Position numbers and translations under genes: made by a program
Assembly (NCBI GenBank): GCA_947626385.1
Contig: CANQSD010000003.1
Span: forward strand, 1 to 43,114
Reading direction: 5' to 3'
Length of the DNA stretch: 43,114 bases
Origin: an uncultured Oscillospiraceae bacterium
GTDB lineage: Bacteria > Bacillota > Clostridia > Oscillospirales > Oscillospiraceae
In this document: in pieces, positions 1 to 43,114 of the stretch
Layout: the number at the start of each line of letters is the position of its first letter
Numbering within the stretch: the stretch's first letter is position 1
The notes under the pieces: generated by a model
What the model saw: only the letters and a program-made list of their open reading frames with translations
What the model was told of the DNA's origin: nothing
Databases searched by the model: none

Positions 1-126
1 TTGCCGTGACGACTTATTTGACGGCTCATTCTTTCCCGGCAGGGTATATCCCTCCCACCTTACCCGATATTGTAAAACCACCGGCCCTGGCGATGATAAT
101 AAAATGAAAAAGCACGCGCTCAGGAC

Positions 127-155
127 TTGAAAAATTAAGGATAACGCGCTACAAT
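127..155 (+). promoter_or_regulatory. putative SigA-type promoter (TTGAAA - 17 bp - TACAAT), distal promoter upstream of rplS
   Basis: Hexamers read directly with a 17-bp spacer; AT-rich context. Confidence 0.5.
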
Positions 156-229
156 AAAAGAGAATAAGTGTGAAGGAGTCTGTCTCAATCACAAGGCACC
201 TGACTTTTCCGAAAAAACGAAAAAAATCC

Positions 230-258
230 TTGACTTTTCGGAAAATCTATGGTATCAT
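230..258 (+). promoter_or_regulatory. putative SigA-type promoter (TTGACT - 17 bp - TATCAT), proximal rplS promoter
   Basis: Hexamers with 17-bp spacer about 95 nt upstream of the rplS ATG. Confidence 0.6.
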
Positions 259-267
259 ATCCAAGCT

Positions 268-345
268 TTTGCAAAGAGCAACTGCTCATCGGGGCGGTCC
301 TATGCCGTATGAACGCGGTACGAACGCCTATCAAGAGGGGAGGAA
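268..345 (+). promoter_or_regulatory. candidate rplS 5' leader (L19-leader-like position), small hairpins such as GAGCA-AC-TGCTC
   Basis: Position between the promoter and rplS; local inverted repeats; no covariance-model search possible here. Confidence 0.35.
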
Positions 346-351
346 ACAAGC

Positions 352-693
352 ATGAACTTAGTGGAGACATTGAACCAGCGCTACATGAAGCCCGAGCTTC
401 CCACCATGAACGTGGGCGACACCGTCCGCGTCACCGTCCGGGTCAAGGAGGGCAACCGCGAGCGCAACCAGGCCTTCGAGGGCACCATCATCGCCAAGAA
501 GCACGGCGGCATCAACGAGACCATCACCGTCCGCCGCATCTCCTATAACGTGGGCTGTGAGAAGGTATTCCCTGTGCATTCTCCCAGCATCGTCTCTGTG
601 GAGACGGTCCGCCGCGGCAAGGTCCGCAGGGCCAAGCTTTACTATCTGAGAGACCGCGTGGGCAAGAACGCCAAGGTCAAGGAAAGAATCTGA
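352..693 (+). CDS. rplS: 50S ribosomal protein L19
   Basis: [53 protein letters not shown], typical L19; RBS gaggaaac upstream. Confidence 0.98.
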
Positions 694-694
694 C

Positions 695-725
695 AAAAAA
701 AGGGGGAGCGTTTCCCCCTTTTTTT
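695..725 (+). terminator. rho-independent terminator after rplS
   Basis: AAAAAAAGGGGGA-loop-TCCCCCTTTTTTT directly after the stop codon. Confidence 0.9.
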
Positions 726-752
726 GATATTCGATGTGAAAGGGGCGGGACA

Positions 753-1427
753 ATGGACGAGGAGCAAAACGCGCTGCCCGAGGAGGCCGCGCCGTCCGAA
801 GCCGCGCCGGAGGAGCCCGCCAGGGGCGGCCGGCACGCTGGAAAGAGAAAGAAAAAGAACGCGGATGAGGACAGGATGGAGCTGTACGACTGGATCCAGT
901 GCGTCATCGGCGCTTTGGTGGTGGGGATCCTCGTTTTCATGTTCCTGGTGCGGGTGGTGAACGTGGACGGAAGCTCCATGTGGCCTACGCTCCACCACGG
1001 GGACATGATTTTGACCACCAATTTCCTCTACACTCCCAAAAACGGGGACGTGGTGGTGTTTCAGACGGATTCCTACGGGTCCGAGCCGCTGGTCAAGCGC
1101 ATCATCGCCACCGGCGGGCAGACCGTGCGCATCGACCCTGTCACCGGAGACGTCTATGTGGACGGTAAGCTCCTGAGCGAGCCCTACATCGCCGACACCA
1201 TTGAGAACCCCGGCGATTTTACCGAGGAGACGACGGTGCCGGAGGGGTGCCTCTTCCTCATGGGCGACAACCGCAACCACTCCACCGACAGCCGGGACGG
1301 AAGGATCGGCTTCGTGGATGAGCGGTGCGTTATCGGCAAGGTGCTGATGGTGGTTTTCCCCTCCGACAAGGGGGCCCTGGAGGAGGACATCGGGCGCGAC
1401 CTTTCGCGCCTCGGGAGCATCTACTGA
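753..1427 (+). CDS. lepB: signal peptidase I
   Basis: N-terminal TM; SSMWPTL (catalytic Ser), VKRIIATGGQ (catalytic Lys), MGDNRNHSTDSR. Confidence 0.95.
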   Translation: MDEEQNALPEEAAPSEAAPEEPARGGRHAGKRKKKNADEDRMELYDWIQCVIGALVVGILVFMFLVRVVNVDGSSMWPTLHHGDMILTTNFLYTPKNGDVVVFQTDSYGSEPLVKRIIATGGQTVRIDPVTGDVYVDGKLLSEPYIADTIENPGDFTEETTVPEGCLFLMGDNRNHSTDSRDGRIGFVDERCVIGKVLMVVFPSDKGALEEDIGRDLSRLGSIY

Positions 1428-2293
1428 TGGAAGAGGCCATGAACATCCAGTGGTTCCCCGGCCACATGGCCAAGGCGCGGCGCATGGTGCAGGAGGATCT
1501 GAGGCTGGTGGACGCGGTCTGCGAGGTGGTGGACGCCCGGGTGCCCCGGTCCTCCCGGAACCCGGAGATTGACGCCCTCACCGCCGGCAAGTCCCGGATC
1601 ATCGTCCTCAATCGGGTGGACCAGGCCGATCCCGCCCTCACGAAGCTTTGGAGCCGGTCCTTTCGCCAAAAGGGCGCTGCGGTGCTGGAGACGGACTGCC
1701 GCTCCGGCAAGGGCACGGCGGTCTTCCCCGGCCTTGTGCGGGAGCTTTTGAAGGACAAGATCGAGCAAAGACGCGCCCGGGGCCAGGTGGGGACGCCCCT
1801 CCGGATCATGGTGCTGGGCATCCCCAACGTGGGCAAGTCCTCATTTATCAACAAGGTGGCGCGCCGGAAGGCCGCCGAGGCCGCCGACCGGCCCGGCGTC
1901 ACCCGGGGCAAGCAGTGGGTGAGTCTGGGCGGCGGTGTGGAGCTTCTGGACACGCCGGGGCTCCTCTGGCCCCGGTTCGAGGACAAGCTCACCGGCGAGA
2001 ACCTGGCCTTCACCGGCGCGGTGCGGGACGAGATCTTGGATACGGAGACGCTGGGCGCGCGGCTTTGCGAGCGTCTGCGGAACCTCTACCCGGAGGCGCT
2101 GACGGCGCGGTTCGGCATAGAGGACCCAGGAGAAAAGACGGGCCTTGAGCTCCTGACGCTGGCGGCGAAACGCCGCGGTTTTCTCATTTCCGGCGGGGAG
2201 CTGGACACGGAGAGAATGGCGAAGGTGCTCCTGGACGAGTTCAGGGGCGGAAAGCTTGGCCGCCTGACCATAGACGGTGCGCCGGAGGGTTGA
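1427..2293 (+). CDS. rbgA: ribosome biogenesis GTPase YlqF/RbgA
   Basis: NIQWFPGHMAKARRMV, circularly permuted GTPase motifs (NRVD, GIPNVGKSSFINKV, DTPGLLWP). Confidence 0.95.
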   Translation: MEEAMNIQWFPGHMAKARRMVQEDLRLVDAVCEVVDARVPRSSRNPEIDALTAGKSRIIVLNRVDQADPALTKLWSRSFRQKGAAVLETDCRSGKGTAVFPGLVRELLKDKIEQRRARGQVGTPLRIMVLGIPNVGKSSFINKVARRKAAEAADRPGVTRGKQWVSLGGGVELLDTPGLLWPRFEDKLTGENLAFTGAVRDEILDTETLGARLCERLRNLYPEALTARFGIEDPGEKTGLELLTLAAKRRGFLISGGELDTERMAKVLLDEFRGGKLGRLTIDGAPEG

Positions 2294-2294
2294 C

Positions 2295-2891
2295 GTGGAC
2301 TTTTGGGCACATGAGAGGGAGCTGTTTGACCGTGGCTTTGAGGTGGTCGCCGGGGTGGACGAGGCAGGCCGGGGACCCCTGGCGGGGCCCGTCTGCGCCG
2401 CGGCGGTGATCCTGCCGCGTTTTTTGGAGATTCCCGGCCTTGACGATTCCAAGAAGCTGACGGAGAAAAAGCGCGAGGCGCTTTTTGACGTGATAAAGGC
2501 TGCCGCCCTGGACTACGGGATCGGCTGGGCGTCCGTGGAGGAGATCGACGGGCTCAATATCCTGAACGCCACGTACCTTGCCATGAACCGGGCCCTCCGG
2601 GCGCTGAAGGCCGTCCCGGACATGACCGTCATCGACGGCAACCGCAGTGCGGGCATTGAGGTCCCCTGCGTCACGCTGGTGGGCGGGGACGGGCTCTCCG
2701 CCAACGTGGCGGCGGCGTCGGTTTTGGCGAAGGTCTCCCGTGACCGGCTGATGCGTGAGCTGGCGGCCCAATACCCCGGCTACGGATTTGAAAAGCACAA
2801 GGGCTACGGCACGAGGGCGCACTACGCCGCCATCCGGGCGCTGGGACCCAGTCCCGTCCACCGGACGACCTTTTTGAGGAAGCTGCATTGA
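2295..2891 (+). CDS. rnhB: ribonuclease HII
   Basis: VAGVDEAGRGPLAGPVCAAAVIL, VIDGN, SVLAKVSRD, YPGYGFEKHKGYGT; GTG start after GGAGGG (2284-2289); the ORF track opens earlier at 2277. Confidence 0.95.
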   Translation: MDFWAHERELFDRGFEVVAGVDEAGRGPLAGPVCAAAVILPRFLEIPGLDDSKKLTEKKREALFDVIKAAALDYGIGWASVEEIDGLNILNATYLAMNRALRALKAVPDMTVIDGNRSAGIEVPCVTLVGGDGLSANVAAASVLAKVSRDRLMRELAAQYPGYGFEKHKGYGTRAHYAAIRALGPSPVHRTTFLRKLH

Positions 2892-3256
2892 ACACAAAGC
2901 TCATCGGCCGCTGGGGCGAGGCCGCGGCGGCGGACTATTTGAAAAAGAAGGGCTATAAGATCCTGGGGCTGGGATACCGGACCCGGATGGGGGAGATAGA
3001 CCTCATCGCCGAGGACCGGGGGACGCTGGTGTTCGTCGAGGTGAAGACCAGGAAGGACGAAAGCTTTGCCCAGGCCCGGGAGGCCGTCACCGGGACGAAA
3101 CAGCGGCGGCTCCTGGCGGCGGCGGAGCTCTACATGGCCGCCCACGGGGCGGACAGGCCCGCCCGCTTCGACGTCGTGGAGGTCTACGCGCCGGAGGGCG
3201 TGGAGACGAAAAAGCCACAGATCAACCACATTGAAAACGCGTTTTCCGGGAGGTAA
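2888..3256 (+). CDS. YraN family endonuclease-like protein (UPF0102)
   Basis: GRWGEAAAADYLKKKGYKILGLGYRTRMGEIDLIAEDRGTLVFVEVKTRK; TTG start overlapping the rnhB stop. Confidence 0.9.
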   Translation: MNTKLIGRWGEAAAADYLKKKGYKILGLGYRTRMGEIDLIAEDRGTLVFVEVKTRKDESFAQAREAVTGTKQRRLLAAAELYMAAHGADRPARFDVVEVYAPEGVETKKPQINHIENAFSGR

Positions 3257-3261
3257 CGACT

Positions 3262-4749
3262 ATGCAATACGTGAGCACCAGGGACACCGGCCGCGCCGTC
3301 ACCGCCGCCATGGCCATTGAGTGTGGCCTGAGCACGGACGGCGGGCTTTTTGTGCCGGCCCAGATGCCCTCTCTGCCGGCGGGGGCTTTGGAGAGCCTGC
3401 GCCGGATGGACTACCGCCAGCGGGCGGTGTACGTCATGAAGCTCTTTTTGGAGGACTACACCACGGCAGAGCTTGCGGATTTCGCCGCGCGGGCCTACGG
3501 GCCGAAGGGGTTCGATACGCCGAAGATCGCGCCGGTGCGCACGCTGGACGCCTCCACCCACGTCCTGGAGCTGTGGCACGGGCCCACCTGCGCCTTCAAG
3601 GACATGGCGCTCCAGATGCTCCCGTACCTGCTCACCGCCGCCATGGGCAAGAACGGGGAGGACCGGCAGGTCTGCATCCTGGTGGCCACCTCCGGCGACA
3701 CGGGCAAGGCGGCGCTGGAGGGCTTCGCCGGCGTGGAGGGCACAAAAATTTGTGTCTTCTACCCCCGGGACGGCGTCTCCGACATCCAAAAGCTCCAGAT
3801 GACCAGCCAGGAGGGCGCCAACGTGCTGGTCTGCGCCGTCAACGGCAACTTTGACGACGCCCAGGCGGCGGTGAAGGAGATCTTCTCCGACCCCGCCATG
3901 CGGGAGGAGCTGGCCGGCCGCGGCTGGATGCTCTCCTCCGCCAATTCCATCAACTGGGGCCGGCTTCTGCCCCAGATCGTCTACTACATCTCCGCCTACT
4001 GCGACCTTCTGAACGCCGGGGCGGCGCAGGCGGGGGAGAAGGTCAACTTCTCCGTGCCCACCGGGAATTTCGGGGACATCCTGGCAGGGTTCTACGCCAA
4101 AAAAATGGGCCTTCCCGTGGGAAAGCTCATCTGCGCCTCCAACAAAAACGATGTGCTCACGGATTTTCTCAGAACCGGCGTCTACGACAAGAACCGGCCC
4201 TTCTATACCACTATTTCGCCCTCCATGGACATTCTGGTGTCCAGCAACCTGGAACGGCTCCTCTATGACCTCACCGGCATGGACGACCGGGAGACGGCGG
4301 GGTATATGGAGGCGCTGAAAAAAGACGGGCGGTACGAGGTCACGCCCAGGCTCAAGGCCGCGCTGGACGGGCTTTTCGCCGCCGGATGCTGCGACGATGA
4401 GGAGACGAAGGACGTCATCGCCCGGTGCTTTAAGGAGCACGGCTATCTTATCGACACCCACACGGCGGTGGCCTACGGGGTGCTGGAGAAATACAGGCGT
4501 GAGACGGGGGATGAGACGCCCTGCGTCGTCGTCTCCACCGCCAGCCCCTACAAATTCTGCGCCGCCGTGCTGGAGGCCCTGGGGGAGAGGCCGGAGAGCC
4601 AGGGCCCGGAGCTCATCGGTCAGCTGGAGCGGGCCTCCGGCGTTCCCGCGCCCATGCCCCTGAAGGCGCTGGCGGGGAAGACCGTCCGCTTCCGGGACAG
4701 CTTCGACAAGGTGCAGCTTCCCGATGTGGTGCGGGACTTTTTGAAGTGA
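3262..4749 (+). CDS. thrC: threonine synthase
   Basis: YVSTRDTGRAVTAAMAIECGLSTDGGLFVP; HGPTCAFKDMALQ (PLP Lys); VATSGDTGKAALEG. Confidence 0.95.
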   Translation: MQYVSTRDTGRAVTAAMAIECGLSTDGGLFVPAQMPSLPAGALESLRRMDYRQRAVYVMKLFLEDYTTAELADFAARAYGPKGFDTPKIAPVRTLDASTHVLELWHGPTCAFKDMALQMLPYLLTAAMGKNGEDRQVCILVATSGDTGKAALEGFAGVEGTKICVFYPRDGVSDIQKLQMTSQEGANVLVCAVNGNFDDAQAAVKEIFSDPAMREELAGRGWMLSSANSINWGRLLPQIVYYISAYCDLLNAGAAQAGEKVNFSVPTGNFGDILAGFYAKKMGLPVGKLICASNKNDVLTDFLRTGVYDKNRPFYTTISPSMDILVSSNLERLLYDLTGMDDRETAGYMEALKKDGRYEVTPRLKAALDGLFAAGCCDDEETKDVIARCFKEHGYLIDTHTAVAYGVLEKYRRETGDETPCVVVSTASPYKFCAAVLEALGERPESQGPELIGQLERASGVPAPMPLKALAGKTVRFRDSFDKVQLPDVVRDFLK

Positions 4750-4750
4750 C

Positions 4751-4797
4751 ATTATGTTAACAAGCAATATTATGTTAACAATAAACATTATGTAAAC
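4751..4797. repeat. three direct repeats ATTATGTTAAC / ATTATGTTAAC / ATTATGTAAAC at exact 18-bp spacing
   Basis: Read directly: starts at 4751, 4769 and 4787. Confidence 0.8.
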
Positions 4798-4824
4798 CGG
4801 AATTGGATTCCGGTTTACATAATG
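4786..4824. terminator. perfect 18-bp inverted repeat (CATTATGTAAACCGGAAT-TGG-ATTCCGGTTTACATAATG) between convergent thrC and the DUF1540 gene; possible bidirectional terminator or operator
   Basis: Perfect 18-bp arms with a 3-nt loop; the right arm contains the DUF1540 stop codon; no long T-tract follows. Confidence 0.6.
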
Positions 4825-5000
4825 GACTTGGGCTCGAAGGTGCCGCAGAAGGTCTCCGCCTTACGCAGGGCGTTTTTGGACTCCACGTTGATGGCGGGGG
4901 CGTGGCAGCAGCCGTCCTTGCCGTGATAGGTGCAGCTTTGCACGTCGCAGCCCACGCCGGGGAGCTTCTCGTTCCAGAGGCCCGTTGTCGTATCGCTCAT
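4815..5000 (-). CDS. DUF1540 domain-containing small Cys-rich protein (61 aa)
   Basis: MSDTTTGLWNEKLPGVGCDVQSCTYHGKDGCCHAPAINVESKNALRKAETFCGTFEPKSIM; Cys pattern typical of DUF1540; AAAGGAG upstream on the - strand; the ORF track merges it into a longer frame. Confidence 0.88.
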   Translation of the reverse strand: MSDTTTGLWNEKLPGVGCDVQSCTYHGKDGCCHAPAINVESKNALRKAETFCGTFEPKSIM

Positions 5001-5075
5001 GTTTGTCGCTCCTTTTTTGGTTGTCTCTTTTATTTTGCGCGCTCCGGGGCGGATTATTCCCGGAGGGGAGGCGTT

Positions 5076-5762
5076 ATGCTCTGGACCATCGGGGATCTTC
5101 ACCTGTCCTTTGAATCGAATAAGCCCATGGACGTTTTCGGGAAGGACTGGGCCGGGCACGTAGACCGCCTGCGGGAAGGGTTCCGGCGCGTGGGTCCGGA
5201 GGACACCACCGTCATCTGCGGGGACCTGACCTGGGGAATGGGGATGGAGGAGTGCCTGGAGGATTTCCGCTTCATCGACGCTTTGCCGGGGCGGAAGATC
5301 ATTTTGAAGGGCAACCACGACTACTGGTGGAGCACCGCCGCGAAGGCAAAAGCGTTTTTTCAGGAAAACGGCATCGGCTCCATCGATATTCTCTACAACA
5401 ACTGCTTTTTTTATGAAAACGCGGCCCTCTGCGGCACCAAGGGGTGGATGTGCCCCAACGAAAACCCGGCGCCCCACGATAAAAAGCTGATGGACCGGGA
5501 GATCGGGCGGCTGGAGGCGAGCCTTAAATCGGCGGGAGACAGGGAGCGGAAGATCGTGTTTCTCCACTACCCGCCCATCTTCGGAAAGCTCTACGCCAAA
5601 GGGATGGTGGAGGTCATGGAGCGCTACGGCGTCCGGGAGTGCTTTTACGGGCATCTCCACGGCGCGGGACGGGCCCTGGCCTTCGAGGGAGAGGACCGGG
5701 GCATCCGCTATCGGCTCATCTCCGCTGACCATGTGGGGTTTTGCCCCGTAAAAATCATGTGA
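5076..5762 (+). CDS. metallophosphoesterase family protein
   Basis: WTIGDLHLS, ICGDLTWG, LKGNHDYWW, FLHYPP, YGHLHGA motifs; ATG 5076 after GGAGGGGAGG; the ORF track opens too far upstream. Confidence 0.92.
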   Translation: MLWTIGDLHLSFESNKPMDVFGKDWAGHVDRLREGFRRVGPEDTTVICGDLTWGMGMEECLEDFRFIDALPGRKIILKGNHDYWWSTAAKAKAFFQENGIGSIDILYNNCFFYENAALCGTKGWMCPNENPAPHDKKLMDREIGRLEASLKSAGDRERKIVFLHYPPIFGKLYAKGMVEVMERYGVRECFYGHLHGAGRALAFEGEDRGIRYRLISADHVGFCPVKIM

Positions 5763-5778
5763 ATCGTGAGAAAAATGT

Positions 5779-5806
5779 TTGCAAATCCGGGAATGTCTGC
5801 TATAAT
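5779..5806 (+). promoter_or_regulatory. putative SigA promoter for tig (TTGCAA - 16 bp - extended TGCTATAAT)
   Basis: Hexamers read directly; 46 bp upstream of tig. Confidence 0.65.
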
Positions 5807-5851
5807 AGTCAAGATGCCCCATAGAGGTAACATACAGTAGGAGGAAAAACC

Positions 5852-7168
5852 GTGAACGTCAAGGAATTTGAGAAAAAAGAGAAAAATACCGCCGAGCTCA
5901 CCGTGCTCGTCAGCGCCGAGGAATTCGACGCCGCCGTCCAGCGGGCTTACCTGAAGAACCGCGGCCGCATCCAGATCCCCGGCTTCCGCAAGGGCAAGGC
6001 CCCCCGGAAAATGATCGAGAGCATCTACGGCGCCGGCGTCTTCTATGAGGACGCCGTGGAGGACGTGGCCCCCGCCGCCCTGGAGGCCGGCATTCAGGAG
6101 AAGGACCTGTCCACCGTGGGCCGCCCGTCCATCCTGGACTTTGACATCGGCGAGGACAAGACGCTCACCGTCAAATTCCTTGTCTCCCTCTATCCCGAGG
6201 TGAAGCTGGAGGGATATACCGGCATCGCTGCCCCCAAGATGGCCGTGCGCGTCACTAAGAAGGACGTGGAGCGGGAGATCGACCGGGTGCGCGAGCGCAA
6301 CGCCCGCATCGAGACCGTGGAGCGCCCTGCGCAGAAGGGCGACATCGTGAACATCGACTTTGAGGGCTTTTTAGGCGATACGCCCTTCGAGGGCGGCAAG
6401 GGCGAGGACCACGACCTGGAGCTGGGCTCCGGCACCTTCATCCCCGGCTTCGAGGACCAGCTCATCGGCAAGGCCGCCGGCGAGGACTGCGACGTGAACG
6501 TCACCTTCCCCGAGGCTTACGCCCCCGAGCTTGCCGGCAAGGACACCACCTTCAAGGTCCACGTCAACGAGGTGAAGATGAAGGAGCTTCCGGCGCTGGA
6601 CGACGAGTTTGCCAAGGACGTGTCCGAGTATGACACCCTGGAGGAGTACACCGCCAGCGTGAAGACGGAGCTTTCCGAGCACCGCCGGGAGGAGGCCCAG
6701 AAGGGCTTTGAGGAGGTGGTCCTCTCGCGCCTCACCGACAAGGTGGAGGCCGACATCCCCGATGCCATGGTGGAGGCGCACCTGGACGACATGGTCCAGA
6801 ACTTCCGCTATAACCTGATGCAGCAGGGGATGCAGCTGGAGCAGTATCTGTCCATGATGGGCATGGACGTGGAGTCCTTCCGCAAGGATATGCACTCCAC
6901 TGCCGAAAAGCAGATCAAGCTGGATCTGGCCTTCGAGCACATCGCCAAGACCGAGGACTTCCCCGTCAGCGACGAGGACGTGGAGGCCGAATATAAGCGT
7001 CTGTGCGACGAGTACCACATGAAGGATGAGGAGGTCCGCCGCGCCGTCACCGTGGATTCCGTGAAGACCGGTCTCAAGCTGGAGCGCGCCAGGAAGCTGG
7101 TGCTGGACACCGCTACCGTGGAGAAGAAGGAGAAAAAGGACGAGGAGCCCGAGGGAGAGGCCGAGTGA
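5852..7168 (+). CDS. tig: trigger factor
   Basis: MNVKEFEKKEKNTAELTVLVSAEEFDAA; IQIPGFRKGKAPRKMIE; FKBP-type domain GDIVNIDFEGFLG. Confidence 0.96.
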   Translation: MNVKEFEKKEKNTAELTVLVSAEEFDAAVQRAYLKNRGRIQIPGFRKGKAPRKMIESIYGAGVFYEDAVEDVAPAALEAGIQEKDLSTVGRPSILDFDIGEDKTLTVKFLVSLYPEVKLEGYTGIAAPKMAVRVTKKDVEREIDRVRERNARIETVERPAQKGDIVNIDFEGFLGDTPFEGGKGEDHDLELGSGTFIPGFEDQLIGKAAGEDCDVNVTFPEAYAPELAGKDTTFKVHVNEVKMKELPALDDEFAKDVSEYDTLEEYTASVKTELSEHRREEAQKGFEEVVLSRLTDKVEADIPDAMVEAHLDDMVQNFRYNLMQQGMQLEQYLSMMGMDVESFRKDMHSTAEKQIKLDLAFEHIAKTEDFPVSDEDVEAEYKRLCDEYHMKDEEVRRAVTVDSVKTGLKLERARKLVLDTATVEKKEKKDEEPEGEAE

Positions 7169-7213
7169 GCTTTCGGGGGAATACCCGGAGGAAAAGCTGG
7201 ATATAATCAGTTC

Positions 7214-7498
7214 GTCGAAAAGCTCTCATCGAGCATTTTTTCCGGCGGCATGTACGTCGGAAAAAATACCCTTTGTCGCCCAAGTGTGCCGGGGTCCCCG
7301 GCGGGCCATGCCCGCTGGGGAGAGGACGAACCGAGCCAGCGTCTGAGCCCGACCGTCGGGAGGGCGAGGCAAAGCGGCTCGTGTGAGGACGAGCGTGCAG
7401 GGCGACAGCAGGGAAATTTCACGTGAATTCCGCAGAATTCACGGGGAATTTCCCGCACGTTCCCCTTTGTCGGAAAAGGCCAAAGGCCTTTTTCGACA
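7214..7498 (-). repeat. structured intergenic element, copy A (minus orientation)
   Basis: Reverse complement shares near-identical ends and covarying hairpins with 34629-34872; four ordered hairpins (7468-7498; 7411-7454; 7274-7281 pairing with 7400-7407; 7235-7267). Confidence 0.88.
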
Positions 7499-7545
7499 CA
7501 TAGTCAGGAAACGACCAAGTTTTAGCGCGTACAGGAGGTTTGACC

Positions 7546-8127
7546 ATGAGTTTGGTACCGTATGTTGTGGAGCAGACGAGCCGGGGCGAGAGGAGCTACG
7601 ATATCTTTTCCCGCCTTCTCAACGACCGCATCGTCTTTCTGGGCGAGGAGGTCAACGACACCACGGCGAGCCTGGTGGTGGCCCAGTTCCTCTTTTTGGA
7701 GGCCCAGGACCCGGACAAGGACATCCAGTTCTACATCAATTCCCCCGGCGGCTCCATCACCGCCGGCATGGCGATCTATGACACCATGAAGTATATCAAG
7801 TGCGACGTGAGCACCATCGCCATCGGCATGGCGGCCAGCATGGCCGCGTTCCTGCTGAGCTCCGGCACCAAGGGCAAGCGCCTGGCGCTGCCCAACACGG
7901 AGATCATGATCCACCAGCCCTCCGCCGGCACCCAGGGACAGGTCACCGATATGGCGATACACCTGGCGCGTATCCAGCGCATCAAGGAGCGCATGAACGC
8001 CATCATGGCCGACAACACCGGCAAGAGCGTGGAGGTCATCCGGGACGCCTGCGAGCGGGATAATTTCATGTCCGCCCAGGAGGCGCTGGACTTCGGCCTC
8101 ATCGACAAGGTCATCGCCAAGCGCTGA
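7546..8127 (+). CDS. clpP: ATP-dependent Clp protease proteolytic subunit
   Basis: [59 protein letters not shown] 7546 preferred, AGGAGG at 7533-7538. Confidence 0.97.
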
Positions 8128-8162
8128 CGCCCGTTTTGAACCGTTTTTTGAGAGGGAAGCCA

Positions 8163-9461
8163 ATGCCCAACAATAGAGACGAACAAAATCATGTGAGCCG
8201 CTGCGACTTCTGCGGCCGGCCCCAGAGCGCCAAGGTCCGGCTCTTCCAGGGACAGAGCGCCAACATCTGCGAGGAGTGCGTGAACCTGTGCTACGAGCTG
8301 ATGACCGAGCACTACGTGGAGCCGGAGGAGGAGCCGCGGCCGGAGGAGATCGACCCCTACGAGCTGGCAAGGAGTATGCCCAAGCCCGCCCAGATCAAGG
8401 AGTATCTGGACGAGTACATCATCGGGCAGGAGCGGGCGAAGGTCGCCCTCTCCGTGGCGGTCTACAACCACTATAAGCGCATTTTCTGCTCGAACGGCGA
8501 CAATTCCGCCGAGATCCAGAAGAGCAACATTCTTCTGGTGGGGCCCACGGGCTCGGGCAAGACCATGTTTGCCCAGACGCTGGCAAAGCTTCTGGAGGTG
8601 CCCTTCGCCATTGCCGACGCCACGACCCTCACCGAGGCAGGGTACGTGGGGGACGACGTGGAGAACATCCTCCTGCGGCTTTTGCAGGCGGCGGACTTCG
8701 ACGTTGCCCTGGCCGAGCGGGGGATCATCTACATCGACGAGGTGGATAAGATCGCCCGGAAGAGCGAAAATACCTCCATTACCAGAGACGTATCCGGCGA
8801 GGGCGTCCAGCAGGCGCTGTTGAAGATTTTGGAGGGGACCGTCGCCAACGTGCCGCCCCAGGGCGGGCGCAAGCACCCCCATCAGGAGTTCATCTCCGTC
8901 GATACCTCCAACATCCTCTTCATCTGCGGCGGGGCCTTTGACGGCATCGACAAGATCATCGAGCACCGCCTGGACAAAAAGTCCATGGGCTTCGGCGCGG
9001 AGATCAAGACCAAGGAGGAGAAGGACGTCAGCGAGCTTCTGGAGCAGATCCAGTCCCACGACCTTTTGAAGTTCGGCATCATCCCGGAGCTTATCGGGCG
9101 TATGCCGGTGATCGTGCCCATGCGGCAGCTGCGGCGCGAGGACCTGGTGCGTATCCTCAGGGAGCCCAAAAACGCCCTGACCCGCCAATATAAGGCGCTG
9201 ATGAGCTACGACCGGGTGGACCTGGAGTTCGAGGACGAGGCGCTGGAGGCCATCGCCGACAAGGCCATCGCCCTGGATATCGGCGCCAGGGGACTGCGGT
9301 CCATCGTGGAGGGGATCCTGACGGACATCATGTTTGAGGTCCCGTCGGACGAGCGGATCGACCGGGTGACCGTGACGAAGGCGTGCGTTACCGACGGGGC
9401 GAAGCCCCAGCTCCACCGCAGACCCCGGCCCAGGCTCGATCCCGACCTGGCGGCAAGCTGA
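8163..9461 (+). CDS. clpX: ATP-dependent Clp protease ATP-binding subunit ClpX
   Basis: N-terminal zinc finger CDFCGRPQS...CEECV; Walker [19 protein letters not shown]. Confidence 0.97.
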
Positions 9462-9467
9462 ACCTAT

Positions 9468-9495
9468 AGGCCACGCTGAGAAAGCGCGGCCTTTT
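9468..9495 (+). terminator. weak hairpin/terminator between clpX and lon
   Basis: AGGCCaCGCT-GAGAA-AGCGcGGCCT followed by a short T run. Confidence 0.5.
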
Positions 9496-9516
9496 CGGAT
9501 AATTTTGAGGTATGTC

Positions 9517-11928
9517 ATGAAGGATGAAACGGGCGGCGTGACGCCCTTTGAAAGGATACCCCTGCTGGCGCTCTACGGGCTTACGGTGTTCCCGGAGATG
9601 AGCGTCAGCTTCGACGTGGAAAAGCCCGCGTCCGTGGCGGCGCTGGACGCCGCCGTGGAGGGGGACGGGCGTGTCTTTATCGTGTCCCGGAAGGGCCTGT
9701 ACAGCGACGCCCGGGAGACCAGGAGCTTATTTAAGATCGGTGTGGTCTGCCGCGTCCGGCAGTACCTGCGCACCCAAAACGGCGGGATGCGCGTCATGGT
9801 GGACGGGCTGGAGCGGGCGTCGCTTTTGTCATTGGAGGCCGAGGGGGAGTGCTCCTGGGCCACGGTGCTGGTGCGGGAGCGTGAGGAGACGGTCCTGGAC
9901 CCCCGGGCGGAGGCGCTGATGCGGGGGGCCCTGGCGCTCTATGAGGAGTATCTGAAGTACATCGGCTCCTCCGTGCCGGAGACCATCCTGGCGCTGTCCG
10001 AGCACCGGGACCCCGGATATGTGGCGGACTATATCGCCCAAAACGGCACCTTCCCCCAGGAGACGAAGCAGAGGATCCTGGAGGTCCTGGACCCGGTGAA
10101 GCGGCTCGACGCCGTCATGGAGGTCCTGCGCCACGAGCTGGAGGTCATCAGCGTGGAGCACGACATCTCCCAGAAGCTCCGGGAGCGCATGGCCCGGCAG
10201 GGGCGGGAGAACATCCTGCGGGAGCAGCTCCAGATCATCGAGGCGGAGCTGGGCGAGGGCGGCAGTGAGCTGGACGACTATCACGACAGGATCCTGGCCC
10301 TGAGGCTGGAGGACGAGGTGGAGGAGAAGCTCCTCAAGGAAGTGGAGAAGCTTTCCCACCAGGCCTACGGCTCGGCGGAGGGGTCCGTTATCCGCTCGTA
10401 TCTGGACGCGGTGCTGGAGCTTCCCTGGCACAAGTCCACCAGGGAGCGGCTGGATATCGCCGCGGCGCGGCGGGTGCTGGACCGGGACCACTTCGGCCTT
10501 GAGAAGGTCAAGGAGCGGATCCTGGAGTACCTGGCCGTCCGGTGCGTGGCGCCGGATATGAAGGGCGCGATCCTGTGCCTTGTGGGGCCTCCCGGCGTGG
10601 GGAAGACCTCCGTGGCCATCTCCATCGCCTCGGCCATGAACCGCAAGCTTGCGCGTATGAGCCTGGGGGGCGTCCACGACGAGGCGGACATCCGGGGCCA
10701 CCGGAAGACGTATATCGGCGCTATGCCGGGGCGGATCATGGCAGCTGTCACCCAGGCCAAGTCCAATAACCCGCTTTTACTGCTGGACGAGATCGACAAG
10801 CTGGGGTCCGATTATAAGGGCGACCCCGCCAGCGCGCTTCTGGAGGCGCTGGACCCGGAGCAGAACGTGAGCTTCCGGGACCACTATCTGGAGGTGCCCT
10901 TCGACCTCTCCAACGTCATGTTCATCACCACCGCCAACACCACGGAGACCATCCCCCGGCCGCTTCTGGACCGCATGGAGGTCATCGAGCTTCCCAGCTA
11001 CACCGACGAGGAGAAGGTCCGCATCGCCGCCGACCATCTCCTGCCCAAACAGCGCAAAAAGCACGGCCTCACGGCCCGGACGCTGAAGATCGGCGAGGAC
11101 GTCCTGCGGGACGTGATCGCGGGGTACACCAGGGAATCCGGCGTGCGCCAGCTGGAGCGGCGGATCGCGGCGCTGTGCCGCAAGGCGGACATGGTGCTGG
11201 CCTCCGGCGAGGCGAAGAGCCTGACCGTGACATCCGAAAAGCTGGAGGGGCTTTTGGGCCCCCGGAAATATAAGCCGGAAAAGGTCTCCGGCCGGGACAG
11301 CGTGGGCGTGGTCAACGGCCTTGCCTGGACCGAGACCGGCGGGGAGATCCTGGAGGTGGAGGCCCTGGCCCTGGAGGGCACGGGGAAGATCGAGCTTACC
11401 GGGAATCTCGGCGACGTGATGCGCGAATCGGCCCACGCGGCGGTGAGCTTCATCCGCTCGAGGTGCGATAGGCTCGGCATCGACAGGGAATTTTACAAAA
11501 ATAAGGATATCCACATCCACTTCCCCGAGGGGGCCGTCCCTAAGGACGGGCCCAGCGCGGGCATCGCCATCACCTGCGCCGTCATCTCCGCCCTCACCGG
11601 CGCGCCGGCGAGGCGCGACGTGGCCATGACCGGGGAGATCACCCTAACGGGGCGGGTCCTGCCCATCGGGGGATTGCGGGAGAAGACCATGGCGGCCCTG
11701 CGCTTCGGTGTCCGGACGTGCATCATCCCCAAGGACAACGAGCCGGACCTGGAGGAGATCGACCAGACGGTGCGGCGGGGACTCAGCTTCGTCACCGCCG
11801 AGAGGCTGGACGACATTCTGGACGTGGCGCTGGCCCTCCCGGAGAGCGCAAAGCCCGAGGCGGCCTGCGAGCATCCCCGGACATCGAAGCGGCCTCAGGA
11901 GGCCCCCGGGGCCCGGTGCGAGGTGTAA
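9517..11928 (+). CDS. lon: ATP-dependent Lon protease
   Basis: Walker A GPPGVGKTS; proteolytic site PKDGPSAGIAI; ATG 9517. Confidence 0.96.
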   Translation: MKDETGGVTPFERIPLLALYGLTVFPEMSVSFDVEKPASVAALDAAVEGDGRVFIVSRKGLYSDARETRSLFKIGVVCRVRQYLRTQNGGMRVMVDGLERASLLSLEAEGECSWATVLVREREETVLDPRAEALMRGALALYEEYLKYIGSSVPETILALSEHRDPGYVADYIAQNGTFPQETKQRILEVLDPVKRLDAVMEVLRHELEVISVEHDISQKLRERMARQGRENILREQLQIIEAELGEGGSELDDYHDRILALRLEDEVEEKLLKEVEKLSHQAYGSAEGSVIRSYLDAVLELPWHKSTRERLDIAAARRVLDRDHFGLEKVKERILEYLAVRCVAPDMKGAILCLVGPPGVGKTSVAISIASAMNRKLARMSLGGVHDEADIRGHRKTYIGAMPGRIMAAVTQAKSNNPLLLLDEIDKLGSDYKGDPASALLEALDPEQNVSFRDHYLEVPFDLSNVMFITTANTTETIPRPLLDRMEVIELPSYTDEEKVRIAADHLLPKQRKKHGLTARTLKIGEDVLRDVIAGYTRESGVRQLERRIAALCRKADMVLASGEAKSLTVTSEKLEGLLGPRKYKPEKVSGRDSVGVVNGLAWTETGGEILEVEALALEGTGKIELTGNLGDVMRESAHAAVSFIRSRCDRLGIDREFYKNKDIHIHFPEGAVPKDGPSAGIAITCAVISALTGAPARRDVAMTGEITLTGRVLPIGGLREKTMAALRFGVRTCIIPKDNEPDLEEIDQTVRRGLSFVTAERLDDILDVALALPESAKPEAACEHPRTSKRPQEAPGARCEV

Positions 11929-11929
11929 G

Positions 11930-12517
11930 ATGGACTACCGCAAGGTCGAATTCGTCAAGTCCGCCGTGAGCCCCGAGGGGTTCATCCGGGACGGACTTCC
12001 ACAGCTTGCCTTCGCCGGACGGTCCAACGTGGGCAAGTCCTCCGTCATCAACTCCATCGTTGGGCGGAAGAACTTTGCCCGTGTGGGCTCCGCGCCGGGG
12101 AAGACAAGCCAGATCAACTATTTTCTCATCGATAAGCGCTTTTACATCGTGGACCTGCCGGGATACGGCTATGCTCAGGTGAGCAAGGCCGAGCGGGACC
12201 GCTGGGGGCGGCTCATGGAATCGTATTTCGCCTCCGGGCTCATCACCCTGGGGGTGCAGATCGTGGACATCCGCCACAAGCCCACCGCCGATGACGTGAC
12301 CATGATGAACTGGTTCAAGCAGTCGCAGGTGGACGCCATTGTGGTGGCCAACAAGCTGGACAAGTGCAAAAAATCGGAGGTCCCCGGCAATATTGCCCGC
12401 ATCCGGGAGACGCTGGACCTTAGCGAGGATACGCCCATCGTCTACTACTCGGCGGAAACCCACGCCGAACGGGAGGCCCTGCTGCTGGCCCTGGACGGGG
12501 CGCTCTCTCTGGAATAA
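11930..12517 (+). CDS. engB: ribosome biogenesis GTP-binding protein YihA/YsxC
   Basis: LPQLAFAGRSNVGKSSVINSI; GKTSQINYFLIDKRFYIVDLPGYGYAQVSK. Confidence 0.95.
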   Translation: MDYRKVEFVKSAVSPEGFIRDGLPQLAFAGRSNVGKSSVINSIVGRKNFARVGSAPGKTSQINYFLIDKRFYIVDLPGYGYAQVSKAERDRWGRLMESYFASGLITLGVQIVDIRHKPTADDVTMMNWFKQSQVDAIVVANKLDKCKKSEVPGNIARIRETLDLSEDTPIVYYSAETHAEREALLLALDGALSLE

Positions 12518-12521
12518 CGCT

Positions 12522-13193
12522 ATGGGGAACATTTTAAGAAATCTGGACTGGTCGGTGCTCACGGACATTCTCCTGTCCGCCCTGCCGGTGCTCATCTGCA
12601 TCACCCTGCACGAGTGCGCCCACGGGCTCACAGCGCTGTGGCTGGGGGACACCACGGCCAAGGACATGGGGCGGTTGAGCCTCAATCCCCTCAAGCATTT
12701 TGATATCATGGGCTTTCTCATGATGGCCATAGCCGGCTTCGGCTGGGCCAAGCCTGTGCCCGTGGATATGCGGCGCTTTCGCGACCCCAAGCGGGGGATG
12801 GCGCTGACGGCCCTGGCGGGGCCCGTCGCCAACATCCTCATCGCCATCGTCTTTTTCTTCCTCTACGGGCTTCTCTGGCCCTTCCTCTACAAAAGCGGCT
12901 TCGGGCGGACCGTGGAGGTCATGATTGCCCGCACCGGCACCATCAGCGTCTCCTTTGCCGTCTTCAACGTCCTGCCCATCCCGCCGCTGGACGGCTCCAA
13001 GGTGCTGGGGGCGTTTTTGCCGGAGGATCTGTATTGGAAGCTCATGCGCTATGAGCGCTGGGGGATGCTGCTGCTCATCGTACTTGTGTTCACCGGCGCC
13101 CTGGACGGGACGCTGGGGAGGCTCGCGGGAGCGGCCATGGACAAGCTGTGGGTCTTCGCCGAGCTCGGCAATAGCTTGGGTAATCTCATCTGA
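12522..13193 (+). CDS. site-2 protease family membrane metalloprotease
   Basis: HECAHG zinc motif; NVLPIPPLDGSKVL; multiple TM segments. Confidence 0.92.
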   Translation: MGNILRNLDWSVLTDILLSALPVLICITLHECAHGLTALWLGDTTAKDMGRLSLNPLKHFDIMGFLMMAIAGFGWAKPVPVDMRRFRDPKRGMALTALAGPVANILIAIVFFFLYGLLWPFLYKSGFGRTVEVMIARTGTISVSFAVFNVLPIPPLDGSKVLGAFLPEDLYWKLMRYERWGMLLLIVLVFTGALDGTLGRLAGAAMDKLWVFAELGNSLGNLI

Positions 13194-13200
13194 GGTGCAT

Positions 13201-13971
13201 ATGGAAAACCCCACCTTCCATCTGGAGGGCGTGGTGCGGACCCGGGAGGACATGGAGGATTTTGAGGGGCCGCTGACGCTGATCCTCCAGCTTTTGGCGA
13301 AAAACAAAATAGAGATACAGGACATCCGCATCTCGGACCTTCTGGACCAGTATATGGCGTGGCTTGACGAGATGAAGTCCATGGACCTGGAGATCGCCTC
13401 GGAGTTCGTGCAGATGGCCTCCCACCTTGTGTATATCAAGGCCCGGATGCTCCTCTCCGCCGGGGAGGAGACGGGGGAGCTGGAGGCGCTCATCGAGTCC
13501 CTGGAGAGGCTGAAGAACAAGGACGTCTACGAGCGGCTGAGGGAGGTCTTTCCCCGGATCGCCGCCCTATATACCCGTGGGGCGGGGACCATGGTGAAGC
13601 CCCCGGAGTATTTGCCGGTGGACAAGGAGTACCGCTACGTCCACGAGCCCACGGACCTTCTGGACGCCATGGCGCGGGTGATGGCGGGGCGCGAGGCGGC
13701 GGCCGTGGCGCAAAACGAGTCGGGCTTCCGCTTCCCCGAGCGCATCGTCTACTCCGTCACGGAAAAATCCGGGGAGCTTCTGGAGCGGCTGAGGACGAAG
13801 GGTCCCACCTCTCTGCGGACCATCTTCCGGGAAAACGGCAGCCGCACGGAGCTGGTGGCCACCTTCGTGGCCCTTTTGGAGCTTGCCAGGGACGGCAGTA
13901 TCCTCCTGGAGGGCGAGGGGGAGGACACCTGGGTCTCCTATGTCCCGGAGACTGACACCAAAGAGGAATGA
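13201..13971 (+). CDS. scpA: segregation and condensation protein A
   Basis: FEGPLTLILQLLAKNKIEIQDIRISDLLDQYMAWLDEM. Confidence 0.95.
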   Translation: MENPTFHLEGVVRTREDMEDFEGPLTLILQLLAKNKIEIQDIRISDLLDQYMAWLDEMKSMDLEIASEFVQMASHLVYIKARMLLSAGEETGELEALIESLERLKNKDVYERLREVFPRIAALYTRGAGTMVKPPEYLPVDKEYRYVHEPTDLLDAMARVMAGREAAAVAQNESGFRFPERIVYSVTEKSGELLERLRTKGPTSLRTIFRENGSRTELVATFVALLELARDGSILLEGEGEDTWVSYVPETDTKEE

Positions 13972-14555
13972 ACGATATGGAGATACACGAATTGGAGGCC
14001 GCCATTGAGGGCATCCTCTTCGCCTCCGGCGAGGCGGTACACGTCAAGCGTCTGGCGGCGGTGCTGGCCGCGGACGAGGAATTGATTTTCGATACCGCCA
14101 AACACCTGGCGGACAGGCTCGTTTACGAGGGCCGGGGCATCCGGCTCATCCGGCTGGAGGACCAGCTTCAGCTTTGCTCCGCGCCGGAGTACGCCGACGT
14201 CATCCGGCAGGCGCTGGAGACGCGAAAGCCGCCCAAGCTCACTCAGACGGCGCTGGAGGTGCTGAGCATCGTGGCGTATTTCCAGCCGGTGACGAGGGCG
14301 TATATCGACGACGTGCGCGGCGCCGATTCCAGCTACACCGTGGGGGTCCTCACGGAACGGGGCCTCATCGAGCCCTGCGGGACGCTGGACGCGCCGGGGC
14401 GGCCTACGCTTTTCAGGACGACCAACGCGTTCTTGCGCACCTTCGGGCTTACGAGCCTGGAGGAGCTTCCAGAGCTTCCCCAGAAGGGCGCGGAGGACGG
14501 GGAACAGCTGCGCATCCAGGAATCCATCGACGCCCTGACGGCGGACCGGGAGTAA
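13968..14555 (+). CDS. scpB: segregation and condensation protein B
   Basis: LEAAIEGILFASGEAVHVKRLA; LTQTALEVLSIVAYFQPVTRAYIDDVRG; overlaps scpA. Confidence 0.94.
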   Translation: MNDMEIHELEAAIEGILFASGEAVHVKRLAAVLAADEELIFDTAKHLADRLVYEGRGIRLIRLEDQLQLCSAPEYADVIRQALETRKPPKLTQTALEVLSIVAYFQPVTRAYIDDVRGADSSYTVGVLTERGLIEPCGTLDAPGRPTLFRTTNAFLRTFGLTSLEELPELPQKGAEDGEQLRIQESIDALTADRE

Positions 14556-14609
14556 AAGGCTTTTTTTGGATGGAAACGTCTTTTTTGGAAAGGATAAGGA
14601 GGTGGGCGC

Positions 14610-15359
14610 TTGACGCTGATACTGCTCATACCGGCGATCGTGACCTTGTGCTTCGGGGCGTGGAAGGCGGCGCTCATCGTGCTGGGCGTGGGGGTCGTGC
14701 TGGACTTTCTCATCGCCATGCTGCGCGTGGGCGCGCGGGCGACGCTGGAGGACGGCGTCTTCGGCCTTCGGGTCCTGGCCGGTCCCGTGAAGCTTACGCT
14801 CCTGCCCAAGGCCGAAAAGGAGGAGAAGGCCGAGCCTGAGGAAAAAGACGAAGAAAAAGAGGCTAAAAAGAAGGCTAAAAAGCGGAAAAAGGCCAAAAAG
14901 AAGAAGGAAAAGGCCGAGGCTTCGGAGGGGGAGAAGAAGGAGAAGAAAGAGCTTCCCATCAAAATCGATCTGGAGCTCATCTCCACGGTCCTTTCCGCCC
15001 TGGGGGAGCTTTTGGGGAGGCTCCGGCGGAAGATCTCCATCGACAAGCTCACCGTCCACTATACCGTGGCCGCCGAGGACCCCGCCGGCGCCGCCATGAC
15101 CTTCGGGTACGCCAGCGCGGGGATCAACGCTCTGATGCCGGCGGTGGAGAACATTTTCAAGGTCAAGGACCGGGACGTGGGCGTGGCGGTGACCTTCGAC
15201 GAGACGCAGGCCGACATTTACTTGGACGCCCAGCTCACCCTGGCAATCTGGGAGATCTTTTACATCGTCTTCGCGGTCTGGCCGGTGGTCAAAAACATTG
15301 TCAGGCAATTTTTGAACAAGAGAAAGGTGGATAAAAATGGACAATCATCCGATCAATGA
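14610..15359 (+). CDS. DUF2953 domain-containing membrane-associated protein with a K/E-rich linker
   Basis: N-terminal hydrophobic segments, long KEEKAEPEEKDEEKEAKKKAKKRKKAKKKKEK linker, position before ytfJ; TTG start after AAGGAGG. Confidence 0.75.
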   Translation: MTLILLIPAIVTLCFGAWKAALIVLGVGVVLDFLIAMLRVGARATLEDGVFGLRVLAGPVKLTLLPKAEKEEKAEPEEKDEEKEAKKKAKKRKKAKKKKEKAEASEGEKKEKKELPIKIDLELISTVLSALGELLGRLRRKISIDKLTVHYTVAAEDPAGAAMTFGYASAGINALMPAVENIFKVKDRDVGVAVTFDETQADIYLDAQLTLAIWEIFYIVFAVWPVVKNIVRQFLNKRKVDKNGQSSDQ

Positions 15360-15774
15360 CTTCATGGGCAGCGTGATGCAGAAGCTCCGGGAGATGGCGG
15401 ACACCAGCACCGTCATCGGCGAGAGCATCGTTACCCCGGACGGCATCACCATCATCCCCGTCTCCCGGGTGAGCATGGGCTTCGCCTCCGGCGGGTCCGA
15501 GTTCACCGGCAAGCACCAGAAGGACGGACAGGCGAGCCCCTTTGGCGCCGGGACCGGCGGCAGTGTGAAGATCGAGCCGTTGGCCTTCGTGGTCATCAAG
15601 GACAGCCAGGTGCGGGTCATGACCATCGAGCCGCCGGCGTCCACCACCATCGACCGCATCATCGACGGCGCGCCGGAGATCGTGGACAAGATCACCGCCG
15701 CCCTTGATAAGCGCAAGGCCGACAAGGCCAAGAAGGAAGCCGAGGCCGCCGAGGCGGAGGATTTCGACGAATAA
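15337..15774 (+). CDS. ytfJ: GerW family sporulation protein YtfJ
   Basis: DNHPINDFMGSVMQKLREMADTSTVIGESIVTPDGITIIPVSRVSMGFASGGSEF. Confidence 0.93.
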   Translation: MDNHPINDFMGSVMQKLREMADTSTVIGESIVTPDGITIIPVSRVSMGFASGGSEFTGKHQKDGQASPFGAGTGGSVKIEPLAFVVIKDSQVRVMTIEPPASTTIDRIIDGAPEIVDKITAALDKRKADKAKKEAEAAEAEDFDE

Positions 15775-15818
15775 TCCCCTGGATTTCGGCCCATACTGAC
15801 ACCGGAAGGTGGTGCCGT

Positions 15819-16949
15819 ATGGCCAAAAATCGAAAAAAACTCATATCGCTCATCGCCGCCATGTCCCTCTCGGCGGCGATGGTTGTTTTCGCGCCCCTCC
15901 CGGTCCGAGCGGCGGGGGAGTGGCCGGAGGTTTCCGCGCTGTCCGCCATTTTGACGGAGGCCCAAACCGGACAGGTGCTCTTTGAAAAGGACGCGGACAC
16001 GCCCAGGCCCATCGCCAGCGTCACGAAGCTCATGACGGCGCTGGTGGTCCTGGAAAACGCCTCCCTTACCGAGACGGTCACCGTGCCCAGGGAGGCCGAG
16101 GGCGTGGAGGGAACCAGCCTCTATCTCAAGGCGGGGGAAACCCTCACCGTCCGGGAGCTCCTTTACGGGCTCCTCTTGCAGTCCGGCAACGACGCCGCTG
16201 TGGCGCTGGCCGTCCATGTGGCGGGGAGCGTGGAATCGTTCGTGGGGCTCATGAACGATAAGGCCGCCGAGCTCGGGATGGAGAAGACACATTATGTAAA
16301 CCCCCATGGCCTCACGGCGGAGGGGCACCAGTCCACGGCGCGGGATCTGGCAAAGCTCATGGCCCGGTGCGTATCCGATCCCGCGTTCGTCCAGATCGCC
16401 TCCACGGAGCGTATTTCCATAGCGGAGCGGAGCCTTAAAAACCACAATAAGCTCCTGGGGAGCTTTGAGGGGACAATTGCCGGCAAGACCGGCTACACCA
16501 AGGCCGCCGGACGGACGCTGGTGACGTGCGCTGAGCGCGACGGGCTGAGGCTCGTGTGCGTCACGCTCAACGACGGCGACGACTGGGACGACCACGCCGC
16601 CCTTTATGAGGCGGGGTTCGCCGCTTTTGAGCGGCGCGTCTGCGTCCGGGCCGGGGAGGTCCCGGCGGCGGTGCCTGTCATTGCCGGCGTGGAGGACGAG
16701 GTGGCGGTCAGGGCGAAGCGCGGCGCGCGCGTTTTCTGCCGCAAGGGGGACGAGATCACCACGCGAGTGTGCCTCCCGGCGTTCGTCTACGCCGACGTGA
16801 GGGCGGGGGACGTGCTGGGGCGGCTGGAGGTCCTGCGAAACGGGGAGGTCGTGGACACCGTGGCGCTGGAGGCCGTCCGGGATGTGAAACGGGACAGGGA
16901 CCAGGAGCTCACCTTCTGGGAGAGATGCAAAAGGAGCTTGGGATGGTAG
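15819..16949 (+). CDS. D-alanyl-D-alanine carboxypeptidase (PBP5/DacF family)
   Basis: Signal peptide; SVTKLM (SxxK), SGN (SxN), KTGYT (KTG). Confidence 0.94.
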   Translation: MAKNRKKLISLIAAMSLSAAMVVFAPLPVRAAGEWPEVSALSAILTEAQTGQVLFEKDADTPRPIASVTKLMTALVVLENASLTETVTVPREAEGVEGTSLYLKAGETLTVRELLYGLLLQSGNDAAVALAVHVAGSVESFVGLMNDKAAELGMEKTHYVNPHGLTAEGHQSTARDLAKLMARCVSDPAFVQIASTERISIAERSLKNHNKLLGSFEGTIAGKTGYTKAAGRTLVTCAERDGLRLVCVTLNDGDDWDDHAALYEAGFAAFERRVCVRAGEVPAAVPVIAGVEDEVAVRAKRGARVFCRKGDEITTRVCLPAFVYADVRAGDVLGRLEVLRNGEVVDTVALEAVRDVKRDRDQELTFWERCKRSLGW

Positions 16950-17653
16950 AGAGACTGCAAAAGCTCATATCCGCCGCCGGGATCGCCTCCCGGCGGGCGG
17001 CGGAGGAGATGATCGCCGCCGGACGCGTCACCGTCAACGGCGCCGTGGCGGGCCTTGGCGATAAGGCCGACCCGGAGACGGATGACATCCGCGTGGACGG
17101 GAAGGCCATTGACAGTAAGCCGGGGCGGCGGTATTACATAATGCTCCACAAGCCCGTGGGGTACGTCACCACCATGTCCGACGAGAAGGGCCGGCGGACG
17201 GTGGCGGAGCTGGTGGCGGACGTGCCGGCCAGGGTCTACCCGGTGGGGCGGCTGGACTTAAGTTCCGAGGGGCTTCTGCTCATGACCAACGACGGGGACT
17301 TCGCCAACCTCGTGACCCACCCGTCCTTTGAAAAGGAGAAGGTCTACCGGGTGCTGGTCACCGGCGACATCGCCGCCGGGGTGAAGAGGCTTCTGGAGCC
17401 CATGGAGCTGGACGGCGAGCCTGTGCGCAAGCCCAAGGTGGCGCTCCTGCGCCGGGAGGGGGCCCTTTCCACGCTGGAGATCACCATCCACGAGGGGAAA
17501 AACCGGCAGATCCGCCGCATGTGCGACCTGGCGGGGCTCACCGTCAAGCGCCTGACGCGAGTGCGCGTGGGGCCGGTGGCGCTGGGAAAGCTTCCCCGTG
17601 GGCACTGGCGGGAGCTCACCGAGGCCGAGGTCCGGGCGCTCCGGGGCAAATGA
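16943..17653 (+). CDS. 23S rRNA pseudouridine synthase (RluB/RsuA family)
   Basis: S4-like MVERLQKLISAAGIASRRAAEEMI; YPVGRLDLSSEGLLLMTNDGD; ATG 16943, overlaps dac. Confidence 0.94.
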   Translation: MVERLQKLISAAGIASRRAAEEMIAAGRVTVNGAVAGLGDKADPETDDIRVDGKAIDSKPGRRYYIMLHKPVGYVTTMSDEKGRRTVAELVADVPARVYPVGRLDLSSEGLLLMTNDGDFANLVTHPSFEKEKVYRVLVTGDIAAGVKRLLEPMELDGEPVRKPKVALLRREGALSTLEITIHEGKNRQIRRMCDLAGLTVKRLTRVRVGPVALGKLPRGHWRELTEAEVRALRGK

Positions 17654-17705
17654 CCCTTTTTGCAGGGGAAATTTGCAAAAATTGCGTTTTTTTGTGAAAT
17701 ATGAC

Positions 17706-17733
17706 TTGCATTTTTCGCGTGGGGCCCTATAAT
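17706..17733 (+). promoter_or_regulatory. putative SigA promoter (TTGCAT - 16 bp - TATAAT)
   Basis: Hexamers upstream of the MurR/RpiR gene in an AT-rich gap. Confidence 0.65.
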
Positions 17734-17776
17734 TGAGGGGCGAAGACACGGTATTACGCAAAATACGAGCGATCGG

Positions 17777-18649
17777 GTGATGGAAATGGGCAAGGATGTT
17801 CTGGCGGCTATCAAGGCGCTGAGCCCCACGTTTTCCAAGGGGCAGAGGCGCATCGCCGCGTTTATTACCGAATATTACGAGAAGGCCGCCTTCATGACGG
17901 CGGGGAAGCTGGGCCAGGCCGCCGGGGTCTCGGAATCCACGGTGGTGCGCTTCGCCTCGGACCTGGGGTACGAGGGCTACCCGGAGATGCGCCGGGCCAT
18001 GCAGGAGCTGGTGAAGAACCGGCTCACCACCGTCCAGCGCATCGAGGTGGCAAGGGAGCTCATCACGGGGCCGGACGTACCGGAGGCGGTCCTCAATTCC
18101 GACATGGCCAAGATCCGCCACACCCTGGAGGAGTTGGACCGGGAGGAGTTCGCCAGGGCCGCCCAGGCTATCAGCCGCGCCAGGACCATCTATATCGTGG
18201 GCGTGCGGTCCTCGGCGGTGCTCTCCAACTTCATGGGGTTTTACTTAAACCAGCTCTTTCCCGATGTGCGGGTCATCTCCCAGAGCGCCTTTTCCGAAAT
18301 CTACGAGCAGATCCTGCACATCGGCGAGGGGGATGTGCTGGTGGCCATCTCCTTCCCGCGCTACTCCCGGCGGACCATCATGGCCATGCGTTACGCCAGG
18401 GACAAGGGCGCGCGGATCGTGGGCATCACGGATTCCGAGTCCTCGCTGGTGGCGCAGCTGGCCGATCTGAAGCTCTACGCCCGCAGCGACATGATCTCCT
18501 TCCTTGATTCCTTAGTCGCGCCCCTGAGCCTCATCAACGCCCTGGTGCTGGCGGTGGCGGAGGCGTCCAGCAAGGATCTGGAGGCGTCCTTCCAGAAGCT
18601 GGAGAACATCTGGTCGGAGTTTGACGTTTATGAAAAGTACGAGCCGTGA
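17777..18649 (+). CDS. MurR/RpiR family transcriptional regulator (HTH_6 + SIS)
   Basis: AGVSESTVVRFASDLGYEGYPEMR; SIS domain IYIVGVRSSAVLSNFMGFYL; start uncertain (GTG 17777 or ATG 17780). Confidence 0.92.
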   Translation: MMEMGKDVLAAIKALSPTFSKGQRRIAAFITEYYEKAAFMTAGKLGQAAGVSESTVVRFASDLGYEGYPEMRRAMQELVKNRLTTVQRIEVARELITGPDVPEAVLNSDMAKIRHTLEELDREEFARAAQAISRARTIYIVGVRSSAVLSNFMGFYLNQLFPDVRVISQSAFSEIYEQILHIGEGDVLVAISFPRYSRRTIMAMRYARDKGARIVGITDSESSLVAQLADLKLYARSDMISFLDSLVAPLSLINALVLAVAEASSKDLEASFQKLENIWSEFDVYEKYEP

Positions 18650-19871
18650 GCTGACCGTCATCGGCGGCGGCGCGGCGGGGCTCATGGCGGCGGGGCTGGC
18701 GGCCCGGGAGGGCGTGTCCGTCACCGTCCTGGAGAAGACCGCCCACACCGCCCGGAAGCTGGGCATCACCGGCAAGGGGCGGTGCAACGTCACCAACGCC
18801 GCCTCCCCCCGGGAGGTGGTGGCCAACATCCCCGGAAACGGGAAATTCCTCTACAGCGCCGTGACGGCCTTCCCGCCAAGCGCCGTGATGGAGCTTTTTG
18901 AGAGCCTGGGCGTGCCCTTGAAGGTGGAGCGGGGGAACCGGGTGTTCCCGGTTTCCGACAGGGCCCAGGACATCTGCGAGGCCCTGCGGCGGTTTTGCAG
19001 GGCCGGCAGAGTGAAGCTCATCCACGACAAAGCCCTTGAGATCATGGTCTCCGAGGGGTGTGTGACGGGGGTCCGGACGGCCTCCGGGACCCTTCCTACC
19101 CCCCGTATCCTCATCGCCACGGGGGGTCTCAGCTACCCCGCAACGGGGTCCGACGGGGACGGCTACCGGATGGCGCGGGCGGTGGGCCACACCGTCGTCC
19201 CGCCCCGGCCCAGCCTCGTGCCCCTGGTGGCGGAGGGGGAGGACTGCGGGCGGATGCAGGGCTTTGCCCTGAAAAATGTGGGCCTCCGGGTGGAGGACAG
19301 GGACGGGAAGAAAATTTACGAGGACTTCGGGGAGCTGCTGTTCACCCATTTCGGCCTCTCCGGGCCCACGGTGCTCTCGGCCTCGGCCCATATGCGGGAC
19401 TTCGCCCGCAACCGGTACACCGTGTATATCGACTTAAAGCCCGCCCTGGACGAGGAGACGCTGGATAAACGCCTCCTGCGGGATTTTGAGAAGTACAAGA
19501 ACCGGGATTTTCAAAACGCCCTCACGGACCTTGCCGGCCGCAGCATGATCCCTGTGCTGGTGGAGCGCTCCGGCATCCCGCCGGAGACGAAGGTCAACTC
19601 CGTCACAAAGGAGCAAAGGCGCGGCCTTGTGCGGCTTTTCAAATCCTTCCCGGTGCGCATCGCCGGGGCGCGGCCCGTGGAGGAGGCTATCGTCACCGCC
19701 GGGGGCGTGGATGTGCGGGAGGTCCACCCCAGGACCATGGAGTCGAAGCTTGTGAAGGGGCTCTATTTTGCCGGGGAGGTCCTGGATCTGGACGCCTACA
19801 CCGGCGGATTCAACCTGCAGATCGCCTGGTCCACCGCTTACGCGGCGGCTATGGCGGCGGGAAAGGAGTAA
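18630..19871 (+). CDS. NAD(P)/FAD-dependent oxidoreductase (HI0933/YhiN-like)
   Basis: VIGGGAAGLMAAGLAAREG; KLGITGKGRCNVTN; GLYFAGEVLDLDAYTGGFNLQIAWSTAYAA. Confidence 0.92.
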   Translation: MKSTSRELTVIGGGAAGLMAAGLAAREGVSVTVLEKTAHTARKLGITGKGRCNVTNAASPREVVANIPGNGKFLYSAVTAFPPSAVMELFESLGVPLKVERGNRVFPVSDRAQDICEALRRFCRAGRVKLIHDKALEIMVSEGCVTGVRTASGTLPTPRILIATGGLSYPATGSDGDGYRMARAVGHTVVPPRPSLVPLVAEGEDCGRMQGFALKNVGLRVEDRDGKKIYEDFGELLFTHFGLSGPTVLSASAHMRDFARNRYTVYIDLKPALDEETLDKRLLRDFEKYKNRDFQNALTDLAGRSMIPVLVERSGIPPETKVNSVTKEQRRGLVRLFKSFPVRIAGARPVEEAIVTAGGVDVREVHPRTMESKLVKGLYFAGEVLDLDAYTGGFNLQIAWSTAYAAAMAAGKE

Positions 19872-19874
19872 GCT

Positions 19875-20555
19875 ATGGGACATATGGCTATCGCCATTGA
19901 CGGCCCCTCCGGGGCGGGGAAATCGACCCTCGCGCGGATGGCGGCGAAGGAGCTGGGGTACATCTACGTGGACACCGGCGCGCTCTACCGCACCGTGGGG
20001 CTCTACGCCCTGCGGCACGGGGCGGACGTACACGACGAGCAGACCGTGGCGGCGCTCCTGCCGGAGATCCGGGTCGAGATGCGCTACGACGGCGCCGGGG
20101 TCCAGCGGATGGTCCTGAACGGCGAGGATGTCTCCGACCTCATCCGCACGCCGGAGGTATCCATGGCGGCCTCGGCTGTCTCCGCCCTGGGGCCGGTGCG
20201 GGCCTTTTTGCTGGACACCCAGCGGGACATGGCGCGCCGCTATGACGTCATCATGGACGGGCGGGACATCGGGACCGTGGTCCTCCCGGAGGCACAGGTC
20301 AAGATATTCCTCACCGCCTCGGCCCGTGAGCGCGCTCGTCGGCGCTGGCGGGAGCTGAGAGAAAAAGGGATGGACGTGGCGCTGGAGGACGTCCTGCGGG
20401 ACGTGGAGACCAGGGACAAGAACGACTCCGGCCGCGCCCTGGCCCCCCTGCGGCCGGCGGAGGACGCGGTGATGTGCGACACCACGGAGCTGGACCTGGA
20501 GGCGAGTCTGGAGCTCATTCTGGATACCGTGAAAAAGAGGCAGAGCCATGGCTGA
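19875..20555 (+). CDS. cmk: (d)CMP kinase
   Basis: IAIDGPSGAGKSTLARMAAKELGYIYVDTGALYR; MDGRDIGTVVLPEA. Confidence 0.96.
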   Translation: MGHMAIAIDGPSGAGKSTLARMAAKELGYIYVDTGALYRTVGLYALRHGADVHDEQTVAALLPEIRVEMRYDGAGVQRMVLNGEDVSDLIRTPEVSMAASAVSALGPVRAFLLDTQRDMARRYDVIMDGRDIGTVVLPEAQVKIFLTASARERARRRWRELREKGMDVALEDVLRDVETRDKNDSGRALAPLRPAEDAVMCDTTELDLEASLELILDTVKKRQSHG

Positions 20556-21198
20556 TGAAGAAAAAAAGAAAGAAAAGCGCCGGGATCCGACCTACGGGCT
20601 CTATGTGGTCCTGCGGGCCGTCGTGATGGCGTTCGTGTGGCTTTTCAAGCCCTTCCGGATCGTACATCGGGAGAAGCTTCCGGCGGGGCCGGCTGTCATT
20701 TGCGCCAATCACTCCAGCTTCACCGATCCCTTCTACATGGCCTTCGCCGTGCCCTGGCGGGAGCATCTGTGCCTCATGGCGAAAAAGGAGCTCTTCCGCT
20801 TCAAGCCCCTGGGCTTTCTCCTGCGGCACATCGGCACCTTCCCGGTGGACCGGGAGGCCATGGCGGACATGGAGGCCATGAAGAACGCCTTGAATGTCCT
20901 CAAGGCCGGCAATAAGCTGGGCATCTTCCCGGAGGGGACGCGCTCCACCGAGGACGGGGCCGTCAGCCCCAAGGCCGGGGCGGTGCGCATCGCCCAGAAG
21001 ATGGGCGTGCCGCTGGTGCCCATGTTCATCCCGCGGAAAAAGAAGTTTTTCCGCCGCAACCCCATTATCGTGGGGGACCCCATCGATGTGAAGGCCATGG
21101 GGCGGCTCAAGGGCGAGGAGCTGGAGCGCGTGGCGGACGAGCTGATGGATAAGATCGCGGCTTTGGGGCATACTAGGATGGAACCGGGGAGGGCGTGA
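20548..21198 (+). CDS. plsC: 1-acyl-sn-glycerol-3-phosphate acyltransferase
   Basis: NHSSFTDPF (HX4D-like) and FPEGTRS motifs. Confidence 0.93.
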   Translation: MADEEKKKEKRRDPTYGLYVVLRAVVMAFVWLFKPFRIVHREKLPAGPAVICANHSSFTDPFYMAFAVPWREHLCLMAKKELFRFKPLGFLLRHIGTFPVDREAMADMEAMKNALNVLKAGNKLGIFPEGTRSTEDGAVSPKAGAVRIAQKMGVPLVPMFIPRKKKFFRRNPIIVGDPIDVKAMGRLKGEELERVADELMDKIAALGHTRMEPGRA

Positions 21199-23333
21199 GC
21201 GTGGAGACCGTCATCGCCAAAACAGCCGGCTTCTGCTTCGGCGTCCGCAGGGCCGTGAAAATGGCCGAGGAGGCCGCCGCCCAGGGCCCCTGCGCGTGCC
21301 TGGGGCCGCTCATCCACAACGACGACGTGGTGCGCGCGCTGGCGGAAAAGGGTGTGCGTACCGTGGAGAGCGTCGAGGAGCTGGTCCCCGGCGAGCACGT
21401 CATCATCCGCAGCCACGGCGCGGGGCCGGAGGTCTATGAAAGGCTTGCGGCCATGGGCTGTCCCGTCATCGACGCCACCTGTCCCGACGTGGCGCGCATC
21501 CACCGGCTGGTGCGGGAAAAGCGCGGCCAGGGCCGGGAGGTCCTCATTATCGGACAGCGCGAGCACCCGGAGGTGCAGGCCGTGGCCGCCTTTGGCGGCG
21601 GCGCGCGGGTGCTGGAGGGGCCGGAGGACACGGAAAAATGGCTTGCCGAACATCCGGAAACGGCCCAAAAACCTCTCACTGTGGTCTCTCAGACCACCGG
21701 GGAAAGAAAAAGTTTTGAAAATTGTGTTAAAATCCTGAAAAAACAGTGTACAAACCTCGAAGTTTTTGATACAATATGCAATACGACATCAAACCGGCAG
21801 GCAGAGGCGCGAAAAATCGCCGCCGAGGTCGACGCGATGATCGTAATAGGCGGACGGCACAGCGCCAATACGGCCAAGCTCGCCAAGGTCGCGGCGGAGT
21901 CCTGCGGGAGGGTCCTTCTCATCGAGAACGCCTCTCAGCTCGACCCCGAGGCCCTGCGGGGAGCAAGGCGCGTGGGTGTGACTGCCGGCGCCTCCACACC
22001 AGAGTGGATCATTAAGGAGGTCAACAGGAAGATGTGTGACGAGAACAAGACTGTGGAGACAGTCGAAGAAGTACCCGTGGCGGCGGAGGCCGTCGTAGAG
22101 AACGCCGTGCAGGAGGCCGAGGCCCCCGCGGCTGAGCCCGTGCAGACCGCACCGGAGGCGCCCGAGGGGGAGGCCTCCTTTGAAGAGCTGCTTGAGCGTT
22201 CCATCAAAACCTTACATACGGGGGAGAAGGTCCGCGGCGTCATTGCGTCCATTACCCAGACCGAGATCTCAGTCGATCTGGGCACCAAGCAGTCCGGATA
22301 TATTCCCATCTCGGAGTTCACCGATGAGCCCGGCGTAAATGTGGCCGACGCCATCCATGTGGGCGACGAGATCGAAGCCTATGTCATGCGCGTCAACGAT
22401 GTGGAGGGCACTGTCATGCTCTCCAAGAAGCGCCTTGACTCCGCCAAGAACTGGGACAGCATCGTGGAGGCCCGCGCCTCCCGCGCCATTCTGGAAGGCA
22501 TCGTGGTGGAGGAGAACAAGGGCGGCGTGGTCGTCAACTGCAAGGGCGTGCGCGTGTTCGTGCCCGCCTCCCAGTCCGGCCTTCCCAAGGACGCGCCCAT
22601 GACCGAGCTTGTCAAGCGCAAGGTGAAGCTGGTCATCCGCGAGGTCAACCAGCCCCGCAAGCGCGTGGTGGGCTCCATTCGCGACGTGGCCGTCATGGAG
22701 CGCCGCTCCAAGGCCGAGGCCACCTGGAACGAGATCGAGGTGGGCAAGCGCTATCACGGCACGGTCAAGTCCCTCACCAGCTACGGCGCCTTTGTGGACA
22801 TCGGCGGCGTGGACGGCATGGTCCATGTCTCCGAGCTTTCCTGGAAGCGCATCCATCAGCCCTCCGACGTGCTGAAGGTCGGCGACGAGATCGATGTCTA
22901 CGTCATCTCCTTCGATAAGGAGACCAAGAAGATCTCCCTGGGCTACAAGGATCCCAACGAGAACCCCTGGGTGAAGTTCACCACCAACTACGCCGTGGGC
23001 AGCGTGGCCGAGGTGCGCATCGTCAAGCTCATGACCTTCGGCGCCTTCGCGGAGATCGTCCCCGGCGTGGACGGCCTCATCCACATCTCCCAGATCGCGG
23101 ACCGCCGTATCGGCAAGCCCGAGGATGTGCTGGCCGAGGGTGACATCGTCAAGGCCAAGATCATCAACATCGACAACGAGAACAAGAAGGTCTCCCTGTC
23201 CATCCGCGCCCTCTCCCAAGCCGACGTCGCCGCGCCGGCCCAGCCCGAGCCCGAGGAGGACGAGGACGACGCCCCCGCCGTCGTCTACGACACCGAGAAT
23301 CCCCCCGCTCCCGAGGATATGCCTCAGGAATAA
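21195..23333 (+). CDS. ispH-rpsA: fused 4-hydroxy-3-methylbut-2-enyl diphosphate reductase / 30S ribosomal protein S1
   Basis: IspH motifs (AGFCFGVRRAV, RSHGAGPE, DATCPDV, CNTTSNRQ) followed in frame by four S1 repeats; GTG start overlapping plsC. Confidence 0.95.
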   Translation: MSVETVIAKTAGFCFGVRRAVKMAEEAAAQGPCACLGPLIHNDDVVRALAEKGVRTVESVEELVPGEHVIIRSHGAGPEVYERLAAMGCPVIDATCPDVARIHRLVREKRGQGREVLIIGQREHPEVQAVAAFGGGARVLEGPEDTEKWLAEHPETAQKPLTVVSQTTGERKSFENCVKILKKQCTNLEVFDTICNTTSNRQAEARKIAAEVDAMIVIGGRHSANTAKLAKVAAESCGRVLLIENASQLDPEALRGARRVGVTAGASTPEWIIKEVNRKMCDENKTVETVEEVPVAAEAVVENAVQEAEAPAAEPVQTAPEAPEGEASFEELLERSIKTLHTGEKVRGVIASITQTEISVDLGTKQSGYIPISEFTDEPGVNVADAIHVGDEIEAYVMRVNDVEGTVMLSKKRLDSAKNWDSIVEARASRAILEGIVVEENKGGVVVNCKGVRVFVPASQSGLPKDAPMTELVKRKVKLVIREVNQPRKRVVGSIRDVAVMERRSKAEATWNEIEVGKRYHGTVKSLTSYGAFVDIGGVDGMVHVSELSWKRIHQPSDVLKVGDEIDVYVISFDKETKKISLGYKDPNENPWVKFTTNYAVGSVAEVRIVKLMTFGAFAEIVPGVDGLIHISQIADRRIGKPEDVLAEGDIVKAKIINIDNENKKVSLSIRALSQADVAAPAQPEPEEDEDDAPAVVYDTENPPAPEDMPQE
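21747..21775 (+). promoter_or_regulatory. candidate internal promoter inside ispH (TGTACA - 17 bp - extended TGaTACAAT)
   Basis: Extended -10 in a locally AT-rich patch within a GC-rich CDS. Confidence 0.35.
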
Positions 23334-23362
23334 AAGACCGGCGCCGGCTCTGAGAAAAACGT

Positions 23363-23391
23363 ACAAGCGGCAACTTTTTGTTGCCGCTTGT
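23363..23391 (+). terminator. perfect 12-bp hairpin after rpsA (ACAAGCGGCAAC-TTTTT-GTTGCCGCTTGT)
   Basis: Perfect inverted repeat 30 nt after the stop; no downstream T-tract, so termination is uncertain. Confidence 0.6.
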
Positions 23392-23449
23392 GAATTATCT
23401 TGCGAATGATTTGGTCAGGCTTTCATATCTATAAGATGAGGTGCAGAAT

Positions 23450-24196
23450 ATGGGCGTGAAGAAGATCGTGGGAAAAGTGGTCAAGCGGGCGGTGACGTGG
23501 AACGACCTGCCCTTCGGGACGGTGGTCGTGGCCGCCGCCGGCTCGTCGGAGCGCATGGAGGGGGAGGACAAGCTTTTCGCCTCTCTCCGGGGGCTCCCGG
23601 TGATCGGGTGGACCCTGCGGGCGCTCCAGAAGTGCGAGAATATCCACGAGATCGTGGTGGTGACCAGGGAGGAGTCCATCGTCCCCATCGCGGACCTGTG
23701 CGCGGAGCTGGAGATCGCCAAGGCCACCAAGATCGTCCGGGGCGGGGAAACGCGCCTCGATTCCGTCCTCATCGGCGTGGGCGAGGCCGACCCCCAGGCG
23801 CAGTACATAGGCGTACACGACGCCGCAAGGCCCCTGGTCACCGAGGACATCGTCAAGGACGCCTTCCGGAAAGCCTATAAGTATCACGCCGCCTGTCCGG
23901 CCGTACCGGTGACGGACACGGTGAAGGCGGGCAGGAACGGCTTCGTCACCGAGACGCCGGACCGCAAGAGCCTCTTCGCCGTCCAGACGCCCCAGGTCTT
24001 CTCCGCCGAGGTGCTGAAGGCCGCGCTCCACAATGCCAAGCTCAGGAAGCTGGAGATCACCGACGACTGCGGCGCGGCGGAGGCTATCGGCATCTCCCCG
24101 GCGCTGTCCCTGGGGTCCTATGAGAACATCAAGATCACAAGGCCGCTGGACCTGAAGCTGGCGGAGGCCATCGCGGAGGAGAGGTTGACAAAATGA
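23450..24196 (+). CDS. ispD: 2-C-methyl-D-erythritol 4-phosphate cytidylyltransferase
   Basis: VVVAAAGSSERMEGEDKLFASL; VHDAARPLV; ITDDCGAAEAIG; ATG 23450 preferred to GTG 23441. Confidence 0.94.
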   Translation: MGVKKIVGKVVKRAVTWNDLPFGTVVVAAAGSSERMEGEDKLFASLRGLPVIGWTLRALQKCENIHEIVVVTREESIVPIADLCAELEIAKATKIVRGGETRLDSVLIGVGEADPQAQYIGVHDAARPLVTEDIVKDAFRKAYKYHAACPAVPVTDTVKAGRNGFVTETPDRKSLFAVQTPQVFSAEVLKAALHNAKLRKLEITDDCGAAEAIGISPALSLGSYENIKITRPLDLKLAEAIAEERLTK

Positions 24197-24681
24197 GGAT
24201 CGGCCACGGATACGACGTACACAGAATGGTCCCCGGACGGCCCTGCGTGCTGTGCGGGGTGGAGGTCCCCTCCGAGACCGGGCCTCTGGGCCACTCCGAC
24301 GCGGACGTGGCCGCCCACGCGCTGATGGACGCCCTGCTGGGCGCGGCGGCGCTGGGGGACATCGGGCGGTACTTCCCGGACACGGACGAGCGCTTCCGGG
24401 GCGTGAACAGTATGGAGCTTCTGCGCTGTGTTACCCGGCTTTTGGCCGAGAAGGGGTACGCCCTGGGCAACGCCGACGTCACCATTGTGGTGAGCCGCCC
24501 AAAGCTCGCGCCCTATATTGAGCGGATGCGCCAGACCCTGGCGGACAACATGGGCGTGCCCATCGACCGCGTCAGCGTCAAGGCCACCACGGAGGAGGGG
24601 CTGGGCTTCACCGACGGACCCGGCATCGCCGCCCACGCCGTGGCGCTTCTGACGGAGACGCCCCGGATCAAAAATCTATAA
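24193..24681 (+). CDS. ispF: 2-C-methyl-D-erythritol 2,4-cyclodiphosphate synthase
   Basis: RIGHGYDVHRMVPGRPCVLCGVEVP; GHSDADVAAHALMDALLGAAALGDIG; KATTEEGLGFTD. Confidence 0.97.
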   Translation: MRIGHGYDVHRMVPGRPCVLCGVEVPSETGPLGHSDADVAAHALMDALLGAAALGDIGRYFPDTDERFRGVNSMELLRCVTRLLAEKGYALGNADVTIVVSRPKLAPYIERMRQTLADNMGVPIDRVSVKATTEEGLGFTDGPGIAAHAVALLTETPRIKNL

Positions 24682-24688
24682 ACATTTC

Positions 24689-24744
24689 GGTCCTCCCGGC
24701 ATAGGATGTGATGACACTAAGCCTTACAACCTTCCGGGAGGATC
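24689..24744 (+). promoter_or_regulatory. 11-bp stem sequestering the Shine-Dalgarno of the DUF3343 gene
   Basis: GGTCCTCCCGG (24689-24699) pairs with CCGGGAGGATC (24734-24744), one G-U; right arm carries GGGAGG 9 nt before ATG 24751. Confidence 0.6.
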
Positions 24745-24750
24745 GTTTTT

Positions 24751-25002
24751 ATGGATAGCCTTTATCTCACCTGCCGGTCGCTGACCTACGCCCAGAGGGT
24801 CTCCCGGGCGCTGACGGCGGCCGGCGTGCAAAATATCATCATCCGCACGCCTCAGAATATGTCCCGGGAGGGCTGCGGCTACGCCGTGCGTATCCCCGGC
24901 CGCGCGCTGAGCCGGGCCATGAGCGTTCTGGCCGCCGCCAAGCTCCCGCCCAGGCGCGTCTACCGGCCCGCCGCCGGGGGCTATGAGGAGGTGCCGGTGT
25001 GA
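24751..25002 (+). CDS. DUF3343 domain-containing protein (putative Se/S carrier-like)
   Basis: LYLTCRSLTYAQRVSRALTAAGVQNIIIRTPQNMSREGCGYAVRIP; adjacent to a cysteine desulfurase-like gene. Confidence 0.82.
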   Translation: MDSLYLTCRSLTYAQRVSRALTAAGVQNIIIRTPQNMSREGCGYAVRIPGRALSRAMSVLAAAKLPPRRVYRPAAGGYEEVPV

Positions 25003-26123
25003 TCTACCTGGACGCCGCCGCCACCACCTTTCAAAAGCCCGCCGCCGTGAAGAAGGCCGTGGCCGCGGCCCTGGAGCAGTACACCAGTCCCGGCCGGGGC
25101 GGGCACAGGCTGGCCATGGCGGCCTCGGAGAAGCTCTTTGAGTGCCGGGAGAGGGCGGCGCGGCTTTTTCATGTGGAGGACCCGGAGCGCGTCGCCGTGA
25201 CCTTCAACGCCACTCACGGGCTCAACATCGCCATTCGGAGCCTTGTTTCGCCGGGGGACCGGGTGGTCATCTCCGGCTACGAGCACAACAGCGTCCTCCG
25301 GCCCCTCCATGCCCTTGGAGCGGACATCCGTGTGGCGGACGGGCCGGTCTTTGAGCCGGAGGAGACGGTGAGGGCCTTTGACCGGCTCATCGACCGGAAC
25401 ACCAGGGCCGTGGTGATCGACCATGTCTCCAACGTCTTCGGCTTCATCCTGCCGGTGGAGGCCGTCGCGGCGCTGTGCCGGGAACGGGACGTGCCGCTCA
25501 TCGTGGACGCCTCCCAGTCGGCCGGGGCGGTCCCGGTGGACTGTGAGGCGCTGGGGGCGGACTTTATCGCCATGCCGGGGCACAAGGGGCTCTACGGCCC
25601 CCAGGGGACGGGCCTGCTCATCGCCTCCGGGAGGGCGAAGCCGCTTCTCTACGGCGGCAGCGGGAGCGACTCGAAAAACCCGGATATGCCGGACTATCTG
25701 CCGGATATGCTGGAGGCCGGGACCCACAATATGCCGGGGATCGCGGGGCTTTCGGCGGGGCTGGAGTTCGTCCTGCGCGCGGGGGTGAGGACCATCGGCG
25801 GCCACGAGCGGGGGCTCATCCGGCGAATGGCCGAGGGCCTGGAGGCCGTCCCCGGCGTGCGCGTCTTCGCCGCGCGGGACCCGGAGCGCCAGGCGGGGGT
25901 GCTGTCCTTTGAGGTGCCGGGGCTTCCCGCCGAGGAAATGGCGGAGCGGCTGGACCGGGCCGGGTTTGCCGTCCGGGCGGGGCTCCACTGCGCGCCCCTG
26001 GCCCATAGGACCGTGGGGACCCTGCGGCGCGGCACCGTGCGGGCGTCCGTCTCCGCCTTCAACACCAAAGGCGAGGTCGACGCCTTCTTGAACGCCGTAG
26101 AGGCGGCGGCGAGGGGGCGCTGA
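24999..26123 (+). CDS. aminotransferase class V / cysteine desulfurase-like PLP enzyme
   Basis: IYLDAAATTFQKP; PGHKGLYGPQGTG; GLHCAPLAH (candidate catalytic Cys); GTGA overlap with DUF3343. Confidence 0.93.
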   Translation: MIYLDAAATTFQKPAAVKKAVAAALEQYTSPGRGGHRLAMAASEKLFECRERAARLFHVEDPERVAVTFNATHGLNIAIRSLVSPGDRVVISGYEHNSVLRPLHALGADIRVADGPVFEPEETVRAFDRLIDRNTRAVVIDHVSNVFGFILPVEAVAALCRERDVPLIVDASQSAGAVPVDCEALGADFIAMPGHKGLYGPQGTGLLIASGRAKPLLYGGSGSDSKNPDMPDYLPDMLEAGTHNMPGIAGLSAGLEFVLRAGVRTIGGHERGLIRRMAEGLEAVPGVRVFAARDPERQAGVLSFEVPGLPAEEMAERLDRAGFAVRAGLHCAPLAHRTVGTLRRGTVRASVSAFNTKGEVDAFLNAVEAAARGR

Positions 26124-26183
26124 GTCCGGCGGCCCCGCCGCCGTCGGGAGGGAGGGAGGACAAGCATTTTTTTCATAAAATGA

Positions 26184-26212
26184 TTGCCAAAAACGGGCGG
26201 TTATAGTATAAT
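26184..26212 (+). promoter_or_regulatory. putative SigA promoter for cdaA (TTGCCA - 17 bp - TATAAT)
   Basis: Consensus -10 and 17-bp spacer. Confidence 0.7.
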
Positions 26213-26274
26213 GGTAATTTAGAAAAATAGGACTGCCGGGGTCACGGACACTTTGAAAGAAGGCGGTGCGGTCT

Positions 26275-27144
26275 ATGGGCAAGCTGGACGAGCTGACCAT
26301 GTTTATCAAAAACTTCATAGCGACCATCAGGCCATCGGACATTCTGGACATGGCCATTGTGGCGTTTCTTGTCTACAAGCTCATTACCTTCTTCGCGAAA
26401 TCCAACTCCATGAACGTGGTGAAGGGCATCCTGATCCTCGTGATCGTCATGATCATCACTACGATGATAGACCTGCCGGTGGTGTCCTATCTGCTGGGCA
26501 ACACCTTTGAAATGGGACTTATCATCATCATCGTCCTCTTCCAGCCGGAGCTCAGGCGCATCCTGGAGCAGGTGGGCGGCAGTATCAAGGACATCTTCGG
26601 ACACCCGGTGAAGACGAAGAGCATCGAAAACGCCATCACCCAGACGGTGCTGGCCTGCTCGGATATGTCCCGCAGCCGCACCGGGGCGCTGTTGGTCTTT
26701 GAGCGGGACATCAATCTGGAGTCCTACATCAAGACCGGCACCATCGTGGACGCCTCCCCTGCGGCGGAGCTTTTGAAAAACCTCTTCTTCGACAAGGCGC
26801 CCCTGCACGACGGGGCGGTCATCATCCGGGACGGGCGTATCGCGGGCGCGGCGTGTATGCTGCCCCTTTCCGGCAACGCCAACATCAGCCGGGACCTGGG
26901 GATGCGCCACCGGGCGGGCATCGGCATGAGCGAGCGCAGTGACGCGGTGGTGGCCATCGTCTCCGAGGAGACGGGGGACATCTCCGTGGCCATGGAGGGC
27001 ATCATCAAGCGGGGCCTGTCGCCGGCGACCTTTGAAAAGCTCCTCCGCCAGGAGCTCATGCCCCAGCAGGAGGAGAAGCGCGGCTTTTTCGCGCGCGTGA
27101 AGGATAAGATCGCCCAGCGGGGCAAGAAGCGGGCAGGTGAATGA
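26275..27144 (+). CDS. cdaA: diadenylate cyclase CdaA (c-di-AMP synthase)
   Basis: Three TM segments; DGA (PLHDGAVIIRDG) and RHR (MRHRAGIG) motifs of the DAC domain; ATG 26275. Confidence 0.95.
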   Translation: MGKLDELTMFIKNFIATIRPSDILDMAIVAFLVYKLITFFAKSNSMNVVKGILILVIVMIITTMIDLPVVSYLLGNTFEMGLIIIIVLFQPELRRILEQVGGSIKDIFGHPVKTKSIENAITQTVLACSDMSRSRTGALLVFERDINLESYIKTGTIVDASPAAELLKNLFFDKAPLHDGAVIIRDGRIAGAACMLPLSGNANISRDLGMRHRAGIGMSERSDAVVAIVSEETGDISVAMEGIIKRGLSPATFEKLLRQELMPQQEEKRGFFARVKDKIAQRGKKRAGE

Positions 27145-27145
27145 T

Positions 27146-28396
27146 ATGAGCGGACAAAAAGGAAAAAAGATCCTCTACATCATCTTCTCCATCGCCATCT
27201 CCATCGCCCTGTGGACGTATGTGGTCTACGTGGGCAACCCCATGCTGGAGGAGCCCATGGAGGTGGACAACGTGCCCATCGAGTTCACCGGGGAGGAGCT
27301 TTTGCGGGACTATGACCTCATCGTCTCCGACATCGACGCCCGGGAGCTCACCGTCTACTTCGGCGGGCGTATCCGGGACATCTCCAAGGTGGGGGATATG
27401 GAGGTCCGGGCGACGGTGGATCTCACCGACGTGCTCAAATACTCCGAGCCCACCGGCACCCACGCGCTGGAATACGACCTTATCTACGAGAATACCGGCA
27501 CCATCACCGTGGACCGGGTATCGATCCCGACGGTGGGGGTGACGGTGGAGCGTCTGGCCACCAAGACCCTCCAGGTTAAGGGGATCTTTGAGGGCTCTGT
27601 CGCGGAAAACTACATGGCCGCCACGCCTATTTTGTCACGGGACTCCGTCACCGTGGAGGGTACCGAGGCCGCCATCGCGAAGCTTGACAGCGCCAGAGCC
27701 ACCCTGAGATGGGATAACCTGGCCAAATCCGTCACCGAGGAGGTGCCCATCCAGCTCCTTGACGTGGACGGCGGCGTCATTGACCCGACGGAGGCCGGCA
27801 TCACCTTTGTCACCGCCGACTCGGTCCACTTCACCCAGAATCTCCTGATGGTCAAGGACGTGGCGCTGGAGATCGACATCGTGGAGACGCAGACCGTCAC
27901 CGACAAGAACATCAGCATCGACATTTCGCCCGCCACCATACGGCTTTCCGGCGACCCGGAGGTGCTGGAGGGACTGAACGTCATCAATCTGGGCACCGTG
28001 GATCTGAGGAGCTTCACCACCGCCTATGCCGAGGACTACCAGATCCGCATCCCCAACGACACCGACAACCTCAGCGGCTACACCACCGCCAGAGTGAACA
28101 TCACCATTCAGGACCCGGCTATTGAGATCAGGCTTCTGGACACCGTCAACATCGGTTACCGGAACGCCGGCGCCGGCGACACGGTGGAGGTCCTCAACGA
28201 GTCCATGCCCGTGATCATCCGGGGGTATGACGATATCATCGGCCAGGTGATGCCGGAGAACATCCGCGTGGTGGCGGACCTTGCCGACTACCAGGGACGC
28301 AAGGGGAACTTTGAGGTCCCGGCCAGGGTCTATGTGGACAGCTTCCCCACGGTGGACCCGGTGGGCGAGTACAAGGTCAACGTCTTCATCAGCTGA
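27146..28396 (+). CDS. cdaR: CdaA regulatory protein CdaR (YbbR domains)
   Basis: N-terminal TM, repeated YbbR-like domains, directly follows cdaA. Confidence 0.9.
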   Translation: MSGQKGKKILYIIFSIAISIALWTYVVYVGNPMLEEPMEVDNVPIEFTGEELLRDYDLIVSDIDARELTVYFGGRIRDISKVGDMEVRATVDLTDVLKYSEPTGTHALEYDLIYENTGTITVDRVSIPTVGVTVERLATKTLQVKGIFEGSVAENYMAATPILSRDSVTVEGTEAAIAKLDSARATLRWDNLAKSVTEEVPIQLLDVDGGVIDPTEAGITFVTADSVHFTQNLLMVKDVALEIDIVETQTVTDKNISIDISPATIRLSGDPEVLEGLNVINLGTVDLRSFTTAYAEDYQIRIPNDTDNLSGYTTARVNITIQDPAIEIRLLDTVNIGYRNAGAGDTVEVLNESMPVIIRGYDDIIGQVMPENIRVVADLADYQGRKGNFEVPARVYVDSFPTVDPVGEYKVNVFIS

Positions 28397-29310
28397 TGTT
28401 CGGATATGTGACGCCGGAGCTTCCTGAGCTGAAGGTCCGGGAGTATCAGCGCTTCCGCGCCCTCTACTGCGGGCTCTGCCATGAGCTGGGCCGCCGGTAC
28501 GGGCTTAGAGGGCGCATGATCCTCAACTACGATTTTGTCTTTCTCGCCGCCCTGCTTTCAGGGGGCGAGGAAACGTGCGCATACTGTATGCGCCGGTGTC
28601 CGGTCCACCCCCTCCGCCGCCGGTGCGTCTGCGCCGCCTCCCCGGCGCTGGGCGCCGCGGCGGATATGAGCGTCATCCTGACCTACCGGAAGCTGGAGGA
28701 CGGGGCGGAGGACAGCCGGGGGCTCAAAAGGCTGGGATACCGGTTGGCAGGGGCTTTTTTGCGGCGCGCCTATCAAAAAGCCGCCTCGGCAAGGCCGGCC
28801 TTCGACGGGACGGTGCGCCGGGAGCTCGCCGCCCTCTACGAGCTGGAAAAGGCGGGGTGCGAAAGCCTCGACGCCACGGCGGATAAGTTCGCCGCGCTCC
28901 TGGCTTCTGCCGCTGAGGAGGCCGGGGAGGACGCCAGAAGGCCCCTTCATGAGCTTTTATATCACGTGGGCCGGATCGTCTATATCGCCGACGCCTGGGC
29001 CGACCTTGGGGAGGACTTCCGAAAAGGGGAGTATAACCCCGTGGCCGCCAGATTCGCCCTCACGGACGGGAGGCCCACCGAAGAGGCCCGGGAGGCGGTG
29101 CTCGCGACCCTCATGGGCTCGGACCGGCTGGCCGCCGCGGCCTTTGAGCTCCTGCCTGCGGGGTACTGGACGCCCGTCACGGAGAACATTGTCTATCTTG
29201 GTATTCCGAAGATGATCCGCGAGGTCCTGGACGGGACGTACCGCGTGAGAAAGCCTGGACTTCCAAAAGAGCCGGAGAGACTGACCGGCGGAACGGAGAG
29301 TGAACCATGA
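28396..29310 (+). CDS. DUF5685 family Cys-rich protein
   Basis: MFGYVTPELPELKVREYQRFRALYCGLCHELGRRYGL...CAYCMRRCPVHPLRRRCVCA. Confidence 0.82.
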   Translation: MFGYVTPELPELKVREYQRFRALYCGLCHELGRRYGLRGRMILNYDFVFLAALLSGGEETCAYCMRRCPVHPLRRRCVCAASPALGAAADMSVILTYRKLEDGAEDSRGLKRLGYRLAGAFLRRAYQKAASARPAFDGTVRRELAALYELEKAGCESLDATADKFAALLASAAEEAGEDARRPLHELLYHVGRIVYIADAWADLGEDFRKGEYNPVAARFALTDGRPTEEAREAVLATLMGSDRLAAAAFELLPAGYWTPVTENIVYLGIPKMIREVLDGTYRVRKPGLPKEPERLTGGTESEP

Positions 29311-29909
29311 CCGACCCCTACAAGACCCTGGGCATCCCCCAAAACGCCTCCGACGAGGAGGTCAAGCGCGCCTACAGGGAGCTTGCGAAGAAATATCACC
29401 CGGACAACTATGTGGACAACCCCCTGGCCGACCTTGCCCAGGAGAAGATGAAGGAGATCAACGAGGCTTACGACATCATCACCAAGTCCCGCAAGAACGC
29501 GGGAGGCGGCCAGAGCGGCTATTCCTCCGGGTACTCCTCCGGCGGCTCGGCCTATCAGGGCGCGGGGAACTACGCCGCCATCCGGCAGGCCATCAACCAG
29601 GGGAACCTCCAGTACGCCGAGCAGCTGCTGAATGCCTGCTCCGCCCGGGACGCGGAGTGGAACTTCCTCATGGGGAGCCTCAACTATAAGCGCGGGTGGC
29701 TGGACGACGCCAGGAGCTTCTTCCAGCGGGCCTCGGCCATGGACCCGGGCAACATGGAGTATCGCCAGGCCCTCCAGATGGCGAGCCAGATGAACGCCCC
29801 CTACCGCCAGACGGGCTACGGGCCCCCTGCCGGACAGGGGATGGATATGTGCGATATGTGTACCGCCATGATGTGCGCGAACATGATGTGCGGCGGCTGC
29901 GGCCGGTGA
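29307..29909 (+). CDS. J-domain protein with TPR-like region and Cys/Met-rich C-terminus
   Basis: DPYKTLGIPQNASDEEVKRAYRELAKKYHPDN (HPD); AEWNFLMGSLNYKRGWLDDARSFFQRASAMDPGN; tail MDMCDMCTAMMCANMMCGGCGR. Confidence 0.92.
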   Translation: MTDPYKTLGIPQNASDEEVKRAYRELAKKYHPDNYVDNPLADLAQEKMKEINEAYDIITKSRKNAGGGQSGYSSGYSSGGSAYQGAGNYAAIRQAINQGNLQYAEQLLNACSARDAEWNFLMGSLNYKRGWLDDARSFFQRASAMDPGNMEYRQALQMASQMNAPYRQTGYGPPAGQGMDMCDMCTAMMCANMMCGGCGR

Positions 29910-29913
29910 GCCT

Positions 29914-30429
29914 ATGAGAAGAAACAAAACGGCGCGGCGTGTGGCCTTCACCGCCGTGTTCACGGCGCTGGCCGTGGCGTTCATCTACCTGGCCGCCCTC
30001 CTGCCCACGGGCCAGCTGGGGTTCCTCGGCCTTGCCAGCCTTTGCGGCGTGGCCGCCGTGGTAGAGTACGGCCTTCCCGGCGGACTTTTCGTCTGGGTGG
30101 GGGGAAGCGTGCTGGGGCTTCTCATCGCGCCCTCCAAGAATCTGGCGCTCCTCTACGCCGTCTTCTTCGGGGCCTACCCCGTGGTCAAGTCCCTGGCGGA
30201 GAAGCCGAAAAGCCGGCTTTTGGAGTGGTGCGTCAAGCTCCTCCTCTTTAACGCCGCCCTGACCGTGGCGCTGTTCGCCCTGAAAATGACGGTTTTTGAT
30301 CTCTCTGATATCCGCTTCGGAAAGGCGATCTTATATGTGCTGGGCAACGCCGTCTTCGTCCTTTTCGATATCGCCGTCTCCCGCGCCATCGGGGCGTATA
30401 TGGGGCGGATTCATCCTAAAATCAAATGA
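29914..30429 (+). CDS. small integral membrane protein (about 5 TM; ECF S-component-like appearance)
   Basis: RRVAFTAVFTALAVAFIYLAALLPTGQLGFLGLASLCGVAAVVEYGLPGGL; hydropathy only. Confidence 0.7.
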   Translation: MRRNKTARRVAFTAVFTALAVAFIYLAALLPTGQLGFLGLASLCGVAAVVEYGLPGGLFVWVGGSVLGLLIAPSKNLALLYAVFFGAYPVVKSLAEKPKSRLLEWCVKLLLFNAALTVALFALKMTVFDLSDIRFGKAILYVLGNAVFVLFDIAVSRAIGAYMGRIHPKIK

Positions 30430-30445
30430 ATTTGGAAGTGTGACT

Positions 30446-31324
30446 ATGATCAAGAGCATGACCGGTTACGGCAGCGCCAAGGGGACCTCGGACAAGCTGG
30501 GGATCACCGTGGAGCTCCGCAGCGTCAACAACCGCTTTCTCGACTGCTCCGTGCGCATCCCCCGGGTCTACACGTGTCTGGAGGACGCTATAAAGGCCAG
30601 GGTGCAGAAATCCATCTCCCGCGGCAAGGTGGACGTCACCGTCACCATCGACGCCTCCGCCGCCGACGATACCGTCATCGCCGTGAACGCCCCCGTGGCG
30701 GACGCGTATATGGCGGCCCTTCGGGAGCTGGCCCAGAGGTACGGCATCGAGCCGGACGTCACCGCCGTCAATCTGTCCCGGATGCAGGACGTGCTGACGG
30801 TGACAAGGCGGGAGACGGATATGGAAAGGCTGGGCGCGGACCTGGACGAGATTTTGTGCCGGGCGCTGGAGGATTTCAACGCCATGCGGGCCAGGGAGGG
30901 CCGGCGTCTTCACGACGACATCGCCGCGCGTGCCGACGAGACGGAGCGCCTGGTGGGCCTTGCCGAGGAGCGTTCGCCCCAGACGGTGCGGGAGTACCGG
31001 GAGCGGCTGGAGGCGCGGCTGCGGGAGATCTTGGAGGACAGGTCCGTGGACGAGACGCGCCTTGTCACCGAGGCCGCCATTTTCGCCGACAAGACGGCGG
31101 TGGCGGAGGAGACGGTGCGCCTTCACAGCCATATTGCCCAGCTCAGAGAGCTCATCGAGTCGGACGAGCCCGTGGGGCGCAAGCTGGATTTCCTGGTGCA
31201 GGAGTTCAACCGGGAGGCCAACACCATCGGGTCCAAGGGCAACGACCTCCAGATGGCCCGGATCGTGGTGGACCTGAAGTCCGAGATCGAGAAGATCCGG
31301 GAGCAGATCCAGAATGTGGAGTGA
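30446..31324 (+). CDS. YicC family endoribonuclease-like protein
   Basis: MIKSMTGYGSAKG; VELRSVNNRFLDCSVRIP; C-terminal GRKLDFLVQEFNREANTIGSKGND. Confidence 0.95.
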   Translation: MIKSMTGYGSAKGTSDKLGITVELRSVNNRFLDCSVRIPRVYTCLEDAIKARVQKSISRGKVDVTVTIDASAADDTVIAVNAPVADAYMAALRELAQRYGIEPDVTAVNLSRMQDVLTVTRRETDMERLGADLDEILCRALEDFNAMRAREGRRLHDDIAARADETERLVGLAEERSPQTVREYRERLEARLREILEDRSVDETRLVTEAAIFADKTAVAEETVRLHSHIAQLRELIESDEPVGRKLDFLVQEFNREANTIGSKGNDLQMARIVVDLKSEIEKIREQIQNVE

Positions 31325-31327
31325 CCT

Positions 31328-31606
31328 ATGAGACTTGTGAACATCGGTTTCGGCAATATGGTGGCGGCCGCCAGGATCGTGGCCGTGGTGAGCCCCGATT
31401 CCGCGCCCATCCGGCGCATCATCACAGATGCCCGGGAGCGGGGGAGCCTCATCGACGCCACCTACGGGCGCAAGACGAAGGCCGTGGTGGTCTGCGACAG
31501 CGCCCATGTGATCCTCTCCGCCCTTCAGCCGGAGACCGTCTCCGCTCGTTTAGCGGGCAAGCCCGACCGTGGCGAGGAGGAGAAGGAGGAGCTTGAGGAT
31601 GGGTAA
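31328..31606 (+). CDS. DUF370 / RemA-like regulatory protein
   Basis: [55 protein letters not shown]. Confidence 0.95.
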
Positions 31607-32168
31607 GGGAACTGTGTTCATCGTCTCCGGCCCCTCCGGCACGGGCAAGAGCACGGTGCTGGGGGAGGTCTTCAGGCGGCGGGAGAAGCTCTACTTCTCC
31701 GTGTCCGCCACCACCCGCGCCCCGAGGCCGGGGGAGACGGACGGAGTGGAATATTTTTTCCTCACCGAGGAAAAATTTGACGGGATGGTGGAGCGCGGGG
31801 AGCTTCTGGAGCACGCCCGCTACGCCAAATGCTCCTACGGCACCCCCCGGGCGCCGGTGGAGGAGAAGCTTACGGAGGGCTTCGACGTCATCATGGACAT
31901 CGAGGTCCAGGGCGCCCGCCAGGTGAAGGAGCGGATGCCCGAGGCGGTGTCCGTCTTCATCGCCCCGCCCAGCCTGGAGGAGCTGGAGCGGCGCCTTCGC
32001 GGCCGCGCCACGGACAGCGAGGAGAAGATCCGCCTGCGCCTGGAAACAGCCAAATCGGAGCTCCGGGAGGCCGAAAGGTACGACTACGTTGTGGTCAACG
32101 ACGATTACCGCCGCGCCGCCGGGGAGCTTTTGTCCATTATCGAAAAAAGCCACACTAAGGAAGATTGA
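31599..32168 (+). CDS. gmk: guanylate kinase
   Basis: [41 protein letters not shown]. Confidence 0.97.
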
Positions 32169-32183
32169 AAGGAAGTTTTCACA

Positions 32184-32378
32184 ATGATGCTCTATCCCAC
32201 TATGCCTGAGCTTTTGAAGCAGGTCAACAACAGCCGCTACCTTCTGGTGAACGTCATCGCCCACCGGGCGCGGGAGATCTCCCTGGACGCCGAGACCCAC
32301 GGCATCCCCCTGGACGAGAAGCCCGTCTCCATGGCCATCGACGAGATCGCCCAGGGAAAGCTCACCGCGACCCTCTGA
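32184..32378 (+). CDS. rpoZ: DNA-directed RNA polymerase subunit omega
   Basis: YLLVNVIAHRAREI...KPVSMAIDEIAQGKL between gmk and priA. Confidence 0.93.
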   Translation: MMLYPTMPELLKQVNNSRYLLVNVIAHRAREISLDAETHGIPLDEKPVSMAIDEIAQGKLTATL

Positions 32379-32384
32379 TTTTCA

Positions 32385-34625
32385 GTGGGAAGGACGATCG
32401 CAAAGATCGCCGTGGCGGCGGCGATCCCCTCCATCGACAAGCCCTACGACTACGCGGTGCCACAGGCGCTGACGGAGAAATGCGTCCCCGGCGTGCGCTG
32501 TACCGTCCCCTTCGGACGGGGCAACAAGCGCTCCGAGGGCGTGGTCCTGGCGCTGGAGGAGGAGGGGGAACGGCGGGAGCTCAAATGTGTGGAGGGGGTC
32601 CTGGACGAGGAGCCCGTCTTCACGGAGGAGATGCTGAAGCTCGCCCTCTGGGTGCGGGACCGGTTCTTTTGCACCCTCTACGAGGCCGCCAGGGCCATGC
32701 TCCCGGCGGGGATGTGGTTCACCGATTCCGGCCGGCGGGTGGGGGACAAGGTGCAGAAATTCGCCGCCCTTGCCGTCTCCGGGGAGGAGGCGCTGGACGC
32801 CGCCGCCCACAAGCGGCTGCGCTCGCCCAGGCAGTCGGAGATCTTGGAGCTGCTGGCCGGCATCGGCGAAGCGCCGGTGTCCGACATCCTGGCCTTCACC
32901 GGGACCAACCAGTCCACCCTGAACGCCCTGGAAAAGCAGGGCTTTTTGGAGCTTTCCCTGCGGGAGGTCTACCGCCGGCCCGTCATTGCCGCCGGGGAGC
33001 GCGCCCCGGAGATCGTCCTCAACGACGAGCAGGAGAGGGCCTTTGAAGGGCTTCTGGCGCTTTTGCGAAAACGGCAGGCCGGGGCGGCGCTTCTTTACGG
33101 CGTCACGGGCTCGGGAAAGACCAGCATCTATATAAGGCTGGTGCGGGAGGCCCTTAAAATGGGCCGCACGGCCCTTGTGATGGTGCCGGAGATCGCCCTG
33201 ACGCCCCAGCTTCTCCACATCTTCTCCTCCCACTTCGGGGACGACATCGCCGTCCTCCACTCCTCCCTCACCGTGGGGGAGCGGTACGACGAGTGGAAGC
33301 GCATCCGCAAGGGGCAGGTGAAGGTGGTCATCGGCACCCGCTCGGCGGTGTTCGCGCCGCTCACGAATCTCGGGCTCGTCGTTATCGACGAGGAGCAGGA
33401 GCACACCTATAAATCCGAAAACGCCCCGCGCTATCACGCCAGGGACGTGGCCAAATACCGGTGCGTCAAAAATGACGCCCTTCTTGTCCTCGGCTCCGCC
33501 ACCCCCAGCGTGGAGAGTATGTACGCCGCAAAAACGGGAAAATACAGCCTCTTCACCCTTTCGGAACGCTACAACACCCAGCCTTTGCCGCGGGTGCTCT
33601 TCGCCGATATGCGCGAGGAGCTGAAAAGCGGCAGCGATACCGCCGTCAGCGGCGTTTTGCGGGAGGAGCTTTCCAAAAATCTCGCAAACGGGGAGCAGAG
33701 CATCCTCTTTTTGAACCGCCGGGGGGCGTCAAGCCTTGTCATGTGCGGAGAGTGCGGCTACACCTTTGAGTGCCGCAACTGCTCGGTGTCCATGACTTAC
33801 CACTCCGTGGGCCGGCGGCTCCGGTGCCACCACTGCGGCTGGTCCCAGCCGGTGCCGGAGGAGTGCCCCCAGTGCCACGGACGGCTGAAATTCGTGGGCG
33901 TGGGTACACAGAAGCTGGAGGAGGAGCTCAAGGAGCTCTTTCCCGGCGTGGGCATCGTCCGCATGGACACGGACACGGTCCAGCGCGCCGGGTCCCACCA
34001 GGCGCTGTTGAGCAAATTCCAGCAGGAGCGGGTGCCTATCTTGCTGGGGACCCAGATGGTCACCAAGGGGCTCGATTTTGCCAACGTCACCCTGGCGGCG
34101 GTGATCTCCGCTGACCAGTCCCTCTACGCCGGGGACTTCCGCGCCCACGAGCGCACCTTCTCCCTGATCACCCAGGTGGTGGGAAGGTCGGGAAGAGGCG
34201 AGAAGGAGGGCCGCGCCGTTTTGCAGACGCTGACGCCGGACAACCCGGTGCTTGTGATGGCCGCGCGGCAGGACTACATGGCCTTTTACGACCACGAGAT
34301 CCGCGCCAGGATGCTCATGAACGTCCCTCCGGCCTCCGACATGGTCACCGTCACCGTCACGGGGTTGCAGGAGGCGGAGGTCCTGCGGGGCTGTGTGCGG
34401 CTCTCCGAGGCCCTCAAGCGGGCCTTCGGGCCACACGCCGAGGTCCTGGGTCCCGCCCCGGCGGGCATCACCAAGGTCAACAACCGCTACCGCTACAAGC
34501 TGACCCTGGCCCTTCAAAACGACCACCGTGCCCGTGAGGTCATCCGCGCCCAGCTTCGCGCCTTCCGCGCCGACCGCGAAAGCCGAAACCTCACCGTCTA
34601 CGCCGACCCGGACCCGTTGGAGTGA
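32385..34625 (+). CDS. priA: primosomal protein N' (PriA helicase)
   Basis: YGVTGSGKTSIYIRL; VIDEEQEHTYKS; zinc cysteines CGECGYTFECRNC...CHHCGWSQPVPEECPQCHG; GTG start. Confidence 0.95.
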   Translation: MGRTIAKIAVAAAIPSIDKPYDYAVPQALTEKCVPGVRCTVPFGRGNKRSEGVVLALEEEGERRELKCVEGVLDEEPVFTEEMLKLALWVRDRFFCTLYEAARAMLPAGMWFTDSGRRVGDKVQKFAALAVSGEEALDAAAHKRLRSPRQSEILELLAGIGEAPVSDILAFTGTNQSTLNALEKQGFLELSLREVYRRPVIAAGERAPEIVLNDEQERAFEGLLALLRKRQAGAALLYGVTGSGKTSIYIRLVREALKMGRTALVMVPEIALTPQLLHIFSSHFGDDIAVLHSSLTVGERYDEWKRIRKGQVKVVIGTRSAVFAPLTNLGLVVIDEEQEHTYKSENAPRYHARDVAKYRCVKNDALLVLGSATPSVESMYAAKTGKYSLFTLSERYNTQPLPRVLFADMREELKSGSDTAVSGVLREELSKNLANGEQSILFLNRRGASSLVMCGECGYTFECRNCSVSMTYHSVGRRLRCHHCGWSQPVPEECPQCHGRLKFVGVGTQKLEEELKELFPGVGIVRMDTDTVQRAGSHQALLSKFQQERVPILLGTQMVTKGLDFANVTLAAVISADQSLYAGDFRAHERTFSLITQVVGRSGRGEKEGRAVLQTLTPDNPVLVMAARQDYMAFYDHEIRARMLMNVPPASDMVTVTVTGLQEAEVLRGCVRLSEALKRAFGPHAEVLGPAPAGITKVNNRYRYKLTLALQNDHRAREVIRAQLRAFRADRESRNLTVYADPDPLE

Positions 34626-34628
34626 ACC

Positions 34629-34872
34629 TGTCGAAAAAGGCCGTTGGCCTTTTCCGACAAAGGGGAACGTGCGGAAGATTCCGCGTGAATTTTGCGAAAT
34701 TCACGCAAAATCTTCCTGCCGTCACGGTTCGCGCACTGCGACTCGCCAAGAGCCGCCCTTCGGGCGGTTGCTCGCTTGCATGGCGCCTGCGGGCGCTCAT
34801 CGCTTCGCTCGCACACTCACCGTGACAAAAGGTATTTTTTCCGACGTACATGCCGCCGGAAAAAATGTTCGA
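34629..34872 (+). repeat. structured intergenic element, copy B (plus orientation)
   Basis: Starts 4 nt after the priA stop; four hairpins (34629-34659; 34673-34716; 34721-34728 pairing with 34819-34826; 34834-34866) in the same order as copy A. Confidence 0.88.
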
Positions 34873-34931
34873 TTTGAGGTTTTTTGGCAAGATACAAAAT
34901 GGCTGAGCTCTTGAGATAAAGGAGATTCGAT

Positions 34932-35438
34932 ATGGCTTTGAGAAATATTCGCGAGGAGGGGGACTCCATTCTTTTGAAGAAGTCCCGGCCTGTTGTCGAT
35001 TTTGATAAACGGCTCCACATTCTGCTGGACGATATGCGGGAGACGCTTCTGCAGGCCGGCGGAGTGGGGCTCGCCGCGCCGCAGGTGGGCGTTTTGCGCC
35101 GGGCTGTGCTGGTGATGGACACCAACAAGGAGGGGCTCACCGACGAGGAGCAGATCATCGAGCTCATAAACCCCCGGATCGTGGAGAGCGACGGGGAGCA
35201 GACGGGGCAGGAGGGGTGCCTTTCCGTCCCCGGCGTCTACGGCATCGTCACCCGCCCGGAGCACGTGAGGGTCCGGGCCCAGGACCGTTTCGGCAACGCC
35301 TTCGAGTGCGAGGGCACGGGCCTCACCGCCCGGTGCTTCTGCCACGAGCTGGACCACCTGGACGGCCACCTCTTCACCGAGCTTGCCCAGCGCCTTTTGA
35401 CCGAGGAGGAGCTCCAGGAAATGAGCGGGGAAGAGTGA
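34932..35438 (+). CDS. def: peptide deformylase
   Basis: GVGLAAPQVG, EGCLSVPG, CHELDHLDG motifs. Confidence 0.97.
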   Translation: MALRNIREEGDSILLKKSRPVVDFDKRLHILLDDMRETLLQAGGVGLAAPQVGVLRRAVLVMDTNKEGLTDEEQIIELINPRIVESDGEQTGQEGCLSVPGVYGIVTRPEHVRVRAQDRFGNAFECEGTGLTARCFCHELDHLDGHLFTELAQRLLTEEELQEMSGEE

Positions 35439-35446
35439 GCCGCGGT

Positions 35447-36187
35447 ATGAGAGCGATCTTAACGAGCGCGCTTGGCGGCTATACCAAGACAAACGGTACG
35501 CGGGTCCCGTCAACGCTGCTTCAAGCCAACGGGCTTATTGAGACCTTGAGGCAAAATTGGCCCGGTCGCGCCAAGGCCCTGATACTTTTTGCTTCGCCCA
35601 GCGCTTTTGAGAAAAACGACAGCCTCCAAGCTTGCTTGGAGGAAGCGTTTGCGCTCAGCGGACTGTCCGTTTCGTCCGTGGAAGCGTGCGACGAAAGAAA
35701 CCCGGACATCGTGGAGAGAATAGGGGAGACGGACGTCATCGTTTTGACGGGAGGCCATGTTCCCACGCAGAACCTTTTCCTGAAGAAGCTTCGGCTCAGG
35801 GAAAGGCTGGCGGAGTTCAAGGGGCTGGTCGTGGCGTGGAGCGCGGGGTCCATGAACTGCGCCGAGGCCGTTTATGCCGGCCCCGATTTGGAAGGGGAGG
35901 CCGTGGACCCGCTCTATCAGCGCTGGCTCGACGGGCTTGGCATCACAAGGATCAATATATTTCCCCACTATCAGGCCCTGCGCGATTCGACTCTGGACGG
36001 CCTGCGGATGATGGAGGATATCACGCTCCCGGACAGCATGGGCCATACGTTTGTCGCGCTCAATGACGGAAGCTATGTGGCGATCGACGGGGACCGGCAG
36101 ACGCTGTACGGGGAAGCGTATCTCATAAAGGACGGGGAGATCCGCCAATTGTGTGAGGACAACGCCTCGGTATCGCTCAATTTGTGA
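35447..36187 (+). CDS. peptidase S51 / type 1 glutamine amidotransferase-like (dipeptidase E-like) protein
   Basis: TDVIVLTGGHVPTQN; VAWSAGSMN (nucleophile Ser); NIFPHYQ. Confidence 0.88.
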   Translation: MRAILTSALGGYTKTNGTRVPSTLLQANGLIETLRQNWPGRAKALILFASPSAFEKNDSLQACLEEAFALSGLSVSSVEACDERNPDIVERIGETDVIVLTGGHVPTQNLFLKKLRLRERLAEFKGLVVAWSAGSMNCAEAVYAGPDLEGEAVDPLYQRWLDGLGITRINIFPHYQALRDSTLDGLRMMEDITLPDSMGHTFVALNDGSYVAIDGDRQTLYGEAYLIKDGEIRQLCEDNASVSLNL

Positions 36188-36203
36188 ACGGGAGAAGACT
36201 GAT

Positions 36204-37118
36204 ATGCGCGTATGCTTTATGGGGACGCCGGATTTCGCGGAAACGTCCCTCAGGGCGCTCATCGAGGGCGGGTTCGACGTGGTTGGAGTATTCACTCAGC
36301 CGGACAAGCCCGTGGGGAGAAAGCAGATCCTGACGCCGCCGCCGGTGAAGACGCTGGCGCTTGCCCACAACATCCCCGTCTGGCAGCCGGTGAAGCTCCG
36401 GGACGGCACGGCGGAGAAGATCATGCGGGAGCTGGCCCCGGATGTTATTGCCGTGGTGGCCTATGGGCGCATCCTGCCGAGGGCCATCCTGGACCTGCCG
36501 CCCCTGGGGTGCGTCAATATCCACGGCTCGCTTTTGCCCAAATACCGGGGCGCGGCGCCCATCCAGTGGGCCGTCATCAACGGGGAGGCCGAGACGGGCG
36601 TCACCGCCCAGTTTATGGCCGAGGCCCTGGACGCCGGGGACATCATCGGCGTCAAAAGGACCCCCATCGGCCCGGAGGAGACGGCGGGGGAGCTCTTCGA
36701 CCGCCTCGCGCCCCTGGGGGCCGAGCTCCTGTGCGAGACGCTGCGGGCGATGGAGAAGGGGAGCGTCCCCCGCGTCCCGCAGAATGAGAACGACGCTACC
36801 TTCGCCCCGCCGCTCACCAAGGAGCTGGCGCGGATCGACTTTTCAAAGCCCGGAAGGCTGGTGGTCAGCCACATCCGCGGCATGGACCCCTGGCCCGTGG
36901 CTGCGGCGGAGATCGGGGGCGTGACCTTTAAAATTTTCAAAGCCTTTTACACGGAAAAGCCCGTCGCCGCCCCGCCGGGGACGGTGCTGGGCGCGGGAAA
37001 GGACGGCATCGAGCTTGCCGTGCCCGACGGGTCCGTCACCGTCACCCAGCTCCAGGCCCCCGGCGGCCGGCGGATGGCGGCGGGGGAGTATCTGAGGGGG
37101 CATCCTCTATGCCTGTGA
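36204..37118 (+). CDS. fmt: methionyl-tRNA formyltransferase
   Basis: MRVCFMGTPDFAETSLRALI; VNIHGSLLPKYRGAAPIQWAVINGE; ATG 36204. Confidence 0.97.
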   Translation: MRVCFMGTPDFAETSLRALIEGGFDVVGVFTQPDKPVGRKQILTPPPVKTLALAHNIPVWQPVKLRDGTAEKIMRELAPDVIAVVAYGRILPRAILDLPPLGCVNIHGSLLPKYRGAAPIQWAVINGEAETGVTAQFMAEALDAGDIIGVKRTPIGPEETAGELFDRLAPLGAELLCETLRAMEKGSVPRVPQNENDATFAPPLTKELARIDFSKPGRLVVSHIRGMDPWPVAAAEIGGVTFKIFKAFYTEKPVAAPPGTVLGAGKDGIELAVPDGSVTVTQLQAPGGRRMAAGEYLRGHPLCL

Positions 37119-38416
37119 ACGCCCGCAAGGCCGCGCTGGAGACGCTGCTGGCCGTGAGGACCCGGGGGGCACGCCCCGAGGCGGTGCTTTCCCATCACGG
37201 GCCGGAGGACCCCAGGGAGCGGGCGCTGGCGGCGAAGATCGTCAACGGCGTTTTGCAAAACGAACTGTATCTCGACTACGTCCTCGCCTCCAAGGCGGTG
37301 AACTTCCAAAAGCTTCCGCCGGCTGTAAGGGAGATCCTGCGGCTTTCCGCCTACCAGATCCTGTTCCTGGACCGGGTGCCGGACCGGGCGGCGGTGAGCG
37401 AGGGCGTGGAGCTTGCCAAGAAGACCGCCCCCCATACCGCCGGGGTGGTGAACGCCGTCCTCAGGCGGGTCTGCGAAAGTGGAAAGGACGCGCCCATTGA
37501 GGGCAAGACCCCGGAGGAGGCCCTGTCCATCCGCTATAGTCACCCCCTGTGGCTGGTGCGGGCGCTCACGGAGGAGTACGGCCCGGAGGTCTGCGAGAAG
37601 ATCCTGGCCGCCGACAACGAGACGCCGCCCATCACCGCCCAGGTCAACACCCTGCGGACCACGGCGGCGGAGCTGGCCGCTGAGCTTGAGAAGGCCGGGG
37701 TGGAGACGGCGCCCTGTCCCTTTTTTGAGGACGCGCTGTATGTATCCAACACCGGGGACATCGGGGAGCTGGAGGCTTTCCGAAAGGGCCTTTTCTATAT
37801 CCAGGACCCGGCGGCGCGGATGGCGGTGTCCGCCGCCGGCGTGAAGCCGGGGGACACGGTCCTCGATATGTGCGCCGCGCCGGGAGGCAAGTCCTTTGCC
37901 GCGGCCATGGCTATGGAAAACCGGGGAAAGCTCCTCGCCTTCGATATCCACGCCAAAAAGGCCGCGCTGGTGCAAAGCGGCGCGGAGAGGCTGGGCATCT
38001 CCGTTTTGACCGCCGCCTCCGGGGACGCCCGGGAGGCCCGGCCGGAGCTTGCCGGTATTGCTGACGCGGTCATCTGCGACGTGCCCTGTTCCGGCTTTGG
38101 CGTGGTGCGCAAAAAGCCGGAGATCCGCGCCAAAGCGCCGGAGGACTTAGAGCGCCTGCCCGCCATACAGCTGGACATTTTGAGGACCTGCGCTGATTAC
38201 GTCAGGCCCGGCGGGCGGCTCGTCTACTCCACCTGCACCGTCCTCCGGCGGGAAAACGGCGACGTGGCGGACGCCTTTTTGCGGGAGCGGACGGATTTTG
38301 AGCCGGAGCCCTTCACCCTGCCGGAGCCCTTCGGGCTTTGCGGGGGAAGGAGGACCATCTTGCCCTTCGAGGGCCAAACGGACGGGTTTTTTATATGTGT
38401 TCTGCGGAAAAAGTGA
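37109..38416 (+). CDS. rsmB: 16S rRNA (cytosine-5)-methyltransferase RsmB
   Basis: NusB-like N-terminus; VLDMCAAPGGKSFAAA; CDVPCSGFGV; YSTCTV. Confidence 0.95.
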   Translation: MPVNARKAALETLLAVRTRGARPEAVLSHHGPEDPRERALAAKIVNGVLQNELYLDYVLASKAVNFQKLPPAVREILRLSAYQILFLDRVPDRAAVSEGVELAKKTAPHTAGVVNAVLRRVCESGKDAPIEGKTPEEALSIRYSHPLWLVRALTEEYGPEVCEKILAADNETPPITAQVNTLRTTAAELAAELEKAGVETAPCPFFEDALYVSNTGDIGELEAFRKGLFYIQDPAARMAVSAAGVKPGDTVLDMCAAPGGKSFAAAMAMENRGKLLAFDIHAKKAALVQSGAERLGISVLTAASGDAREARPELAGIADAVICDVPCSGFGVVRKKPEIRAKAPEDLERLPAIQLDILRTCADYVRPGGRLVYSTCTVLRRENGDVADAFLRERTDFEPEPFTLPEPFGLCGGRRTILPFEGQTDGFFICVLRKK

Positions 38417-39456
38417 CAGAAAAAACAGACCGGTGTGATATAAAATCCCTTCTGAGGGACGAGCTTGCCGAAAGGCTTTCCGCCATGGGGGAGCCGGGAT
38501 TCCGGGAAAAGCAGATATTCACCTGGCTTTGGCGGGGCGTTAAGAGCTTCGACGAGATGACGAACCTCCCCAAAAGCCTCCGGGAGAAGCTGGACGGGGC
38601 CTTCACTATTACCGCGCCGGAGATCGAGCGCAAGCAGGTCTCACGGCTGGACGGGACGGTGAAGTACCTCTGGAGGCTTTCCGACGGGAACTTTGTGGAG
38701 AGCGTGGTCATGCGCTACGAGCACGGCAACACCGTGTGCGTCTCCTGCGAGGTGGGGTGCCCCATGGGCTGTGCCTTCTGTGCTTCCACCATCGGGGGGA
38801 AGGTGCGCAATCTCGCCGCGTCGGAAATATTGGACCAGGTGATGTACGCCCAGGCCGACTCCGGGCTCAAGATATCCAACATCGTGATGATGGGCATCGG
38901 CGAGCCGCTGGACAATTTCGACAACACCATACGGTTTTTAAAGCTGGTCAACGACCCGGACGGTCTGAACATCGGGATGCGGCACATTTCGTTGTCCACC
39001 TGCGGTTTGGCAGAAAAGATTGACAAACTGGCAGGGTTTGATTTACAATTGACCTTATCGGTATCCCTCCACGCCCCGGACGACGAGACGAGGTCGAAGA
39101 TCATGCCCGTCAACCGCGCCTACGGCGTGGATGCGGTGCTGGACGCCTGCCGGCGGTACTTTGACCGCACGGGAAGGCGCGTGTCCTTTGAGTACGCCAT
39201 GATCCGGGACGTGAACGACACGCCCCGCCACGCCCAGCTTTTGGCTCAGAAGCTTGCCGGGACCGGGTGCCATGTGAATCTCATCCCGCTAAACGACGTG
39301 CCGGAGAGCGCGCTTTCGCCCTCCACGCCGGAGACGGTGCGGCGGTTCATGGGGACGCTCACGGGGCGGGGGATCAATGTGACGGTGCGGCGCAAGCTGG
39401 GCCCGGATATCGAGGCCAGCTGCGGACAGCTGCGCCGGGAAAGAGAGAGGAAATGA
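38395..39456 (+). CDS. rlmN: 23S rRNA (adenine(2503)-C2)-methyltransferase
   Basis: Radical SAM CEVGCPMGCAFCAST; GIGEPLDNFDN; ISLSTCGL; ATG 38395. Confidence 0.96.
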   Translation: MCSAEKVTEKTDRCDIKSLLRDELAERLSAMGEPGFREKQIFTWLWRGVKSFDEMTNLPKSLREKLDGAFTITAPEIERKQVSRLDGTVKYLWRLSDGNFVESVVMRYEHGNTVCVSCEVGCPMGCAFCASTIGGKVRNLAASEILDQVMYAQADSGLKISNIVMMGIGEPLDNFDNTIRFLKLVNDPDGLNIGMRHISLSTCGLAEKIDKLAGFDLQLTLSVSLHAPDDETRSKIMPVNRAYGVDAVLDACRRYFDRTGRRVSFEYAMIRDVNDTPRHAQLLAQKLAGTGCHVNLIPLNDVPESALSPSTPETVRRFMGTLTGRGINVTVRRKLGPDIEASCGQLRRERERK

Positions 39457-39465
39457 GGTGGGTCT

Positions 39466-40197
39466 ATGGAGCTTTCGGCCAGGACCGATAAGGGCATCGT
39501 CCGAAAGGAGAACCAGGATTCCTGCTATATCTACAGCCTGGACGAGGACTGCGCGCTGATGCTCGTCTGCGACGGCATGGGCGGGCACAGGGCCGGCAAC
39601 GTGGCAAGCTCTTTGACCGCCACGGTTTTCGCCGGCGAGGTCAAGGAGGGGCTTTTGAACGCCAAGGTCACCGGCGCTGTGTGCAGTCTCATGAAGGGCG
39701 CCCTGCGGGCGGCCAACAGCGCCGTCTATAAGCTCAGCCTTACGGAGCCCGAATGCCGGGGGATGGGGACCACGATGGTGTCCGCCGTCGTCATGGATAA
39801 GGACGCCACGGTGATGAACGTGGGCGACAGCCGCGCCTATCACGTAAGCGCCGGCGCCATCCGACAGGTCACCAGGGACCACTCCGTGGTGGAGGACATG
39901 GTCCGCCGGGGCGACATCACACGGGAGCAGTCCCGGACACACCCCAGCAAGAACCTGATCACCCGTGCCGTGGGCACGGTGCCGGAGCTGGAGGCGGACT
40001 TCTTCTCCGTGGCCCTGCGGGAGGGCGACGCCCTCATCCTCTGTTCCGACGGCCTCTCCAACGAGGTCACGGAGGAGGAGATACTGGCGGCCCAGATGGA
40101 ATGCGCCGCCGCCGGGGACGTGGCGGAGAGGCTTTTGGACCTGGCGCTCCAGCGCGGCGCGCCGGATAACGTGACGGTGGCGGTGCTCAGACGATGA
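39466..40197 (+). CDS. PP2C-family serine/threonine phosphatase
   Basis: ARTDKGIVRKENQDSCYI; LVCDGMGGHRAGN; NVGDSRAYHV; LCSDGLSNEV. Confidence 0.95.
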   Translation: MELSARTDKGIVRKENQDSCYIYSLDEDCALMLVCDGMGGHRAGNVASSLTATVFAGEVKEGLLNAKVTGAVCSLMKGALRAANSAVYKLSLTEPECRGMGTTMVSAVVMDKDATVMNVGDSRAYHVSAGAIRQVTRDHSVVEDMVRRGDITREQSRTHPSKNLITRAVGTVPELEADFFSVALREGDALILCSDGLSNEVTEEEILAAQMECAAAGDVAERLLDLALQRGAPDNVTVAVLRR

Positions 40198-40242
40198 GCC
40201 GCCGCGTCGGGAAACCCCAAAGTATGTTGGGAGGTCACTTCA

Positions 40243-42156
40243 ATGGATGATATGTATATAGGCAGGACGCTGGACGAGCGTTATGAGATCCTGGAGCGGA
40301 TCGGCTCCGGCGGGATGGCCGTGGTCTACAAGGCGCTGGACCACAGGCTCAACCGCTTTGTGGCCATCAAGATCCTCAAGGCCGACATGGCCCAGGACCC
40401 CGATCTGCGCCGGCGCTTCCATGCGGAGAGTCAGGCGGTCGCCATGCTCTCCCACCCCAATATCGTCTCCGTCTACGACGTGAACCGGTCCGAGGGCGTC
40501 GACTATATCGTCATGGAGCTTATCGAGGGCATCACCCTGAAGCAATACATAAACCGCAAGGGGATCCTTAACTGGAAGGAGGCCCTGCACTTCACCACCC
40601 AGATCGCCAAGGCCCTGGAGCACGCCCACTCCCGCGGGATCATCCACCGGGACATCAAGCCCCACAACATCATGATCCTCAAAGACGGCAACGTGAAGGT
40701 GGCGGACTTTGGCATCGCGCGGCTTTTGACCACCCAGAATACCCTCACCCAGCAGACCCTGGGGTCCGTCCACTACATCTCCCCGGAGCAGGCCAAGGGG
40801 GGCGCGGCGGACGCGAGAAGCGATATCTACTCCGTGGGCGTGGTGATGTACGAGATGCTCACCTCCCGCCTGCCGTTTGAGGGGGACTCCGCCGTCTCCA
40901 TCGCCATCCAGCACATCAGCTCCATCCCGCTCCAGCCCAGGGAGATCAATCCCAACATCCCCGTGGGGCTGGAGGAGATCACCATGAAGGCCATGTCTCC
41001 CAACCTCAATTCCCGCTACCAGTCCGCCACGGAGATGCTGGCGGACCTGGAGGATTTCCGCAAGAACCCCTCGGTGCGCTTCAATTACTCCAACATCCCG
41101 TCCCTGGCCGACAACGACATCGACGCTACCCGCCGGGTGTCCGTCAAGCCCGTGTCGGAGCCGGAGCGGGTGCGCCGGCGCGTCAGCGGCAACGGCGCCA
41201 CAAGGTCCCGGGTCACGTCGGAGGAGTACCGGGAGAACAGGAAGCGCTCGGGGCGGACCACCATGCTGGTGGGCATCCTGTGCATCGCCGCGCTCCTGGC
41301 GCTCATCGTCTGGTTCATGTGGAACTACGCCATCAAGGACTGGCTGATGCCCACCACACCGGACACCATTACCGTCCCGACCTTCGTGGGCCAGATGTTC
41401 GATACGGTCACCTCCAACGAGGATTACACGAAATACTACCGCTTTGAGAAGGTGGAGGAGACAAGCGACGAGCCGGTGGGCTTCATTCTCAAGCAGGACC
41501 CGGTAGCGGGCAGGTCCGTGACGCCCTCGGAAAATAAGAAGCTCATCACGCTTACCGTCTCCTCCGGCCGTCAGGCGCAGTACATGCCGGACTTCTTCAA
41601 CCAGGACTACCGCATGGCGGACAGCCAGCTGCGGGGGCTGAATCTCAATCTGGATATCCATCTGGAGGCCGTGGCCAGCGAGGAGTACACCAAGGGGTAT
41701 ATCTTTGAGCAGGTGCCCGCCAAGGGTACGGAGCTCACGGCGGGTATGTCCGTCTACCTCACCTATTCCAGCGGGCCCGAGGTGCCCAAGGTGGAGGTGC
41801 CGGACCTCTATAACCTGACAGAGGCCACCGCCATGTCACGGCTGGAGACCTTTGGGCTCGTGGGCAAACGGATGGAGGACTATGACGACACCGTCCAGAA
41901 GGGCCGTGTCTTCTTCCAGAACTTCGAGGCAGGGACCGAGGTGGAGCAGGGGACCGAGATCGAGTTTTACATCTCCTTGGGCCCCGACCCCGCCACCACC
42001 CAGCCGCCGGAGACCCAGCCGCCGGAAACCACGCCGGTGACGCCGCCGGCCACAGAAGCGCCGCCGGAGACAGGCCCGGAGGAGTCCGAGCCCTCCGGCC
42101 CGCCGGAGACCGACCCCGGCGACGAAGAGGGAGAGGGGATCCAGCCCAGTGGTTGA
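40243..42156 (+). CDS. pknB: serine/threonine kinase with PASTA domains
   Basis: GSGGMAVVYKA; HRDIKPHNIMI; DFGIARLL; one TM; three PASTA-like repeats; PPET-rich tail. Confidence 0.95.
   Translation: MDDMYIGRTLDERYEILERIGSGGMAVVYKALDHRLNRFVAIKILKADMAQDPDLRRRFHAESQAVAMLSHPNIVSVYDVNRSEGVDYIVMELIEGITLKQYINRKGILNWKEALHFTTQIAKALEHAHSRGIIHRDIKPHNIMILKDGNVKVADFGIARLLTTQNTLTQQTLGSVHYISPEQAKGGAADARSDIYSVGVVMYEMLTSRLPFEGDSAVSIAIQHISSIPLQPREINPNIPVGLEEITMKAMSPNLNSRYQSATEMLADLEDFRKNPSVRFNYSNIPSLADNDIDATRRVSVKPVSEPERVRRRVSGNGATRSRVTSEEYRENRKRSGRTTMLVGILCIAALLALIVWFMWNYAIKDWLMPTTPDTITVPTFVGQMFDTVTSNEDYTKYYRFEKVEETSDEPVGFILKQDPVAGRSVTPSENKKLITLTVSSGRQAQYMPDFFNQDYRMADSQLRGLNLNLDIHLEAVASEEYTKGYIFEQVPAKGTELTAGMSVYLTYSSGPEVPKVEVPDLYNLTEATAMSRLETFGLVGKRMEDYDDTVQKGRVFFQNFEAGTEVEQGTEIEFYISLGPDPATTQPPETQPPETTPVTPPATEAPPETGPEESEPSGPPETDPGDEEGEGIQPSG
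42000..42117 (+). repeat. degenerate CCGCCGGAGAC coding repeat (PPET motifs) at the pknB 3' end
   Basis: TQPPETQPPETTPVTPPATEAPPETGP...GPPETDPG. Confidence 0.7.
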
Positions 42157-43042
42157 CGGCACGGTGATCAAGGCCCTCAGCGGGTTTTACTACGTGGAGA
42201 CGCCCTCCGGCGTCCTCACCTGCCGCGCCAGGGGACGGATGCGCTATGAAAAGCTGACCCCCCTGGTGGGTGACCGCGTCGCGGTCACGCCCACCGCCGT
42301 TGGGGAGGGGACATTGGACGAGATCCTTCCCCGGAAAAACAGCTTCACCCGCCCGGCCGTGGCCAATATCGACCAGATGGTCATTCTGGCCGCCAACGTC
42401 GTTCCGGTGACGGAGCCGTACCTTATCGACCGCATGGCGGCCATCGCCGCCCACGCCGGGGCCGGGACGCTGGTGGTGCTCAATAAGCGGGACCTGGACC
42501 CTGCCGACGAGCTTTACGGCATCTACACCCGGGCGGGGATGGACGTTCTGCGCGTCAGCGCCCTCACGGAGGAGGGCATCGGGGAGCTGCGGGAGCGCCT
42601 CGCGGGGCGCTTCAGCGTCTTCACCGGCAACTCCGGCGTGGGGAAATCCAGCGTCCTCAACGCCCTCGACCCTGCTTTTTCCGTCCCCACCGGGGAGGTG
42701 AGCCAGAAGCTGGGCCGCGGCCGCCACACCACCCGGCACGTGGAGATCTTCCGCGCCGCCGGCGGGGCGCTCATCGCCGATACCCCCGGCTTCTCCGCCT
42801 TCGACGTGGAGCGCATGGAGCTTTTGAGCCCGGAGGAGCTCCAGTACGCCTTCCCGGACTTTGCCCCTTATCTCGATAAATGCCGCTTCACCGGCTGTTC
42901 CCACACCAGGGAGGCTGGCTGCGCCGTTCTGGAGGCCCTGCGCGAGGGCAAGCTGGAGCCCACCCGCCACAAAAGCTACGTCCGCCTCTACGAACAGCTC
43001 AAAGCGGTCAACGAGTGGGAGCGGAAACCTGTAAAAACGTAA
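42149..43042 (+). CDS. rsgA: ribosome small subunit-dependent GTPase A
   Basis: NKRDL; FTGNSGVGKSSVLNAL; DTPGFSAFD; C-terminal Cys/His zinc motif C-RFTGCSHTREAGC. Confidence 0.96.
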   Translation: MVDGTVIKALSGFYYVETPSGVLTCRARGRMRYEKLTPLVGDRVAVTPTAVGEGTLDEILPRKNSFTRPAVANIDQMVILAANVVPVTEPYLIDRMAAIAAHAGAGTLVVLNKRDLDPADELYGIYTRAGMDVLRVSALTEEGIGELRERLAGRFSVFTGNSGVGKSSVLNALDPAFSVPTGEVSQKLGRGRHTTRHVEIFRAAGGALIADTPGFSAFDVERMELLSPEELQYAFPDFAPYLDKCRFTGCSHTREAGCAVLEALREGKLEPTRHKSYVRLYEQLKAVNEWERKPVKT

Positions 43043-43052
43043 TTTTTTCAAG

Positions 43053-43089
43053 ACATCGGAGTGATTTCAGGTCATTCCGGTGTTTTTTC
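43053..43089 (+). terminator. rho-independent terminator after rsgA
   Basis: ACATCGGAGTGA-loop-TCATTCCGGTGT (12 bp with two wobbles) followed by a T run. Confidence 0.82.
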
Positions 43090-43114
43090 TTGACATTTTC
43101 CGCAAAATGTGTAA

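Follow-up and report, generated by a model that had tools for sequence, protein, structure and literature searches.

Copies of the element in the analyzed window

The window, that is, the whole stretch of 43,114 nucleotides analyzed here from an uncultured Oscillospiraceae bacterium, carries two copies of a structured element. Copy A is located between tig and clpP, with its folding strand co-directional with both genes, and copy B is located directly past a stop codon. Their features are as follows, with the sign giving the folding strand:

7207-7210, no strand: TCAG, left 4-bp direct repeat beside copy A (a single TCAG at the empty site)
7211-7503, +: copy A, whole inserted element, 293 bp (bounds from the empty site in L115, strand from G.U versus A.C counts)
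7235-7267, +: HP4 of copy A, the most conserved hairpin, loop GCATGTA
7274-7407, +: HP3 of copy A, outer helix 7274-7281 with 7400-7407
7291-7392, no strand: GC-rich module of ~100 nt within the HP3 tip, a separate repeat family (matches alone; missing from short copies)
7411-7454, +: HP2 of copy A, sequence variable, pairing kept (both-sided changes in 17/20 pairs in the family)
7468-7498, +: HP1 of copy A, hairpin beside the 3' end of the folding strand
7504-7507, no strand: TCAG, right 4-bp direct repeat beside copy A (a single TCAG at the empty site)
34629-34883, -: copy B, directly past the stop codon at 34624-34626 (the element is missing from relative L208)
34629-34659, -: HP1 of copy B
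34673-34716, -: HP2 of copy B
34721-34826, -: HP3 of copy B, outer helix 34721-34727 with 34820-34826
34834-34866, -: HP4 of copy B

In the original prediction, copy A was read on the minus strand. A check of the sequence placed both copies at the positions given there, with one difference each in the first 46 nt and the last 43 nt, and all four proposed helices (HP1, HP2, the outer helix of HP3, and HP4, as listed) are in place. The bounds predicted for copy A, 7214-7498, mark the right site but are too short, as the inserted DNA spans 7211-7503 with TCAG on each side.

The proposed comparison of occupied and empty tig-clpP gaps proved informative. The gap measures 377 bp here but 80 bp in L115, which is the closest relative (98% identity in tig); the rest is collinear, and L115 represents an exact empty site (GGATATAATCAGGAAACG) against which copy A is a clean 297-bp insertion; the element is absent from this site in all 29 other genomes compared. 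The 4-bp flanking repeat of copy A is non-palindromic and its terminal inverted repeats are degenerate; copy B likewise has degenerate ends, without a clear target duplication. A promoter and terminator scan at copy A found neither. The stretch GCTC-GATGA-GAGC-TTTT, previously taken for a terminator, is the sub-terminal part of the element end, and the scan found no terminator there.

Copy number in the host genome

Copy A gave 64 matches, partial ones, against the whole genome (2.29 Mb, 243 contigs). The HP4 core occurs 45 times exactly and seven times with one mismatch (~52 in total), whereas a reversed control pattern gave none, so the occurrence of the element is far above chance. The host genome holds ~50 copies of this gene-less element of ~200-300 bases; many of them measure ~190 nt and lack the GC-rich domain of ~100 nt in the tip of helix 3. 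Searches of Rfam at gathering and relaxed thresholds returned nothing over the element or its distant homologues. The expectation of further copies, with homologues in relatives, was thus borne out, and the element is, as originally described, dispersed, structured, and non-coding, with no named family in Rfam.

Ends, target hairpins, and empty sites

Intact copies carry 15-bp terminal inverted repeats, CAGYYTGTCRAAAAA at both ends; the original prediction saw no obvious long terminal inverted repeats, and those of copy A are degenerate. The flanks of intact copies hold near-identical terminator-like hairpins, the duplication measuring 20 bp at C195, 25 bp at C71, 28 bp at both C21 and C143, 31 bp at C2, and 33 bp at C73. 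When the joined flanks were compared with genomes G015 and G021, empty sites with one hairpin copy were found for C21, C70, C71, C73, C143, and C195. Since the orthologous empty sites hold exactly one hairpin, the second copy arrived with the insertion. At C57, a non-palindromic 10-bp repeat flanks the element and is present in a single copy at the empty site.

Flanking repeats were counted by an end-independent search, because a strict end pattern misses most copies. Across this genome and its relatives, direct repeats of at least 15 bp were present at 34 of 149 cores, compared with none of 149 when the flanks were mismatched; these 34 long repeats have a median length of 28 bp, 26 of them fold as hairpins, and the remaining 115 cores have no long flanking repeat. 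The element and the insertion sequence (IS) described below usually insert at terminator-like hairpins, with the whole hairpin doubled, mostly over 20-33 bp. The insertion, the ends, and the target are all well supported by these observations.

The IS1182-family partner

The partner IS was sought via PF13751 transposases across the genus. Three complete copies were found in sister species (L181, L182, and L187), 1496-1511 bp long with one ORF of 470-474 aa, and their ends, CAGTYTGTCAAAAAA (in L182, one end is CAGCTTGTCAAAAAA), are the same as those of the element. All three are flanked by palindromic hairpin duplications of 23-31 bp, that is, the partner IS displays the palindrome targeting reported for some IS1182 members. 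Its transposase belongs to the IS1182 family (NF033551, 385 bits, cut-off 270) and contains the Pfam domains PF13751, PF05598, and PF01609. The partner IS was found to contain none of the structured core's motifs. The element has terminal inverted repeats, target site duplication, and an autonomous partner with the same ends, as expected of a MITE, and from the shared ends and target behavior we infer that it is moved in trans by an IS1182-family transposase.

In the host genome itself, the partner IS is represented by a 3' remnant that carries the same end; the fragmented state of the assembly may explain the lack of complete copies. Another IS1182-type IS of this genome, with ends GGGGCTGTGAAAA, was considered as the partner and rejected, as its ends differ. 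This second IS (L110, L111, and L112) lies at contig ends and has a hairpin beside its end.

Conserved fold and folding strand

The fold was examined in an alignment of 28 copies, set in the orientation opposite to that of the original prediction. In the four-hairpin structure, 97.4% of cells are paired, both-sided changes occur in 33 of 63 pairs (shuffles, 16.2, SD 2.1; 0/500), and the covariation score is 0.314, compared with 0.02-0.10 for slid versions. The strand read previously is not the one that folds: on the opposite strand, 146 cells are G.U and nine are A.C, with the numbers swapped on the other. Three G.U pairs are near-invariant, and HP2, the sequence of which is not conserved, has the same bias (30 to 5). 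Among 74 distinct HP4 sequences from several families, 53 have G.U at pair 11 and 15 have A-U; the 7-nt loop of this hairpin is mostly RCAUGYR or GCGUGUA, and its end G...A exchanges for A...G.

These patterns indicate that the fold has been selected on one strand of a single-stranded nucleic acid, most likely RNA, with a fold of single-stranded DNA being possible. The element exhibits the covariation expected of a structured non-coding RNA; this signal is weakened by the exchange of hairpin modules between copies, owing to which the compensatory changes are not all independent. At the site after the L7/L12 gene (L038, L372, and L373), HP1, HP2, and HP3 are swapped for other self-complementary hairpins between species, as if by exchange among copies.

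Distribution and gene context

The proposed covariance model was built; of 247 genomes from the order, 24 yielded homologues, and these belong to four families (f1, f7, f13, and f19), while a search with this model in a class-wide sample gave no match outside the order. Distant members have in common HP4, HP3, and an upstream GCCTCGCAGAGTT-hairpin module. The copies in G220, which differ in sequence, have CAGTCTGTCAAAAAA-like ends and whole-hairpin duplications in nearly all cases, whereas those in G042 retain the core and such ends were not seen in them. Named records with the core pattern include rabbit-gut uncultured Oscillospiraceae, Dysosmobacter, Butyricicoccus, and a cultured isolate, Pseudoflavonifractor gallinarum DSM 107456, whose copy lies in L258. 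Plasmid and phage collections gave no match to the element. In G106 (L150:1293-1489), a distant homologue is preceded at 12 nt by the end of a 6S RNA gene (RF00013, 64 bits), and an ssnA RNA is located ~100 nt past the homologue.

Neighboring genes were called by a simple method based on codon usage. In 131 of 159 contexts, the gene at the HP1 end points to the element, which makes the folding strand antisense to this gene in most cases. The distance from HP1 to the stop codon is bimodal, 0-9 nt in 21 of 47 cases and mostly 24-64 nt in the others. Copies without ends or duplications show an orientation bias of 46 to 13 (p = 2e-5, relatedness ignored); for duplicated copies there is no such bias (10 to 6). 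Several copies lacking both ends and duplications are common to orthologous sites, e.g., C22 after rplL (L7/L12; gene named from sequence), and are therefore older. This distribution fits insertion either way round, followed by retention where HP1 follows a stop codon, the retained copies possibly serving as a 3'-end hairpin.

Proposed mechanism and alternative explanations

We consider it likely that these copies represent a non-autonomous, MITE-like element with a conserved strand-specific fold, mobilized by IS1182 into terminator hairpins. A mobile element and a structured RNA had been posed as alternatives in the original prediction; the evidence points to both together. An IS1182 transposase would act in trans on the ends common to the IS and the element and would recognize the terminator palindrome extruded as a stem-loop, with each strand nicked at opposite bases of the palindrome and the hairpin acting as the stagger. 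Repair would leave one hairpin copy on either side of the element, the host gene upstream would still be terminated, and the element would come to lie in an insulated spot between two terminators. Its interior would be kept independently of the ends, most likely as an RNA fold (a single-stranded DNA fold is possible), because homologues without these ends retain the core. For older copies that abut a stop codon, a role as 3'-end hairpins may have led to their retention. Several observations weigh against this account: copy A has a 4-bp non-palindromic repeat and degenerate ends, copy B shows no clear duplication, 115 of the 149 cores lack a long flanking repeat, and the exchange of hairpin modules makes some compensatory changes dependent on one another. 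In addition, the missing promoter at copy A and the mostly antisense position of the folding strand relative to the adjacent gene make it hard to see how an RNA would arise.

More tentatively, the element may be a mobile non-coding RNA, i.e., an order-wide structured RNA in Oscillospirales that functions as such, spreads by wearing IS1182 ends, and lodges between duplicated terminators. This is possible rather than probable.

An unlikely explanation is that the element is a host small RNA or 3'-UTR element, mainly vertically inherited and with a host function, in which case IS1182 mobility would be secondary hitch-hiking of some copies. It would account for the core kept in four families of the order, even without ends (G042), for the post-stop copies at shared orthologous sites such as that after rplL, for the start 0-9 nt past the stop codon in 21/47, and for the orientation bias of 46 to 13. 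However, the copies are many, their presence or absence often differs among close relatives, no promoter was found at copy A, and no conserved neighboring gene family was noticed.

We regard as very improbable an IS1272-like transposition that replaces a hairpin, with the flanking hairpins being tandem duplicates older than the insertion. IS1272 and TnSha1, staphylococcal members of the IS1182 family, target stem-loops and terminators rather than a sequence, without duplication; their target hairpin is reported to be lost or replaced, with a blunt cut in the case of IS1272 (PMC5678879; PMC4923244). The copies that abut stop codons without a duplication agree with such a process, but the orthologous empty sites have exactly one hairpin copy, which contradicts it at the duplicated loci. 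Hairpin replacement may hold for the copies without duplication.

The IS200/IS605 type offered as one option in the original prediction, in which single-strand transposition via end hairpins proceeds without inverted repeats or target duplication, can practically be dismissed despite the hairpins near both ends and the strand-specific fold, since intact copies have IS1182-type inverted terminal repeats and 20-33 bp duplications, empty sites hold a single target copy, and a DDE-type IS has identical ends and target behavior.

Comparison with known systems

Like bacterial MITEs, the element is short, has no transposase gene, shares its inverted ends with an IS, generates target duplications, and occurs in many intergenic copies. 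In ordinary MITEs, mainly the ends are conserved, whereas the interior of this element is a covarying, strand-specific four-hairpin fold kept across families. REP/BIME sequences are likewise palindromic repeats found past stop codons in many copies; the element differs from them in being larger, in its four hairpins, and in having ends common with a DDE transposon.

With IS1272 and TnSha1, the partner IS shares both the transposase family and the targeting of hairpins; unlike with IS1272, the whole hairpin is duplicated here. For ISPse1, also of the IS1182 family, the repeat is given as 4 bp (PMC3281130), which is similar to that at copy A. The BOX, RUP, and SPRITE repeats of Streptococcus pneumoniae are structured, interspersed, and intergenic, and some are transcribed (PMC3049150). 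Compared by description, the element resembles them in these three properties of structure, dispersal, and intergenic location; in contrast, terminator duplication is not reported for them in PMC3049150. IStrons combine a structured RNA and a DNA transposon as one mobile unit (PMC4227781), and to that extent the element, which joins an RNA-like fold and transposon ends, is comparable with them. It differs in having no group I intron match in Rfam, internal transposase, or evidence of splicing.

No description of this element was found in the literature searched. It represents an apparently undescribed family of non-autonomous elements with a conserved structure; some members are probably mobilized by an IS1182-family IS, with a whole-hairpin duplication that sets them apart from IS1272. 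For hairpin-targeting IS1182 transposition, this would mean a second, testable outcome, in which the terminator is duplicated rather than destroyed. If the terminator is duplicated in this way, an insertion would do almost no harm, which could account for the many copies found in gut Oscillospiraceae. Our analysis also exposes an undescribed multi-copy, structured-RNA-like family in common gut bacteria, one of them a cultured species, and the comparison of G.U with A.C cells tells which strand to seek in RNA-seq.

Other repeats and modules at element copies

The GC-rich domain that the original prediction placed within helix 3 is present in copy A, but it is a separate repeat missing from the ~190-nt copies. 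This module (positions 107-208 of the copy A query) matches alone at many places, is reversed in two element copies, and forms a repeat family of its own, noted in the window and in L047, L044, L045, L048, and L380. It also occurs twice at a spacing of ~292 nt, and an IS630-type miniature element contains a similar stretch. One IS630-type miniature element, with TACTAATATCTAATT... ends, is inserted inside HP4 of copy C11c (L026:140-310), and at L055:1-200 the 3' end of an IS630-like transposase gene is fused to the end of another element copy. The IS630-type sequences beside or inside C56 and C11c were considered as element ends and rejected, being later insertions. One copy (L062:1501-1650) has HP2 and the conserved linkers inverted relative to HP1, which suggests that hairpin modules can flip. 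Finally, a dispersed palindrome of ~60 nt centered on TGTTCCACGTGGAACA is often located just past the element end (L034:1497-1512, L035:1853-1868, L041:1615-1630, L048:2157-2172, and L383:1718-1733), and its sequence resembles a parS (ParB-binding) site.
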